In this document: one piece after another, positions 1-64,000 of the stretch | Layout: every line of letters starts with the position of its first letter | How positions within the stretch are numbered: the stretch's first letter is position 1 | Source: Pseudomonas alcaligenes | GTDB taxonomy: Bacteria > Pseudomonadota > Gammaproteobacteria > Pseudomonadales > Pseudomonadaceae | Assembly (NCBI RefSeq): GCF_014490745.1 | Contig: NZ_LZEU01000001.1 | Span: 2,383,501-2,447,500, forward strand | Direction of reading: 5' to 3' | Length of the DNA: 64,000 nt | Position numbers and translations under genes: made by a program | Notes under the pieces: generated by a model | Database searches by the model: none | What the model was told of the DNA's origin: nothing | The model's input: only the letters and a program-made list of their open reading frames with translations

Positions 1-978
1 GGTTTCCATGAACTCGCTGGCCTTGACGAAATCCTTGAAGTCGAAGGTCTTGCAGATGGTCGGCTTGAGCAGGCGGTCGGCGGTCAACTGGTTGACCCGG
101 GTCAGCGCCCGCTGCACGGCGGCCTCGTTGTACTCCAGGCCCAGCTCCGGCTGGCCGGTGAAGTCGAGGATGCAGTGGCGATAGAACTGCAGGTGCTTCT
201 TGAACGCCGCACAGGCCGGGAACGCCGCGTCGTTGCCACCGTTGACGCCATAGATGATCAGCTTGCCGCGGGTTGCCGCGACATCGCCGAGCAGCTTCAT
301 CTGCGGGCCGGCACACTGGTCGAGTACCACCTCGACGCCCTGGCCGTTGGTGTAGCGTTCGACTTCCAGCACCAGATCCTGCTCTTCGGTGTCGATCACC
401 TTGTCCGCGCCCAACTCGCGCAGCCAGGCCCGGCTGCCGCTCTCGCTGGTGGCGGCGATGACCTTGGCGCCCAGCGCCTTGGCCAGTTGCACGGCCTGCG
501 GTGCATGGCAGTGGGCGGCTTCGGTGATCAGCACATGCTGGCCGGGCTGCACGGCTGCCAGGTCGACCAGGGCGAAGTAGGCATACAGGTGCCCGGTGTA
601 ATGCACGGCCGCCTCTTGCGGCGACAGCACATCCGGGTAACGGGTCAGCGCCAGGCGCGGGATCAGCACCAGATCGCCCCAGGCTTGATACTGGTTGGGG
701 CTGAAGGCCGGGAAGCTGGCCACCGCCATGCCGACCTCGAGGTCTTCGACCCCGCTGCCTACGGCTTCGACCACGCCGGCCAGTTCATAGCCGATACCGG
801 CCGGCAGGCGTGCCTGTTCCGGCGCCAGGTTCTGCCGCCAGAGCATATCGCGCCAGTTCACCCCCAGCGCCTGGGTACGCACCAGCACTTCGTCGGGGCC
901 TGGTTTGGGCGTCGGCACTTCTTCCAGACGCAGCACGCTGGGATCGCCGAACTGGTGGAAACGGATCATGCGGGACAT
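1..978 (-). CDS. mexS: MexS-like zinc-type alcohol dehydrogenase/quinone oxidoreductase (3' end outside window)
   Basis: The reading frame opens with MSRMIRFHQFGDPSVLRLEE at 978 and runs 326 codons to the window edge with no stop. The family is about 340 residues, so roughly a dozen are missing. It is a medium-chain dehydrogenase/reductase of the quinone-oxidoreductase type: an N-terminal GroES-like half (PGPDEVLVRTQALGVNWRD, near residues 26-44) and a C-terminal Rossmann half (GQHVLITEAAHCHAPQAVQL, then GAKVIAATSE). It is divergent from mexT and next to mexEF-oprN, the PAO1 arrangement, which supports MexS. In P. aeruginosa, loss of MexS raises MexT-dependent efflux. Its substrate is not established. 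A second ATG at 969 is possible. Confidence 0.85.
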   Translation of the reverse strand, partial: MSRMIRFHQFGDPSVLRLEEVPTPKPGPDEVLVRTQALGVNWRDMLWRQNLAPEQARLPAGIGYELAGVVEAVGSGVEDLEVGMAVASFPAFSPNQYQAWGDLVLIPRLALTRYPDVLSPQEAAVHYTGHLYAYFALVDLAAVQPGQHVLITEAAHCHAPQAVQLAKALGAKVIAATSESGSRAWLRELGADKVIDTEEQDLVLEVERYTNGQGVEVVLDQCAGPQMKLLGDVAATRGKLIIYGVNGGNDAAFPACAAFKKHLQFYRHCILDFTGQPELGLEYNEAAVQRALTRVNQLTADRLLKPTICKTFDFKDFVKASEFMET

Positions 979-1053
979 CACACACCTCGCCTTCATATCT
1001 CTATGGCCACGGACTCTATACGGGCTTTCCCGGCAACACCACCCGCCCATATT

Positions 1054-1065
1054 GATAGTCACCAT
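1054..1065. promoter_or_regulatory. Candidate MexT half-site in the mexS-mexT intergenic region
   Basis: GATAGTCACCAT matches the right half of the MexT/nod-box consensus as I recall it (ATCA-N5-GTCGAT-N4-ACYAT): GAT, four bases, then ACCAT. The left half (ATCA-N5-GTC) is not recognisable. It lies between the divergent mexS and mexT starts, where MexT binding is expected. Motif match only. Confidence 0.4.
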
Positions 1066-1176
1066 AAATAGGGATGATCGACGCCGGTGCGAGTTCAACT
1101 CGCCAGGTAGCCGCTGCACTCTTGACGCCAGCGTGCCACGGCCGCACCTTTCACACACTTCATCCGGATGCCGCCC

Positions 1177-2091
1177 ATGAACCGCAATGACCTGCGCCGT
1201 GTCGATCTCAATCTGCTGATCGTGTTCGAAACGCTCATGCACGAGCGCAGCGTCACCCGTGCCGCGGAGAAACTGTTCCTCGGCCAGCCGGCGATCAGTG
1301 CCGCCCTCTCCCGCCTGCGCGGCCTGTTCGATGACCCACTGTTCGTCCGCACCGGGCGCAGCATGGAACCCACCGCACGGGCCGGCGAGATCTTCGCCCT
1401 GCTCTCGCCGGCGCTGGACTCCATCTCTACTGCAGTCAGCCGCGCCACCGACTTCGAGCCGGCGACCAGCAAGGCGGTGTTTCGCATCGGTCTGTCCGAC
1501 GATGTCGAGTTCGCCCTGCTGCCGCCGCTGATCCGCCGTCTGCGCGGCGAGGCGCCGGGGGTGATCCTGGTGGTGCGCCGCGCCAACTACCTGCTGATGC
1601 CCAACCTGCTGGCCTCTGGCGAGATTTCCGTGGGCGTCGGCTACACCGAGGATCTGCCGGCCAACGCCAAGCGCAAGGTGCTGCGGCGCAGCCGGGCCAA
1701 GCTGCTGCGTGCCGACAGCGCACCGGGCAACCTCAGCCTGGACGAATACTGTGCCCGCCCCCATGCCCTGGTGTCCTTCGCCGGCGACCTCAGTGGCTTC
1801 ATTGACGAGGCCCTGGAGAAAGTCGGGCGCAAGCGCAGCGTGGTGCTGGCCGTGCCGCAGTTCAACGGCCTCGGCACCCTGCTGGCCGGCACCGACATCG
1901 TCGCCACCGTGCCCGACTACACCGCCGCCGCCCTGACCGCCGCCGGCGGCCTGCGTGCCGAAGAACTGCCGCTGGAGCCGCAGACTTTCGAGCTGCACAT
2001 GGCCTGGCGCGGCGCCCAGGACAATGACCCCGCCGAGCGCTGGCTGCGCTCGCGCATCCAGATGTTCTGCGGCGACCCCGACAGCCTCTAG
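1177..2091 (+). CDS. mexT: LysR-family activator MexT
   Basis: Starting at MNRNDLRRVDLNLLIVFETL gives 304 residues, the length of functional P. aeruginosa MexT; an ATG nine bases upstream (1168) would add three residues. The winged HTH is at residues 6-65 (SVTRAAEKLFLGQPAISAAL), followed by a LysR effector domain (FRIGLSDDVEFALLPPLIRR). MexT activates mexEF-oprN and mexS. Some PAO1 lines carry an inactive mexT with a duplicated 8-bp repeat in the HTH region. Here the corresponding stretch near 1279-1295 (GGCCAGCCGGCGATCAG) has one copy and the frame is open, so the regulator should be functional. It is transcribed toward mexE. Confidence 0.93.
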   Translation: MNRNDLRRVDLNLLIVFETLMHERSVTRAAEKLFLGQPAISAALSRLRGLFDDPLFVRTGRSMEPTARAGEIFALLSPALDSISTAVSRATDFEPATSKAVFRIGLSDDVEFALLPPLIRRLRGEAPGVILVVRRANYLLMPNLLASGEISVGVGYTEDLPANAKRKVLRRSRAKLLRADSAPGNLSLDEYCARPHALVSFAGDLSGFIDEALEKVGRKRSVVLAVPQFNGLGTLLAGTDIVATVPDYTAAALTAAGGLRAEELPLEPQTFELHMAWRGAQDNDPAERWLRSRIQMFCGDPDSL

Positions 2092-2161
2092 CCCGCACCT
2101 CTGCGCCAGGCGGCCGGTTTTTTCGTCCGCAGCCATTGCTACGCAATACGCAAAGGCTTTT

Positions 2162-2185
2162 ATCAGTCTGCGTGATAATCAAAAT
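2162..2185 (+). promoter_or_regulatory. Candidate MexT (nod-box) site upstream of mexE
   Basis: ATCAGTCTGCGTGAT is an exact ATC-N9-GAT nod-box core, extended to ATCA-N5-CGTGAT-N4-AAAAT against the recalled MexT consensus ATCA-N5-GTCGAT-N4-ACYAT. It lies 80-100 bp before the mexE start and downstream of mexT, as in P. aeruginosa. Matches are clear in ATCA and GAT and partial in the last block. Confidence 0.55.
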
Positions 2186-2264
2186 GCGCCCGTTCGATTC
2201 GTCGAGGGGAACTGCGCGCAACACACTCCGCCCATTCGTAAATCCAATCTGGCGGAGTTCTCAC

Positions 2265-3506
2265 ATGGAACGGTTCACTACCCCCCTTTTTCGCTATCCC
2301 CTGGCCCTCGCTGCCGTTCTGGTTCTCAGTGCCTGCGGCAAAACGCCCGATAGCGCCGCCCAGCACCCCGCCGCCAAGGTCAGCGTGGCCGCGGTACTCG
2401 AGCAACCGATCAACGAATGGGATGAGGTCACCGGCCGCCTGGAGGCCCCGGAGTCGGTGGAAATCCGCCCGCGCGTCTCCGGCTACATCGACCGCGTGGC
2501 CTTCCGCGAAGGCAGCCTGGTGAAGAAAGGCGACCTGCTGTTCCAGATCGACCCGCGCCCGTTCGAGGCTGAAGTCAAGCGTCTGCAGGCCGAGGTGCAG
2601 CAAGCCCGCGCCAACCAGACCCGCACCGATAACGAAGCCCGCCGCGGCGAGCGCCTGCGCCAGAGCAACGCGATCTCCGCCGAACTGGCCGATGCCCGCA
2701 GCAGTGCGGCGGCGGCCGCCCAGGCCAATGTTGCCGCCAGCCAGGCGGAGCTGGAGAACGCCAAGCTCAACCTCAGCTTCACCCGCATTACCGCACCTAT
2801 CGACGGTCGCGTCAGCCGCGCTGAAATCACCGAAGGCAACCTGGTCGGCGCCGGCCAGTCGCTGCTGACCAGCGTGGTCTCCACCGACAAGGTCTACGCC
2901 TACTTCGACGCCGACGAGCGCACCTTCCTCAAGTATGTCGAGCTGGCCCGCCAGGCCGGCGCCGATGCCCGCGGCAAGAGCCCGGTGTACCTCGGCCTGT
3001 CCAGCGAGGACGGCAACCCGCACCTCGGCCAGCTGGACTTCCTCGACAACCAGGTCAACCCGAAGACCGGCACCATCCGCGGTCGCGCCGTGTTCGACAA
3101 CCGCGACGGCCAGTTCACCCCCGGGCTGTATGCCCGTCTCAAGCTGGTGGGCAGCAACACCTACCCGGCCGCGCTGATCAAGGACGAAGCGGTCGGCACC
3201 GACCTGGGCAAGAAGTTCGTCCTGGTACTGGCCAAGGACAACACCGTGCAGTACCGCGCCATCGAGCTGGGGCCGAAGCTGGAAGGCCTGCGCATCGTGC
3301 GCAGCGGCCTGGCCAAGGGCGAGCAGATCGTGGTCAACGGCCTGCAGCGTGCCATGCCGGGCGCCACCGTCGACCCGCAGGCAGTGCCGATGGCCGACGA
3401 CAAGACCCTGGCCGCCCTTGCCGAACAGCGTGAAGTGGTAGATGGCCGCGAGCAGCCGCGCGTTGCCGAGAAAACCGTACAACCCAGCAACGCACCGCGC
3501 GGTTGA
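2265..3506 (+). CDS. mexE: RND efflux periplasmic adaptor lipoprotein MexE
   Basis: The start at MERFTTPLFRYPLALAAVLV gives 413 residues, the length of MexE, with GGAG about 8 bases upstream; the open frame extends further 5' but without family similarity. A lipoprotein signal ends at LVLSAC (Cys24). The adaptor modules follow in order: lipoyl half-motif (PRVSGYIDRVAFREGSLVKK), an Ala/Gln-rich alpha-hairpin at about residues 100-160, second lipoyl half (LSFTRITAPIDGRVSRAEIT), then beta-barrel and membrane-proximal domains (VNPKTGTIRGRAVFDN). It couples MexF to OprN across the periplasm. It is first in a tight operon, 11 bp before mexF. Confidence 0.95.
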   Translation: MERFTTPLFRYPLALAAVLVLSACGKTPDSAAQHPAAKVSVAAVLEQPINEWDEVTGRLEAPESVEIRPRVSGYIDRVAFREGSLVKKGDLLFQIDPRPFEAEVKRLQAEVQQARANQTRTDNEARRGERLRQSNAISAELADARSSAAAAAQANVAASQAELENAKLNLSFTRITAPIDGRVSRAEITEGNLVGAGQSLLTSVVSTDKVYAYFDADERTFLKYVELARQAGADARGKSPVYLGLSSEDGNPHLGQLDFLDNQVNPKTGTIRGRAVFDNRDGQFTPGLYARLKLVGSNTYPAALIKDEAVGTDLGKKFVLVLAKDNTVQYRAIELGPKLEGLRIVRSGLAKGEQIVVNGLQRAMPGATVDPQAVPMADDKTLAALAEQREVVDGREQPRVAEKTVQPSNAPRG

Positions 3507-3517
3507 GGTAGCGATCC

Positions 3518-6500
3518 ATGAATTTTTCCCAGTTCTTCATCAAGCGGCCGATCTTCGCCGCCGTGCTGTCGTTGCTGATCCTGATCGGCGGCGCCATCTC
3601 GCTGTTCCAGCTGCCGATCAGCGAATACCCGGAAGTGGTGCCGCCCACCGTGGTGGTACGCGCCAACTTCCCCGGCGCCAACCCCAAGGTGATCGGTGAA
3701 ACGGTCGCCTCGCCGCTGGAGCAGGCCATCGTCGGCGTGGAAGGCATGCTCTACATGTCGTCGCAGTCGACCAACGACGGCAAGCTCAGCCTGACCATCA
3801 CCTTCGCCCTCGGCACCAACCTTGACACCGCCCAGGTGCAGGTGCAGAACCGCGTGACCCGTACCATGCCGACCCTGCCCACCGAAGTGCAGCGTCTCGG
3901 CGTGACCGTCGACAAGTCCTCGCCCGACCTGACCATGGTGGTGCACCTGACCTCGCCGGATAACCGCTACGACATGCTCTATCTGTCCAACTACGCCTCG
4001 CTCAACATCAAGGACGAGCTGGCGCGCCTGGACGGTGTGGGCGACGTGCAACTGTTCGGCATGGGCAACTACTCGCTGCGCGTCTGGCTCGACCCGAACA
4101 AGGTGGCCTCGCGCAACCTCACCGCCAGCGATGTGGTCGCCGCCATCCGCGAGCAGAACCGCCAGGTTGCCGCCGGCTCCCTCGGCGCGCCGCCTTCGGA
4201 CGCCGGCAACAGCTTCCAGCTGTCGATCAACACCCAGGGCCGTCTGGTCAGCGAGGAAGAGTTCGAGAACATCATCATCCGTGCCGGTGACGATGGCGAA
4301 ATCACCCGCCTGAAAGACATCGCTCGGGTCGAACTGGGCTCCAGCCAGTACGCCCTGCGCTCGTTGCTGAACAACAAGCCGGCGGTGGCCATTCCGGTAT
4401 TCCAGCGCCCCGGCTCCAACGCCATCGACATCTCCGATGCGGTGCGCGAGCGCATGGCCGAGCTAAAGAAGAGCTTCCCCCAGGGCATGGACTACGAGAT
4501 CGTCTATGACCCGACTATCTTCGTGCGTGGCTCCATCGAGGCGGTAGTACATACCCTGCTCGAGGCCATCGTGCTGGTGGTACTGGTGGTGATCCTGTTC
4601 CTGCAGACCTGGCGCGCCTCGATCATCCCGCTGGCCGCCGTGCCGGTGTCGCTGATCGGCACCTTCGCCGTGATGCACCTGTTCGGCTTCTCGCTCAACG
4701 CCCTGTCGCTGTTCGGCCTGGTGCTGGCCATCGGTATCGTGGTGGACGACGCCATCGTCGTGGTGGAGAACGTCGAGCGCAACATCGGCCTGGGCAAGAC
4801 CCCGGTTGAAGCCACCCGCCAGGCCATGAAGGAAGTGACCGGGCCGATCATTGCCACGGCTCTGGTGCTGTGCGCCGTATTTGTACCGACCGCTTTCATC
4901 TCCGGCCTTTCCGGGCAGTTCTACCAGCAGTTTGCACTGACCATCGCGATCTCCACGGTGATCTCCGCGTTCAACTCGCTGACCCTGTCGCCCGCCCTGG
5001 CTGCGGTGCTGCTCAAGGATCACCACGCGCCGAAAGACCGCTTCTCGCGGATTCTCGACAGCCTGTTCGGCGGCTGGCTGTTCAAGCCGTTCAACCGCCT
5101 GTTCGAGCGCGCCGGGCATGGCTATGTCGGCACCGTCAAACGCGTACTGCGCGGCAGCAGTGTGGCCCTGTTCGTCTATGCCGGCCTGTTGCTCGGCGGC
5201 TACCTGGGCTTCGCCAATACCCCCACCGGTTTCGTGCCGCCGCAGGACAAGCAGTACCTGGTGGCCTTCGCCCAGTTGCCGGATGCGGCCACCCTCGACC
5301 GTACCGAGGCGGTGATCAAGCGCATGTCGGAAATCGCCGGCAAGCACCCGGGCGTGGAGAACACCGTGGCCTTCCCCGGCCTGTCGATCAACGGTTTCAC
5401 CAACAGCCCCAACAGCGGCATCGTGTTCACCCCGCTGCGTCCCTTCGAGGAACGTAGCGACCCGAGCATGAGCGCCGCGGCCATCGCCGCCGAGCTGAAC
5501 AAGCAGTTCGCCGACATCCAGGATGCCTACATCGCCATCTTCCCGCCGCCACCGGTGCGCGGCCTGGGCACCATCGGCGGCTTCCGCCTGCAGGTCGAGG
5601 ATCGCGGCAACCTGGGTTATGACGAACTGTACAAGCAGACCCAGAACGTCCTGGCCAAGGCCCGTACGCTGCCGGAGCTGAACCCGATGTCGCTGTTCAC
5701 CAGCTATCAGGTCAACGTACCGCAGGTGGAGGCCGCCATCGACCGCGAGAAGGCCAAGACTCACGGCGTGGCCATCAGCGACATCTTCGACACCATGCAG
5801 GTGTACCTGGGCTCGCTGTATGCCAACGACTTCAACCGCTTCGGCCGTACCTACCAGGTCAACGTCCAGGCCGAGCAGCAGTTCCGCATGGAGCCGGAGC
5901 AGATCGGCCAGCTCAAGGTGCGCAACAACCGTGGCGAGATGGTGCCGCTGTCGACCTTCGTCAAGGTCGAGGACAGCTCCGGCCCGGATCGGGTCATGCA
6001 CTACAACGGCTTCATCACCGCCGAGATCAATGGCGCGGCAGCCCCCGGCTACAGCTCCGGCCAGGCCGAGGCGGCGATCAGCAAGCTGCTCGCAGAAGAA
6101 CTGCCCAACGGCATGACCTTCGAGTGGACCGACCTGACCTACCAGCAGATCCTCGCCGGTAACAGTGCGATCTTCGTCTTCCCGCTCTGCGTGCTGCTGG
6201 CTTTCCTGGTGCTGGCCGCCCAGTACGAGAGCTGGAGCCTGCCGCTGGCGGTAATCCTGATCGTGCCGACCGTGCTGTTCTCGGCCATAGTCGGGGTGAT
6301 CCTGTCCGGTAGCGACAACAACATCTTCACCCAGATCGGCCTGATCGTACTGGTGGGCCTGGCGTGCAAGAACGCCATCCTGATCGTCGAGTTCGCCAAG
6401 GAGAAACAGGAAGAAGGCCTGGATCGCATCGCTGCCGTGCTGGAAGCCTGCCGCCTGCGCCTGCGCCCGATCCTGATGACCTCCATCGCCTTCATCATGG

Positions 6501-6706
6501 GCGTGGTGCCGCTGGTCACCTCCACCGGTGCCGGTGCGGAAATGCGCCATGCCATGGGCGTGGCGGTATTCAGCGGCATGCTCGGGGTGACCTTCTTCGG
6601 CCTGCTGCTGACCCCGGTGTTCTACGTGCTGATCCGCGGTTTCGTGGAACGCAGCGAAGCCAGGAAAGCCGCCAAGGCTGCCCAGCTGCGGGAGGTGCAT
6701 GCATGA
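3518..6706 (+). CDS. mexF: RND multidrug efflux pump inner-membrane transporter MexF
   Basis: The protein has 1062 residues, the usual MexF length. It has RND architecture: a first membrane helix at the N-terminus (RPIFAAVLSLLILIGGAISL), a large periplasmic loop, TM2-6 with the proton-relay motif [17 protein letters not shown] (paired Asp near residue 410), a second periplasmic loop, and TM8-12 (GLACKNAILIVEFAKE carries the conserved Lys). It exports hydrophobic and amphipathic drugs such as chloramphenicol, fluoroquinolones and trimethoprim, and quinolone-signal precursors in P. aeruginosa, driven by the proton gradient. Its stop overlaps the oprN start (ATGA). Confidence 0.97.
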   Translation: MNFSQFFIKRPIFAAVLSLLILIGGAISLFQLPISEYPEVVPPTVVVRANFPGANPKVIGETVASPLEQAIVGVEGMLYMSSQSTNDGKLSLTITFALGTNLDTAQVQVQNRVTRTMPTLPTEVQRLGVTVDKSSPDLTMVVHLTSPDNRYDMLYLSNYASLNIKDELARLDGVGDVQLFGMGNYSLRVWLDPNKVASRNLTASDVVAAIREQNRQVAAGSLGAPPSDAGNSFQLSINTQGRLVSEEEFENIIIRAGDDGEITRLKDIARVELGSSQYALRSLLNNKPAVAIPVFQRPGSNAIDISDAVRERMAELKKSFPQGMDYEIVYDPTIFVRGSIEAVVHTLLEAIVLVVLVVILFLQTWRASIIPLAAVPVSLIGTFAVMHLFGFSLNALSLFGLVLAIGIVVDDAIVVVENVERNIGLGKTPVEATRQAMKEVTGPIIATALVLCAVFVPTAFISGLSGQFYQQFALTIAISTVISAFNSLTLSPALAAVLLKDHHAPKDRFSRILDSLFGGWLFKPFNRLFERAGHGYVGTVKRVLRGSSVALFVYAGLLLGGYLGFANTPTGFVPPQDKQYLVAFAQLPDAATLDRTEAVIKRMSEIAGKHPGVENTVAFPGLSINGFTNSPNSGIVFTPLRPFEERSDPSMSAAAIAAELNKQFADIQDAYIAIFPPPPVRGLGTIGGFRLQVEDRGNLGYDELYKQTQNVLAKARTLPELNPMSLFTSYQVNVPQVEAAIDREKAKTHGVAISDIFDTMQVYLGSLYANDFNRFGRTYQVNVQAEQQFRMEPEQIGQLKVRNNRGEMVPLSTFVKVEDSSGPDRVMHYNGFITAEINGAAAPGYSSGQAEAAISKLLAEELPNGMTFEWTDLTYQQILAGNSAIFVFPLCVLLAFLVLAAQYESWSLPLAVILIVPTVLFSAIVGVILSGSDNNIFTQIGLIVLVGLACKNAILIVEFAKEKQEEGLDRIAAVLEACRLRLRPILMTSIAFIMGVVPLVTSTGAGAEMRHAMGVAVFSGMLGVTFFGLLLTPVFYVLIRGFVERSEARKAAKAAQLREVHA

Positions 6707-8175
6707 GCCTGTTGCCCTCCCTGCGTAAGAGCGAGCCCTGCTCGCGAAATGATCACCTGAACAGCTTCGCGAGCAGAGCTCGCTCCTACCGGCTGTTCAT
6801 CCCGACCGCTCTGGCGCTGGCCGTCAGCGCCTGCGCCGTCGGCCCGGACTACCAGGCGCCAGCCACCCAGCCGGCGCAGATCACCGCCCTGGAAGCCGGC
6901 GACTACAACCGCACCAACTTCGAAGCGGCCTGGTGGCAGCAGTTCGACGACCCGACCCTGAACCAGTTGGTGCAGCAGTCGCTCCAGGACAACCGCGATC
7001 TGCGTGTGGCCTTTGCCCGCCTGCGCGCCGCCCGCGCCATCCGCGACGATGTTGGCAACGACCAGCTGCCGGTAGTGACCAGCCGCGCCAGTGGCGAGTT
7101 CGGCAAGGCCCAGCAACCGCCGACCAGCGAGCAGCGCATCCGCCAGGAGCGCTACGACCTGGGCCTGGACACGGCCTGGGAGCTCGACCTGTTCGGCCGC
7201 ATCCAGCGCCAGATCGAAGCCAGCGATGCCCAGCAGGATGTCGCCGAAGCCGAGCTGTACCAGCTGCAGGTCAGCCTGATCGCCGAATTGGTGGATGCCT
7301 ACGGCGATATGCGCGGCGCCCAGCTCAGGGAGCGGATCGCCCGCGACAACCTGAAGAACCAGCAGGAATCGCGCGCCCTCACCGAACAACTGCGCGATGC
7401 CGGCGTCGGCAGCGAACTGGACGTGCTGCGCAGCGATGCGCGCCTGGCCGCCACCGAAGCCAGCCTGCCGCAATTGCAGGCCGAGGAAGTACGGGCACGC
7501 AACCGCATCGCCACCCTGCTCGGCCAGCGTCCGGAACAGCTGACGGTAGACCTGTCGGCCAAGCCGCTGCCGGTGATCGCCAAGGCCCTGCCGATCGGCG
7601 ACACGGCCGAGCTGCTGCGCCGCCGGCCGGATGTGCGGGCCGCCGAGCGCCAGCTGGCCGCCGCCACCGCCAATGTCGGGGTGGCCACCGCCGACCTGTT
7701 CCCGCGGGTCAGTCTGTCCGGCGTCCTCGGCTTCACTGCCGGGCGTGGCTCGCAGCTGGGCGCCGCCGATGCGCGGGCCTGGGGCGTGGCGCCGACCATC
7801 AGCTGGGCTGCGTTCGACCTTGGCAGCGTGCGTGCCCGCCTGCGCGGCGCCGAAGCAGATGCCGACGGCGCCCTGGCCCAGTACGAGCAGCAGGTGCTGC
7901 TGGCCCTGGAAGAGTCGGAAAACGCCTTCAGCGACTACGCCAAACGCCAGCAGCGCCTGGTCTCGCTAGTGCGCCAGTCGGAAGCCAGCCGCGCCGCCGC
8001 CGAGCAGGCCGGGGTGCGCTACCGCGAAGGCACGGTGGATTTTCTCGTGCTGCTCGATGCCGAACGCGAACGCCTGGCCGCCGAAGACGTCCAGGCCCAG
8101 GCCGAAGTCGAGCTGTACCGCGGCGTTGTCGCCATCTACAAGGCCCTTGGCGGAGGTTGGCAGCCGCAAGCTTAA
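6703..8175 (+). CDS. oprN: Outer-membrane efflux lipoprotein OprN with a repeat-derived N-terminal extension
   Basis: The start at 6703 overlaps the mexF stop; 490 residues. After the lipobox Cys (LAVSACAVGPDYQAP, Cys44) come two outer-membrane-factor repeats (EAAWWQQFDDPTLNQLVQQS, ERYDLGLDTAWELDLFGRIQ, RRRPDVRAAERQLAAATANV, GTVDFLVLLDAERERLAAED) typical of the NodT/OprM family. It is the trimeric outer-membrane channel for MexEF. Residues 8-29 (RKSEPCSRNDHLNSFASRAR then SY) are encoded by a REPIN that also occurs outside genes at 37658, so the n-region of the signal peptide is about 30 residues instead of 5-10. No alternative start lies between the repeat and the hydrophobic segment. Whether this signal is processed efficiently is unknown. 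Confidence 0.92.
   Translation: MSLLPSLRKSEPCSRNDHLNSFASRARSYRLFIPTALALAVSACAVGPDYQAPATQPAQITALEAGDYNRTNFEAAWWQQFDDPTLNQLVQQSLQDNRDLRVAFARLRAARAIRDDVGNDQLPVVTSRASGEFGKAQQPPTSEQRIRQERYDLGLDTAWELDLFGRIQRQIEASDAQQDVAEAELYQLQVSLIAELVDAYGDMRGAQLRERIARDNLKNQQESRALTEQLRDAGVGSELDVLRSDARLAATEASLPQLQAEEVRARNRIATLLGQRPEQLTVDLSAKPLPVIAKALPIGDTAELLRRRPDVRAAERQLAAATANVGVATADLFPRVSLSGVLGFTAGRGSQLGAADARAWGVAPTISWAAFDLGSVRARLRGAEADADGALAQYEQQVLLALEESENAFSDYAKRQQRLVSLVRQSEASRAAAEQAGVRYREGTVDFLVLLDAERERLAAEDVQAQAEVELYRGVVAIYKALGGGWQPQA
6725..6789. repeat. REPIN-type inverted pair inside the oprN coding sequence
   Basis: Two inverted copies of a REP-like unit lie 18 bp apart: a diverged one at 6725-6747 (GAGCGAGCCCTGCTCGCGA core) and an intact one at 6766-6789 (reads GAGCAGAGCTCGCTCCTAC). 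The same pair occurs at 37658-37723 between liuD and liuE. Here it is translated as part of the OprN signal peptide. Confidence 0.85.
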
Positions 8176-8250
8176 CGTCCGTGTGGGGCCACCGCCCTAC
8201 GCGAAACCAGTCCCTCCTGGGCCGGCTCCCTCCTTTGTCGGCCACTCGTT

Positions 8251-8286
8251 CCCCACGGCGCTGCTCCGCCCCGTGGGGATTTTTTT
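8251..8286 (+). terminator. Rho-independent terminator of mexEF-oprN
   Basis: CCCCACGG (8251-8258) pairs with CCGTGGGG (8271-8278) and is followed by ATTTTTTTT. It lies 75 bp after the oprN stop and before the next gene on the same strand, so it probably isolates the efflux operon. Confidence 0.85.
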
Positions 8287-8330
8287 GCCTGCGGTTATAC
8301 TCGCGCCCTGCATTTTTCCGGCACGCCCCC

Positions 8331-9620
8331 ATGAAAGTACTGATTGTCGGCTACGTCTGGCCCGAACCGCGCTCGTCCGCCGCCGGCAGCCGGATGATCG
8401 AGCTGATCGAGCTGTTCCGCGCCCAGGGCTGGGCAGTGACCTTCGCCAGCGCCGCGGCGCTGTCCGAGCACCGCGCCGACCTGGCCGCCCTCGACGTGCC
8501 GGAAGTGCCGATCACCCTCAACTGCGACAGCTTCGATGCCTTCGTCAGCCAGCTGCAGCCGGATCTGGTGCTGTTCGACCGTTTCTTTAGCGAGGAACAG
8601 TTCGGCTGGCGTGTCGAACGCTGCTGTCCGGACGCCCTGCGCGTACTGGAAACCTGCGACCTGCACAGCCTGCGCGAGGCACGTCAGCGCCTGTTGAAGC
8701 AGGCCCTGCAGCACGGCGACGAGGCACCCTTCGCCAGCGCCACCGAGCCCCTGGCACTGTTCCAGGCGATGAACGGTGACGACCTGGCCCAGCGCGAGGT
8801 TGCCGCCATCTACCGCTGCGACCTCAGCCTGGTGATTTCCGATTTCGAGCAGACCCTGCTGCAGGAGCAGTTCGGCGTACCGCCCGCCCTGCTCCAGCAC
8901 TGCACCCTGATGCTGATCCCCACGGCAACAGAACAGCCGACGTTCGCCGAGCGCGCGCATTTTCTCAGCATCGGCAATTTCCGCCATGCGCCCAATTGGG
9001 ACGCCGTGCTGTGGCTCAAGCAGCAGCTGTGGCCGCTGATCCGCCAGCGCCTGCCGCAGGCGCAGCTGCATGTCTATGGCTCCTATACACCGCCCAAGGC
9101 CACCGCTCTGCACAATCCCAAGCAGGGCTTCCATGTACTCGGCTGGGCCGACGACGCCCATGCGGTGATGGTGCAGGCCCGGGTGTGCCTGGCGCCGCTG
9201 CGCTTCGGTGCCGGGATCAAGGGCAAGCTGGCCGACGCCATGGCCTGCGGCACTCCCAGCGTGACCACACCGATCGGCAGCGAGGGTATGTGTGGCGAGC
9301 TGCCCTGGGCCGGCGCGCTGGTCGACAACGCCGAGGCCTTTGCCGATACGGCGGTGGCGCTGCATGAGGATCAGGCGCTCTGGCTGCAGGCCCAGGATCG
9401 AGGCGCGCACATCCTCAGCGAGCGCTTCGACCGCCAGCAGTCCGGCCAGGCACTGCTCGCACGTCTGCAGCAGCTGCGCAGCAACTTGCAGGCCGAACGC
9501 CGCGCCAACTTCGTCGGCAGCATGCTGCGCCATCACCTGCACAAGAGCACCCAGTACATGTCGCAGTGGATCGCCACCAAGGCGCGCCTGGCCGCGGCGG
9601 TGGACAGGGCTGGCGACTAG
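8331..9620 (+). CDS. Glycosyltransferase, GT4-like (Glyco_trans_1_4)
   Basis: The start at MKVLIVGYVWPEPRSSAAGS follows the upstream terminator; 429 residues. The N-terminal GT-B Rossmann half has the substrate-side pattern GYVWPEPRSSAAGSRMIELI. The C-terminal nucleotide-sugar half contains IGNFRHAPNWDAVLWLKQQL, LHVYGSYTPP, LGWADDAH, and APLRFGAGIKGKLADAMACG followed by P and S; the EXn-type donor site falls in the last block. It is soluble and cytoplasmic. Donor and acceptor cannot be told. No polysaccharide or LPS genes are nearby. Its stop codon abuts the first hipBA operator. Confidence 0.8.
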   Translation: MKVLIVGYVWPEPRSSAAGSRMIELIELFRAQGWAVTFASAAALSEHRADLAALDVPEVPITLNCDSFDAFVSQLQPDLVLFDRFFSEEQFGWRVERCCPDALRVLETCDLHSLREARQRLLKQALQHGDEAPFASATEPLALFQAMNGDDLAQREVAAIYRCDLSLVISDFEQTLLQEQFGVPPALLQHCTLMLIPTATEQPTFAERAHFLSIGNFRHAPNWDAVLWLKQQLWPLIRQRLPQAQLHVYGSYTPPKATALHNPKQGFHVLGWADDAHAVMVQARVCLAPLRFGAGIKGKLADAMACGTPSVTTPIGSEGMCGELPWAGALVDNAEAFADTAVALHEDQALWLQAQDRGAHILSERFDRQQSGQALLARLQQLRSNLQAERRANFVGSMLRHHLHKSTQYMSQWIATKARLAAAVDRAGD

Positions 9621-9644
9621 AAATCTAAGCTATGGCTTAGATTT
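9621..9644. promoter_or_regulatory. hipBA operator O1
   Basis: AAATCTAAGC-TATG-GCTTAGATTT is a perfect 10-bp-arm palindrome immediately after the glycosyltransferase stop codon. First of three operators starting exactly 50 bp apart, and the likely HipB binding site. Confidence 0.8.
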
Positions 9645-9670
9645 ATCCTGTTCAGCTCTCTGCGGGCAGA

Positions 9671-9694
9671 AAATCTAAGGCAAAGCTTAGATTT
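9671..9694. promoter_or_regulatory. hipBA operator O2
   Basis: AAATCTAAGG-CAAA-GCTTAGATTT: same palindrome as O1 with one mismatch at the inner end of the left arm. Starts 50 bp after O1. Confidence 0.8.
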
Positions 9695-9720
9695 GTTTGA
9701 AAAACGACCAGAGGCTCAAC

Positions 9721-9744
9721 TAATCTAAGCCAAAGCTTAGATTT
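9721..9744. promoter_or_regulatory. hipBA operator O3
   Basis: TAATCTAAGC-CAAA-GCTTAGATTT: same palindrome with the outermost base changed. Starts 50 bp after O2 and ends directly before the GGAG ribosome-binding site of hipB, so bound repressor would also cover the translation start region. Confidence 0.8.
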
Positions 9745-9754
9745 GGAGATCGCC

Positions 9755-9994
9755 ATGCCGCTGATTCCCGTCCACAGCCCTGCCGATATCGGCACCCTCG
9801 CCCGCGTCCTGCGCCGCCAACAAGGTATTCGCCAGGACGACATGGCCGCCATCATCGGCGCCAGCCATATGTTCCTGCGCGACGTCGAACTGGGCAAAGG
9901 CACCGTGCAGCTGGGCAAGGTGCTCAGCCTGCTGGGTGAGCTGGGAGTACGGGTGCTCCTGGAAGTCCCCGAGCAGCCGGGAGATGAGGCATGA
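9755..9994 (+). CDS. hipB: HipB-like antitoxin, XRE-family repressor
   Basis: The ATG at 9755 (MPLIPVHSPADIGTLARVLR) has GGAG six bases upstream; a TTG at 9743 in the same frame lies inside operator O3 and is less likely. 79 residues. The Cro/C1-type HTH spans about residues 11-65 (LARVLRRQQGIRQDDMAAII, then the recognition region GASHMFLRDVELGKG). In HipBA systems HipB dimers bind the operators, neutralise HipA and autorepress. The stop overlaps the hipA start by 4 bp, so translation is probably coupled. The name follows the family and gene pair. Confidence 0.85.
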   Translation: MPLIPVHSPADIGTLARVLRRQQGIRQDDMAAIIGASHMFLRDVELGKGTVQLGKVLSLLGELGVRVLLEVPEQPGDEA

Positions 9995-11244
9995 GGCAGC
10001 TGCGGGTCTGGTTCAATGAACAGGCGGTGGGCCTGCTCGGCGAGCAGGACAACCTCTGGCTGTTTCGTTACGACCCGGCCTGGCTGAACGCTAGCGAATC
10101 CTTCGACCTGGCGCCACAACTGCCACGCGCCGCCGGAGAAATCCGCGATGGTGCCAGCCTGCGTCCGGTGCAGTGGTTCTTCGACAACCTGCTGCCCGAG
10201 GAACAGGCACGCACCCTGCTAGCCCAGGATGCGCAGGTGGACGTCGCCGATGCCTTCGCCCTGCTCGCCTACTACGGCGCCGAGTCGGCCGGAGCGCTGA
10301 CCCTGTTGCCGCCCGAGCAACCCATGCCGGCGAGCCAGCTGCAGCCATTGGCCAACGCCGAGCTGTCCCGGCGCATCGACAACCTGCCGCGGGTATCCCT
10401 CGGCCAGGCCGCACCCAAGCGCATGTCCCTGGCCGGAGCCCAGCACAAGCTGGCCCTAGTGATGCAGGGCGGCGAGCTGTTCGAGCCGGTTGGCCAGGAG
10501 CCGTCCACCCATATCCTCAAGCCGGATCACCCCGACCGCGACAACTACCCGCACAGCGCGGCCAACGAATGGTTCGTCATGGCCCTGGCCGCGACGCTCA
10601 AGCTGCCGGTGCCAGCCGTGGAACTGCGCCGTGTACCGCAGCCGGTGTACCTGGTGCAGCGCTTCGACCGCCAGCCGCTCGGCAATGGCCGGCTGCAGCG
10701 CCGCCATGTGCTGGATGCCTGCCAGCTGCTGTCGCTCGACCGCACCTACAAGTACCGCATGGCCACCCTGGAAACCCTGCAGCAGCTGGTCGAGCACTGT
10801 CGCAGCAAAGCCCTGAGCCGCCAGCTGCTGTTCCGCTGGGCGCTGTTCAATGCCCTGCTGGGCAACAACGATGCGCACCTGAAGAACCTGTCGTTCTTCG
10901 TCGGTGCCAGTGGCGTGGAGCTGACCCCGCACTACGACCTGCTGAGCACCAGCGTCTATGCGCGGGACAACGCCTGGGGAACTGCCGAACTGTCCTGGCC
11001 GATGGGCCAGGCCCGCCGCTTTGCCGAACTGACGCGGGCCGACGTGCTGGCCTTCGGCGCCGTGCTCGGCCTGCCCGGCAGCGTGGCCGGGCGCCTGCTG
11101 GACGGCCTGCTGAAAAACCTGCCGGGAGCCGCCGACCAGCTGCTGGAGCAGGCTCTGGCCCAGAACCTGACAGCCGGCGAATTGCGCCTGCTGCGGCAGA
11201 TCCGCCATGGCGTGCTGGCGGACATGCTCCTGCAGCTGCGCTGA
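9991..11244 (+). CDS. hipA: HipA-like serine/threonine kinase toxin
   Basis: 417 residues; E. coli HipA has 440. It has the HipA N-terminal domain (VQWFFDNLLPEEQARTLLA) and the C-terminal kinase domain. The activation/phosphorylation loop SLAGAQHKLALV begins near Ser146, the ATP-binding region contains STHILKPDHPDRDNYPHSAA, the catalytic loop is GNNDAHLKNLSF (Asp near 294) and the metal-binding Asp lies in LTPHYDLLSTSVY (near 316). All key residues are present, so it should be active. E. coli HipA phosphorylates GltX and causes growth arrest; the target here is not known. It ends 14 bp before the convergent PACE gene. Confidence 0.9.
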   Translation: MRQLRVWFNEQAVGLLGEQDNLWLFRYDPAWLNASESFDLAPQLPRAAGEIRDGASLRPVQWFFDNLLPEEQARTLLAQDAQVDVADAFALLAYYGAESAGALTLLPPEQPMPASQLQPLANAELSRRIDNLPRVSLGQAAPKRMSLAGAQHKLALVMQGGELFEPVGQEPSTHILKPDHPDRDNYPHSAANEWFVMALAATLKLPVPAVELRRVPQPVYLVQRFDRQPLGNGRLQRRHVLDACQLLSLDRTYKYRMATLETLQQLVEHCRSKALSRQLLFRWALFNALLGNNDAHLKNLSFFVGASGVELTPHYDLLSTSVYARDNAWGTAELSWPMGQARRFAELTRADVLAFGAVLGLPGSVAGRLLDGLLKNLPGAADQLLEQALAQNLTAGELRLLRQIRHGVLADMLLQLR

Positions 11245-11258
11245 AAGATGATCAGCAC

Positions 11259-11705
11259 TCATCCGTTTGCCGAGCAGGCGGGCAGCTCCCTGGCCGATTC
11301 CGGTACACCGAACGCCAGGTCGAAGGCCCACTGGAACACGAAGGCGTAGACGAAGAAGAACGCCAGCAGGCCGAGGTCGGCCATGAATGCCTCGGCCCAG
11401 CTGATGCCCAGCCACCAGGCCATCAGCGGTACCAGCAGCAATGCCAGACCGCCCTCGAAACCGGTCGCGTGCAGGATGCGCCTGCGCAGGCCGCGACTGC
11501 GGCTGGCCTGGCGTGCTTCCCAGTACTCGAACAGGCTGTTGAACAGCATGTTCCAGAGCAGCGCGCAGAGCGACAACAGCAGCGCCAGGGCGCCGGAATA
11601 GGCCAGGCTCTCGTCGAAGGCCCAGGCGATCGCCGGCGAGACGAACAGTGCGCCGACCAGCTCGTAGAGCACGGCCTGCAGCAGCTTTCTCTTGGTTCCT
11701 TGCAT
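11259..11705 (-). CDS. PACE-family small efflux transporter
   Basis: 148 residues from MQGTKRKLLQAVLYELVGAL. It has four predicted membrane segments arranged as two related pairs (AceI-type bacterial transmembrane pair). Signature positions are Glu15 in helix 1 (the residue needed for transport in AceI), LWNMLFNSLFE after helix 2, and HATGFEGGLALLL opening the second pair. PACE proteins export chlorhexidine, acriflavine or short-chain diamines using the proton gradient; the substrate here is unknown. It is divergent from a LysR gene with a palindrome between them, the usual PACE arrangement. Confidence 0.85.
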   Translation of the reverse strand: MQGTKRKLLQAVLYELVGALFVSPAIAWAFDESLAYSGALALLLSLCALLWNMLFNSLFEYWEARQASRSRGLRRRILHATGFEGGLALLLVPLMAWWLGISWAEAFMADLGLLAFFFVYAFVFQWAFDLAFGVPESARELPACSANG

Positions 11706-11793
11706 GGCTCTCTCCAGAGGGGAGCCGAAGGGCTCCGCCGATGCCGGCAATCTAGGGCGCAGCCTGCTGCTGGACAAATGACCTATGGTCTTG

Positions 11794-11816
11794 TCAGATG
11801 AACCTATCTCATCTGA
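11794..11816. promoter_or_regulatory. LysR-type palindrome between the PACE gene and its regulator
   Basis: TCAGATGA-N7-TCATCTGA is a perfect 8-bp inverted repeat ending 9 bp before the LysR start and covering its ribosome-binding region. It fits an autoregulatory LysR site. The regulator assignment is inferred from position. Confidence 0.55.
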
Positions 11817-11825
11817 GGAAAAGCC

Positions 11826-12704
11826 ATGTTCGCCCGTCTGCCCCTTGCCGCCCTGCGCACCTTCGAAGCGGCCGCGCGCCTGGCCAGCTTCAAGGCCGCC
11901 GCCGAGGAGCTCAGCGTCACGCCCACGGCGGTGTCCCATCAGGTGCGCGGCCTGGAGAACTGGCTGGGTGTGCTGCTGTTCGAACGGCTGGGCCGCGGCG
12001 TACGCCTGACCGAGCAGGGCCAGCGTCTGCAGCGCAGTCTGCATGGCGCCCTGCAGGACATCAGCCACGGCCTGCAGGCCCTGCGCCCGGCGCTGCAGGA
12101 CAACTGCATCAGCCTCAACACCACCCCGGCCTTCGCCGCGCTGTGGCTGATTCCGCGCCTGGGGCGCTTCTACCAGCGCCACCCGCAGATCCGCGTGCGT
12201 ATCGAAACCGGCAACGAGCTGATCGACCTGCAGCGCGACGCCAGCGTCGACGTGGCAATCCGCTGCGGTTTCGAGGACTTCCCCGAGCTGCACCTGACCC
12301 CGCTGATGGAAGAGCACTTCGCCGTCTATGCCAGCCCGGCCCTACTGGCCCAGAGCGATCTGCACAGCTGCGCACTGATCGGCATGAGCTGGGGCACACC
12401 GCTGCAGGGGCTGCCGGACTGGCAGGACTGGATCGACCTGGCCGCCGAGGACTGGCTGCGCAGCGCCCCGCGCCGCGACTACCCGGACGAGCACTACGCC
12501 CTGCAGGCAGCGATTTCCGGGCAGGGCCTGGTGCTGGCGAGCTCGGTACTGGCCGCCGACGCCCTGGCCAGCGGCCTGCTGCAGCCCTATCGCGCGGCGG
12601 TGCAGGTACGCGGCGCACGCTACCGGGCGGTGTGCATCCCCGGCCGCGAGCGCCAGCCGGCGTTGCGCGCCCTGCTCGACTGGCTGCAGGAAGAAGCTGC
12701 CTGA
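11826..12704 (+). CDS. LysR-family regulator, GcvA-like, divergent from the PACE gene
   Basis: 292 residues. The winged HTH is at residues 5-65 (AALRTFEAAARLASFKAAAE, TPTAVSHQVRGLENWLG), then an effector-binding domain (SLNTTPAFAALWLIPRLGRF). The sequence resembles the GcvA/AmpR group, with a compact second domain. It starts at MFARLPLAALRTFEAAARLA, preceded by GAGGAAAAGCC. It probably controls the divergent transporter gene. The inducer is unknown. Confidence 0.85.
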   Translation: MFARLPLAALRTFEAAARLASFKAAAEELSVTPTAVSHQVRGLENWLGVLLFERLGRGVRLTEQGQRLQRSLHGALQDISHGLQALRPALQDNCISLNTTPAFAALWLIPRLGRFYQRHPQIRVRIETGNELIDLQRDASVDVAIRCGFEDFPELHLTPLMEEHFAVYASPALLAQSDLHSCALIGMSWGTPLQGLPDWQDWIDLAAEDWLRSAPRRDYPDEHYALQAAISGQGLVLASSVLAADALASGLLQPYRAAVQVRGARYRAVCIPGRERQPALRALLDWLQEEAA

Positions 12705-12795
12705 CGGCTGTCGAAATCGCCGCGGCGACAACGACTACTGGAGGAAGCGCTCGGCACTATGCTCAGCGCATGCCGCCAGCCCACGGGGAATCACC

Positions 12796-13455
12796 ATGGC
12801 CCTCCAGCTCTATGCCCACCCCTTCTCGTCCTACTGCCAGAAGGTGCTGATCGCCCTCTACGAGAACGCCACGCCCTTCGCCTACCGCCTGCTCAGCCCG
12901 GACAACCCGCAGGCGATGAGCGAGCTGGAGGCGCACTGGCCATTCCGCCGTTTCCCCCTGCTGCTCGATGGCGAGCGGGCGGTGAGCGAGTCGAGCATCA
13001 TCATCGAGTACCTGCAACAGCATTACCCCGGAACCAGCAACCTGCTGCCCGAGGAGGCAGCGGCGGCGCTGGAAGTCCGTTTCATGGATAGAGCCTTCGA
13101 TCTGTACGTCTCCACGCCGATGCAGGCCTGCGTGTTCGACCAGCTACGCCCGGCCGAACAGCGCGATACCTTTGGCGTGGCCCAGGCCAGGCAGCTGCTG
13201 GTAACCGCCTACCGCTGGTTCGACGGGCGCCTGGACGGCCGGCAGTGGGCCGCCGGCAGCACCTTCAGCCTGGCCGACTGCGCCGCCGCGCCGGCGCTGT
13301 TCTATGCCGACTGGATAGAGCCGATCGGTGCCGAGTTCGCCACCTTGCGCGCCTATCGCCAGCGCCTGCTGGCACGACCGTCGTTCGCCCGTGCAGTGGA
13401 CGAGGCGCGGCCCTACCGCCACCTGTTCCCGCTGGGCGCGCCAGAGCGCGACTGA
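12796..13455 (+). CDS. Glutathione S-transferase family protein
   Basis: 219 residues. The N-terminal thioredoxin-fold domain (residues 1-80) has the active-site region HPFSSYCQKVLIALYENATP (Ser/Cys near 10-14), the cis-Pro stretch RRFPLLL and the glutathione gamma-Glu-binding motif ESSIIIEYL. The C-terminal helical domain contains GSTFSLADCAAAPALFY, matching the GST N-capping box (S-x-A-D). Substrate not predictable. Its stop directly abuts the convergent opmB stop with no spacer. Confidence 0.88.
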   Translation: MALQLYAHPFSSYCQKVLIALYENATPFAYRLLSPDNPQAMSELEAHWPFRRFPLLLDGERAVSESSIIIEYLQQHYPGTSNLLPEEAAAALEVRFMDRAFDLYVSTPMQACVFDQLRPAEQRDTFGVAQARQLLVTAYRWFDGRLDGRQWAAGSTFSLADCAAAPALFYADWIEPIGAEFATLRAYRQRLLARPSFARAVDEARPYRHLFPLGAPERD

Positions 13456-14904
13456 CTACTCGGCAGGGGTGGTCACGCCATCCCAGCCGCCACCGAGAGC
13501 GGCGATCAGCTGCACGCTGGCGGTGAGGCGACTGCCCTGCAGGGTCAGGCGGCTGCGTTCGCTGGACAGCGCGGTGGTCTGCACGCTGACCACGTCGGTG
13601 AACTCCACGGTGCCGGCCTTGTACTGGTTGAGGATCAGCCGCAGCGACTCGCGGGCCGCGTCCAGGCCTTCCTGCTGCACCTGGCTCTCGCGTTCGAGCA
13701 CGGCCAGCTGCACCAGGTAGTCCTCTACCTCGCGCATGCCGTCGAGCACGGTCTGCCGGTAATCGGCCACGGTCTTGTCATAGCCGGCTTCGGCCTGGTC
13801 GACCTGGGAGCTGATCAGACCGCCGTCGAACAGGCTCATGGCGAAGGCCGGGCCGATCGACCAGAAACGGTTGGGCGTGCTGATCCAGTCGTTGAAACTG
13901 CCGCTGCGGTAGCCGCCGGTGGCGGACAAGGTCAGATCCGGGTAGTAGGCGGCCTTGGCCACGCCTATGTCGGCGTTGGCGGCGATCACCCGGCGCTCGG
14001 CCGCGGCGATATCCGGGCGGCGCTCCAGCAGGGTCGACGGCAGGCTCTGCGGCACCGTCGGCAGGGCCGGCACCTGGTTCTGCACGGCCAGGCTGAAATC
14101 GGCCGGCGCCACTCCCACCAGCACGGCGATGGCGTGCTCCAGTTGGGCACGCTGGTATTCCAGGTCGACCGCATCGGCCTCGGTGCTTTTCAGCTGGGTC
14201 AGCGCCTGGGTCACGTCGGACTTGGGCACGATGCCGGCCTTGTACTGGTTCTCGGCGATGCGGTAGGCCTGTTTGTAGGCGGCCACCGTTTCATCGAGCA
14301 GGCGCTTCTGCTGGTCGAGCACGCGCAGCTGCAGGTAATCCTGCACCAGTTCCGACTGCTGGCTCAGGCGCACCGCAGCCAGGTCGGCGGCGCTGGCCTC
14401 GGCGCTGGCATTGTCGGACTCCAGCTGGCGGCGCAGCTTGCCCCAGATATCCAGCTCCCAGCTCACGCCCAGGCTGGCGTCGTAGGTCTTGGAGATCTGC
14501 GCGGCATTCGAGCCGCTGACGCTGACCCCGCCGGTGGTGCCGATGGTGCTGTCACCGCCGCCCTGGCCGGCGCGGGTCACCCCGGTGTCCAGGCTCAGGC
14601 TGGGGAAGAACGAGGCCCGCGCGCCGCGTGCCAGGGCCCGCGCCTGGCGGTACTGGGCCTCGGCACTAGCCAGGTTCTGGTTGTTGCTGTTGAGGCGCTT
14701 GATCAACCCATCCAGCTCGGCGTCGCCATACAGCTGCCACCAGTCGCTGCGCAGCGCGGTATCGGCCGGCGCGGCGGCTTTCCAGCCGGCGCTTTCCTTG
14801 TAGTGGCTGGCACTGGCGCTATCCGGGCGTTGATAGTCGGGGCCGACAGCGCAACCGGCCAGCAGCAGGGCCAGGGCAATGGCCGAAAGGCGAGCGTTTT
14901 TCAT
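13456..14904 (-). CDS. opmB: Outer-membrane efflux lipoprotein OpmB
   Basis: 482 residues beginning [20 protein letters not shown]; the lipobox LLAGC gives Cys18. Outer-membrane-factor repeats are visible (ALRSDWWQLYGDAELDGLIK, GVSWELDIWGKLRRQLESDN, LLERRPDIAAAERRVIAANA, GTVEFTDVVSVQTTALSSER), as in the NodT/OprM family. It is last in the muxABC-opmB operon, overlapping muxC by 4 bp. It forms the outer-membrane exit duct for the two-RND-subunit pump MuxABC. Confidence 0.92.
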   Translation of the reverse strand: MKNARLSAIALALLLAGCAVGPDYQRPDSASASHYKESAGWKAAAPADTALRSDWWQLYGDAELDGLIKRLNSNNQNLASAEAQYRQARALARGARASFFPSLSLDTGVTRAGQGGGDSTIGTTGGVSVSGSNAAQISKTYDASLGVSWELDIWGKLRRQLESDNASAEASAADLAAVRLSQQSELVQDYLQLRVLDQQKRLLDETVAAYKQAYRIAENQYKAGIVPKSDVTQALTQLKSTEADAVDLEYQRAQLEHAIAVLVGVAPADFSLAVQNQVPALPTVPQSLPSTLLERRPDIAAAERRVIAANADIGVAKAAYYPDLTLSATGGYRSGSFNDWISTPNRFWSIGPAFAMSLFDGGLISSQVDQAEAGYDKTVADYRQTVLDGMREVEDYLVQLAVLERESQVQQEGLDAARESLRLILNQYKAGTVEFTDVVSVQTTALSSERSRLTLQGSRLTASVQLIAALGGGWDGVTTPAE

Positions 14905-17900
14905 AGCGGAGTTTCCAGGGCGGCATCGCTGCGTACGCCGCGCCGACGGTTGACCCAGTGGCGCAGGCGGTCGAGGTAGAGGTAGACCACCGGGGTGGTA
15001 TAGAGGGTCAGCAGCTGGCTGAGGATCAACCCGCCGACAATGGTCAGGCCCAACGGGCGGCGCATCTCGGCGCCTTCGGCCATGCCCAGCAGCAGCGGCA
15101 AGGCGCCCAGCAGCGCAGCCAGGGTGGTCATCAGGATCGGCCGGAAGCGCAGCAGGCAGGCGCGGCGTATCGACTCCTGCGGGCTCAGCTGCTCGTTGCG
15201 CTCCAGTTCCAGGGCCAGGTCGATCATCAGGATGGCGTTCTTCTTCACCACGCCGATCAGCAGGAACAGGCCGAGCATGGAGATCAGAGTGAACTGACCG
15301 CCGGTGAGCAGGATCGCCAGCAAGGCGCCGACCCCGGCCGACGGCAGCGTGGAGAGGATGGTCAGCGGGTGGATGTAGCTCTCGTAGAGGATGCCGAGCA
15401 CGATGTAGACCACCAGCAGCGCGGTGAGGATCATCCCCGGCTGGCCCTTGGCCTCCTTCTCGAACTGGCCGCCGGTGCCGCCGAGGATGCCCTGCACCTC
15501 GGTGGGCAGGTTGACCCTGGCCACCGCCTGGCGGATCGCCTGGTTGGCCTGCTCCTGGGTCACCCCTTCGGCCAGCGAGTAGCCGATGCTCTCGGCGGCG
15601 AACTGGCCCTGGTGGTTGACCCGGTCGTCCTCCAGACTGCGTTCCCAGTGGGCGAAACTCGACAGCGGCACGCGCTCGCCAGCCTCGGTGATGACCTTGA
15701 CCTGCTCCAGGGTCTCCGGGTACTGGGCGTACTGCGGATTGACCTCCATCACCACGCTGTACTGGTTGAGGCTGTCGTAGATGGTGGAGATCTGCCGCTG
15801 GCTGAAGGCGTTGTTGAGCACCGCGGTGACCATCGCCATGTCCACGCCCAGGCGCTGCGCCGCGGCACGTTCGACCACCAGGCGGATCTGCTGGGCGCCC
15901 TCGCCTTCCTTGGCGTCGATATCGGTCAGCTCCGGCAGCTTGGCCAGGGCATCGCGCACCTTGGGCAGCCAGTGGTTGAGGGCGTCCATCTCGCTGGCCA
16001 GCAGCACGTATTCGTTTTCCGAACTACGCCCCTGGCGGCCACCGAACTGCAGATCCTGATCCGACATCAGCATCAGCCGCGCCCCCGGCACCTTGGGCAG
16101 ACTCTCGCGCAGGTGTTCGATCACCTGCTGGGCCGACAGGTCGCGCTGGGCGATGGGTTTCAGGCGCACCACCAGGAAGGCGTTGTTGATGCCGCTCTCG
16201 CCCCCGATGAAACCGGCCACGCTCTGGATCGACGGGTCGGCCAGCAAGGCGCGGCGGAACACCTCCATCTTCGGCTGCATGACCTGGAACGACAGGCCGT
16301 CGTCGCCACGCACGAAGCCGATCAACTGGCCGGTGTCCTGCTCGGGCATGAAGGTCTTGGGCACCTGCACGAACAGCACCACGTTGAGCACGATGGTCGC
16401 CAGCAGGCTGACCAGGGTCAGCCGCGAATGCCGCAGCGCCCACTCCAGGCTGCGCCCGTAACCGGCCAGCACCCGCTCCTGCAGGCGTGCACCGAACTGC
16501 TGCAGGCGCCCGGGTTCGCGCTCGGCGCCGCTGTCGGCCTTGAGCCAGCGCGCGCAGAGCATCGGCGTCAGGGTCAGCGACACCAGCATCGACACGATAA
16601 TGGCCGCGGCCAGGCTGATGGCGAACTCGCGGAACAGGCTGGCGACTATGCCACCCATGAACAGGATGGAGAGGAACACCGCGACCAGCGACAGGTTCAT
16701 CGACAGCAGGGTGAAACCGACTTCGCGCGAGCCCTTGAAGGCCGCCGCCATGGGTTTCTCGCCGGCCTCGATATGCCGCGAGATGTTCTCCAGCACGACG
16801 ATGGCATCGTCCACCACCAGGCCGGTGGCGATGATCAGCGCCATCAGCGACAGGTTGTTCAGCGAGAAGCCCAGCAGGTACATCACGGCGAAAGTGCCGA
16901 CCAGCGACACCGGTACTGCCAGGGCCGGAATCAGCGCCGCGCGCCAGCGCCCGAGGAAGGCGAACACCACCAGGATCACCAGCGCGGTGGCGATCAGCAG
17001 GCTGCGCTCGGCCTCGTGCAGGGTGGCGCGGATCACCGGCGAGCGATCCATCGCCACTTCCAGGGTGGCGCTGGCCGGCACCATGGCCTGCAGGCCCGGC
17101 AGCTGGGCGCGAATGCCCTCCACCGTCTCGATGATGTTGGCCCCGGGCTGGCGGTTGACCACCAGCAGCACGGCCTTCTCGTCGTTGTAGAAACCGGCGT
17201 TGTAGCGGTTCTCCACCGAGTCCTGCACCTTGGCCACATCGCCCAGGCGCACTGCCGCATTGTTCTGGTAACGGATGATCAGCGGCTGGTAGTCGGCCGC
17301 CTTGCGCATCTGGTCATTGGCCTGCACCTGCCACTGGCGGCTGGCATCGGCCACGTCGCCCTTGGGTCGATCCTGATTGGCCTGGGCAATGGCCGTGCGC
17401 ACCTCGTCGAGGGCGATGCCGTACTGGTCGAGCAGGCGCGGCTGCAGCTCCACCCGCACCGCCGGTAGCGAGCTGCCGCCGATCTGGATCTGCCCGACGC
17501 CCTGCACCTGGGCCAGCTTCTGCGCGATCACGGTGGACGCCAGGTCGTACAGCTGGCTCTTGTCGAGCACGTCGGAGGTCAGCGACAGCACCATGATCGG
17601 TGCCTGCGAGGGGTTGAACTTCTTGTAGGTCGGCATGCTGCGCATGCCACTGGGCAACAGGTTGCGCGCCGCGTTGATGGCCGCCTGCACCTCGCGGGCG
17701 GCGGCGTCGACGTCGCGTTCGAGGTCGAACAGGATGACGATCTGCGTGCTGCCCTGGCTGCTGCGGCTGGTCATCTCGCTGATCCCGGCAATGCTGCCGA
17801 GCGAGCGCTCCAGTGGCGTGGCCACGGTGGCGGCCATCACCTGCGGGCTGGCGCCCGGCAGCGTGGCAGTGACCACTATGGCCGGGAAATCCATCTTCGG

Positions 17901-18011
17901 CAGCGGCGCCACCGGCAGCAGGCCGAAGCTCACCCCGCCAAGCAGGAGAATCGCCAGACTCAGCAGCAGGGTCGCCACCGGCCGACGGATGAACGGCGCC
18001 GAGATGTTCAA
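14901..18011 (-). CDS. muxC: RND efflux transporter MuxC (MdtC-like)
   Basis: 1036 residues, the family length. It has twelve membrane helices with two large periplasmic loops. TM1 is [20 protein letters not shown]; the proton-relay motif [17 protein letters not shown] is in TM4; [20 protein letters not shown] is in TM10. MdtBC/MuxBC pumps work as heterotrimers of two different RND subunits; MuxABC-OpmB exports novobiocin, aztreonam, macrolides and tetracycline in P. aeruginosa. Overlaps muxB and opmB by 4 bp each. Confidence 0.95.
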
Positions 18012-21000
18012 CCCAGTGTCACTCCCGCCGCGCTACGGCCAATGAAGCGGCGCGACAGGCGATCGAACCACAGGTAGATCACCGGCGTGGTGAACAGGGT
18101 CAGCACCTGGCTCAGCAGCAGACCGCCGACCATCACCAGGCCGAGCGGCTGGCGCAGCTCGGCACCGGAGCCGGAGGCCAGCATCAGCGGCACGGCGCCG
18201 AACAGCGCGGCCAGGGTGGTCATCAGGATCGGCCGGAAGCGCAGCAACGCGGCCTGGTAGATCGCCGCCTCGGGTGTCATGCCCTGGTGGCGTTCGGCCT
18301 CCAGGGCGAAGTCGATCATCATGATCGCGTTCTTCTTGACGATGCCGATCAGCAGGATGATGCCGATGATGGCGATCAGGCCCAGGTCGTTGCCGCTGAG
18401 CAGCAGCGCCAGCAGTGCGCCGACCCCGGCCGACGGCAAGGTGGAGAGGATGGTGATGGGGTGGATGTAGCTCTCGTAGAGCACGCCCAGCACGATGTAC
18501 ATGGTCAGCACCGCCGCCAGGATCAGCAGCAGGGTGCTCGACAGCGAAGCGCGGAATGCCTCGGCGGCGCCCTGGAACTGGCTCTGGATGCCGGCCGGCA
18601 GGCCGATTTCCTGTTCCACCCGTTCGATCACTTCCACCGCCTGGCCCAGCGACACGCCTTCGGCCAGGTTGAACGACAGGGTGGCCGCTGGGAACTGGCC
18701 GATATGGTTGACCAGCAGCGCCGCGGCGCCCTCCTCGACCCGCGCCAGCGAAGACAGCGGCACCTGGCCGCCGCTGCTGGTGGCCACGTGGATACGCCGC
18801 AGCGCCTCGGGGCCCAGCTCGCCGGCCCCCTGGCTCTCCAGCACCACGCGGTACTGGCTGGCCTGGGTGAAGATGGTGGAGATCTGGCGCTGGCCGAAGG
18901 CGTCGTACAGCGCGTCGTCGATGGCGCTGACGCTCACGCCGAGGCGTGCGGCGGCGTCGCGGTCGATACGCAGGAACACCTGCAGGCCGCTGCTCTGCAG
19001 GTCGCTGGCCACGTCGCGCAGTTCCGCCTGCTGGGCCAGGGCCTCGACCAGCTTGGGCGTCCACTCCTCCAGCAGGGGCGCGCTGGGCGACTCCAGGCTG
19101 AACTGGAACTGGGTGCGGCTGACCCGATCCTCGATGGTCAGATCCTGCACCGGCTGCAGGTACAGCTGGATGCCCGGCACCTTGGCCAGCGCCGGACGCA
19201 GGCGCTCGATCACCGCGCTGGCGTCGGCATCGCGCTCATGGTGCGGCTTGAGGTTGATCAGCAGGCGGCCGCTGTTGAGGGTCGGGTTGTCGCCGTCGAC
19301 GCCGATGTAGGACGACAGGCTGGCCACCGCCGGATCGCCCAGCACCACCTCGGCCAGGCGCTGCTGACGCTCGCTCATGGCCTGGAAGGAAATGCTCTGC
19401 GGCGCCTCGGAAATGCCCTGGATCACCCCGGTGTCCTGCACCGGGAAGAAGCCCTTGGGCACCGCCAGGTACAGCAGCACGGTGAGCACCAGGGTGCCGA
19501 GGGCCACCAGCAGGGTCAGCGGCTGGTGCCTGAGCACCCACTGCAGGCCGACACCGTAGCGGGCGATCAGGCCGTCGATAAAGGCACCACTGGCCTTGTA
19601 GAAACGCCCCTGCTCTTCCTCCTTCTCGGCCTTGAGCAGGCGCGCACACATCATCGGCGTGAGGGTCAGCGACACCACCAGGGAAATCAGGATGGCCACC
19701 GCCAGGGTGATGGCGAACTCGCGGAACAATCTCCCCACCACATCCGCCATGAACAGCAGCGGAATCAGCACGGCGATCAGCGAGAAGGTCAGCGAGATCA
19801 GGGTGAAGCCGATCTGCCGCGCGCCCTTGAGCGCCGCGTTCAGCGGGGTCTCGCCCTCCTCCAGGTGGCGGGCGATGTTCTCCAGCATGACGATGGCGTC
19901 GTCGACCACGAAGCCGGTGGCGATGGTCAGCGCCATCAGCGTCAGGTTGTTGACCGAGAAGCCGGCCAGGTACATCACGCCGAAGGTACCGATCAGCGAC
20001 AGCGGCACGGCGATGGAAGGGATGATGGTGGCCGACAGCTTGCGCAGGAACAGGAAGGTCACCAGCACAACCAGGGCGATGGCCAGCATCAGTTCGAAGC
20101 GCACGTCCTTGATTGCCGCACGGATGGTCTGGGTGCGGTCGGTGAGGATCTTGACCTCCAGGCCGGCCGGCAGCGCGGCGGTGATCTGCGGCAGCAGGCG
20201 CTGCACGCGGTCGACCACCTCGATGACGTTGGCCCCGGGCTGGCGCTGGATGGTCAACAGCACGGTCTGGTTGCGGTCGGCCCAGGCCGCCAGGCGCTCG
20301 TTCTCGGCGCCGTCGGCGATGCTCGCGACATCCTGCAGGCGCAGCGGCGCGCCGCCCTCGTACTTGAGGATCAGCTCGCGGTACTCGCTGGCCGAGCGCA
20401 GCTGGTCGTTGGCGTCGAGTTGCGAGACCCGGGTCGGGCCGTCGAAGTTGCCCTTGGGCTGGTTGACGTTGCTGGCGGTGATCAGGGTGCGCACGTCGGC
20501 CAGGTTGAGGCCGTGGCTGGCCAGGGCCTCGGGGTTGACCTTGATGCGCACCGCCGGGCGCTGTCCGCCGGCCAGGCTGACCAGGCCGACGCCGCTGATC
20601 TGGGCGATCTTCTGCGCCATGCGGGTATCGATCAGGTCGTGCACTTCGGTCAGCGGCAGGGTCTTGGAGCTGATCGCCAGAGTCAGCACCGGGGTGTCGG
20701 CCGGGTTGACCTTGTTGTACACCGGCGGCGCCGGCAGATCGCTCGGCAGCAAATTGCTCGCGGCGTTGATCGCCGCCTGCACTTCCTGCTCGGCAACATC
20801 CAGGTTGATGTCCAGGGCAAAGCGCAGGGCGATCACCGAGGCACCGCCGGAGCTGGTCGAGGACATCTGCTTGAGCCCGGGCATCTGGCCGAACTGGCGT
20901 TCCAGCGGCGCGGTCACCGCGCTGGTCATCACCTCCGGGCTGGCGCCCGGGTACAGGGTCAACACGCGGATGGTCGGGTAATCCACTTCCGGCAGCGCCG

Positions 21001-21103
21001 CCACCGGCAGCAGCCGGTAAGCGATCAGGCCGGTGAGGAAGATCGCCACCATCAGCAGGGTGGTGGCAACCGGGCGCAGGATGAACAGGCGCGAGGCGTT
21101 CAT
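18008..21103 (-). CDS. muxB: RND efflux transporter MuxB (MdtB-like)
   Basis: 1031 residues from [23 protein letters not shown] layout with [17 protein letters not shown] (paired Asp of the proton relay) and [20 protein letters not shown]. It is the partner subunit of MuxC; in the MdtBC model one subunit mainly moves protons and the other binds drug. Overlaps muxA upstream and muxC downstream by 4 bp each, so the four genes are translated as one tightly coupled operon. Confidence 0.95.
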
Positions 21104-22308
21104 GCGTCTTTCTTCGCCGGCGCCTGCTTGGCGGCCTCCACCGGCTTGCCGCTGTCATCGATGACCTGTACTTCGCTGCCCTCCTTGAGCTTGTCGGTGC
21201 CCTCCAGCACCATCCGCTCGCCGGCCACCAGGCCCGCGCTGACCAGGGTGGTGGCACCGTCGCTGGCACCCACGGTGACGCTGCGCACCTGCACCTTGTT
21301 GTCCGCACCGAGGAGGAACACGAAGCTGCCGCGCGCGCCGTACTGCAGCGCTGCCGAGGGGATCAGCACGGCGCCGCCACGGGTTTCCACGCGCAGGCGC
21401 ACATTGACGAACTGGTTGGGGAACAGCTGCTCGGCGTCATTGCTGAAACGCGCCTTGAGCTTGACCGTGCCGGTGGCGGTGTCGATCTGGTTGTCCAGGC
21501 TGTGCAGGCTGCCCTCAGCCAGCACCTGCTGCTCGCCGCGATCCCAGGCCTGTACCAGCAGTTTTTCCTGCTTGCGCACGCGGCTCAGTACCGGCGGCAA
21601 GTCGCCCTCGGGCAGGGTGAAGCTGACGGCAATCGGCTGCACCTGGGTGATTACCACCAGCGGCGTGGTATCGCTGCTGGTGACCAGGTTGCCGGTGTCC
21701 ACCTGGCGCAGACCCAGGCGTCCGGCGATCGGCGCACGCACGCGGGTGAATTCGAGATTGAGGCGGGCATCGGCGACTGCGGCCTGGTTGCTTTTGACCG
21801 TACCGCGGTATTGGCCGACCAGCGCGACCTGGGTATCCAGAGTCTGCTTGGCGATGGAGTCCTCGGCATACAGGCCCTGGTAGCGGGCCAGGTCGATCTC
21901 GGCGTTCTGCAGCTGCGCCTGGTTTTGCGCCAGGGTGCCTTCGGCCTGCTGCAGCGCCACCTGATACGGCCGCGGGTCGATCTGCGCGAGCAGGTCGCCG
22001 GCCTTGACCAGCTGGCCCTCCTCGAACAGCACCTTGACCAGTTCGCCGTTGACCCGGGCGCGCACGTTCACCGTATTCAGCGCGGTCACCGTGCCGAGGG
22101 CCTTGAGTTCGACATTGAAGTCGCCCAGGCGGGCCTCGGTCACTCGCACCGGCACCGGCCCCTCGTCACGTCCCCAGGGCCCTGCCGGCTCGGGTTTGCC
22201 CTTGGGCTTGCCCGGCAGCACCAGCCAGAGCAGCAGGACGATGGCCAGCACGATCAGGGCGATCAACCATGGGCGGGAAAAACGCGACGCGAAACGGGTA
22301 GCGGACAT
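21100..22308 (-). CDS. muxA: Periplasmic adaptor MuxA (MdtA-like)
   Basis: 402 residues, first gene of muxABC-opmB. An N-terminal hydrophobic anchor ([20 protein letters not shown]) without a lipobox Cys matches MdtA-type adaptors. Lipoyl half-motifs [20 protein letters not shown] and [20 protein letters not shown] flank a helical hairpin. The beta-barrel follows ([20 protein letters not shown]) and the C-terminus ends in a Lys/Ala-rich tail. It links MuxBC to OpmB. The promoter should lie in 22309-22430; I see no clear operator. Confidence 0.93.
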
Positions 22309-22423
22309 GTTCGAAGGGTCACTTTCCTGGAGAGCGTGAACGATAAGTACTCTGCGCAGCCAGGCAAAGGGTCTTTACCGCCTATTTACCCTTATCAGAC
22401 GTAACAAAACGTTGGAAATTTGC

Positions 22424-22449
22424 AAAAAAACGGCCTGCAGAGCAGGCCG
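22424..22449 (-). terminator. Rho-independent terminator of tpx
   Basis: On the minus strand CGGCCTGC-TCT-GCAGGCCG is followed by TTTTTTT (22430-22424), 20 bp after the tpx stop. It separates tpx from the mux operon on the same strand. Confidence 0.88.
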
Positions 22450-22468
22450 TCGGATGACGCTGGATGAA

Positions 22469-22969
22469 TTACTTGAGGGCGGCGATGGCCGCGGCGTAAT
22501 TCGGCTCGTCGGCGATCTCGCCAACCAGCTCGCTGTGCAGCACCTTGTCGTTCTCGTCCAGCACCACCACCGCACGCGCTGCAACACCCACCAGCGGGCC
22601 ACTGCCGAAGGCAACACCGTAATCCTTGAGGAAGTTGGCGCCACGCATGGTCGACAGGTTGATCACGTTTTCCAGGCCCTCGGAGCCGCAGAAGCGCGCC
22701 TGGGCGAATGGCAGGTCGGCGGAGATGCACAGCACCACGGTGTTGGCCAGCTTGCTCGCCTCGGCGTTGAAGGTACGCACAGAAGTGGCGCAGGTCGGGG
22801 TGTCGATGCTCGGGAAGATGTTCAGCACTTTGCGCTTGCCGGCCAGGCTGGCCAGGGTCACGTCCGACAGATCCTTGCCAACCAGGCTGAAGGCCGGCGC
22901 CTGCTGACCGACCTGCGGCAGTTGGCCGTCGACCTGGATCGGGTTGCCCTTGAGAGTTACTTGAGCCAT
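22469..22969 (-). CDS. tpx: Thiol peroxidase Tpx (atypical 2-Cys peroxiredoxin)
   Basis: The start at [20 protein letters not shown] gives 166 residues, the family length; the frame extends further 5' without similarity. The peroxidatic Cys60 lies in [10 protein letters not shown] and the resolving Cys94 in [11 protein letters not shown], with the extra Cys81 also found in E. coli Tpx. It reduces hydrogen peroxide and alkyl hydroperoxides with electrons from thioredoxin and acts in the periplasm or cytoplasm depending on species; no signal peptide is seen here. Monocistronic, with its own terminator. Confidence 0.95.
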
Positions 22970-23081
22970 TTGAGTGTCCTTATCGCTGGAGTGAAGCGCG
23001 GCGCCATGGCAGCGCGCTGGGTAACTGACAGGTCTGCGCCTGTGGTGGTCACGAAGGTTAGCGCGATTGTGCGCTGCAAAC

Positions 23082-23110
23082 AAAAAAGGCCTGCACAAAT
23101 GGCAGGCCTT
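23082..23110 (-). terminator. Rho-independent terminator downstream of the DUF3592 gene
   Basis: AAGGCCTGC (23086-23094) and GCAGGCCTT (23102-23110) form a 9-bp stem followed on the minus strand by TTTTTTG, 20 bp after the stop codon at 23131. Confidence 0.85.
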
Positions 23111-23130
23111 CCGTTGCAGTGCCAGCCAAA

Positions 23131-23652
23131 TCAGGCCGCTTGCGCCTCACGCGGTACGAACAGGCGCGCCACGATCAGGATGTGCAGCACCAGGGCCAGC
23201 AGCGCCCCGACCGGCAGCATGATCAGCCAGCGTTTGAGCGAACCACCCAGGTCGGCCTGGGTCTGCAGGCGCTCGAGGCGGTCGAAATGGCTCGGATCCT
23301 GGTTGGAGAAAGCCACTTCCACCTTGGCTCCCTCCTCCAGGTACGGCTGGGCATTGTCCTCGGAGGTGGAGAACTCACCAACCTGCTGGGTGCCCTTGGC
23401 CTCGAAGGCGTAGGTGAAGTTGTAGGTCAGCGAGGTGCGCCCCTTGCGATGGTGCTCCTCGGTCACGTCCTTGAGGCTCACCGCAGCCGTTGCCACCGAG
23501 TGATCCTTGAGGATCGCAGTCGCCGTGCGATAGCCCGCGACGGAGGTGTAGCCGAGGAAGCCCAGGCCGACGACAAAGGCGGCGAAGCACAACCAGCGGG
23601 AAACCCGCGAAATCTTCTGGTGGGTGGCGGGCGAAGTTTTGAAGCTGAGCAT
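23131..23652 (-). CDS. DUF3592 domain membrane protein
   Basis: 173 residues. A membrane helix at about residues 20-45 ([20 protein letters not shown]), a soluble beta-rich domain (about 50-130; [20 protein letters not shown], ending [18 protein letters not shown]), and a second helix near the C-terminus ([20 protein letters not shown]). This fits DUF3592, whose function is unknown. AAGGACATCACC precedes the start. It stands alone between tpx and a GNAT gene, with its own terminator. Confidence 0.75.
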
Positions 23653-23836
23653 GGTGATGTCCTTATGGCTTTCTTATTCGTGCATTCCGTTTTCGTACCC
23701 GGCAGGACAGCTGGCTCCGCCCGGTCTCCCCATAGCCCGGCAGCCCGGGCTGCACGCAGGCTACCCGGGCACTTGTAACAATTCAATACAGGAGGGACTG
23801 CCTCACCGTGCAGCGAGGCAGCACGAGCGACTGCCG

Positions 23837-24478
23837 CTAGGCGCTGGCCTGGCGGGCCGGCTGCGGATTGGGATGGAAGAACACGTGCTCGCGGATCGGC
23901 CCGACCGCCACCTCGCCGATTTCCTCGTAGCCCTGGCGGGCATAGAACTCCAGGTAGTGCGGGTTGCCGGTATCCAGCACCACGCCCTGGGAACCGGCGT
24001 CCTCGGCGCACCAGTCGTGCAGCGCGGTGAGCAGCTGCTCGCCAAGGTGCTGGCCCTGGAACTCCGGGTGCACGCCGAGCAGCGGCAGCACGTGGTAAGG
24101 CCCGGGCGGCAGGCAGGCGAGCACCGCGTCGTGGTATTCGAGATAGCGCTTGGTGCAGCGGAAACCGGTGGTCATCAGCATGCGCAGGCGCCAGCTCCAG
24201 CTCTCGGTGATGTCCAGGCGGCGCAGCGGCGGCGCGATCAGGGCGATGCCGACCAGGCGTTCCTCGATCAGCAGGCCAATGGCCGGCAACTCCTCGGCAA
24301 AGTGCTGCTGCACCAGCTCGCGCACCGTGGCGCGCACGCGCTGGTCGAAGCCGGGGCGCTCGCTCTCGAACAGATAGGCGAAGGTCGGGTCGTGGCGGTA
24401 GGCGTGGTACAGCAGCGAGCGGGCTTCGCGGACGTAACCGTGCTGCAGCATGCGGACTTCGGCGGTGCGATGGGGCAT
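23837..24478 (-). CDS. GNAT-family N-acetyltransferase
   Basis: 213 residues from MPHRTAEVRMLQHGYVREAR, with GAGG about 8 bases upstream; an upstream ATG at 24535 would add 19 residues. The acetyl-CoA-binding motif A is LLGVHPEFQGQHLGEQLLTA (Q-x-x-G-x-G/L pattern) around residues 137-156, and the C-terminal motif B is GVVLDTGNPHYLEFYARQGY. The acceptor substrate is unknown. It is divergent from xthA. Confidence 0.82.
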   Translation of the reverse strand: MPHRTAEVRMLQHGYVREARSLLYHAYRHDPTFAYLFESERPGFDQRVRATVRELVQQHFAEELPAIGLLIEERLVGIALIAPPLRRLDITESWSWRLRMLMTTGFRCTKRYLEYHDAVLACLPPGPYHVLPLLGVHPEFQGQHLGEQLLTALHDWCAEDAGSQGVVLDTGNPHYLEFYARQGYEEIGEVAVGPIREHVFFHPNPQPARQASA

Positions 24479-24656
24479 CAGGCTGACCTCATTTGTTATA
24501 GGTTTGGAACCTGCTCGCGGGCTGGCACGCAGCACCAGGCAAGCAGGTTCGTCGGGTCAGCTGCCAAGGTAGCATCGGCTCCGCGCCCCTGCCAGGCGCT
24601 GGCCGTCGTCCGGCCCCTGGGCTAGCATCGCCCTTTTCCCCTGTCGGTAGCTGCCC

Positions 24657-25469
24657 ATGAAGATCGTTTCCTTCAATATCAACGGCCTGCGCGCCCGCCC
24701 TCACCAGTTGGCGGCGTTGATCGACAAACACCAGCCGGACGTGATCGGCCTGCAGGAAACCAAGGTCGATGATCCGCAGTTTCCCGAAGCGGAAATCCGT
24801 CAGCTCGGCTACCACGTGCACTACCACGGCCAGAAGGGCCACTACGGCGTCGCCCTGCTCTCGCGCCAGGAGCCACTGGAACTGCACAAGGGCTTCCCGG
24901 GTGACGCAGAAGACGCCCAGCGCCGCTTTATCTACGGCACCTACGCCGATGCCCAGGGCAACCCGGTGACCGTGATGAACGGCTACTTCCCCCAGGGCGA
25001 GAGCCGCGACCACCCGACCAAATTCCCGGCCAAGCAGCGCTTCTATGCCGACCTGCAAAACCTGCTGCTGACCCAGTTCAAACCCGAGCAGGCGCTGGTG
25101 GTGATGGGCGACATCAATATCTCCCCGGAAGACATCGACATCGGCATCGGTGAGGACAACCGCAAGCGCTGGCTGAAGACCGGTAAGTGCAGCTTCCTGC
25201 CGGAAGAGCGTGAATGGCTGGCGACCCTCAAGGGCTGGGGCCTGGTGGACAGCTTCCGCCATCTCAACCCGGCGGTGAACGACCGCTTCAGCTGGTTCGA
25301 CTACCGCAGCCGCGGCTTCGAGGACGAGCCCAAGCGCGGCCTGCGAATCGATGTGATCCTGGCTACCGCCGCCCTGCAGGCGCGGTTCAAGGACAGCGGC
25401 GTCGACTACGAGCTGCGCGGCATGGAGAAACCCTCGGACCATGCGCCGATCTGGCTGGAGCTGAGCTGA
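24657..25469 (+). CDS. xthA: Exodeoxyribonuclease III
   Basis: 270 residues, matching XthA. Endonuclease/exonuclease/phosphatase fold with Asn7 ([11 protein letters not shown]), metal-ligand Glu34 (GLQETKVDD), the catalytic Asp/Asn pair in [16 protein letters not shown] (near 151-153), and the C-terminal Asp-His pair in [12 protein letters not shown]. It repairs abasic sites in DNA (class II AP endonuclease) and has 3'-5' exonuclease activity. Monocistronic; a REP pair follows the stop. Confidence 0.97.
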
Positions 25470-25495
25470 GTCCACAGCGTCGTGGCGACTACCGT

Positions 25496-25545
25496 GTAGG
25501 GCGGGTGAAACCCGCGTGCTGACTCGCGGGTTTCACCCGCCCCAC
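25496..25545. repeat. REP pair, GGGCGGGTGAAACCCGC family
   Basis: GTAGGGCGGGTGAAACCCGC, 8-9 bp spacer, then its inverted copy. It forms a long hairpin 27 bp after xthA and may protect or end its mRNA. The same unit occurs at 31274, 38652 and 41788. Confidence 0.85.
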
Positions 25546-25696
25546 GCGCTGATCCACGCCACATGAAAGGCCATCACTACCGGTGGCCTTTTGCATGCTG
25601 GAATCCGCATGGCAGAGCACTGCGCTGTAACCTGACTGCAACTTTACCGACTTATTCTGCGCGCACTTTCCCTCCCTAGAAGAAGGTGTCCGCCGC

Positions 25697-27067
25697 ATGT
25701 CGCGCGCCCCATCCGCCAGTGATCGGCAATCCTGCATCCTTGCCTATGTATGGCTGCTGCTCGGTTTCATCTGCTACGCCCTGCCCTGGTCGGTATTTGC
25801 TGCCGAACCCGCCGCGCTGATGCGCATCCAGGGTTCCAACACCATCGGCGCCAAGCTCGGCCCGGCACTGGTCAAGGGTCTGTTCGAGCAACAGGGCCTG
25901 CGCAATGTGCGCATCGCCGCCAGCGCCGCCGAAAACGAACAGCAGGTGCTGGGCGAGGACGACCAGGGCCGCACCCTCAGCGTCAACGTCGCCGCCCACG
26001 GCTCGGGCACCGGTTTCATCGCCCTGCAGGACGGTAGCGCCGACCTCGCCGCCTCGTCGCGACCGATCAAGGATGCCGAGGCCACTGCACTCATGGGCCT
26101 GCTGGGCGACATGCGCAGCCTGGCCGCCGAACAGGTGATCGCCATCGACGGCCTGGCCATCATCCTGCACCCGTCCAACCCCCTGTCCGCCCTGAGCACC
26201 GAGCAGCTGGCGCGCATCTTCTCCGGTGAAGTGCGCACCTGGGAGGAGCTCGGCGGCCGCGGCGGCGCCATCACCCTGTATGCCCGCGACGACAAGTCCG
26301 GCACCTTCGACACTTTCAAGGAACTGGTACTGGCCAGCCACGGCAAGAGCCTGGCCGCCAGCGCCAAGCGCTACGAGTCGAGCGACCAGCTGTCCGACGG
26401 AGTCAGCCAGGATCCCAGCGGCATCGGCTTCATCGGCCTGCCCTATATCCGCCAGAGCAAGGCGGTGGCCATTGCCGACGGCGAGTCCCAGCCGATGCTG
26501 CCCAGCGCCACGCTGATCGCCACCGAGGACTACCCGCTGTCGCGCCGCCTGTTCTTCTACAACCCGCCAGGCACCAGCAACACCTGGGTGCAGGCGCTGG
26601 TGCAGTTCGCCCACAGCCCGGCCGGCCAGGCGATTGTCGAGAAGAGCGGCTTCATCCCGCAGACCGTGCAGGCGGTCAAGGTCGCCAGCAACCCGGCCAT
26701 GCCCGACGACTACCGCCAACTGGCCGAGCAGGCCCAGCGCCTGTCGGTGAACTTCCGCTTCCAGGAAGCCAGCGCCACCCTCGACAACAAGGCCCAGCAC
26801 GATGTCGACCGGGTGCTCGAATACCTCAAGAGCCACGACAAGCTGCATCACCAGGTGGTGCTGGTCGGCTTCGGCGACCCGAAGAGCGATCCGGCCCGCG
26901 CCGCCCTGCTGTCCAAACTGCGCGCCATGGCCGTACGTCGCGAACTGGCCAAGGGCGGGGTGATCTTCCGCGACATCACCGGCCTCGGCGAACAGCTGCC
27001 GGTAGCCGCTAACAGCGGCGACGAAGGCCGCCTGAAGAATCGCCGGGTCGAAGTCTGGGTCTACTGA
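25697..27067 (+). CDS. PstS-like substrate-binding protein fused to an OmpA-type peptidoglycan-binding domain
   Basis: 456 residues. The N-terminal signal/anchor segment is at about 17-35 (WLLLGFICYALPWSVFAAEP). A PstS-like type II binding domain covers residues 40-330: RIQGSNTIGAKLGPALVKGL, SGTGFIALQDGSADLAASSR, and the phosphate-binding-like ARDDKSGTFDTFKELVL. An OmpA C-terminal domain covers 350-456 (NFRFQEASATLDNKAQHDVD, ending with the hallmark GRLKNRRVEVWVY). It would be exported and held on peptidoglycan. No pst transport genes are nearby, so it probably does not feed an ABC importer. The ligand could be phosphate or another anion. Confidence 0.82.
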   Translation: MSRAPSASDRQSCILAYVWLLLGFICYALPWSVFAAEPAALMRIQGSNTIGAKLGPALVKGLFEQQGLRNVRIAASAAENEQQVLGEDDQGRTLSVNVAAHGSGTGFIALQDGSADLAASSRPIKDAEATALMGLLGDMRSLAAEQVIAIDGLAIILHPSNPLSALSTEQLARIFSGEVRTWEELGGRGGAITLYARDDKSGTFDTFKELVLASHGKSLAASAKRYESSDQLSDGVSQDPSGIGFIGLPYIRQSKAVAIADGESQPMLPSATLIATEDYPLSRRLFFYNPPGTSNTWVQALVQFAHSPAGQAIVEKSGFIPQTVQAVKVASNPAMPDDYRQLAEQAQRLSVNFRFQEASATLDNKAQHDVDRVLEYLKSHDKLHHQVVLVGFGDPKSDPARAALLSKLRAMAVRRELAKGGVIFRDITGLGEQLPVAANSGDEGRLKNRRVEVWVY

Positions 27068-27085
27068 GAGACTGAGTAGGCTCTC

Positions 27086-27150
27086 CCGTAGGGTGCGCTG
27101 TGCGCACCGGCAAGTCCGCAGCCGGCCTCTGGTGCGCACGCCCACTACGG
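27086..27150. repeat. REP-like inverted pair, GTAGGGTGCGC family
   Basis: CCGTAGGGTGCGC at the left and GCGCACGCCCACTACGG at the right form a long imperfect hairpin 18 bp after the PstS/OmpA fusion gene. First of three structured elements in the 437-bp gene-free stretch 27068-27504. Confidence 0.65.
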
Positions 27151-27200
27151 AACCCGAGGCACGACAAATCTTGTAACCGCCCCGGGTTTGCCTCCCTCGA

Positions 27201-27229
27201 CGCCACTCTTTAGCCTGCAAGGAGTGGCG
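27201..27229. other. Hairpin in the terC upstream region
   Basis: CGCCACTC-N13-GAGTGGCG forms an 8-bp stem with no U-tract. It is not recognisable as the yybP-ykoY manganese riboswitch found upstream of some alx/terC genes. Function unknown. Confidence 0.4.
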
Positions 27230-27277
27230 CCGGGCCCCTCTGGCGATGAGCATTCATCGTGATGTCGGAGTCACTGT

Positions 27278-27481
27278 CAGAACCTGCTTCCAATCTCCTG
27301 ACTCGCGGCCATACCGCGTTAAAAGCGGTCTCAAAATGCTCATTTACACTGCGTAAACTGCGCTTTTTTCGGCCCCTTTTATTCGCTGGCACTCACCCTT
27401 CGGGCCAGCCTGCGGCTGTTACTCCCGTTGGTCGTTGGCCTTGTCTGGCTCTAATTCAGAAGATTGAAAACAGGTTCTCTG
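27278..27481 (-). mobile_element. MITE-like element, copy A (204 bp)
   Basis: Bounded by inverted ends CAGAACCTG...CAATCTCCTG and CAGAAGATTG...CAGGTTCTCTG, which pair over about 23 positions with few mismatches. Read on the minus strand, its interior shares AATTAGAGCCAGACAAGGC, GCGCAGTTTACG, GTAAATGAGCATT and CGCGAGTCAGG with copy B at 42616 and copy C at 63199. It carries about 60 bp not present in the other copies. No coding capacity. It ends 24 bp before the terC start and so forms most of its leader. Confidence 0.7.
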
Positions 27482-27504
27482 ATCAATCAGTGATGGAGGG
27501 CCCG

Positions 27505-28491
27505 ATGAACGAACTGCTGCTATTCCTCAATTCCCCCCTGCTCGGCACCGCCACCTGGCTGTGGCTGGCTTTCCTGGCCATAGTCGTCGCCCTGCTGGTG
27601 TTCGACCTCGGCATACTGCACCGCGACCAGCACGAAATCGAAATGCGCGAGAGCCTGCTGCTGTACAGCGGCTACTTCAGCGTCGGCGTGCTGTTCGGCG
27701 TGTGGGTGTGGTTCGAGCTGGGCGCGCAGAGCGCGCTGGAGTTCTACACCGGCTTCCTGGTGGAACAGTCGCTGTCGATGGACAACGTGTTCGTCATGGC
27801 GATGATCTTCGGCTTCTTCGGCATCCCGCGGCGCTACCAGCACCGCGTGCTGTTCTGGGGCATCATCGGGGTCATCGTGCTGCGAGCGATCATGATCGGC
27901 CTGGGCACGGCGCTGGTGCAGGAGTTCGAGTGGATTCTCTACCTGTTCGGCGCCTTCCTGCTGTTCACCGGGGTGAAGATGCTGTTCAGCCGCGAGGAAC
28001 AGCATCCGGACTTGGCGCAGAACCCCATGCTGCGTTTTCTGCGCCGGCACATCCGCATGACCGACGAGCTGCACGGCGGGCACTTCTTCATTCGTCGCCC
28101 CGACGCCCAGGGCAAGCTGCTGCTCTACGCCACGCCGCTGTTCCTCGCCCTGCTGCTGATCGAGCTGGCCGACCTGGTGTTCGCCGTGGACAGCGTGCCG
28201 GCGGTGTTCGCCATCACCCAGGATCCGTTCATCGTCTACACCTCGAACATCTTCGCCATCCTCGGCCTGCGCTCGCTGTACTTCGCCCTGGCGGCGCTGA
28301 TGCACCGCTTCGTCTACCTCAAGTATGCCCTGGCCCTGGTGCTGATCTTTATCGGCAGCAAGATCTTCCTGCACGGCTTTATCGGCAAGATTCCCGCCCT
28401 GCTCTCGCTTGGCGTAACCTTTGGCCTGTTGGCGGGCGGCGTACTGCTGTCCCTGCTGCGAACCCGCGACAGGCCACAAAGCGAGCAGTAA
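27505..28491 (+). CDS. TerC/Alx-family integral membrane protein
   Basis: The start at MNELLLFLNSPLLGTATWLW (328 residues) has GGAGGG 4-5 bases upstream; the longer open frame runs through the MITE-like element and is not expected to be translated. There are about nine membrane helices. TerC signatures are GFLVEQSLSMDNVFVMAMIF and LLLIELADLVFAVDSVPAVF, two inverted-repeat halves with paired Asp residues thought to bind metal. Alx/TerC proteins are linked to manganese export and metallation of exported enzymes. The ligand here is inferred from family only. Confidence 0.9.
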   Translation: MNELLLFLNSPLLGTATWLWLAFLAIVVALLVFDLGILHRDQHEIEMRESLLLYSGYFSVGVLFGVWVWFELGAQSALEFYTGFLVEQSLSMDNVFVMAMIFGFFGIPRRYQHRVLFWGIIGVIVLRAIMIGLGTALVQEFEWILYLFGAFLLFTGVKMLFSREEQHPDLAQNPMLRFLRRHIRMTDELHGGHFFIRRPDAQGKLLLYATPLFLALLLIELADLVFAVDSVPAVFAITQDPFIVYTSNIFAILGLRSLYFALAALMHRFVYLKYALALVLIFIGSKIFLHGFIGKIPALLSLGVTFGLLAGGVLLSLLRTRDRPQSEQ

Positions 28492-28492
28492 T

Positions 28493-28723
28493 GTGCAGGA
28501 TGTGCGGATCGAAACCCGCGAGCTGAAGGGGCGCCGGCTGTGGCTGGTGCATATGGGCAAGCGCGCCGTGAGCTTCCACGAGGAGCTGGCCGCGCGCACC
28601 TTTGCCGCCCAGTTGCACATGCGCCTGGGGTGGCTGCGCGAGCAGGCTCAGGCGGAGAATTTCGCTAGCCGGCCACCTGAGCTTTCGAGTTCGCCCCCTG
28701 GATTCCCGCTTGCGCGGGAATAA
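28493..28723 (+). CDS. Small protein of unknown function following terC
   Basis: A GTG one base after the terC stop opens a 76-codon frame: VQDVRIETRELKGRRLWLVH, then GKRAVSFHEELAARTFAAQL. Third positions are G/C as in real genes up to about codon 60. The frame then runs into a dispersed repeat (28699-28788), which supplies the last residues (PGFPLARE) and the stop. The original C-terminus may have been replaced. No domain recognised, and a second GTG at 28502 is possible. The close spacing suggests co-translation with terC. Confidence 0.5.
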   Translation: MQDVRIETRELKGRRLWLVHMGKRAVSFHEELAARTFAAQLHMRLGWLREQAQAENFASRPPELSSSPPGFPLARE

Positions 28724-28788
28724 CGGAGTGGGTGGAATAACCTCGCTGCCTCCCCACACCTCGTCATTCCCGCGCAGGCGGGAATCCA
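28699..28788. repeat. REPIN-like pair, GGATTCCCGC/GCGGGAATCC family
   Basis: TGGATTCCCGCTTGCGCGGG (28699 onward) and its inverted partner CGTCATTCCCGCGCAGGCGG (28762 onward) are separated by 36 bp. The left unit overlaps the end of the small gene after terC. Confidence 0.8.
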
Positions 28789-28860
28789 GCACCGGCAGCA
28801 CCGTTCATTCTTGCCAACTGAAACCAGCGAGACAGCACCGCCAGCAACCCACTCCCGACT

Positions 28861-28893
28861 GAAAACGACAAGGCCCGCATTTGCGGGCCTTGT
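28861..28893 (-). terminator. Terminator of the acyl-CoA dehydrogenase gene
   Basis: ACAAGGCCCGC-ATTT-GCGGGCCTTGT is a perfect 11-bp stem with CGTTTTC after it on the minus strand, 20 bp beyond the stop codon at 28914. It may also stop plus-strand transcripts from terC. Confidence 0.82.
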
Positions 28894-28913
28894 GCTTACT
28901 GAGCGAGCCGGGA

Positions 28914-30143
<1,230 letters not shown>

Positions 30144-30222
30144 GGCATTACCTTGATGGGTGGCTTCGATGTGGAAATGATGCTAGAACAGCACCCACGA
30201 TTTATCTAACCTATTTTCCCGA

Positions 30223-30240
30223 CTTATCAACATTCATAAG
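30223..30240. promoter_or_regulatory. Candidate LysR operator between the acyl-CoA dehydrogenase and its regulator
   Basis: CTTAT-N8-ATAAG is a short inverted repeat that contains the T-N11-A pattern of LysR sites, in the A/T-rich space between divergent starts. Weak but well placed. Confidence 0.35.
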
Positions 30241-30287
30241 CAATATGTGACTGGCTTGAATTTGGCGCGGAAACACAGGAGCGGGCA

Positions 30288-31229
30288 ATGAACTTGAACA
30301 AGGTCGATCTCAACCTCTTCATCGTCTTCGACGCCATCTATACCGAGGCCAACCTGACCCGTGCCGGGCAGATAGTCGGGATTACCCAGCCGGCGGTATC
30401 CAACGCCCTGGCCCGCCTGCGCGAGACCTTCAACGACCCGCTGTTCGTACGCACCGCCCAGGGCATGGTGCCCACGCCGATGGCGCAGAACATCATCGGC
30501 CCGGTGCGCAACGCCCTGCAGCTGCTGCGCGTGTCGGTGCAGGAAAGCCGCACCTTCACCCCGCAGCAGGCCAACAAGACCTACCGCATCAGCATGACCG
30601 ACCTCACCGAGGCCGTTGTCCTGCCGCCGCTGTTCCAGCGCCTGCGCCGCCTGGCGCCGACCGTACAGATCGAGAGCTTCCTGGCCAAGCGCCGCGAAAC
30701 CACCAAGGAGCTGGCTGCCGGCCGCCTGGATTTCGCCGTCGACGCACCGCTCAACACCGACCCGCAGGTGCGCCACGTCAAGTTGATGGAAGACCGCTAC
30801 GTCTGCGCACTGCGCCCCAACCATCCACTGGCCAAGGAAAAACTGAGCCTGGATGAATACCTGTCGCTGACCCATATCCAGATCTCCAGCCGCCGCAGCG
30901 GCCTCGGCTATGTCGACCTGTCGCTGGGCAAGATGGGCCTGCAGCGCAAGGTCGCCCTGCGCTCGCAGCACTACCTGATGGCCACCTCGGTGCTGCTGGG
31001 CACCGACATGGTGATGACCGTGCCCGAGCGCTTTGCCCGCCGCCATGGCCTGCACTATGTGCAGCTCCCGGTCAGTGACGTGCCCTCCCTGGAAACCCAC
31101 CTGTACTGGCACGAAAGCACCGACCAGGATCCGGCCAACCGCTGGATGCGCGAGCAGATCATCGAGATCTGCCAGCAGGTTACCGCCCAGGAAAAGAAAC
31201 TCGACACAGAAGCCAAAACCTTAGCTTGA
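30288..31229 (+). CDS. LysR-family regulator, probably of the divergent acyl-CoA dehydrogenase
   Basis: 313 residues from MNLNKVDLNLFIVFDAIYTE, with GGAGCGGGCA before the start. The winged HTH (NLTRAAGQ-type; read as LTRAGQIVGITQPAVSNALA) spans residues 6-65, followed by a NodD/PA2551-like effector domain (TYRISMTDLTEAVVLPPLFQ). The gene pair matches PAO1 PA2550-PA2551 by recall. Effector unknown, possibly an acyl-CoA. A REP pair and a terminator follow. Confidence 0.87.
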   Translation: MNLNKVDLNLFIVFDAIYTEANLTRAGQIVGITQPAVSNALARLRETFNDPLFVRTAQGMVPTPMAQNIIGPVRNALQLLRVSVQESRTFTPQQANKTYRISMTDLTEAVVLPPLFQRLRRLAPTVQIESFLAKRRETTKELAAGRLDFAVDAPLNTDPQVRHVKLMEDRYVCALRPNHPLAKEKLSLDEYLSLTHIQISSRRSGLGYVDLSLGKMGLQRKVALRSQHYLMATSVLLGTDMVMTVPERFARRHGLHYVQLPVSDVPSLETHLYWHESTDQDPANRWMREQIIEICQQVTAQEKKLDTEAKTLA

Positions 31230-31273
31230 TTCGCTAACCGACTGATTTTATTGAAAACCTGCGCAATCATCCC

Positions 31274-31322
31274 GTAGGGCGGGTGCAACCCGCGACGCCG
31301 GCAACGCGGGTTTCACCCGCCC
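31274..31322. repeat. REP pair, GGGCGGGTG family
   Basis: GTAGGGCGGGTGCAACCCGC and an inverted copy (GCGGGTTTCACCCGCCC) around a short spacer, between the LysR gene and its terminator. Confidence 0.85.
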
Positions 31323-31331
31323 TGCACCTGG

Positions 31332-31357
31332 AGCCCCGCCTTGCGGGGCTTTTCTTT
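31332..31357 (+). terminator. Terminator between the LysR gene and liuR
   Basis: AGCCCCGC (31332-31339) pairs with GCGGGGCT (31343-31350), followed by TTTCTTT. It isolates the liu operon from upstream transcription. Confidence 0.85.
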
Positions 31358-31371
31358 GCCTGCGGCTCTCG

Positions 31372-31410
31372 TTGACGTAAACGTCAACCTGCTTTACGTT
31401 AACGTAAAGC
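31372..31410 (+). promoter_or_regulatory. LiuR operator region: two tandem palindromes
   Basis: TTGACGTAAACGTCAA (31372-31387; 7-bp arms) is followed by the perfect 20-bp palindrome GCTTTACGTTAACGTAAAGC (31391-31410), ending 21 bp before liuR. The second matches the known LiuR motif (TTTACGTTAACGTAAA type). The first is a related variant with GACG arms. LiuR probably represses from here until the pathway intermediate appears. Confidence 0.8.
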
Positions 31411-31431
31411 AGAAATATCGACGAGCACGGC

Positions 31432-31812
31432 ATGGCCCTCACCTACAGCATTTCCGATCTGGCCCGCGAGCTGGACATCACCACCCGAGCCATTCGCTTC
31501 TACGAGGAGCAAGGCATGCTCGCCCCCGAGCGCCGTGGCCAGGAACGCGTCTACACCGCCAAGGACAAGGTCACCCTCAAGCTGATCCTGCGCGGCAAGC
31601 GCATCGGCTTCTCCCTGGCCGAGTGCAAGGAACTGATCGAGCTGTACGACCCGGCCAGCGGCAACCGCGTCCAGTTGCACACCTTCATGGCCAAGATCAG
31701 CGAGCGCCGCGCCCAACTCGAACAGCAGTTGCTGGATATCCAGCAGATGCAGCTGGAGCTGGATACGGCCGAAGAGCGCTGCCTGGCAGCACTCGAACAA
31801 ACTCAAGCCTGA
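31432..31812 (+). CDS. liuR: MerR-family regulator LiuR
   Basis: 126 residues. The MerR-type HTH is at residues 4-40 (YSISDLARELDITTRAIRFY, EEQGMLAPERRG), then a coiled dimerisation helix (ISERRAQLEQQLLDIQQMQL). No Cys-rich metal-binding loop is present, consistent with an organic-ligand MerR. LiuR (GnyR) controls leucine/isovalerate and acyclic-terpene degradation genes in pseudomonads. First gene of the operon, 48 bp before liuA. Confidence 0.92.
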   Translation: MALTYSISDLARELDITTRAIRFYEEQGMLAPERRGQERVYTAKDKVTLKLILRGKRIGFSLAECKELIELYDPASGNRVQLHTFMAKISERRAQLEQQLLDIQQMQLELDTAEERCLAALEQTQA

Positions 31813-31860
31813 ACAAATATTTATCTACCAAACTTAATAAAGACAATTACAGGTGGAACC

Positions 31861-33024
31861 ATGAGCTACCCGACCCTCAACTTCGGTCTCGGCGAGACCA
31901 TCGACATGCTGCGTGACTCGGTGCACCAGTTCGCCCAGGCCGAGCTGGCCCCGCGCGCGGCGCAGATCGACCGCGACAACGAGTTCCCCATGGACATGTG
32001 GCGCAAGTTCGGCGACATGGGCCTGCTCGGCATGACCGTGGAAGAGGAATACGGCGGCACCAACATGGGCTACCTGGCCCACGTGGTGGCGATGGAAGAG
32101 ATCAGCCGCGCCAGCGCCTCGGTCGGCCTGTCCTACGGCGCGCACTCCAACCTGTGCCTGAACCAGATCCGCAAGAACGGCACCCACGAGCAGAAGGCCA
32201 AGTACCTGCCCAAGCTGTGCTCCGGCGAACACATCGGCGCCCTGGCCATGAGCGAGCCGAATGCCGGCTCCGACGTGGTATCGATGAAGCTGCGCGCCGA
32301 GAAGCGCGGCGACCGCTACATCCTCAACGGCAACAAGATGTGGATCACCAACGGCCCCGACGCCAACACCTACGTGATCTACGCCAAGACCGACATCAAC
32401 GCCGGTTCGCGCGGCATGACCGCGTTCATCGTCGAGCGCGACTACAAGGGCTTCTCCCGCCACCAGAAGCTCGACAAGCTGGGCATGCGCGGCTCCAACA
32501 CCTGCGAACTGGTGTTCGAGGACGTGGAAGTACCGGAAGAGAACATCCTCGGCGGCGAAGGCCGTGGCGTGGCCGTACTGATGAGCGGCCTGGACTACGA
32601 GCGCACCGTGCTCTCCGGCGGCCCGACCGGGATCATGAGCGCCTGCATGGACGTGGTGCTGCCCTACGTGCACGAGCGCAAGCAGTTCAAGCAGTCGATC
32701 GGCGAGTTCCAGCTGGTGCAAGGCAAGCTGGCCGACATGTACGCCGGCATGAACGCCTCCAAGTCCTACCTGTACAACGTGGCCAAGGCCTGCGACCGCG
32801 GCGAGGAATCACGCAAAGACGCCGCGGCGGTGATCCTCTACACCGCCGAAATGGCCACCAAGATGGCCCTCGACACCATCCAGCTGCTCGGCGGCAACGG
32901 CTACACCAACGAGTACCCAGCCGGCCGCCTGCTGCGTGACGCCAAGCTCTACGAGATCGGCGCCGGCACCAGCGAGATCCGCCGCATGCTGATCGGCCGC
33001 GAGCTGTACAACGAGACCAAGTGA
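31861..33024 (+). CDS. liuA: Isovaleryl-CoA dehydrogenase
   Basis: 387 residues, family length. FAD-binding motifs [20 protein letters not shown] and [18 protein letters not shown]; the catalytic base is expected in [18 protein letters not shown] (the isovaleryl-CoA-specific Glu in helix G); the C-terminal FAD motif is [20 protein letters not shown]. It oxidises isovaleryl-CoA to 3-methylcrotonyl-CoA in leucine catabolism, passing electrons to ETF. A dispersed repeat fills the gap to liuB. Confidence 0.95.
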
Positions 33025-33032
33025 CTGACTGA

Positions 33033-33122
33033 TCCTTCTCCCCCTGGGAGAAGGTGCCCGAAGGGCGGATGAGGGGCACGCCAAGTCCCCTCACCCCAGC
33101 CCTCTCCCAGAGGGAGAGGGAG
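33033..33122. repeat. Dispersed repeat in the liuA-liuB gap (CTCCC/GGGAG family)
   Basis: CCTTCTCCCCCTGGGAGAAGG hairpin arms (33033-33053), a 46-bp middle with AGGGCGGATGAGGGGC, and CCCTCTCCCAGAGGGAGAGG at the right. The right end (GGGAGAGGGAGCAAAAGCA) is identical to the copy before liuC at 34760. Confidence 0.8.
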
Positions 33123-33142
33123 CAAAAGCATACGAGGCATAC

Positions 33143-34750
33143 ATGGCCATCCTGCATACCCAGATCAACACCCGCTCGCCGGAGTTCGCTGCCAATAGCG
33201 CAGCCATGCTCGCCCAGGTCAGCGACCTGCGCGCCCTGCTCGCCCGCGTCCACGAAGGCGGCGGCGCCAAGGCCCAGGAACGCCACACCTCGCGCGGCAA
33301 GCTGCTGCCGCGCGAACGCATCAACCGCCTGCTGGATCTCGGCTCGCCCTTCCTCGAGGTCGGCCAATTGGCCGCCCACGAGGTGTACGGCGAGGACGTG
33401 CCGGCCGCCGGTGTGGTCGCCGGTATCGGCCGTGTCGAAGGCGTCGAGTGCATGATCATCGCCAACGACGCCACGGTGAAAGGCGGCAGCTACTACCCGC
33501 TGACCGTGAAGAAGCACCTGCGTGCGCAGACCATTGCCCAGCAGAACCGTCTGCCGTGCATCTACCTGGTGGACTCCGGCGGCGCCAACCTGCCGCGCCA
33601 GGAAGAGGTGTTCCCCGATCGCGAGCACTTCGGCCGCATCTTCTTCAACCAGGCCAACATGAGCGCTCAGGGCATCCCGCAGATCGCCGTGGTCATGGGT
33701 TCCTGCACCGCCGGCGGCGCCTATGTGCCGGCGATGAGCGACGAGACCATCATGGTGCGCAACCAGGCCACCATCTTCCTGGCCGGCCCGCCCCTGGTGA
33801 AGGCCGCCACCGGTGAAGTGGTGACCGCCGAGGAACTGGGCGGCGCCGACGTGCACTGCAAGACCAGCGGCGTGGCCGACCACTATGCAGAGAACGATGA
33901 GCACGCCCTGGCCCTGGCTCGGCGCTGCATCGCCAACCTCAACTGGCGCAAGCTTGGCCAGCTGCAGGCCCGTACTCCACTCGCCCCGCTGCACGCGGCG
34001 GACGAGCTGTACGGAGTGATCCCGGCCGACGCCAAGCAGCCCTTCGATGTGCACGAGGTGATCGCGCGCATCGTCGACGGCAGCGAGTTCGATGAGTTCA
34101 AGGCGCTGTTCGGCACCACCCTGGTCTGCGGCTTCGCCCATGTCCACGGCTACCCGGTGGCGATCCTGGCGAACAACGGCATTTTGTTCGCCGAGGCCGC
34201 GCAGAAAGGCGCGCACTTCATCGAACTGGCCTGCCAGCGCGGCATCCCGCTGCTGTTTCTGCAGAACATCACCGGCTTTATGGTCGGGAAAAAATATGAA
34301 GAGGGCGGCATCGCCAAGCATGGCGCCAAGCTGGTCACCGCCGTGGCCTGCGCCAAGGTGCCGAAGTTCACCGTGATCATCGGCGGCAGCTTCGGCGCCG
34401 GTAACTACGGCATGTGCGGCCGCGCCTTTGAGCCGCGCTTCCTGTGGATGTGGCCCAACGCGCGAATCGGCGTGATGGGCGCCGAGCAGGCCGCCGGCGT
34501 GCTGGTGCAGGTCAAGCGCGAGCAGGCGGCCCGTGCCGGCCACCCGTTCAGCGACGAGGAAGAGGCGCGCATCAAGCAGCCCATAGTCGCCCAGTACGAA
34601 CAGCAGGCGCACGCCTACTACTCCAGCGCCCGCCTGTGGGACGACGGCGTGATCGACCCGGCGCAGACCCGCGACGTCCTCGGCCTGGCCCTCTCCGCCA
34701 GCCTCAATGCGCCCATCGAGCCGACCCAGTTCGGCGTGTTCCGGATGTAA
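33143..34750 (+). CDS. liuB: Methylcrotonyl-CoA carboxylase beta (carboxyltransferase) subunit
   Basis: 535 residues. Two crotonase-like carboxyltransferase halves: the N-terminal half contains [20 protein letters not shown] and [19 protein letters not shown]; the C-terminal half contains [40 protein letters not shown] and [20 protein letters not shown]. It transfers CO2 from carboxybiotin on LiuD to 3-methylcrotonyl-CoA, giving 3-methylglutaconyl-CoA. Confidence 0.96.
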
Positions 34751-34759
34751 GACCTTTGA

Positions 34760-34856
34760 CTCCCCTCTCCCTTTGGGAGAGGGGCCGGGGGTGAGGGATG
34801 CCATATGCAACTCGCCCCATACCCTCACCCCAGCCCTCTCCCGGAGGGAGAGGGAG
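34760..34856. repeat. Dispersed repeat in the liuB-liuC gap (CTCCC/GGGAG family)
   Basis: CTCCCCTCTCCCTTTGGGAG at the left and CTCTCCCGGAGGGAGAGGGA at the right, separated by GGGGTGAGGG, 40 bp and CCCTCACCCC. Same family as 33033-33122 and, as a single hairpin, 55844-55867. Confidence 0.85.
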
Positions 34857-34881
34857 CAAAAGCACAATGCCTGGAGCCGTT

Positions 34882-35682
34882 ATGACCGACTTCACTACCG
34901 TACAGCTGGAAAAAGACCCGCGCGGCTTCGCCACCCTGTGGTTGGATCGCCCGGAGAAGAACAACGCCTTCAACGCCGAGATGATCCGCGAGCTGATCCT
35001 CGCCATCGACACGATCGCCGCCGACAAGACCCTGCGTTTCCTGCTGCTGCGCGGCCGTGGCAAGCACTTTTCCGCCGGCGCCGACCTGGCTTGGATGCAG
35101 TCCTGCGCCAAGCTGGACTACAACGCCAACCTGAATGACGCCCGCGAACTGGCCGAGCTGATGTACAACCTGCATGGCCTGAAGATCCCCACCCTGGCCG
35201 TGGTACAGGGCGCGGCTTTCGGCGGCGCGGTTGGCCTGGTCAGTGCCTGCGACATCGCCATCGGCAGCGAGGACGCGCTGTTCTCCCTGTCCGAAGTGCG
35301 CATTGGCCTGGCCCCGGCGGTGATCAGCCCATTTGTCGTCCAGGCCCTGGGCGAGCGCAATGCGCGGCGCTATGCGCTGAGCGCCGAACGCTTCAACGGC
35401 GACCGCGCCCGTGCCCTTGGCCTGCTGGCCGAGTGCTACGCCACCAGCGAACTGGAAACCCAGGTCGAGCACTGGATCAGCAACCTGCTGCTAAACAGCC
35501 CGCAGGCCATGCAGGTGAGCAAGGATCTGCTGCGCGAAGCGGCCAGCGGCGTGCTCACCCCGGCCCTGCGCCGCTACACCGAGAACGCCATCGCCCGTAT
35601 CCGCGTCAGCCCGGAAGGCCAGGAAGGCCTCAACGCCTTCCTGGAAAAACGCACGCCCGCCTGGCAGGAGCCGCAAGCATGA
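34882..35682 (+). CDS. liuC: Methylglutaconyl-CoA hydratase (enoyl-CoA hydratase family)
   Basis: The start at MTDFTTVQLEKDPRGFATLW (266 residues) has GGAG 5-6 bases upstream; the open frame reaches back into the upstream repeat, which is not expected to be translated. Crotonase fold: the oxyanion-hole region GRGKHFSAGADLAWMQS and VVQGAAFGGAVGLVSACDIA; the second acidic region is FSLSEVRIGLAPAVISPFV. It hydrates 3-methylglutaconyl-CoA to HMG-CoA. The stop overlaps the liuD start by 4 bp. Confidence 0.93.
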   Translation: MTDFTTVQLEKDPRGFATLWLDRPEKNNAFNAEMIRELILAIDTIAADKTLRFLLLRGRGKHFSAGADLAWMQSCAKLDYNANLNDARELAELMYNLHGLKIPTLAVVQGAAFGGAVGLVSACDIAIGSEDALFSLSEVRIGLAPAVISPFVVQALGERNARRYALSAERFNGDRARALGLLAECYATSELETQVEHWISNLLLNSPQAMQVSKDLLREAASGVLTPALRRYTENAIARIRVSPEGQEGLNAFLEKRTPAWQEPQA

Positions 35683-37628
35683 GCCGCAAGCACATCGACA
35701 CCCTGCTGGTGGCCAACCGCGGCGAGATCGCCTGCCGGGTGATGCGCACCGCCAAGGCCCAGGGCCTGAAGACCGTGGCCGTGCACAGCGCCATCGACGC
35801 CCATGCGCGGCATGTGCGCGAGGCTGATCTGGCGGTGAACCTCGGTGGTGCCAAGCCGGCCGAGAGCTACCTGCTGATCGACAAGATCATTGCCGCGGCC
35901 AAGGCCAGCGGCGCCCAGGCCATTCACCCGGGCTATGGCTTCCTCTCCGAGAACGCCGGCTTCGCCAGCGCCATCGAGGCCGCCGGCCTGGTGTTCCTCG
36001 GCCCGCCCGCCTCCGCCATCGATGCCATGGGCAGCAAGTCGGCGGCCAAGGCGCTGATGGAAGATGCCGGCGTGCCGCTGGTGCCCGGCTACCACGGCGA
36101 GGCCCAGGACGTGGAAACCTTCCGTGTCGCCGCCGAGCGCATTGGCTACCCGGTGCTGCTCAAGGCCGCAGCCGGCGGTGGCGGCAAGGGCATGAAAGTG
36201 GTCGAGCGCGAAGCCGACCTGGCCGAGACCCTGGAATCCGCCCAGCGTGAAGCCCAATCGGCCTTCGGCGACTCGCGCATGCTGGTGGAGAAATACGTGT
36301 TGCAGCCGCGCCACGTGGAGATCCAGGTATTCGCCGACAGCCACGGTAACTGCCTGTACCTCAACGAGCGCGACTGCTCAATCCAGCGCCGCCACCAGAA
36401 GGTGGTCGAGGAAGCCCCGGCCCCGGGCCTCTCGCCCGAGCTGCGCCGCGCCATGGGCGAGGCAGCGGTCAAGGCCGCCCAGGCCATCGGCTATGTCGGC
36501 GCCGGCACCGTAGAGTTCCTGCTGGACGCCCGTGGCCAGTTCTTCTTTATGGAAATGAACACGAGGCTGCAAGTTGAGCACCCGGTCACCGAGGCCATCA
36601 CCGGCCTCGACCTGGTGGCCTGGCAGATCCGCGCCGCCCGTGGCGAGGCGCTGCCGATCACCCAGGCGCAGGTGCCGCTGAATGGCCACGCCATCGAGGT
36701 GCGCCTGTACGCGGAAGACACCGACAACGACTTCCTGCCCGCCTCCGGCGACCTCAAGCTGTATCGCGAGCCGGCTGCCGGCGAAGGCCGCCGGGTGGAC
36801 AGCGGTGTGGTCGAGGGCGATACCGTCTCGCCCTTCTACGACCCCATGCTGGCCAAGCTGATCGCCTGGGGCGAAGACCGCGAACAGGCACGACAGCGCC
36901 TGCTGGCCATGCTGGAAGAGACCGCCGTCGGCGGCTTCGCCAGCAACCTGCCCTTCCTGCGTCGCGTGCTGGCCCATCCGGCCTTCGCCGCTGCCGAGCT
37001 GGATACCGGCTTTATCGCCCGTCATCAGCAGCAACTGCTGCCGGCCGTGGCCGAGCTGCCGAGCGAATTCTGGCAACTGGCCGGCGAAGCCTGGCTACAG
37101 AGCGAGGCACCGCGTCGCAGCCACGAGGACTATCACTCGCCGTGGAGCGGCAACCTCGGCTGGCGCGCCGGCCTGGCCAGCGAGACCGATCTGCAGCTGA
37201 GCTGCGGCGAGCAGCGCCAGACCGTGCACCTGCGCGGCGCGCTGCAGTCGCAGCTGCTGGGCGAGCAACTGTGGCTCGAGCAGGACGGCCTGCGCCGTGC
37301 CCATCGTGCCATCCGCCAGGGCGATGCGCTGTATCTGGAGTGGCAGGGCCGCCTGCACGAAGTGCGCAAGGTCGACCCGATTGCCGAGGTCGAGGCCAGT
37401 CACGCCCAGCACGGCGGGCTGACGGCGCCGATGAACGGCAGTATCGTGCGCGTGCTGGTCGAACCTGGCCAGCTCGTCGAAGCCGGCACCGCGCTGGTGG
37501 TGCTGGAAGCCATGAAGATGGAGCACAGCATCCGCGCGCCCCACGCCGGCACGGTCAAGGCGCTGTACTGTGGCGAAGGCGATATGGTCAGCGAAGGCGC
37601 TGCGCTGGTGGAGCTGGAAGAGGCCTGA
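35679..37628 (+). CDS. liuD: Methylcrotonyl-CoA carboxylase alpha (biotin carboxylase/BCCP) subunit
   Basis: 649 residues from MSRKHIDTLLVANRGEIACR. Domains in order: biotin carboxylase N-terminal domain, ATP-grasp (KAAAGGGGKGMKVV glycine loop near residues 165-178; FFMEMNTRLQVEHPVTEAIT), biotin carboxylase C-terminal domain, a linking barrel, and a biotinyl domain at the C-terminus with the biotin Lys in VVLEAMKMEHSIRAP. It carboxylates its own biotin with ATP and bicarbonate and partners LiuB. Confidence 0.96.
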   Translation: MSRKHIDTLLVANRGEIACRVMRTAKAQGLKTVAVHSAIDAHARHVREADLAVNLGGAKPAESYLLIDKIIAAAKASGAQAIHPGYGFLSENAGFASAIEAAGLVFLGPPASAIDAMGSKSAAKALMEDAGVPLVPGYHGEAQDVETFRVAAERIGYPVLLKAAAGGGGKGMKVVEREADLAETLESAQREAQSAFGDSRMLVEKYVLQPRHVEIQVFADSHGNCLYLNERDCSIQRRHQKVVEEAPAPGLSPELRRAMGEAAVKAAQAIGYVGAGTVEFLLDARGQFFFMEMNTRLQVEHPVTEAITGLDLVAWQIRAARGEALPITQAQVPLNGHAIEVRLYAEDTDNDFLPASGDLKLYREPAAGEGRRVDSGVVEGDTVSPFYDPMLAKLIAWGEDREQARQRLLAMLEETAVGGFASNLPFLRRVLAHPAFAAAELDTGFIARHQQQLLPAVAELPSEFWQLAGEAWLQSEAPRRSHEDYHSPWSGNLGWRAGLASETDLQLSCGEQRQTVHLRGALQSQLLGEQLWLEQDGLRRAHRAIRQGDALYLEWQGRLHEVRKVDPIAEVEASHAQHGGLTAPMNGSIVRVLVEPGQLVEAGTALVVLEAMKMEHSIRAPHAGTVKALYCGEGDMVSEGAALVELEEA

Positions 37629-37657
37629 TCGCAAGATCTACATAGCAAGAAGCTTTT

Positions 37658-37723
37658 GTAGGGGCGAGCTCTGCTCGCGAATGGCTCTGCACAGCCTGAT
37701 TCGCGAGCAGAGCTCGCTCCTAC
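37658..37723. repeat. REPIN-type inverted pair between liuD and liuE
   Basis: GTAGGGGCGAGCTCTGCTCG and its inverted copy (GAGCAGAGCTCGCTCCTAC) lie 16 bp apart. Same element as inside oprN at 6725. Confidence 0.88.
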
Positions 37724-37742
37724 GGGAATTGGAGAAATAAGC

Positions 37743-38642
37743 ATGAATCTGCCCCAACACGTCCGCCTGGTCGAAGTCGGCCCGCGCGACGGCCTGCAGA
37801 ACGAGAAACAGCCGATCAGCGTGGCCGACAAGGTGCGCCTGACCGACGACCTCAGTGCCGCCGGCCTGAGCTACATCGAGGTGGGCAGCTTCGTCTCGCC
37901 CAAGTGGGTGCCGCAAATGGCTGGCAGCGCCGAGGTGTTCGCCCAGATCCAGCGCAAGCCCGGTGTGGTCTATGGCGCGCTGACGCCGAACATGCAGGGC
38001 TTCGAGGCAGCCGTGGCCGCCGGAGTCAAGGAAGTCGCAGTGTTTGCCGCCGCCAGCGAGGCCTTCTCGCAGAAGAACATCAACTGCTCGATCAGCGACA
38101 GCCTGCAGCGTTTCGTGCCAGTGATGGAGGCTGCCAAACAGCACGGCATCAGCGTGCGCGGCTATGTCTCCTGCGTGCTCGGCTGCCCCTACGAGGGTGA
38201 GGTGGCGCCCGAGCAGGTCGCCAGCGTGGCCGCCGAACTGTTCGCCATGGGCTGCTATGAAGTGTCCCTTGGCGACACCATCGGCACCGGCACCGCCGGC
38301 GCCACCCGCCGCCTGTTCGAGGTCTGCGCTGGCAAGATCCCGCGCGACAAGCTCGGCGGGCATTTCCACGACACCTATGGCCAGGCCCTGGCCAATGTCT
38401 ACGCCAGCCTGCAGGAAGGCATCGCCGTGTTCGACAGCTCGGTCGCCGGCCTGGGCGGCTGCCCCTATGCCAAGGGCGCCACCGGCAACGTCGCCACCGA
38501 AGATGTGCTCTACCTGCTGAACGGCCTGGGCATCGACACCGGCATCGACATGGACAAGCTGATCGCCGCCGGCCAGCGCATCTGCGATGTGCTCGGCCGC
38601 GCCAATGGCTCGCGCGTGGCCCGCGCCCGTCTGAGCGTGTAA
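37743..38642 (+). CDS. liuE: Hydroxymethylglutaryl-CoA lyase
   Basis: 299 residues. TIM-barrel lyase: metal/substrate motif VEVGPRDGLQNEKQPI at the N-terminus, RGYVSCVLGCPYEGEV in the middle, HFHDTYGQALANV metal ligands, and the active-site Cys in the family signature SVAGLGGCPYAKGATGNVAT. It cleaves HMG-CoA to acetoacetate and acetyl-CoA, the last liu step. Its product is the substrate of the synthetase encoded at 42803-44758. Confidence 0.95.
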   Translation: MNLPQHVRLVEVGPRDGLQNEKQPISVADKVRLTDDLSAAGLSYIEVGSFVSPKWVPQMAGSAEVFAQIQRKPGVVYGALTPNMQGFEAAVAAGVKEVAVFAAASEAFSQKNINCSISDSLQRFVPVMEAAKQHGISVRGYVSCVLGCPYEGEVAPEQVASVAAELFAMGCYEVSLGDTIGTGTAGATRRLFEVCAGKIPRDKLGGHFHDTYGQALANVYASLQEGIAVFDSSVAGLGGCPYAKGATGNVATEDVLYLLNGLGIDTGIDMDKLIAAGQRICDVLGRANGSRVARARLSV

Positions 38643-38651
38643 GGCACCGAC

Positions 38652-38705
38652 GCGGGTTGCACCCGCCCTACGCGAGCCGAATCGTCGGGCGGGTGAAACC
38701 CGCGG
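38652..38705. repeat. REP pair, GGGCGGGTG family, between liuE and hbcR
   Basis: CGCGGGTTGCACCCGCCCTAC (left) and TCGGGCGGGTGAAACCCGCG (right) in inverted orientation, filling nearly all of the 89-bp gap. Confidence 0.85.
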
Positions 38706-38731
38706 AACCTTCTTAACCAGCGAGATCAGCG

Positions 38732-40147
<1,416 letters not shown>

Positions 40148-40160
40148 AACAGAGACACAT

Positions 40161-40233
40161 GTCTCCATGTGGAGACACGACCTGAAGCCCGAACTTTCTG
40201 GCATCTGCGCAAATGACGTCTCTATTTAGAGAC
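40161..40233. promoter_or_regulatory. Two HbcR enhancer-like sites
   Basis: GTCTC-CATGTG-GAGAC (40161-40176) and GTCTC-TATTTA-GAGAC (40218-40233): identical inverted-repeat arms with a 6-bp spacer, 57 bp apart, 65-140 bp upstream of a -24/-12 promoter. This is the usual geometry for a sigma-54 activator. Assignment to HbcR is inferred from adjacency. Confidence 0.7.
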
Positions 40234-40297
40234 AAAGCACTAAAATCCAATTCATAAAAAATCAAGATAATCCTTTAATTTCAATAAGTTAAATATT

Positions 40298-40313
40298 TGG
40301 CATGGAAGTCGCT
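40298..40313 (+). promoter_or_regulatory. Sigma-54 (-24/-12) promoter
   Basis: TGGCATGGAAGTCGCT matches the consensus TGGCACG-N4-TTGCW at all positions but two (C to T, T to C), with the required GG and GC at correct spacing. It lies about 80 bp before the permease start and downstream of two enhancer-like sites. Confidence 0.75.
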
Positions 40314-40393
40314 ATCTCCTGCTCCGCGCCCTCTCCGGTCGCCGACAACAACAATGAATGCCGCGCAGCGACGCGGCGCCAGGAGACAGCTCC

Positions 40394-41785
40394 ATGAGCG
40401 TGATCATCGCCCTCGCGGCCCTAGCCCTGCTGATGCTGGCCGCGTACCGCGGCTACAGCGTCATCCTCTTCGCCCCCATCGCCGCCCTCGGCGCCGTGCT
40501 GCTCACCGACCCATCCGCCGTGGCGCCCGCCTTCACCGGCGTGTTCATGGAGAAGATGGTCGGCTTCATCAAACTGTACTTCCCGGTGTTCCTGCTCGGC
40601 GCCGTGTTCGGCAAGCTGATCGAACTATCCGGCTTCTCGCGCTCCATCGTCGCCGCCGCCATCCGCCTGCTCGGCACCAACCAGGCCATGCTGGTGATCG
40701 TGCTGGTCTGCGCCCTGCTCACCTACGGCGGCGTGTCGCTGTTCGTGGTGGTGTTCGCCGTGTACCCATTCGCCGCCGAGATGTTCCGCCAGAGCAACAT
40801 CCCCAAGCGCCTGATCCCGGCCACCATCGCCCTCGGCGCGTTCAGCTTCACCATGGACGCCCTGCCCGGCACCCCGCAGATCCAGAACATCATCCCCACC
40901 ACCTTCTTCGGCACCACCTCCTGGGCGGCGCCGTGGCTGGGCGTGATCGGCACCCTGTTCGTGTTCAGCGTCGGCATGCTCTATCTGCGCCGCCAGCTGA
41001 ACAAGGCCAAGCGCAGCGGCGAGGGCTACGGCACCGAGCTGCGCAACGAGCCAGAGACGGCGGACGACCTGGCCCTGCCCAACCCCTGGCTGGCGCTGTC
41101 GCCGCTGGTGCTGGTGGGCCTGTCCAACCTGCTGTTCACCCGCTGGATTCCGGAAATCTACGGCAAGACCCACAGCCTGCAACTGGCCGGCATGGCGCAG
41201 CCGGTGACCAGCGAAGTGGCCAAGCTGACCGGCATCTGGGCCGTGCAGGCCGCGCTGCTGCTGGGCATTCTGCTGGTGCTGATCTGCGGCTTCCGCGCAA
41301 TCAAGGCCAAGCTCGCCGAAGGCACCAAGACTGCGGTCGGCGGTGCGCTGCTGGCATCGATGAACACCGCCTCGGAATACGGCTTCGGCGCGGTGATCGC
41401 CTCGCTGCCCGGCTTCCTGGTACTGGCCGATGCGCTGAAAAGCATCCCCAACCCGCTGGTCAACGAAGCGGTCACCGTCACCCTGCTGGCCGGCATCACC
41501 GGCTCGGCCTCGGGCGGCATGAGCATCGCTCTGGCAGCCATGTCCGACACCTTCATCCAGGCCGCCAACGCCGCCAATATCCCGCTGGAAGTGCTGCACC
41601 GCGTCGCCTCGATGGCCTCCGGCGGCATGGACACCCTGCCGCACAACGGCGCGGTGATCACCCTGTTGGCAGTCACCGGCCTGACCCACCGCGAGGCGTA
41701 CAAGGACATCTTCGGTATTACCCTGATCAAGACCCTGGCCGTGTTCGTCGTGATCGGCGTGTTCTACGCCACCGGCATCGTTTAA
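40394..41785 (+). CDS. GntP-family permease, probably for 3-hydroxybutyrate or acetoacetate
   Basis: The start at MSVIIALAALALLMLAAYRG (463 residues) has AGGAG 8 bases upstream. It has 12-14 hydrophobic segments. GntP-family features include RLIPATIALGAFSFTMDALP, the PGTPQIQNIIPTTFFG stretch, and the C-terminal SASGGMSIALAAMSDTF and MDTLPHNGAVITLLAVTGLT. Family members are proton symporters of gluconate and other small organic acids. Position between hbcR and bdhA points to ketone-body uptake. Corresponds to PAO1 PA2004 by recall. Confidence 0.85.
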   Translation: MSVIIALAALALLMLAAYRGYSVILFAPIAALGAVLLTDPSAVAPAFTGVFMEKMVGFIKLYFPVFLLGAVFGKLIELSGFSRSIVAAAIRLLGTNQAMLVIVLVCALLTYGGVSLFVVVFAVYPFAAEMFRQSNIPKRLIPATIALGAFSFTMDALPGTPQIQNIIPTTFFGTTSWAAPWLGVIGTLFVFSVGMLYLRRQLNKAKRSGEGYGTELRNEPETADDLALPNPWLALSPLVLVGLSNLLFTRWIPEIYGKTHSLQLAGMAQPVTSEVAKLTGIWAVQAALLLGILLVLICGFRAIKAKLAEGTKTAVGGALLASMNTASEYGFGAVIASLPGFLVLADALKSIPNPLVNEAVTVTLLAGITGSASGGMSIALAAMSDTFIQAANAANIPLEVLHRVASMASGGMDTLPHNGAVITLLAVTGLTHREAYKDIFGITLIKTLAVFVVIGVFYATGIV

Positions 41786-41787
41786 CC

Positions 41788-41830
41788 GTAGGGCGGGTGT
41801 AGCCCGCGACCGGGCCGCCGAGGCGGCCCG
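41788..41830. repeat. Single REP unit plus hairpin between the permease and bdhA
   Basis: GTAGGGCGGGTGTAGCCCGC (single unit of the GGGCGGGTG family) followed by CGGGCCGCC-GA-GGCGGCCCG, a strong 9-bp hairpin without U-tract directly before the bdhA ribosome-binding site. It may reduce read-through or bdhA translation. Confidence 0.7.
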
Positions 41831-41847
41831 TGCAACAGGAGAAGCAT

Positions 41848-42615
41848 ATGAATCTGCAAGGCAAGACCGCCCTGGTCACCGGTTCCACCAGCGGCATCGG
41901 CTTAGGCATCGCCCTCAAGCTGGCCGAAGCCGGCGCCAACCTGGTGCTCAACGGCTTCGGTGACGTGGAGGCGGCCGTGGCGGCCGTAACCGTCCACGGC
42001 GGCCAGGTGCGCCACCACCCGGCGGACATGAGCAAGCCTGTGGAGATCGAAACCCTGGTGCGCTACGCCGAGGAACAGTTCGGCGGCGTCGATATCCTGG
42101 TCAACAACGCCGGCATCCAGCATGTGGCGCCGGTGGAGGAATTCCCGGTGGAGCGCTGGGATTCGATCATCGCCATCAACCTCAGCTCCGCCTTCCACAC
42201 CACGCGCCTGGCGCTGCCGGGCATGCGCGCGCGCAACTGGGGGCGGATCATCAACATCGCCTCGGCCCACGGCCTGGCGGCCTCGGCCGGCAAGAGCGCC
42301 TACGTGGCGGCCAAACACGGCCTGGTCGGCCTGACCAAGAGCGTGGCGCTGGAAACCGCCACCACGGGCGTCACCTGCAACGCCATCTGCCCGGGCTGGG
42401 TGCTGACCCCGCTGGTGCAGAAGCAGATCGACGCCCGCGCCGTGGATGGCGACGTCGCCCGCTCGCGCCATGACCTGCTGGCCGAGAAACAACCGTCACT
42501 GGATTTCGTCACCCCCGAACAGCTCGGCGCGCTGGCCCTGTTCCTCTGCAGCGAGGCCGCCGAACAGGTACGTGGCGCCGCCTGGAACATGGACGGTGGC
42601 TGGCTCGCCCAGTAG
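41848..42615 (+). CDS. bdhA: 3-hydroxybutyrate dehydrogenase
   Basis: The start at MNLQGKTALVTGSTSGIGLG (255 residues) has ACAGGAG upstream; an in-frame ATG at 41830 is less likely. Short-chain dehydrogenase with the cofactor motif TGSTSGIGLG, NNAG (VDILVNNAGIQHVAPVEEF), catalytic Ser in NIASAHGL and Tyr/Lys in SAYVAAKHGL. Oxidises D-3-hydroxybutyrate to acetoacetate with NAD+. A MITE-like element starts immediately after the stop. Confidence 0.93.
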   Translation: MNLQGKTALVTGSTSGIGLGIALKLAEAGANLVLNGFGDVEAAVAAVTVHGGQVRHHPADMSKPVEIETLVRYAEEQFGGVDILVNNAGIQHVAPVEEFPVERWDSIIAINLSSAFHTTRLALPGMRARNWGRIINIASAHGLAASAGKSAYVAAKHGLVGLTKSVALETATTGVTCNAICPGWVLTPLVQKQIDARAVDGDVARSRHDLLAEKQPSLDFVTPEQLGALALFLCSEAAEQVRGAAWNMDGGWLAQ

Positions 42616-42757
42616 GAGTCTGTTTACGAGCCTCTGAATTAGAGCCAGACAAGGCAACAACGGCCGAAGAAGCGCAGTTTACGGGTTGTAAATGAGCATT
42701 CTGAGGGCGTTATTAACGCGGTCTGGCCGCGAGTCAGGGGGGCGTAAATAGGCTCTG
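42616..42757 (+). mobile_element. MITE-like element, copy B (about 142 bp)
   Basis: The ends GAGTCTGTTTACG and CGTAAATAGGCTC are imperfect inverted repeats. The interior contains CTGAATTAGAGCCAGACAAG, GCGCAGTTTACG, TGTAAATGAGCATTCTGAG, TTAACGCGGTCTGGCCGCGA and GTCAGG, nearly the same as copy A read on the minus strand and similar to copy C. It fills the bdhA-aacS gap. No coding capacity. Confidence 0.7.
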
Positions 42758-42802
42758 TCCTTACCCTACAATCGACACATACAAGAAGTTCAGGATTGCC
42801 GC

Positions 42803-44758
<1,956 letters not shown>

Positions 44759-44765
44759 CCCTCGC

Positions 44766-44791
44766 GGAGCGGCCAATCCAGTGGCCGCTCC
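44766..44791 (+). terminator. Hairpin after acetoacetyl-CoA synthetase
   Basis: GGAGCGGCCA-ATCCAG-TGGCCGCTCC is a perfect 10-bp stem starting 8 bp after the stop codon. The T-tract is absent (CATTGCATC follows), so termination efficiency is uncertain. Confidence 0.55.
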
Positions 44792-44877
44792 CATTGCATC
44801 GCCATATTGAGCAAAAGGCCATCACTGGGGCAGACTGCGAGTAACCAAGGACGCTCGCTCCAACCCCAGGTGGCAAT

Positions 44878-45237
44878 ATGGAAGTTGTCAAAACCCTCAA
44901 GCCCGGCAGTAACGGCACCAAACGCCTCGTCGACATCTACGGCGAAAGCCTGGTCGCCGTCCGCTACCGCCTCGACCGCGAAAAACAACTCAGCTACACC
45001 ACGGTCGAGCTGATCATCGAACACAAGCCAATCCTCGCGCCAACCCTAAACACTGCCGCTGCACGTTTGCACCAAGAACGCCAGCGTGTTGCCGTGCGCA
45101 TTCGCTATGCCGAAACAGAACTGCAGAGCCTGGTGAAAAAAGCCGGCGGCAAGTGGGATCCCGATAACCGTGTCTGGCTGATCCGCTACGGCGACGCGAT
45201 AAGACTCGGCCTCAAAGAACGGATCGTCCAAGAGTGA
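44878..45237 (+). CDS. Conserved protein of unknown function
   Basis: 119 residues: MEVVKTLKPGSNGTKRLVDI at the start and AGGKWDPDNRVWLIRYGDAI near the end. I recognise this layout (VKTLKPG-GTKRL then AGG-WDP--R-W-L) from short uncharacterised proteins in Proteobacteria, often in accessory DNA, but know no function. No signal peptide or membrane helix. Base composition is between that of the core genes and the A/T-rich island. It marks the left border of the accessory region. Confidence 0.65.
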   Translation: MEVVKTLKPGSNGTKRLVDIYGESLVAVRYRLDREKQLSYTTVELIIEHKPILAPTLNTAAARLHQERQRVAVRIRYAETELQSLVKKAGGKWDPDNRVWLIRYGDAIRLGLKERIVQE

Positions 45238-45247
45238 TGGTCAGATA

Positions 45248-45322
45248 TAGCCACGCGATGGCTACATCTGGGTATAGGTTCCTACATATAGGAAGCTATC
45301 CAGATGTAGGCATGTCGCCTAC
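45248..45322. other. Cluster of three adjoining hairpins at the left edge of the cassette array
   Basis: TAGCCA-cgcga-TGGCTA (45248-45264). A 19-bp stem follows, with TACATCTGG and CCAGATGTA as outer arms and TTCCTA/TAGGAA as inner arms (45263-45308). The third is GTAGGC-atgtc-GCCTAC (45306-45322). Neighbouring stems share bases, so they may switch. TTATAGTTAGGC, an R'-like cassette junction, follows. No RNA family recognised. Confidence 0.55.
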
Positions 45323-45342
45323 TTATAGTTAGGCCCACTTAA

Positions 45343-45753
45343 ATGAGCAATGAGATCCCAACAAAGAACATAAGCCCATACGGCTGGTGGGTAGCCACAT
45401 TAATAGAGCGCTTTGAATTTGATGATGAAGACAGATCAAACGATAAGCGCCGCTGTCGCGCATTTGCAAACACAGTAATCTTCAAAGCAGAAGATCGTGA
45501 GAAAGCCTATTTTAAAGCCATCGAATACGGCAACTTAGGAATTGACAATAAAAGCGACTGGTCAGATGGCAAAGGAAGAAAAGGGCGCTGGGTATTTGAA
45601 GGCCTATCCAGCTTGCTGCCTATTTATGACGAAATAGATCCTGACGGAACAGAAATTGCCTTTGAAGACAATTCAAATATAAGTGTCAGCAGGGTGAAAT
45701 CATGGGTTCGCAAAAAGATAGAGCTTGAAGCATTCGACGACTCAACGGATTAA
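45343..45753 (+). CDS. Cassette gene 1: DUF4288-like protein
   Basis: 136 residues, A/T-rich codons unlike the flanking core genes. The pattern SPYGWWVATLIERFEFDDED, AEDREKAYFKAIEYGN, GRWVFEGLSSLLPIYDEIDP, DGTEIAF matches DUF4288, a small soluble domain of unknown function common in accessory and cassette genes. The ATG lies 14 bp after a GTTAGGC junction with no Shine-Dalgarno sequence. An attC-like site begins at the stop codon. It is cytoplasmic by sequence. Specific role unknown. Confidence 0.72.
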   Translation: MSNEIPTKNISPYGWWVATLIERFEFDDEDRSNDKRRCRAFANTVIFKAEDREKAYFKAIEYGNLGIDNKSDWSDGKGRKGRWVFEGLSSLLPIYDEIDPDGTEIAFEDNSNISVSRVKSWVRKKIELEAFDDSTD

Positions 45754-45842
45754 GCCTAACAATGCGCTCAACTATCGCTCACTCCGTTCGCTGGACAGCC
45801 AAAAGCTACGCTTTTGTCTGCCCGTTAGCTTAATCGTTAGGC
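45754..45842 (+). repeat. attC-like recombination site 1 (89 bp)
   Basis: Begins GCCTAAC (R'', RYYYAAC pattern) directly after the cassette 1 stop and ends GTTAGGC (R', GTTRRRY), its exact complement. The middle folds back on itself (AGCCAAAAGC-TAC-GCTTTTGTCT). Size, end motifs and position after a stop codon fit an integron attC site. Confidence 0.82.
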
Positions 45843-45846
45843 ACAT

Positions 45847-46245
45847 ATGGAACAAACCCGAACCGACACAATATCCACTGACAACCCCAGCACGTTGCCG
45901 ACGTACTCGCCAACTACGGGTCCGAAACTTTGGAAAATTTTCTGGCTGGCATATGTCGCGCCAGTGGTAGCTTGGCATGTAGTTCTTAACTACATGTACT
46001 ACTCGCAGGCTTTTATTAGCACCATGATCTCAGCTGTGGAAATCACGGGCCTGCCCCCTAAAAAAGCAATATGGCTGTCAATCATTGCACCGCTATATTG
46101 CTACAGCATATTTTGCTGGTATTTGGTCTGGAAGCACGCAAGAAATACAAACATAAACATATGGGGTCATATTGCGAGGCTAGTTACGCTAGTGCATATG
46201 CTATGGTACGCATCAAAAGCCATCAGCACTTGGGCAGGTGCCTAA
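45847..46245 (+). CDS. Cassette gene 2: small membrane protein of unknown function
   Basis: 132 residues with a Thr/Ser/Pro-rich N-terminal tail (about 25 residues) and three membrane helices: FWLAYVAPVVAWHVVLNYMY, WLSIIAPLYCYSIFCWYLVW, and HIARLVTLVHMLWYASKAIS. No domain recognised. The ATG is 10 bp after the GTTAGGC junction. The stop lies inside the R'' motif of the next attC-like site, as in many integron cassettes. A/T-rich. Confidence 0.65.
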   Translation: MEQTRTDTISTDNPSTLPTYSPTTGPKLWKIFWLAYVAPVVAWHVVLNYMYYSQAFISTMISAVEITGLPPKKAIWLSIIAPLYCYSIFCWYLVWKHARNTNINIWGHIARLVTLVHMLWYASKAISTWAGA

Positions 46246-46327
46246 CAATGCGCTCAACTATCGCTCACTCCGTTCACTGGACGTCAAAAAGCTACGCTTG
46301 TTGTCACCCGCCAGCTTAACCGTAGGC
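46240..46327 (+). repeat. attC-like recombination site 2 (88 bp)
   Basis: GCCTAAC at 46240 and the first 40 bp are nearly identical to site 1 (AATGCGCTCAACTATCGCTC onward). The right end reads CCGTAGGC instead of CGTTAGGC, one T missing from R', so this site may recombine poorly. Confidence 0.75.
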
Positions 46328-46334
46328 CTTCTAG

Positions 46335-46850
46335 ATGAATAAATATATTTTCCGCTTCTTATTTATATTGGCAGCCTGCCCTAGCGCTCAAGCAGAGAGC
46401 AGCAAACATGAAAATTTCAAAGTCATTTCATTCTCTCAAGGGGAAATGAGAGAAATAGATGGGAATTGGGCGATTTACAAAGAGAACGAAGAACTAACAT
46501 ACAAAGCAAACGGGATATGCATTTTTAATAATAAGGCCATACCCTGCATGTGGTACGGGTATCTTTTAGAGTACGACTCATTTGGACGGGACGTAAATTT
46601 AATCTGCAACGACCACCAGGATTCACCCACTGACTTTGGCAATCCTAGCGAACTAATTGAGAAGAATGCTAAAGAATTTAGCTACACGATCCCGCTAAAG
46701 GGGACTGAAAGAACCTTCATTAACCTTCAGTACACCTCTGCTGGAGGCACAAATAAAATAACCAGATCTGCGACTACTTGCTCCGTGGACGGGAAGCCGG
46801 TTCTAAAATTTAAACAGAGTATCGTAATGGAGCGCCGTGTAAAAATCTAA
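46335..46850 (+). CDS. Cassette gene 3: exported protein of unknown function
   Basis: 171 residues. A signal peptide (MNKYIFRFLFILAACPSAQA) with cleavage after AQA near residue 20. The mature domain has about 150 residues and three or four Cys (GICIFNNKAIPCMWYGYLLE, NLICNDHQDS, TTCSVDGKPVLKFKQS), suggesting periplasmic disulphides. No domain recognised. A/T-rich, with the ATG 12 bp after the cassette junction. Confidence 0.62.
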   Translation: MNKYIFRFLFILAACPSAQAESSKHENFKVISFSQGEMREIDGNWAIYKENEELTYKANGICIFNNKAIPCMWYGYLLEYDSFGRDVNLICNDHQDSPTDFGNPSELIEKNAKEFSYTIPLKGTERTFINLQYTSAGGTNKITRSATTCSVDGKPVLKFKQSIVMERRVKI

Positions 46851-46903
46851 CAAGTCGTTCAGTAAACGACGCCACGCACTGTCGCTTAACTCTAGCGCTG
46901 ATC
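46845..46903 (+). repeat. Decayed attC-like site 3 (about 59 bp)
   Basis: R'' is ATCTAAC overlapping the cassette 3 stop. AAGTCGTTCAGT and GCTTAACTC follow the layout of short (59-base-element) attC sites. The expected GTTRRRY end is GCTGATC, with two mismatches. It probably marks the worn right end of the array. Confidence 0.5.
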
Positions 46904-47097
46904 TCCATTAGCTTAGCTGCCATATCGAAACCAGACGGTCGAGTCTGAGCAAAAATTGAGACTTACCAAATAGCAGCGGCAGGACAACTGGCTCTAAACT
47001 CGCTTCGGTTAAACCAGCAACAACACACAAATCCTAATCAGAAGATTTCTCCACATTCGAGACCTCCACGTAGAGCCAAGCAGCAAGGAGCGCCGCC

Positions 47098-47349
47098 ATG
47101 ACCATTCTCATATATGCAGCAATCGGACTAGCCCTCTTCATTATCGTCCGCACCTACACCTCCATGAAAATCCAGAGTCTGCGCGCTAAAGGGCTATATC
47201 CAGAGCCTGGCCAGGCAACAATGCAGCATGTTGTGAATCTAGTTAGCGCCGGCAACAAGCCTTTTGCTATCAAGGTTTATCGAGAAATTCACGGAGCAAG
47301 CCTGAAACAAGCCAAAGAAGCCGTTGAAAAACTAGCCAGCACGACATAA
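47098..47349 (+). CDS. Small membrane-anchored protein with a ribosomal L7/L12 C-terminal-like motif
   Basis: 83 residues. An N-terminal membrane helix (TILIYAAIGLALFIIVRTYT), a short linker, and KPFAIKVYREIHGASLKQAK, which resembles the helix-turn of the L7/L12 C-terminal domain (K-x-A-I-K-x-x-R-E-x-x-G-x-x-L-K-x-A-K). GCAAGGAGCG precedes the start. It lies to the right of the cassettes; no attC-like site follows. Function unknown; the similarity is by eye. Confidence 0.6.
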   Translation: MTILIYAAIGLALFIIVRTYTSMKIQSLRAKGLYPEPGQATMQHVVNLVSAGNKPFAIKVYREIHGASLKQAKEAVEKLASTT

Positions 47350-47408
47350 TCGCCAATTCGAAATTTCGCACCAGCCATCATCCAACGACCACAGAAAAGG
47401 AATACTTC

Positions 47409-47834
47409 GTGAAATCTATTACTTCGGTAATTCTTACAGTCCTGATTTCGTTCAGCGCCAATGTCTTGGCCGCCGAGGACTACGATGGCATACCCGAAAA
47501 TTTCATAAAGCTAATTGCAGCCAAGAAAATCCCAGAAGCAATTGACAGCCTGTACCCCAACGAAGGTTACTGGAGCACTCCGCAGGGAATTGCCGAGAAA
47601 GCCAATATTTCTGCAAAGTTCGTGAAATTCGGAGACTATCGCTTTCACCAGCTGCTTTCTGAGAAAAGCATCGTCGACGACCGCTACGTGACCCTCAGTT
47701 ACTTCGTTGGCTTTCAAAACAAGCCTGAGTTCTTCTCAATCACCCTGTACAAACCTGAAAACTCATGGACAGCAAGAGAGTTCAATTTCGGCGGCACTCC
47801 CGAGGAAACAAAGAACTTTAGCCTTCCGAAATAG
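47409..47834 (+). CDS. Exported protein of unknown function
   Basis: 141 residues from a GTG (AAGGA 8 bases upstream). Signal peptide MKSITSVILTVLISFSANVL ending near ALAAED (cleavage around 22). The mature part has about 119 residues (ENFIKLIAAKKIPEAIDSLY, YVTLSYFVGFQNKPEFFSIT, LYKPENSWTAREFNFGG). No Cys and no domain recognised; helix-then-sheet order could fit an NTF2-like fold. Composition is intermediate. Confidence 0.6.
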   Translation: MKSITSVILTVLISFSANVLAAEDYDGIPENFIKLIAAKKIPEAIDSLYPNEGYWSTPQGIAEKANISAKFVKFGDYRFHQLLSEKSIVDDRYVTLSYFVGFQNKPEFFSITLYKPENSWTAREFNFGGTPEETKNFSLPK

Positions 47835-48126
47835 CGCTGCCCTGCCATCGAGATACGGCTGCATGCCTAATCAGACCTTTCAAGGGCACAACCCTGCAGT
47901 CCGCACAGCCGGACAAGTTCATGATTGCTATCAGCCGTATACCGACAGCACTGCTTCCCCCTTGATGATCCGCCTACCGTAAGGCAGGCGACATCTTCCG
48001 CTGAAACGTCGCCGCCCCCCTCACACCGCCCAACGCAGCAGCACCGCCCGATAAAAGCCGTTCGAGCACCCAAGCCTGTTTGGCTTTCTATACTCAATTT
48101 CTATTCGGCTCGATGAGACTCCCGGA

Positions 48127-48843
48127 TTGCGCACACGTCTCTGCATGCTGGCGCTGCTTGTCTGCATCTCCGCCCGGGCCGAACCTCGGGAGGTCGAGAT
48201 TTACATGGCGGAAGCTGCGCCCCTGACGATGATCAGCGGTGTTCGCCATGGGCTTATCGGGGATGTTGCCTTCGCGGTGCTAGAGCGCGCCGGATACCGC
48301 GCGGTAGTGCGCAACGCTCCCTTGCTGCGTGCGCAGAAGCGCGTAATGGAGGGACGCAATGTACTGATTACCCCGCTCTCGCGTACTCCTGAGCGGGAGT
48401 CCCGATTCACTTGGGCGGTCAATGTTCTGCCGTTGCAACGCGCCTTCTTCACCCTGGACGAGCCTGTGACCAGTCTCGAAGCAGCCAAGCGCTACAGAGT
48501 CATCGCGGTGGGAACAGGCACTGCGCAGGTGGAGATACTGCGCGCTAACGGCTTTCGCGAAGACCAGCTGCATTCGTTGCGGTTAGGAGAAAGCCCGGTA
48601 CAACTGCTGCGAATCGGGCGCGTGGATGCCTGGTTCACCACCATCCCCGAGGGCCGCCATGACTGGGATGGTGGCCCGGCCTTGCGCATGAGCCCGCCCC
48701 TGGCTGCGACCGATATGTACATCGGCTGCTCACTGGATTGTGACCCTGTGCTGGTACAGGCCTTGCGCAAGGCTATCGAATCGATGCGTGCGGACGGCAG
48801 CCTGCAGCGCATGATAGAGGTCTACCTGCCGCCACCACCCTAG
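48127..48843 (+). CDS. Extracellular solute-binding protein family 3-like, stand-alone
   Basis: A TTG start at 48127 gives 238 residues and a good signal peptide (MRTRLCMLALLVCISARAEP); an ATG at 48145 would remove its basic n-region. The type II periplasmic binding fold is visible in MISGVRHGLIGDVAFAVLER, TPLSRTPERESRFTWAVNVL and VIAVGTGTAQVEILRANGFR. No transporter or sensor genes adjoin it, so the ligand and partner are unknown. Core-like composition marks the return to the chromosome backbone. Confidence 0.75.
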   Translation: MRTRLCMLALLVCISARAEPREVEIYMAEAAPLTMISGVRHGLIGDVAFAVLERAGYRAVVRNAPLLRAQKRVMEGRNVLITPLSRTPERESRFTWAVNVLPLQRAFFTLDEPVTSLEAAKRYRVIAVGTGTAQVEILRANGFREDQLHSLRLGESPVQLLRIGRVDAWFTTIPEGRHDWDGGPALRMSPPLAATDMYIGCSLDCDPVLVQALRKAIESMRADGSLQRMIEVYLPPPP

Positions 48844-48860
48844 TGCGGCAGGGACAAACG

Positions 48861-50081
48861 TCAGATCCCTTGGCGCCCCGGATCTTCTGGTGCGCTTTCC
48901 TCTTCGATCTCCTCCAGCTTGAGCTCCATGGCCCAGTTGGCGGGTGCCGCTGCTGGTGCAGGCGCTGGGGCGGCCGGCGCTGCTGGGGCGGCACTGGCGG
49001 CCGGTGCGGCATTGGCCGGGTTGTCGCGATACAGCTTGAGCTTGAGGCGCACGTTGTTGGCCGAGTCGGCGTTCTTCACCGCCTCCTCTTCGTCGATGGC
49101 GCCCTCGTGCACCAGGTCGATCAGGGCCTGGTCGAAGGTCTGCATGCCGAGGTTCTTCGACTTCTCCATGATCTCCTTGAGCTCGGAGAACTCGTTGCGC
49201 TTGATCAGGTCGCGGATGGTCGGCGTGCCGAGCATCACTTCCACGGCAGCGCGACGCTTGCCGTCAACGGTCTTGACCAGGCGCTGGGAGACGAACGCCT
49301 TGAGGTTGTTGCCGAGGTCGTTGAGCAGTTGCGGGCGACGCTCCTCGGGGAAGAAGTTGATGATGCGATCCAGCGCCTGGTTGGCGTTGTTGGCGTGCAG
49401 GGTGGAGATCGCCAGGTGGCCGGTGTCGGCGAAGGCCAGGGCATGCTCCATGGTCTCGCGGTCGCGGATCTCGCCGATCAGGATCACGTCCGGCGCCTGG
49501 CGCAGGGTGTTCTTCAGCGCGGCGTGGAAGCTGCGGGTGTCCACCCCCACCTCGCGCTGGTTGATGATCGACTTCTTGTGCCGGTGCACGTATTCCACCG
49601 GGTCTTCGATGGTGATGATGTGGCCGCCGCTGTTGCGGTTGCGGTAGTCGATCAGCGCCGCCAGGGAGGTCGACTTGCCGGAGCCGGTGCCGCCGACGAA
49701 CAGCACCAGGCCGCGCTTCTCCATGATGGTTTTGAGCAGCACTTCCGGCAGCTTGAGGTCTTCGAACTTGGGGATTTCCATCTTGATGTTGCGCGCGACG
49801 ATGGACACCTCGTTGCGCTGCTTGAAGATGTTGATGCGGAAGCGGCCGACATTGGGCACCGACATCGCCAGGTTCATCTCCAGTTCCTTGTCGAAGTCGG
49901 CGCGCTGCTGCTCGTCCATCACGCTGGCGGCGATGGCGGCCACGTCGCCGGGCTTGAGCGGCTCGGCGCTGAGCGGCTTGAGCACGCCGTTGAACTTGGC
50001 ACAGGGCGGCGCACCGGTGGACAGGTAGAGATCGGAACCATCCTGGCTGGACAGGATTTTCAGCATTGCGGTGAGATCCAT
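48861..50081 (-). CDS. PilT/PilU-family type IV pilus ATPase with an Ala/Pro-rich C-terminal tail
   Basis: 406 residues. Secretion-ATPase fold: N-terminal PAS-like domain (DGSDLYLSTGAPPCAKFNGV), Walker A FVGGTGSGKSTSLAALIDYR, Asp box IITIEDPVEYVHRHKKSIIN, Walker B APDVILIGEIRDRETMEHAL, His box GHLAISTLHANNANQALDRI. PilU-like features include NFFPEERRPQL and MQTFDQALIDLVHEGAIDEE. The C-terminal 50 residues are Ala/Pro repeats followed by an acidic end (ELKLEEIEEESAPED). No pilus genes are nearby. It is not the usual pilT-pilU locus, so it is probably a third paralog. Retraction role inferred. Confidence 0.85.
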   Translation of the reverse strand: MDLTAMLKILSSQDGSDLYLSTGAPPCAKFNGVLKPLSAEPLKPGDVAAIAASVMDEQQRADFDKELEMNLAMSVPNVGRFRINIFKQRNEVSIVARNIKMEIPKFEDLKLPEVLLKTIMEKRGLVLFVGGTGSGKSTSLAALIDYRNRNSGGHIITIEDPVEYVHRHKKSIINQREVGVDTRSFHAALKNTLRQAPDVILIGEIRDRETMEHALAFADTGHLAISTLHANNANQALDRIINFFPEERRPQLLNDLGNNLKAFVSQRLVKTVDGKRRAAVEVMLGTPTIRDLIKRNEFSELKEIMEKSKNLGMQTFDQALIDLVHEGAIDEEEAVKNADSANNVRLKLKLYRDNPANAAPAASAAPAAPAAPAPAPAAAPANWAMELKLEEIEEESAPEDPGRQGI

Positions 50082-50218
50082 GGCGGCGCTTCCATCATTC
50101 GAGACTTAACAAAATAGGCCAGGATTAGCGGCGCTTCCGCGCTGTATCAAGCCTGAAAAATGACGTCATTCTGATGGCGCAACGAATGCTGGCACAATAG
50201 CGGCCTGGTAGAAATGCG

Positions 50219-50241
50219 GAGCCCGTCGTGCTCGGGCTCCT
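50219..50241 (-). terminator. Hairpin after the RNA methyltransferase gene
   Basis: GGAGCCCG-N7-CGGGCTCC, an 8-bp stem 23 bp beyond the stop at 50264, followed on the minus strand by GCATTTCTA. Only a weak U-tract. Confidence 0.5.
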
Positions 50242-50263
50242 GTGAGCGTGCCGCCATGAACCG

Positions 50264-50998
50264 CTAGCGGTTCAGCTCATACGCACACATGTTGACCGTG
50301 GTGGCCAGGTTCAGCGACTCGATGGCGCCACTGCCGGGGATGGTGAACGCCTGGGCGCCCAGTTCCAGCAGTTGCTCGCGGGGCACGCCGCGGGCTTCGT
50401 TGCCGAACAGGTAGCAATCGAAAGCCTTGAAGCCGGCGGACTGTACCGGCTCGCCTGTCATGTCCAGGCAGGCGATGCGTGGGAAGCGCGCGCGCAGGGA
50501 GTCCAGCGCCACATCCAGCTCCAGGGGCGCATGGAAGATGGCGCCCATGCTGGAGCGCACCACCTTGGGATTGTACGGGTCGACACTGCCGGGGCTGAGC
50601 AGGCAGCGGAAGCCGCCGAACCAGGACAGGGTGCGCAGGATGGTGCCGAGATTGCCCGGATCCTGGATCTCGTGCAGGTAGATGACCCGCTCACCCGCGG
50701 CAGCAGCCGGCGCGGCTGGCGCGGCTGGCGCCGGCATCGGTACCACGGCGATGATGCCCTGCGGCGTCTGGGTATCGGCGATCTGCGCCATCTGCCGGTC
50801 GCTGATCACCTGGGTCTTGAACGGGCTCTGCCAGTGCTCATAGGCGGCAGTCACATACAGTTGGCTGCACTGCAGCTGCGGATTGTGCAGCGCCGCCTTC
50901 TGCAGCTCCAGTACCAGGTGCTCGCCTTCCACCAGGAAGTGGCCGAACTCGGCGCGGTACTTCTTCTGCTGCAGCTTCTTGATGTCGTCGAGCTTCAT
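50264..50998 (-). CDS. TrmH/SpoU-family RNA methyltransferase
   Basis: 244 residues. The N-terminal substrate-binding domain (RAEFGHFLVEGEHLVLELQK) is joined by an Ala/Pro linker (residues 88-101) to a SPOUT catalytic domain with motif 1 NLGTILRT, motif 2 LFGNEARGV and motif 3 IPGSGAIESLNLATTVNM, which form the knotted SAM pocket. It 2'-O-methylates rRNA or tRNA; the exact nucleotide is not predictable. Its start overlaps the upstream FAD-protein stop by 4 bp. Confidence 0.87.
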   Translation of the reverse strand: MKLDDIKKLQQKKYRAEFGHFLVEGEHLVLELQKAALHNPQLQCSQLYVTAAYEHWQSPFKTQVISDRQMAQIADTQTPQGIIAVVPMPAPAAPAAPAAAAGERVIYLHEIQDPGNLGTILRTLSWFGGFRCLLSPGSVDPYNPKVVRSSMGAIFHAPLELDVALDSLRARFPRIACLDMTGEPVQSAGFKAFDCYLFGNEARGVPREQLLELGAQAFTIPGSGAIESLNLATTVNMCAYELNR

Positions 50999-52617
50999 CA
51001 GCTGCCCTGCCCGGCCAGCAGCGACTTGGCCACCGCCTCGGCCACCTTGATGCCGTCCACCCCCGCCGAGAGGATGCCGCCGGCATAACCGGCGCCCTCG
51101 CCGGCCGGATACAGGCCCTTGAGGTTGAGGCTCTGCAGGCTCTCGTTGTCGCGGGTGATGCGCACCGGGGAACTGGTACGGGTCTCGATGCCGGTGAGCA
51201 CCGCGTCATCGCGATCGAAGCCGCGAATCTGCTTGCCGAAGGCTGGCAGCGCCTCGCGGATGGCCTCGATGGCGTATTCCGGCAGCGACGGCGCCAGGTC
51301 ACCCAGGCGCACGCCGGGCTTGTACGAAGGCTCCACCTCGCCAAACTCGCTCGACGGCTTGCCGCGAATAAAGTCGCCGACCAGCTGCGCCGGGGCGCAG
51401 TAGTCGCGGCCGCCCAGCTCGTAGGCACGCGATTCCAGGCGCTCCTGGAACTCCACGCCGGCCAGCGGGCCGCCAGGGAAATCCTGCTCCGGGTTGATGC
51501 CGACGACGATGCCGGCGTTGGCGTTGCGCTCGTTGCGCGAGTATTGGCTCATGCCGTTGGTGACCACCCGCTCCGGTTCGGAGGTGGCGGCCACCACGGT
51601 GCCACCCGGGCACATGCAGAAGCTGTACACGGCGCGGCCGTTCTTGGCGTGGTGCACCAGCTTGTAGTCGGCGGCGCCCAGCTCCGGATGGCCGGCGTAC
51701 TTGCCCAGGCGGGCCTGGTCGATCAGCGACTGCGGGTGCTCGATGCGGAAACCAATGGCAAAGGGCTTGGCCTCGATGAACACATTCTGCCGATGCAGCA
51801 TGCGGAAGGTGTCGCGCGAGCTGTGGCCCAGCGCCAGCACCACGTGGCGGCTGCGGATGGTCTCGCCACTAGCCAGCACCACGCCTTCGAGCTGGCCGTC
51901 GTCGATCACCAGGTCGCTGACCTTGCTCTCGAAGCGCACCTCGCCGCCGAGGGCGATGATCTCTTCGCGCATGGCGGCGACCACGCCGGTGAGACGGAAG
52001 GTGCCGATGTGCGGCTTGCTGACGTACATGATCTCTTCCGGCGCACCGGCGCGGACGAACTCGTGCATCACCTTGCGCCCGTAGAACTTCGGATCCTTGA
52101 TCTGGCTGTACAGCTTGCCGTCGGAGAACAGACCCGCACCGCCCTCGCCGAACTGCACGTTGGACTCCGGGGTCAGGGTCTTCTTGCGCCACAGCGCCCA
52201 GGTGTCCTTGGTGCGCCGGCGCACATCCTTGCCGCGCTCCAGCACGATCGGCTTGAAACCCATCTGCGCCAGCAGCAGCGCGGCGAACAGGCCGCAGGGG
52301 CCGAAACCGACCACCAGCGGGCGCTCGCTCAAGCCGGCCGGGGCCTGGCCGACCGGGTAGTAGGTGGTGTCCGGAGCCGGGCGGATGTGCTGGTCATCGG
52401 CGAAACGCGCCAGGATGGCCGCCTCGTCGCGGACTTCCAGATCGATGATGTAGATGAACAGGATGACGCTGTTCTTCTTTCGCGCATCGTAGCTGCGCTT
52501 GAAGATGGTGAAGTTCAGCAGGTCGGCGGCGCCGATCCCCAGGCGCTTAAGGATGGCCTGGCGCAGTTCATCGGCAGAGTGATCGAGGGGCAGAGACAGT
52601 TCGTTGATGCGAATCAT
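50998..52617 (-). CDS. NAD(P)/FAD-dependent oxidoreductase (COG2509-like)
   Basis: The start at MIRINELSLPLDHSADELRQ (539 residues) is preferred to an ATG 13 codons upstream because the family begins this way. The N-terminal domain is about 90 residues, then the FAD-binding Rossmann motif LVVGFGPCGLFAALLLAQMG (about 101-120), VQFGEGGAGLFSDGKLYSQI, FCMCPGGTVVAATSEPERVV, and the C-terminal FAD motif GLYPAGEGAGYAGGILSAGV. These proteins are widespread but without an assigned substrate. Co-translated with the RNA methyltransferase. Confidence 0.85.
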   Translation of the reverse strand: MIRINELSLPLDHSADELRQAILKRLGIGAADLLNFTIFKRSYDARKKNSVILFIYIIDLEVRDEAAILARFADDQHIRPAPDTTYYPVGQAPAGLSERPLVVGFGPCGLFAALLLAQMGFKPIVLERGKDVRRRTKDTWALWRKKTLTPESNVQFGEGGAGLFSDGKLYSQIKDPKFYGRKVMHEFVRAGAPEEIMYVSKPHIGTFRLTGVVAAMREEIIALGGEVRFESKVSDLVIDDGQLEGVVLASGETIRSRHVVLALGHSSRDTFRMLHRQNVFIEAKPFAIGFRIEHPQSLIDQARLGKYAGHPELGAADYKLVHHAKNGRAVYSFCMCPGGTVVAATSEPERVVTNGMSQYSRNERNANAGIVVGINPEQDFPGGPLAGVEFQERLESRAYELGGRDYCAPAQLVGDFIRGKPSSEFGEVEPSYKPGVRLGDLAPSLPEYAIEAIREALPAFGKQIRGFDRDDAVLTGIETRTSSPVRITRDNESLQSLNLKGLYPAGEGAGYAGGILSAGVDGIKVAEAVAKSLLAGQGS

Positions 52618-52740
52618 GGCGGTAATCCTGGCCGGTGACTCCGGCAAAGGAAGCAACAGAAGAGAGGGTAAGTGGCGAATTGTAGCCGCCGCAGCCGCCC
52701 CCTGTCAGGCCTGAGCAGCAGGCGCCGCGCCCCGCGGATT

Positions 52741-52769
52741 TAACCTGGGCGCTGTTATCGGCTTATAAT
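52741..52769 (+). promoter_or_regulatory. Candidate sigma-70 promoter of rlmE-ppiC
   Basis: A consensus -10 TATAAT (52764-52769) lies 17 bp after a weak -35 TAACCT (52741-52746) and 71 bp before the rlmE start. Confidence 0.5.
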
Positions 52770-52840
52770 TGCCGCCACTTTGCGCACTCTGCCCCTGCAT
52801 GGGCCGCGCATCTCACCGATTTTCCGTGCCTGGCCCCCTC

Positions 52841-53461
52841 ATGAAACGCTCCAAAAGCAGCAGCCGCTGGCTGAACGAACACGTCAACGACCCCTACGTC
52901 AAACGCGCACAAAAGGACGGCCTGCGCTCCCGCGCCAGCTACAAGCTGATGGAGCTGAACGAGAAGGACAAGCTGATCCGCCCCGGCATGCTGATCATGG
53001 ATCTGGGCTCGGCCCCGGGCGGCTGGTCGCAGGTGGCCGGCAAGCTGGTCGGCGAAAAGGGCCGGGTCATCGCCACCGACATCCTGCCGATGGACCCGCT
53101 GGACAACGTCGACTTCATCCAGGGCGACTTCACCAGCGACGCCGTGTTCCAGCAGTTGCTCGACAAGCTCGATGGCCGGCTGCCCGACCTGATCATCTCC
53201 GACATCGCGCCCAACATCAGCGGTGTTGCGGTAGCCGACCAGGCCGCCTCGATGTACCTGGTCGAACTCACCCTCGACATGGTGCGCCAGGTGCTCAAGC
53301 CCGGCGGCAACTATGCGGTCAAGGTCTTCCAGGGCGAAGGCTCTGCCGAGTTCCTCAAGGACGTGCGCAGCTCGTTCGAGAAGGTGTCGATCCGCAAACC
53401 GGAAGCCTCGCGCCCCCGCTCGCGCGAAGTCTATCTGGTGGCGAAAGGCTTCAAGGGCTAA
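52841..53461 (+). CDS. RlmE/FtsJ-like 23S rRNA 2'-O-methyltransferase
   Basis: 206 residues from [23 protein letters not shown]-binding motif [20 protein letters not shown]; the K-D-K-E catalytic tetrad is complete (Lys35 in SRASYKL, Asp121 in IISDIAPN, Lys161 in AVKVFQGEG, Glu196 in RSREVYL). RlmE methylates U2552 of 23S rRNA in the A loop. In pseudomonads the gene normally sits between yhbY and ftsH; neither is here. The downstream gene is ppiC, so this is a relocated gene or an additional copy. Six bases separate the two genes. Confidence 0.9.
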
Positions 53462-53467
53462 GAATTC

Positions 53468-53746
53468 ATGGCAAAGGCAATGGCCCGCCACATCCTGGTC
53501 AAGACCGAGGCCGAAGCGGCCGCGCTGAAGAAGCGCATCGCCGCCGGCGAAGCCTTCGATGTGCTGGCGAAGAAGTACTCCACCTGCCCGTCCGGCAAGA
53601 AAGGCGGCGACCTGGGCGAAGTGCGCCCGGGGCAGATGGTGCGCGCCGTCGATCAGGTGATTTTCAAGAAGGCCCTGCGCGAAGTGCACGGCCCGGTGAA
53701 GACCCAATTCGGCTACCACCTGATCCAGGTGTTCTACCGCGACTGA
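53468..53746 (+). CDS. ppiC: Parvulin-type peptidyl-prolyl cis-trans isomerase PpiC
   Basis: 92 residues, a stand-alone cytoplasmic parvulin domain: ARHILVKTEAEAAALKKRIA, FDVLAKKYSTCPSGKKGGDL, GEVRPGQMV, and the C-terminal VHGPVKTQFGYHLIQVFYRD with the His-Leu-Ile signature. No signal peptide. It catalyses prolyl isomerisation during folding. Located 6 bp after the rlmE-like gene and probably co-transcribed. Confidence 0.92.
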   Translation: MAKAMARHILVKTEAEAAALKKRIAAGEAFDVLAKKYSTCPSGKKGGDLGEVRPGQMVRAVDQVIFKKALREVHGPVKTQFGYHLIQVFYRD

Positions 53747-53848
53747 GCCTCTGTTGCGACAGCTGTACCGGGTATTTGCCCCGCAGCCGCACCAACAAAT
53801 CCACCCCCTACGAAATGACCGGAGCCCGCCAGGGCCCCGGCCCGTGGC

Positions 53849-54187
<339 letters not shown>

Positions 54188-54247
54188 CTAAACCGTTACA
54201 ATCGCGCCCTTTTGCGCAGCCGCGCCCCGCTCCCAGGATTTAAAGCC

Positions 54248-55834
54248 GTGATCTCTACCGCCAACATCACCATGCAGTTCGGCGCCAAGCCGCTGTTCGA
54301 GAACGTTTCCGTCAAGTTCGGCAACGGCAACCGCTACGGCCTGATCGGCGCCAACGGCTGCGGCAAGTCGACCTTCATGAAGATTCTCGGCGGCGATCTG
54401 GAACCTTCCGCCGGCCAGGTGATGCTCGAGCCGAACGTGCGTCTGGGCAAGCTGCGCCAGGATCAGTTCGCCTACGAAGAATTCAACGTGATCGACACCG
54501 TGATCATGGGCCACGAGGAGCTGTGGAAGGTCAAGGCCGAGCGCGACCGCATCTACTCGCTGCCGGAAATGAGCGAAGAAGACGGCATGAAGGTCGGTGA
54601 GCTGGAGGGCGAGTTCGCCGAGATGGACGGCTACACCGCCGAGTCCCGTGCCGGCGAGCTGCTGCTCGGCCTGGGCATTCCGCTGGAACAGCACTTCGGC
54701 CCCATGAGCGAAGTCGCACCCGGCTGGAAGCTGCGCGTGCTGCTGGCCCAGGCGCTGTTCTCCGATCCGGAAGTGCTGCTGCTGGACGAACCCACCAACC
54801 ACCTGGACATCAACACCATCCGTTGGCTGGAAAACATCCTCACGGCGCGTAACAGCACCATGATCATCATTTCCCACGACCGTCACTTCCTCAACTCGGT
54901 CTGCACCCACATGGCCGACCTGGACTACGGCGAGCTGCGCCTGTTCCCCGGCAACTACGACGAGTACATGACCGCCGCCACCCAGTCGCGCGAGCAGCTG
55001 CTGGCCGACAACGCCAAGAAGAAAGCGCAGATCGCCGAGCTGCAGACCTTCGTCAGCCGCTTCTCGGCCAACGCCTCCAAGGCCAAGCAGGCCACTTCGC
55101 GCGCCAAGCAGATCGACAAGATCCAGCTGGCCGAGGTCAAGCCGTCCAGCCGCGTCAGCCCGTTCATCCGCTTCGACCAGAACAAGAAGCTGCACCGCCA
55201 GGCCGTGACCATCGAGAAGGTATCCAAGGCCTTCGACGACAAGGTGCTGTTCAAGAACTTCAGTTTCACTGTCGAAGCCGGCGAGCGCGTAGCCATCATC
55301 GGCCCCAACGGCATCGGCAAGACCACCCTGCTGCGCACCCTGGTCGGCGAGATGACCCCGGACGCTGGCGCGGTGAAATGGACCGACAGCGCCGAGGTAG
55401 GCTATTACGCCCAGGATCATGCCCACGATTTCGAGGCCGATGACACCCTGTTCGAATGGATGGGCCAGTGGACTCAGGGCGAGCAGAACATCCGCGCCGC
55501 TCTTGGCCGCATGCTGTTCTCCTCCGATGAAATCCAGAAGTCGGTCAAGGTGCTCTCCGGTGGTGAACAGGGCCGCATGCTGTTCGGCAAACTGGCCTGC
55601 CAGAAGCCCAACGTGCTGCTGATGGACGAACCGACCAACCACCTGGATATGGAATCCATCGAGGCGCTCAACCTGGCGCTGGAGAACTACCCGGGCACGC
55701 TGATCTTCGTCAGCCACGACCGCGAGTTCGTCAGTTCCCTGGCCACCCGCATCATCGAGCTGTCGGATAACGGCGTGACCGATTTCTCCGGTACCTACGA
55801 TGACTACCTGCGCAGCCAGGGCGTTATTGTCTGA
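54248..55834 (+). CDS. ybiT: ABC-F ATPase YbiT
   Basis: A GTG start at 54248 (read [20 protein letters not shown]) gives 528 residues, matching YbiT (about 530); the longer open frame has no similarity. Two ABC domains: Walker [10 protein letters not shown] with [18 protein letters not shown] and [12 protein letters not shown] in the first; [29 protein letters not shown] and [12 protein letters not shown] in the second, joined by the Lys/Gln-rich P-site linker ([20 protein letters not shown]). Cytoplasmic, no membrane domain. ABC-F proteins act on ribosomes at the E site to ease translation. Confidence 0.95.
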
Positions 55835-55843
55835 CCCGCTCTG

Positions 55844-55867
55844 CTCCCCTCTCCCAGAGGGAGAGGG
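55844..55867. repeat. Short CTCCC/GGGAG-family hairpin
   Basis: CTCCCCTCTCCCAGAGGGAG directly after ybiT. A single hairpin of the family found in the liu operon gaps. Confidence 0.7.
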
Positions 55868-55869
55868 AG

Positions 55870-55898
55870 AAAAAAGGCATCCCTCGGGATGCCTTTTT
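55870..55898. terminator. Bidirectional terminator between ybiT and livF
   Basis: AAAAAAGGCATCC-CTCG-GGATGCCTTTTT: strong stem with A-tract on one side and T-tract on the other, 35 bp after ybiT and 17 bp after the convergent livF stop. Serves both operons. Confidence 0.92.
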
Positions 55899-55915
55899 CG
55901 TTCCGCCCCCCACCT

Positions 55916-56632
55916 TCAGTGCCCGCCAAGATAGGCATTGCGCACCTCCTGGTTGCCCAGCAGCTCTTCGCCGGTACCGCTCAGGCGGATTTCGCCGGTG
56001 ACCATCACGTAGGCACGATCCGACAGGCGCAGCGCGTGGTTGGCGTTCTGCTCCACCAGGAAGATGGTCATGCCACTCTTGGCCAGCTCACGCAGGGTCT
56101 GGAAGATCTGTTTGACCACGATTGGCGCCAGACCCAGCGACGGTTCGTCGAGCAGCAGCAGCTTGGGCCGGCTCATCAGCGCACGGGCGATGGCGAGCAT
56201 CTGCTGCTCGCCGCCGGACATGGTCATGGCGCGCTGATTGCGCCGCTCCTTGAGGCGCGGGAACAGCTCGAACATGCGCTGCATGTCTTCCTCGGCATGG
56301 GCGGTGCCGATCGGGATGGTGCCCATCAGCAGGTTCTCTTCCACGCTCATGTCGGGGAACACCCGGCGCCCCTCCGGCGACTGGGCCACGCCGTTGGAAG
56401 CGACGTAGTGCGCCGACTTGTGAGTGATGTCGGTGCCACGAAACAGGATCTGCCCGGCCGAGGCGCGCGGCTGGCCGAAGATCGACATCAGCAGCGTCGA
56501 CTTGCCCGCGCCGTTGGAGCCGATCAGGCTCACCGTCTCGCCTTCGTTGATGTGCAGGCTGACCTTCTTCAGCGCCTGGATCACCCCATAGTGGACGTCG
56601 ACATCCTTCAGTTCGAGGATCGGCTCGCTCAT
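55916..56632 (-). CDS. livF: Branched-chain amino-acid ABC transporter ATPase LivF/BraG
   Basis: 238 residues. Walker A LIGSNGAGKSTLLMSIFG, Q-loop VAQSPEGRRVFPDMSVEENL, signature MSGGEQQMLAIARALM, Walker B LLLLDEPSLGLAP, switch His in LVEQNANHAL (His at the end of the loop), as in LivF. It is one of two ATPases of the high-affinity branched-chain amino-acid importer. Last gene of the livKHMGF operon; overlaps livG by 4 bp. Confidence 0.95.
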   Translation of the reverse strand: MSEPILELKDVDVHYGVIQALKKVSLHINEGETVSLIGSNGAGKSTLLMSIFGQPRASAGQILFRGTDITHKSAHYVASNGVAQSPEGRRVFPDMSVEENLLMGTIPIGTAHAEEDMQRMFELFPRLKERRNQRAMTMSGGEQQMLAIARALMSRPKLLLLDEPSLGLAPIVVKQIFQTLRELAKSGMTIFLVEQNANHALRLSDRAYVMVTGEIRLSGTGEELLGNQEVRNAYLGGH

Positions 56633-57503
56633 GCCAGCTCCTCCTCGTCGGCGCCCAGGTAGGCGGCGATCACTTTCGGATCGTGACGGATCTCGGCCGG
56701 CCCGCCCTCGGCGATTACCACGCCGTGGTCAAGCACGACGATGTGGTCGGAAATGCTCATCACCATGCCCATGTCGTGTTCGATCAGCAGTACGGTCATC
56801 TCGTGCTCGTCGCGCAGTTTGCGGATGATCGCGCTCAAGGCTTCGGTTTCCGCCGGGTTGAGGCCGGCGGCCGGCTCGTCCAGGCAGATCAGCTGCGGCC
56901 GCGTGCACATGGCCCGGGCAATCTCCAGGCGGCGCTGCTGGCCGTAGGACAGCTCGCCGGCCAGGCGGTTGGCGCAGTCCACCAGATCCACCACTTCCAA
57001 CCAGTAGAAGGCATGGTTGAGCGCATCCTCCTCGGCCTTGCGAAAGCCCGGGGTGTTGAACACGCCGGCCAACAGGCTGCGGTTGACCCACATGTGCTGG
57101 GCCACCAGCAGGTTCTCCACCACGGACATTTCCTTAAACAGGCGGATGTTCTGGAAGGTGCGGGCCAGACCGGCGCGGTTGACCAGGTGGGTGCCGCCGA
57201 ACATCTTGTACCAGATGCGGCTGGCCAGGGTCGCCGGGCCACGAAGTCGCTCGGCTGAAACGGCTCGCCGAGCACCTTGATCACGTCGGTGACGGTACCG
57301 CGGGCATGCAGCTTGATGCTGCCGCCGGTGGCCGAATAGAAGCCGGTCAGGCAATTGAACACCGTGGTCTTGCCGGCGCCGTTGGGGCCGATCAGCGCCG
57401 AGATCGAGTGGCGTTTGACCTGCAGACTGACGTCGTTGAGCGCCTTGATGCCACCGAAGTGCATCATCAGGTTATCGACCGTGAGAATCATCTCGTCGCT
57501 CAT
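56629..57503 (-). pseudogene. livG: Branched-chain amino-acid ABC transporter ATPase LivG/BraF, split by a one-base frameshift
   Basis: The N-terminal part (MSDEMILTVDNLMMHFGGIK, Walker A GPNGAGKTTVFNCLTGFY) runs in one frame from 57503 to about 57240. The rest (SRIWYKMFGGTHLVNRAGLA, signature-like LSYGQQRRLEIARAMC, Walker B LICLDEPAAGLNP, switch LLIEHDMGMVM) continues in the next frame to 56629. One extra base in the short G/C run at 57235-57241 (plus strand CGGGCC) would restore PSDFV-APATLASRI and 291 residues with correct 4-bp overlaps at both ends. Either a true inactivating mutation or a homopolymer sequencing error. Everything else is intact. Confidence 0.85.
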
Positions 57504-58780
57504 GGCGCCACTCCTTTGCGCGGGGTGACACCGGTACGGCTGATGCGGATCAGCCCGCGCGGGCGCCAGATCATCATCAGCACCATGAGCATGCCGAACA
57601 GCAGCACCCGGTAGTCGGCGAAGCTGCGCAGCAGCTCCGGCGCCACGGTCAGCACGAAGGCGGCGATCACCACACCGACCGTCGAGCCCATGCCGCCGAG
57701 CACGACGATGGCAAGGATCAGCGCCGACTCGAAGAAGGTGAAGGACGACGGGTTGACGAAGCCCTGATAGCTGGCGAAGAACACCCCGGCCAGGCCGGCG
57801 GTGGAGGCGCCGATCATGAACGCCGAGAGCTTCACCAGCACATGATTGAGGCCCATGGCGCGGCAGGCGATCTCATCCTCGCGCAGCGCTTCCCAGGCGC
57901 GGCCGACCGGCATGCGGGTCAGGCGGTGCTTGATGTACAGCACCAGCATCACCACCAGGAACAGCACCACGTAGATGAACAGGAACTTCAGGTTGGGGTT
58001 GTAGGCCACGCCGAAGAACTCGTGGAACGGCACCCCACCGTCCTTGGCCCGGCGACCGAACTCCAGGCCGAAGAAGGTCGGCGACGGTACCGACATGCCG
58101 TTCGGCCCGCCGGTGAAGCTCAGCCAGTTGTTGAGGATCAGGCGGATGATTTCGCCGAAGCCGAGGGTGACGATGGCCAGGTAGTCGCCGTGCATGCGCA
58201 GCACCGGGAAGCCCAGCAGCGCCCCCGCCACTGCCGCCAGCAGGGCCGCCAGCGGCAGCACCGTCCAGAAGCCCAGGCCGAGGTACTGGTAGCCCAGCGC
58301 CAGGCCGTAGGCTCCGATGGCGTAGAAGGCCACGTAGCCAAGGTCGAGCAGGCCGGCCAGGCCGACCACTATGTTCAGGCCCAGGCCCAGCAGCACGTAG
58401 ATCAGGCCGAGAATGACCACGGTAAGCAAATACTTGCTGGCAAAGAACGGGAAGATCAGCGCCGCCACCAGCAGCAGCGGGATGATCCAGCGCAGCCGCG
58501 ACTGGTAGTCCGGCGGCAGCACGTGCACGCCCGAACCGTTGCTCTCGAAACGCGCCAGCAGCGCGGCACCGCTGCCACTCTGCAGGTACAGGCTGAGCAG
58601 CAGGCGACCGAGCATGACGATGCCGATCACCACGGCGAGGCGTTGTGGCTGCAGCTTGAAGCTGTAGCCGTCGAGCACCACGCCGACTATGGGGCCGAAC
58701 ACGATCAGGGCGATCAGCCCGGCGAGCACGGCATCCAGCAGACTCTTTTTCAGATCCAGGCCTTGTTTGACTGCAGACAT
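57500..58780 (-). CDS. livM: Branched-chain amino-acid ABC transporter permease LivM/BraE
   Basis: 426 residues, with the usual extended N-terminus of LivM. About ten membrane helices (LLDAVLAGLIALIVFGPIVG, YLLTVVILGLIYVLLGLGLN, ALILAIVVLGGMGSTVGVVI). The cytoplasmic ATPase-contact loop is GRAWEALREDEIACRAMGLN. Pairs with LivH to form the pore. Overlaps livG by 4 bp and lies 3 bp after livH. Confidence 0.95.
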   Translation of the reverse strand: MSAVKQGLDLKKSLLDAVLAGLIALIVFGPIVGVVLDGYSFKLQPQRLAVVIGIVMLGRLLLSLYLQSGSGAALLARFESNGSGVHVLPPDYQSRLRWIIPLLLVAALIFPFFASKYLLTVVILGLIYVLLGLGLNIVVGLAGLLDLGYVAFYAIGAYGLALGYQYLGLGFWTVLPLAALLAAVAGALLGFPVLRMHGDYLAIVTLGFGEIIRLILNNWLSFTGGPNGMSVPSPTFFGLEFGRRAKDGGVPFHEFFGVAYNPNLKFLFIYVVLFLVVMLVLYIKHRLTRMPVGRAWEALREDEIACRAMGLNHVLVKLSAFMIGASTAGLAGVFFASYQGFVNPSSFTFFESALILAIVVLGGMGSTVGVVIAAFVLTVAPELLRSFADYRVLLFGMLMVLMMIWRPRGLIRISRTGVTPRKGVAP

Positions 58781-58783
58781 GGA

Positions 58784-59698
<915 letters not shown>

Positions 59699-59788
59699 GA
59701 AGTAATTCTCACAGGCGTGGACAAGATGGGCAGGAGCAACAGCCGCCGCGTTGGCAGACCGACCTCAGCTCCTGTCCGGCAGACGCAG

Positions 59789-59816
59789 CGCCCGGCCCGC
59801 CTGAGCGAGCCGGGCG
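59789..59816 (-). other. Hairpin in the livK-livH gap
   Basis: CGCCCGGC-N12-GCCGGGCG lies 11 bp beyond the livK stop, without a U-tract. In periplasmic-binding-protein operons such structures stabilise the upstream message and limit read-through; that role is inferred here. Confidence 0.6.
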
Positions 59817-59826
59817 TGCGCGTGGA

Positions 59827-60951
59827 TCACGGCAGCTGGTGGTACTTGCCCTTGTCGTCCCACTCGTACATCACGTAGTCGGAGACTTTCAGGTCGCCCT
59901 TCTCGGTCCAAGACTTCTTGCCCATCACGGTGGCCACGTCATGGGACTTCAGCCAGGCACTGGCCTTGGCCCCGTCGGTGCTGCCGGCGCCGGTGAAGGC
60001 AGCGGCCAGAGCCTGTACCGAGGCGTAGGCATACAGGGTGTAGCCCTGGGGCTCGAAGCCACCGGCGCGGAACTTCTCGATCACCGCCTTGCCGTCAGCA
60101 ATCAGCCGCGGGTCGGCACCGAAGGTCATCAGCACGCCCTTGGTGTACTGCGGGCCGCCGGCGGTGGTGACCAGTTCGTCGGTCACCGCGCAATCACCGG
60201 ACACGAAGGTGGCGTTGCTGCCCTGCTCGCGCAGCTGGCGTACCAGTGGGCCGGCTTCCGGGTGGCAACCGCCGAAGTAGACCACGTCGGCATCCGCGGC
60301 GCGGATCTTGGTGACCAGGGCGTTGAAGTCCTTCTCGCCACGGGTCAGGCCTTCGTACAGCACCGGCTCGAGGCCGCGCTTGGCCAGCTGGGCCTTGGTC
60401 GCATCGGCCAGGCCCTGACCGTAGGTGTCCTTGTCGTGGATCACCGCCACTTTCTTGGCCTTGAGGGTATCCACCAGGTAGTCGCCGGCGATGATGCCCT
60501 GCTGGTCGTCACGCCCGCACATGCGGAACATGCCGGTCATGCCGCGCTCGGTGATCTGCGGGTTGGTCGAACCGGGGGTGATGGCGATGATGCCCGCCTC
60601 GTCGTATACCTCGGAGGCCGGCATGGTCGAGGAGGAGCAGAAGTGACCGACCACCCCCACCGCCTTGTCGGAGTCCACCAGGCGGTTGGCCACGGACACA
60701 GCCTGTTTCGGCTCGCAGGCATCGTCCGCCTTGACCAGCTTGATCTTCTCGCCGTTGATCCCGCCGGCGGCGTTGATGTCCTCGGCAGCCTGGGTAGCGC
60801 CACGCCAGTACTGCTCGCCGAACGAGGCGTTGGGGCCGGTGTGCGGGCCGGCCACGCCGATGACGACGTCAGCCTGGGCCAGTGAAGAAACGCCCATTGC
60901 GGTGGTGACAGCTAGAGCCAGAAAGCCTTTTCTGAAAATCTTCTGCGACAT
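59827..60951 (-). CDS. livK: Branched-chain amino-acid periplasmic binding protein LivK/BraC
   Basis: 374 residues. Signal peptide MSQKIFRKGFLALAVTTAMG, cleavage after AQA near residue 27. Type I periplasmic binding fold: VVIGVAGPHTGPNASFGEQY, the disulphide Cys pair in DDACEPKQAV and VGHFCSSSTM, ligand-side ITPGSTNPQI and HDKDTYGQGLADATK. Captures leucine, isoleucine and valine (BraC also alanine and threonine) for LivHMGF. First gene of the operon. Confidence 0.95.
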   Translation of the reverse strand: MSQKIFRKGFLALAVTTAMGVSSLAQADVVIGVAGPHTGPNASFGEQYWRGATQAAEDINAAGGINGEKIKLVKADDACEPKQAVSVANRLVDSDKAVGVVGHFCSSSTMPASEVYDEAGIIAITPGSTNPQITERGMTGMFRMCGRDDQQGIIAGDYLVDTLKAKKVAVIHDKDTYGQGLADATKAQLAKRGLEPVLYEGLTRGEKDFNALVTKIRAADADVVYFGGCHPEAGPLVRQLREQGSNATFVSGDCAVTDELVTTAGGPQYTKGVLMTFGADPRLIADGKAVIEKFRAGGFEPQGYTLYAYASVQALAAAFTGAGSTDGAKASAWLKSHDVATVMGKKSWTEKGDLKVSDYVMYEWDDKGKYHQLP

Positions 60952-61265
60952 GGGGTGCTCCTAAGGTTTTAGTTGGCAACCAGCAACAGCAAGGCTTATG
61001 CCAGTCGCGACCTCAGTAAACCAAGCAGAAAAAACAGAGCCCGTCGGAAAATAAACGGAGAATTTTGAAAGAAAAATTCGCAATTACGACATTGCGAGTT
61101 TTCCGCCGTCGGTTATGGACATTTTCTGTACAGCTGCCGCTTTACTTTCGGTAACGGCAATTTTCAGCGAATTTTCCCGCCCCAGTTCAGTGCGAAAAAA
61201 GCACCCAATCGCACCAGCAACAGACAGCTACGCCCTCCTCCACGGCAGCCGCCGGTGCGGTGCGC
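60952..61265. other. Gene-free liv upstream region
   Basis: About 310 bp, A/T-richer than its surroundings, between livK (reading left) and the azoR terminator. It must hold the liv promoter. I see A-rich stretches (GAAAATAAACGG, GAAAGAAAAATTCGC) and the inverted pair GCGAATTTTTC/GAATTTTCCCG, but no regulator site I can name. Confidence 0.5.
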
Positions 61266-61308
61266 AAAACAAAACGGCGGTGGTCGCTGCTGCGAACCAC
61301 CGCCGTTG
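61266..61308 (-). terminator. Terminator of azoR
   Basis: AACGGCGGTGGT (61273-61284) pairs perfectly with ACCACCGCCGTT (61296-61307); TTTGTTTTG follows on the minus strand, 17 bp after the stop codon. Confidence 0.92.
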
Positions 61309-61324
61309 TCTGCAGCCAGTTGCC

Positions 61325-61933
61325 TTATGCCACGGCGAACAGTTCCTCGATGCGCGCCTGGGCGCCCTTCAGCGCATTGGCGCGCGGCTCCTCGCCGTAG
61401 GCCAGGCCTTCAGCGCGGACGATCTCGATATCGGTGATACCGAGGAAGTTCAGCACCTGCACCAGGTACGCCTCATGGGCCTGGCCGCTGGGCTGGCCGG
61501 CATGGATACCACCGGCGGTGGATGCGATCACCACCTTCTTGCCACCGGCCAGGCCCTTGGGGCCGTTCTCGTCGTAAGCGAAGGTTTTGCCGGCGACCGC
61601 CACGCGGTCGATCCAGGCCTTGAGCTGGGTCGGCACACTGAAGTTGTACATCGGCGCGCCAATCACGATGGCGTCGGCGGCGAGGAATTCGTTGAGGGTG
61701 AATTCGGCCAGCTCCACTTCATGTTTCTGCGCCGCATCACGCAGCTCGGCCGGAGTACCGCCGGCTACCAGGCTGGCCGCGGACAGATGGCTCAGGGCAT
61801 CGCTGGCCAGGTCACGGTAGCTCACCTGGGCGGCCGGTTCGGCGGCCTGCCAGGCCTGTACCAGGCTGCGGCTCAGCTGACGGGAGGCGGATGCATCGCC
61901 GAGGATGCTCGAATCGATATGCAGCAGTTTCAT
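61325..61933 (-). CDS. azoR: FMN-dependent NADH-azoreductase
   Basis: 202 residues from [20 protein letters not shown] with GAGGAATGTCCC upstream. Flavodoxin-like fold: FMN phosphate loop [34 protein letters not shown], and the isoalloxazine loop [13 protein letters not shown]. Reduces azo compounds and quinones with NADH. P. aeruginosa has several paralogs; which this is cannot be told. Monocistronic. Confidence 0.92.
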
Positions 61934-62051
61934 GGGACATTCCTCATTGGGGCGATCAGCGGCTCTGACCGGATGAGGTGAATCCTACCCATGACAACAA
62001 AAGTCTATTAGTTGGCAAAAATACGATGCACTGTCCTGCATCAAACAACAA

Positions 62052-63077
62052 TTAGCGACCATCCTCACCGGCCGTGCCCAGGTTCTCGGTGAAGAAGCGC
62101 GCCGCATCGAGGCTCAGTGCATGGTGAATGGCCGCGCGATCCACGCCTTCCGCGTCTTCGCACAGGTAGGGCAGCAGCTGCGCCATTTCCACCGTGCAGG
62201 GCGCCATGAACACGAAGTGCCCGGCCCCTGGCAGCAGGCGGTATTCCGGAGTGAGCGGCAGGCTGCGGCGCAGGGCTCCAGCATTGCGCTGCAACGCCAG
62301 CACCTGATCGTGATCACCGCTGTAGAGCAGCACCGGCACCCGCACCTGGGCCAGCTCCTGCTGGTCGAACAGCAAACCCAGCGGCGCCAGCAACAGCAGC
62401 GCGGCTACCCGGCGGTCGGCGCTGGCCTGCAGATCCTCGCGATCGCTGCGCAACTCGCCTCGCGTGGCGCAGGCATCGGCATCGTCCGGTACCTGCAGGC
62501 AGTAGTCGCGCAGATGCTGCAGACGGGGTTGCGCGCCCGCCAGGATCAGGGCGCTCTCGCCGCCGGCGGAATAGCCGATGACGCCCACCCGCGCACTGTC
62601 GAGACTCGCCGCCAGCAACGGATCGGCCGCCGCCGCATCGATTGCCGCCGACAGCTGCAGGGGCCGCCCATACAGGTTGCTCAGGCTGCCCTGGCGGCTC
62701 TGATCCTGGTCGTTGTCGCCCGGGTGCACCACCGCCAGTACCACAAAGCCCTGGCGCGCCAGGGCGGTGGCCAGGTCGTGGTGGGCCAGGGGCGAACCGG
62801 AATTGCCGTGGGACAGCAGGATCAGCGGGAAGCGGCCCATGGCAATCGGCGCATCACGGGTGGCCGCCACCCGGTACAGACCTAGCGCCGTCTCGCCCGC
62901 CGCCAGACTGGCCGGATAGAACACAATGGCCTGCATCGGTTGCTGATCGAGGGGATCGTAAAGCGTCAGGTGGTGCAGGCCGACCGCCCAGCCGCGCGCC
63001 AGTACCGCATCGGGAGCGCCGCCCAGGCAGGCGGCCAGCAGCGCCAGTAACAGCAGCCGACAACATCCAGCGTTCAC
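62052..63077 (-). CDS. Exported alpha/beta hydrolase (dienelactone hydrolase/PAF-AH-like)
   Basis: A GTG start at 63077 (VNAGCCRLLLLALLAACLGG) has GGAGGG about 8 bases upstream and gives a proper signal peptide with a possible lipobox (LLAAC); an ATG nine codons earlier (63104) is acidic and less likely. 341 residues. FPLILLSHGNSGSPLAHHD is the oxyanion region, the nucleophile Ser lies in VGVIGYSAGGESALIL, and acid/His are expected in LLYSGDHDQVL and GAGHFVFM. Esterase or lipase-like; substrate unknown. Confidence 0.82.
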   Translation of the reverse strand: MNAGCCRLLLLALLAACLGGAPDAVLARGWAVGLHHLTLYDPLDQQPMQAIVFYPASLAAGETALGLYRVAATRDAPIAMGRFPLILLSHGNSGSPLAHHDLATALARQGFVVLAVVHPGDNDQDQSRQGSLSNLYGRPLQLSAAIDAAAADPLLAASLDSARVGVIGYSAGGESALILAGAQPRLQHLRDYCLQVPDDADACATRGELRSDREDLQASADRRVAALLLLAPLGLLFDQQELAQVRVPVLLYSGDHDQVLALQRNAGALRRSLPLTPEYRLLPGAGHFVFMAPCTVEMAQLLPYLCEDAEGVDRAAIHHALSLDAARFFTENLGTAGEDGR

Positions 63078-63198
63078 CTCAGCACCCTCCGGTTCCCAGA
63101 TCACGCCTCGCGCCGCTTGCCCCTCCCTGGCGTGGCGCGGCCGGAGCCCAGCTCCGGCCGCATCAGGTCTTGCATGGATTGCGCCAGAAGCGCCGGCT

Positions 63199-63342
63199 CA
63201 GAACCTGTTCAGGATCTTCTGGACTAGAGCCAGGCAAGGCAAAAACAGGCGAGGAAGCGGAGTTTACGAGTGGTAAATGAGCATTCCGAGCCTGTTTTTA
63301 ACGCGGCATGGCCGACGGACAAGAGATCGTGGCAGGTTCTCA
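63199..63342 (+). mobile_element. MITE-like element, copy C (144 bp)
   Basis: Ends CAGAACCTG and CAGGTTCTCAG are inverted repeats. The interior (CTAGAGCCAGGCAAGGC, GCGGAGTTTACGAGTGGTAA, ATGAGCATTCCGAG, TTTTTAACGCGGCATGGCCG) matches copies A (27278) and B (42616). Its right end overlaps the stop codon of the DUF1993 gene. No coding capacity. Confidence 0.7.
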
Positions 63343-63846
63343 GACGCTGCCGAGATAATCCATCTTACCCAGGCTCAGGCCATTGTGGCGCAGGATCGCG
63401 TAGGCCGTGGTGATGTGGAAATACAGGTTGGGCTGGGAGAAGTTGAGCAGGAAGGTCTGGCCGTCGAAGTTCAACTCGCGCCCCGGCAGCTTGATGGTGA
63501 CGGTACGGCTCTCGCTGCCGTTGACCTGCTCGGCACTGATGCCTTCGATGAACTTGAGGGTCTTGGCAATGCGCTCCTGCAGCTCGGGGAAGCTGGTCTC
63601 GGTATCGGCGAAGCTGGGGATCTCGACCTGGGCCAGACGCGCCACGCAGCCTTTCACCGCGTCGCTGGCGATCTGCACCTGGCGCGCCAGCGGATACATG
63701 TCCGGCGCCAGGCGGGCATTGATCAGTACCGCAGGGTCGATGCCCTTGCTCTCGGCAAAAGCTTCCGCCTTGGCCAGGATGTTCGACAGGTTGCCCAGCA
63801 TGCGGGTGAACACCGGGATGGAAGCCTGGTACATGGACAAGGACAT
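63340..63846 (-). CDS. DUF1993 family protein
   Basis: The start at MSLSMYQASIPVFTRMLGNL (168 residues) has GGAGTCAGCATC before it; the longer open frame to 63984 lacks family similarity. DUF1993 is a helical, DinB-like fold: SLSMYQASIPVFTRML, LNARLAPDMYPLARQVQIA (seen as VLINARLAPDM), FSQPNLYFHITTAYAILRHN, GLSLGKMDYLGS at the C-terminus. Function unknown. The TGA stop lies within the terminal repeat of MITE-like copy C. Confidence 0.85.
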   Translation of the reverse strand: MSLSMYQASIPVFTRMLGNLSNILAKAEAFAESKGIDPAVLINARLAPDMYPLARQVQIASDAVKGCVARLAQVEIPSFADTETSFPELQERIAKTLKFIEGISAEQVNGSESRTVTIKLPGRELNFDGQTFLLNFSQPNLYFHITTAYAILRHNGLSLGKMDYLGSV

Positions 63847-64000
63847 GATGCTGACTCCGTAATAGAGGAAAAGGGGCGCACAGGCGCGTTGCCACGATAC
63901 ACCCGCCAGCACGGCTGCATAGCCGGTACCAGCCGAAACAATGCCCCTTTTACAGCAATAAATGCCATAGTTCGTCCCACTCACAGGACGATGCCATGCA

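What the first reader, a model, noticed from the sequence alone, without database searches (positions are those of the whole stretch)
45329..46903. Integrase-less array of three gene cassettes (CALIN) in a Pseudomonas chromosome
Three A/T-rich genes of unknown function (DUF4288-like, three-helix membrane protein, Cys-containing exported protein) are each followed by an attC-like site at 45754-45842, 46240-46327 and a decayed 59-bp one at 46845-46903. Sites 1 and 2 start with GCCTAAC overlapping or touching the stop codon and share almost the same left half. Each start codon is 10-14 bp after the junction. No integron integrase is in the window, and the left junction (45328/45329, G followed by TTAGGC) has no attC partner, so the array either lost its integrase or was inserted at a secondary site. 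The cargo has no recognised role and could be defence or stress related.
Basis: partly seen in the sequence, partly recalled or inferred. Interest (0 to 1): 0.7.

Follow-up and report, generated by a model that had tools for sequence, protein, structure and literature searches.

The report
Satellite cassette array at second attI-like site
A small block of foreign genes in a Pseudomonas chromosome sits at its own conserved landing site, far from the enzyme that probably put it there, and the same genome carries four other such blocks, one of them beside the enzyme gene.

Summary
The cassette array is real, but it looks like neither an orphan nor a chance insertion. attC1 (45754-45842) is intact; attC2 (46240-46327) lost one T of its crossover core; site 3 (46845-46903) is unproven. 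The genome has one complete integron about 1.14 Mb away with the same attC type, and three more integrase-less arrays. These four arrays begin with a full ~70-bp attI, found nowhere else in the genome. The window array shares only the last 20 bp of that attI and is preceded by a 119-aa gene (44878-45237, 'p119') and a covarying hairpin. This module recurs: 10 of 10 intact Pseudomonas p119 copies found end at such a G|TTA junction; 9 lead into attC arrays. In the tenth the contig ends after 122 bp, of which 121 equal the first cassette of its intI-linked array. Of 52 core junctions compared across the genus, 44 show no trace of intI within up to 2.5 kb upstream. Best explanation: one integrase serves several dispersed attI-type platforms in trans, the window array being on the p119 type. 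IntI action at this site is inferred, not shown.

The parts
44878..45237 (+). p119: 119-aa gene of unknown function that heads the platform, read toward the cassettes
   Evidence: Relatives in 11 of 398 genus genomes and in two named Pseudomonas, one of them the same contig as one of the 11; no Pfam family over cut-off; no confident fold match
45235..45328 (+). Structured platform region starting at the p119 stop codon, with a long imperfect hairpin
   Evidence: Fold of 45238-45328 z -7.17 on + and -5.06 on -; 10 aligned copies, 10 of 21 predicted pairs with double changes
45313..45332 (+). attI-like core, ...GTCGCCTACTTATAG|TTAGG; cassette junction at 45328/45329
   Evidence: 20 bp, 95% to the intI-linked attI, E 0.049, fifth of only five matches in the genome
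45329..45836 (+). Cassette 1, ORF 45343-45753 (DUF4288-like, below cut-off)
45754..45842 (-). attC1, complete (bottom strand folds)
   Evidence: 113 bits, E 5.7e-28 (in the training set); z -3.63; 16 similar places by BLAST
45837..46322 (+). Cassette 2, ORF 45847-46245 (no family match)
46240..46327 (-). attC2, left half intact, L' and R' altered (R' lacks a T)
   Evidence: 88.3 bits (in the training set); z 0.29; boxes
46323..46897 (+). Presumed cassette 3, ORF 46335-46850 with an N-terminal signal-like stretch
   Evidence: its right end is uncertain
46845..46903 (.). Site 3, possible decayed attC, not supported by the model
   Evidence: 7.7 bits, E = 1; plasmid BLAST E 0.6

Best explanation
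The window holds a satellite cassette array on a second type of attI-like platform: the p119 gene, a ~90-bp hairpin region and a core ending CTACTTATAG|TTA. The integrase of the complete integron 1.14 Mb away, or an ancestor of it, inserted cassettes at G|TT by ordinary attI x attC recombination, acting in trans. The same enzyme served three further integrase-less arrays that carry full copies of its own attI. Shown: intact attC1, one attC family in all five arrays, a single intI, full attI copies only at array heads, a conserved p119 platform with different cassettes in different species, and one genome with the same first cassette at its p119 platform and its intI-linked attI. Inferred: that IntI recombines at the p119 platform; that p119 helps (by binding the hairpin or by carrying transcription into cassette 1); that cassette 1 can still move while cassettes 2 and 3 are frozen.
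For: Five arrays with one attC family in the genome. IntI over cut-off once in the genome. attI of the intI array at four array heads plus the 20-bp core at the window, nowhere else. p119 followed by a G|TTA junction in 10 of 10 intact copies, 9 with attC downstream in the DNA held. Covarying hairpin. First 122 bp at the G118 p119 junction equal the first cassette of the G118 intI-linked array at 121 positions. G148 shares a 319-bp segment at 94% between its p119 array and an attI array.
Against: No recombination was observed. The window platform shares only 20 bp with attI, at E 0.049. G148 and G392 have only broken intI, and 19 of 31 attI-bearing genomes have no TIGR02249 match over cut-off, so many satellites have no working enzyme now. 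attC2 is damaged and site 3 unproven, so the window array may be mostly inactive. G332 and R-28-1W-6 share their first p119 cassette (279 bp, 92%), so some content is inherited rather than newly inserted. No clean empty site was found.
Confidence: 0.68

Rival explanations
1. A degraded integron: an intI once stood beside this array and was deleted, and the platform is its leftover attI.
For: The usual reading of CALINs (PMC9024848, passages). In Desulfobacterales two of three p119-like loci lie beside IntI-like fragments. Broken intI exists at the main locus of G148 and G392.
Against: 44 of 52 core junctions, the window's included, have no intI trace at E up to 0.1 in the upstream DNA held, up to 2.5 kb, although an earlier tblastn gave weak N-terminal hits at two of them, L100 and L134. 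All 8 with intI or remains share one locus. p119, not intI, occupies the platform in the window and in all 10 intact copies.
Confidence: 0.15
2. A one-off insertion of cassettes at a random attG-like secondary site.
For: A G|TT junction is all that is needed, and this insertion is reported in E. coli (PMC12444791, passages citing it).
Against: The junction and ~90 bp before it are conserved with p119 in other species and at other loci, mostly ahead of different cassettes.
Confidence: 0.05
3. The hairpin is only a terminator or regulator of p119 and p119 merely lies before a place where cassettes gathered.
For: A terminator-like match lies at 45306-45322. p119 has no known function.
Against: Terminator-like sites number 4 against 2.8 in shuffles. 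The junction follows in 10 of 10 intact copies at more than one locus, and the last 20 bp match attI.
Confidence: 0.07

Closest known systems
[quoted passage not shown]
   Same: attC array without intI nearby; recurring loci are reported in Xanthomonas (PMC12444791, passages).
   Different: Four of the five arrays here begin with a full attI (one of them is the intI-linked array) and the window one with a p119 platform; the standard program does not look for attI outside class 1 (PMC9024848, passages).
Chromosomal integron of the Pseudomonas stutzeri type
   Same: attC of the 76-77 bp and ~89 bp kinds beside a TIGR02249 integrase in this genome. That the 76-77 bp kind is the one known from P. 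stutzeri is recalled.
   Different: Here cassettes are spread over five arrays with one integrase.
Truncated-attI cassettes and attI-like or attG secondary sites of class 1 integrons
   Same: attI-derived or attI-like sequence away from intI that IntI1 can recombine (PMC12901181, abstract and part 1 of the introduction; PMC10127599, passages).
   Different: Those are truncated attI ending a cassette, or scattered sites, not full attI heading chromosomal arrays.

Membership tests
CALIN | At least two attC sites together | tested here: met
   attC1 and attC2; two is the default threshold (PMC9024848, passages). attC2 is damaged.
CALIN | No integron integrase nearby | tested here: met
   No PF00589 match of the genome lies in the window; IntI is 1.14 Mb away.
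Complete integron | intI adjacent to attI and cassettes | tested here: not met
   Not at this locus; met at array E of the same genome.
attI site | G|TT crossover at the head of a cassette array | tested here: met
   45328/45329; G|TTA in 10 of 10 intact p119 copies.
attI site | Sequence related to the attI of the resident integrase | tested here: inconclusive
   Only 20 bp, 95%, E 0.049.
attI site | Bound and recombined by IntI | not testable with these tools
   Needs an assay.
attG insertion | Junction sequence neither attI-like nor conserved | tested here: not met
   Platform conserved in 10 copies.
Defence island cargo | Cassette genes match known defence families | tested here: not met
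   No PADLOC match for the three cassette proteins; unknown systems remain possible.

The most novel reading that the evidence does not exclude
Pseudomonas keeps a distributed integron: one integrase in trans and many attI-type landing platforms, including a second platform class that carries its own small protein (p119) in place of intI, with p119 acting on the hairpin to license or express cassettes. The attI copies spread without intI and are homogenised within a genome.
Probability: 0.35. Interest if true: 0.82.

Novelty: new variant of a known kind. Interest (0 to 1): 0.66.

Why it matters
Integrase-less cassette arrays are usually read as wreckage. If they have their own attI platforms served in trans, one integrase can build several arrays, each in its own transcription context, and programs that do not look for attI outside class 1 miss this. 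It also offers a small, testable gene family (p119) tied to cassette arrays. Where CALINs come from becomes directly testable in this genus.

Tried and rejected
Empty-site mapping: pieces of the left flanks of arrays A, B and D were searched in 16 relatives, and 28 of the loci were compared. The flanking genes are found but no clean empty site or target duplication; at locus B, G377 keeps 38 bp between the aligned flanks. For the window locus the relatives that I read closely either lack p119 and the array (L065, L066, L068) or keep a decayed p119 (L064), so no precise empty junction was seen.

Homogenisation of attI within genomes, kept as a side result: in the ~70 bp next to the crossover (last 20 columns left out) mean identity is 0.873 within genomes against 0.771 between, 30 within-genome pairs, 0.0005 by 2000 label shuffles; in the next 65 bp upstream 0.492 against 0.469, 0.21 (46 of 52 junctions used, dropped: G243, G332d and the four C-type). 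In 8 genomes with the intI locus the own intI-linked attI is nearest or joint nearest for 9 of 15 satellites, random mean 2.64, p 0.0003. Against it: G265 (0.67 within genome) and the 6 of 15 satellites nearer to another genome's copy. Shared function is not excluded as the cause.

Full report
What is there. The window is bases 2,383,501-2,447,500 of contig 1 of a 4.97-Mb genome whose nearest named neighbours in my searches are Pseudomonas. The three ORFs, their starts and stops and the G/TTAGGC junction at 45328/45329 are as described. attC1 is complete: R'' and R' pair fully, and L'' GCTCAAC pairs with L' GTTAGC leaving one base unpaired. Its bottom strand folds far better than shuffles (z -3.63), the top strand hardly (z -1.10). 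attC2 keeps the left half, but R' has lost a T and L' is altered, and its fold is at the level of shuffles (z 0.29). Site 3 scores 7.7 bits, E = 1, and stays unproven.

The genome around it. With 45250-46980 as a BLAST query, 17 places match; the 16 besides the window itself match through its first attC. A covariance model built from 19 sites finds 28 matches at E up to 1, with 150 of 2441 first-look candidates scored. 27 of them lie below 1e-4 and form five arrays: A (1,480,883-1,487,130, 11 sites), B (2,119,840-2,121,990, 3), the window, here C (2), D (2,538,566-2,542,085, 5) and E (3,569,583-3,571,905, 6); one match at E 0.43 lies elsewhere. The 19 training sites are among the 27. Array E stands beside a 352-aa integron integrase (TIGR02249, 515.7 bits against 265), between a radical-SAM/TRAM-domain gene and a TrmO gene. 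It is the only match over the cut-off listed for this genome.

Array heads. The attI of array E, just upstream of its first cassette, occurs in the genome at five places, searched to E 10: E (100% over 74 bp), B (97% over 69), A (96% over 69), D (94% over 68) and, over 20 bp only, the window junction (95%, E 0.049) (sequences). Each is an array head; no solitary copy was found. So A, B and D are integrase-less arrays with a full attI, and the window array has another kind of head.

The window's head. Upstream of 45329 lie a 119-aa ORF (p119, 44878-45237) and, from its stop codon on, a conserved stretch with a strong hairpin (z -7.17). A scan of named genomes with p119 gave five loci. Two are Pseudomonas (P. 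guryensis SR9 and sp. R-28-1W-6) with the same order (acyl-CoA-synthetase-like gene, p119, hairpin, G|TTAGGC) but different DNA after it. The other three are Desulfobacterales, two of them beside IntI-like fragments. In 398 genus genomes 11 have p119. With R-28-1W-6 there are 10 intact copies, and in 10 of 10 a G|TTA junction follows within about 100 bp of the gene; of the two decayed copies, one keeps it (G257) and one does not (G013). Nine of the 10 lead into attC sites: the window 2, G332 9, R-28-1W-6 7, G259 1, G060 5, G109 10, G154 11, G148 4 and a partial one, G377 1 just before its contig ends. In the tenth, G118, the contig ends 122 bp after the junction. Six of the 10, the window's included, follow the acyl-CoA-synthetase-like gene; the other four do not within the stretch fetched. 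In the aligned platform 10 of 21 predicted pairs show changes on both sides.

Is the p119 platform served by the same system? In G118 the first 122 bp after the p119 junction equal the first cassette of the intI-linked array at 121 positions. In G148 a 319-bp segment (94%) is shared by the p119 array and an attI array. R-28-1W-6 and G332 share their first p119 cassette (279 bp, 92%), so inheritance also occurs. The attC sites are found by the same model throughout. This is circumstantial; recombination itself was not seen.

The genus. The attI query matched 50 of 398 genomes at E up to 1e-3; at most two candidates per genome were scored, so copies are undercounted, and some hits are only about 25 bp. 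The core pattern GTCGYYTACTTATAGTTA with up to two mismatches matched 71 of 398; part of this is chance, since the same pattern read backwards also hits many genomes. I chose and fetched 45 of these places. In 37 of the 45 stretches model R2 finds attC at E up to 0.05; L101, L107, L108, L113, L122, L139, L140 and L141 have none (the place of each attC relative to the core was not checked one by one). With seven more junctions (five in this genome, L093, L094) 52 were compared. Left flanks put the intI locus in 8 genomes and the window locus in 4 of this set; most others are alone or in twos and threes. A profile of 10 IntI proteins finds intI or its remains upstream of 8 of 52, all at that one locus, and nothing at E up to 0.1 in the other 44 within up to 2.5 kb, some stretches being cut short by contig ends; an earlier tblastn had weak N-terminal hits at L100 and L134. 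Of 31 attI-bearing genomes 12 have a TIGR02249 match over cut-off; 10 of these hold one full-length gene and two only broken ones, no genome shows two full-length genes, and 19 have none over cut-off. So many satellites have no working enzyme today. In G265, G378, G166 and G380 intI lies away from the sites that I examined.

How it most likely works. IntI from array E recombines folded attC with double-stranded attI-type sites (established for integrons; PMC12901181, part 1 of the introduction). The window platform would be one such site, entered at G|TT. p119 is read toward the cassettes and may carry transcription into cassette 1; in P. stutzeri the cassette promoter lies within the integrase gene (PMC8876359, passages), which a satellite lacks. 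Cassette 1 is bounded by two intact cores and could still leave; cassettes 2 and 3 probably cannot. How attI copies spread without intI is open. Copies within a genome are more alike than expected next to the crossover but not further upstream, which suggests gene conversion, perhaps through shared cassettes, or selection to match one IntI.

What is known. CALINs have been proposed to be degraded integrons, and attI outside class 1 is not detected by the standard program (PMC9024848, passages). CALINs at recurring loci are known in Xanthomonas (PMC12444791, passages). My eight paper searches (listings only, apart from the passages cited) listed nothing that, by title or start of abstract, describes attI copies heading CALINs or a p119-like gene. 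The library lacks most subscription papers, so priority is not shown.

Cargo. DUF4288-like below cut-off, no family, and DUF5640-like far below cut-off; no defence-database match. Their functions are unknown.

Noticed in passing
L021:5051-5124 and many of the 52 compared junctions: The attI carries a small in-frame ORF (like MDKERYQTQVAENITPLVSSTYS) whose TAG stop is completed by the incoming cassette, as in ORF-11 of class 1 attI (PMC8876359, passages). In arrays A, B and D of this genome it is broken by TAA.
   Followed up: partly
L020:4901-5944 (minus strand): An IS110-family transposase gene (PF02371, 74.2 bits) lies inside the last attC of array D and splits it.
   Followed up: partly
L018 and L019 (arrays A and B): The same 75-aa cassette ORF (VESVQLNQAFLSH...) occurs in arrays A and B of this genome (406-bp match, 88%), so cassettes are shared between arrays.
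   Followed up: partly
window 46904-48126: A/T-rich stretch right of the array with two small ORFs, one weakly like the ribosomal L7/L12 C-terminal domain (24.5 bits, below cut-off) and one exported-looking; they could be former cassettes without attC.
   Followed up: no
L095 and L097 (Desulfobacterales): p119-like genes lie beside several fragments of integron-integrase-like genes, with no attC found by two scans.
   Followed up: partly
52 junctions, last ~70 bp of attI: attI copies in one genome tend to be alike next to the crossover while their upstream parts follow the locus, as in gene conversion.
   Followed up: partly
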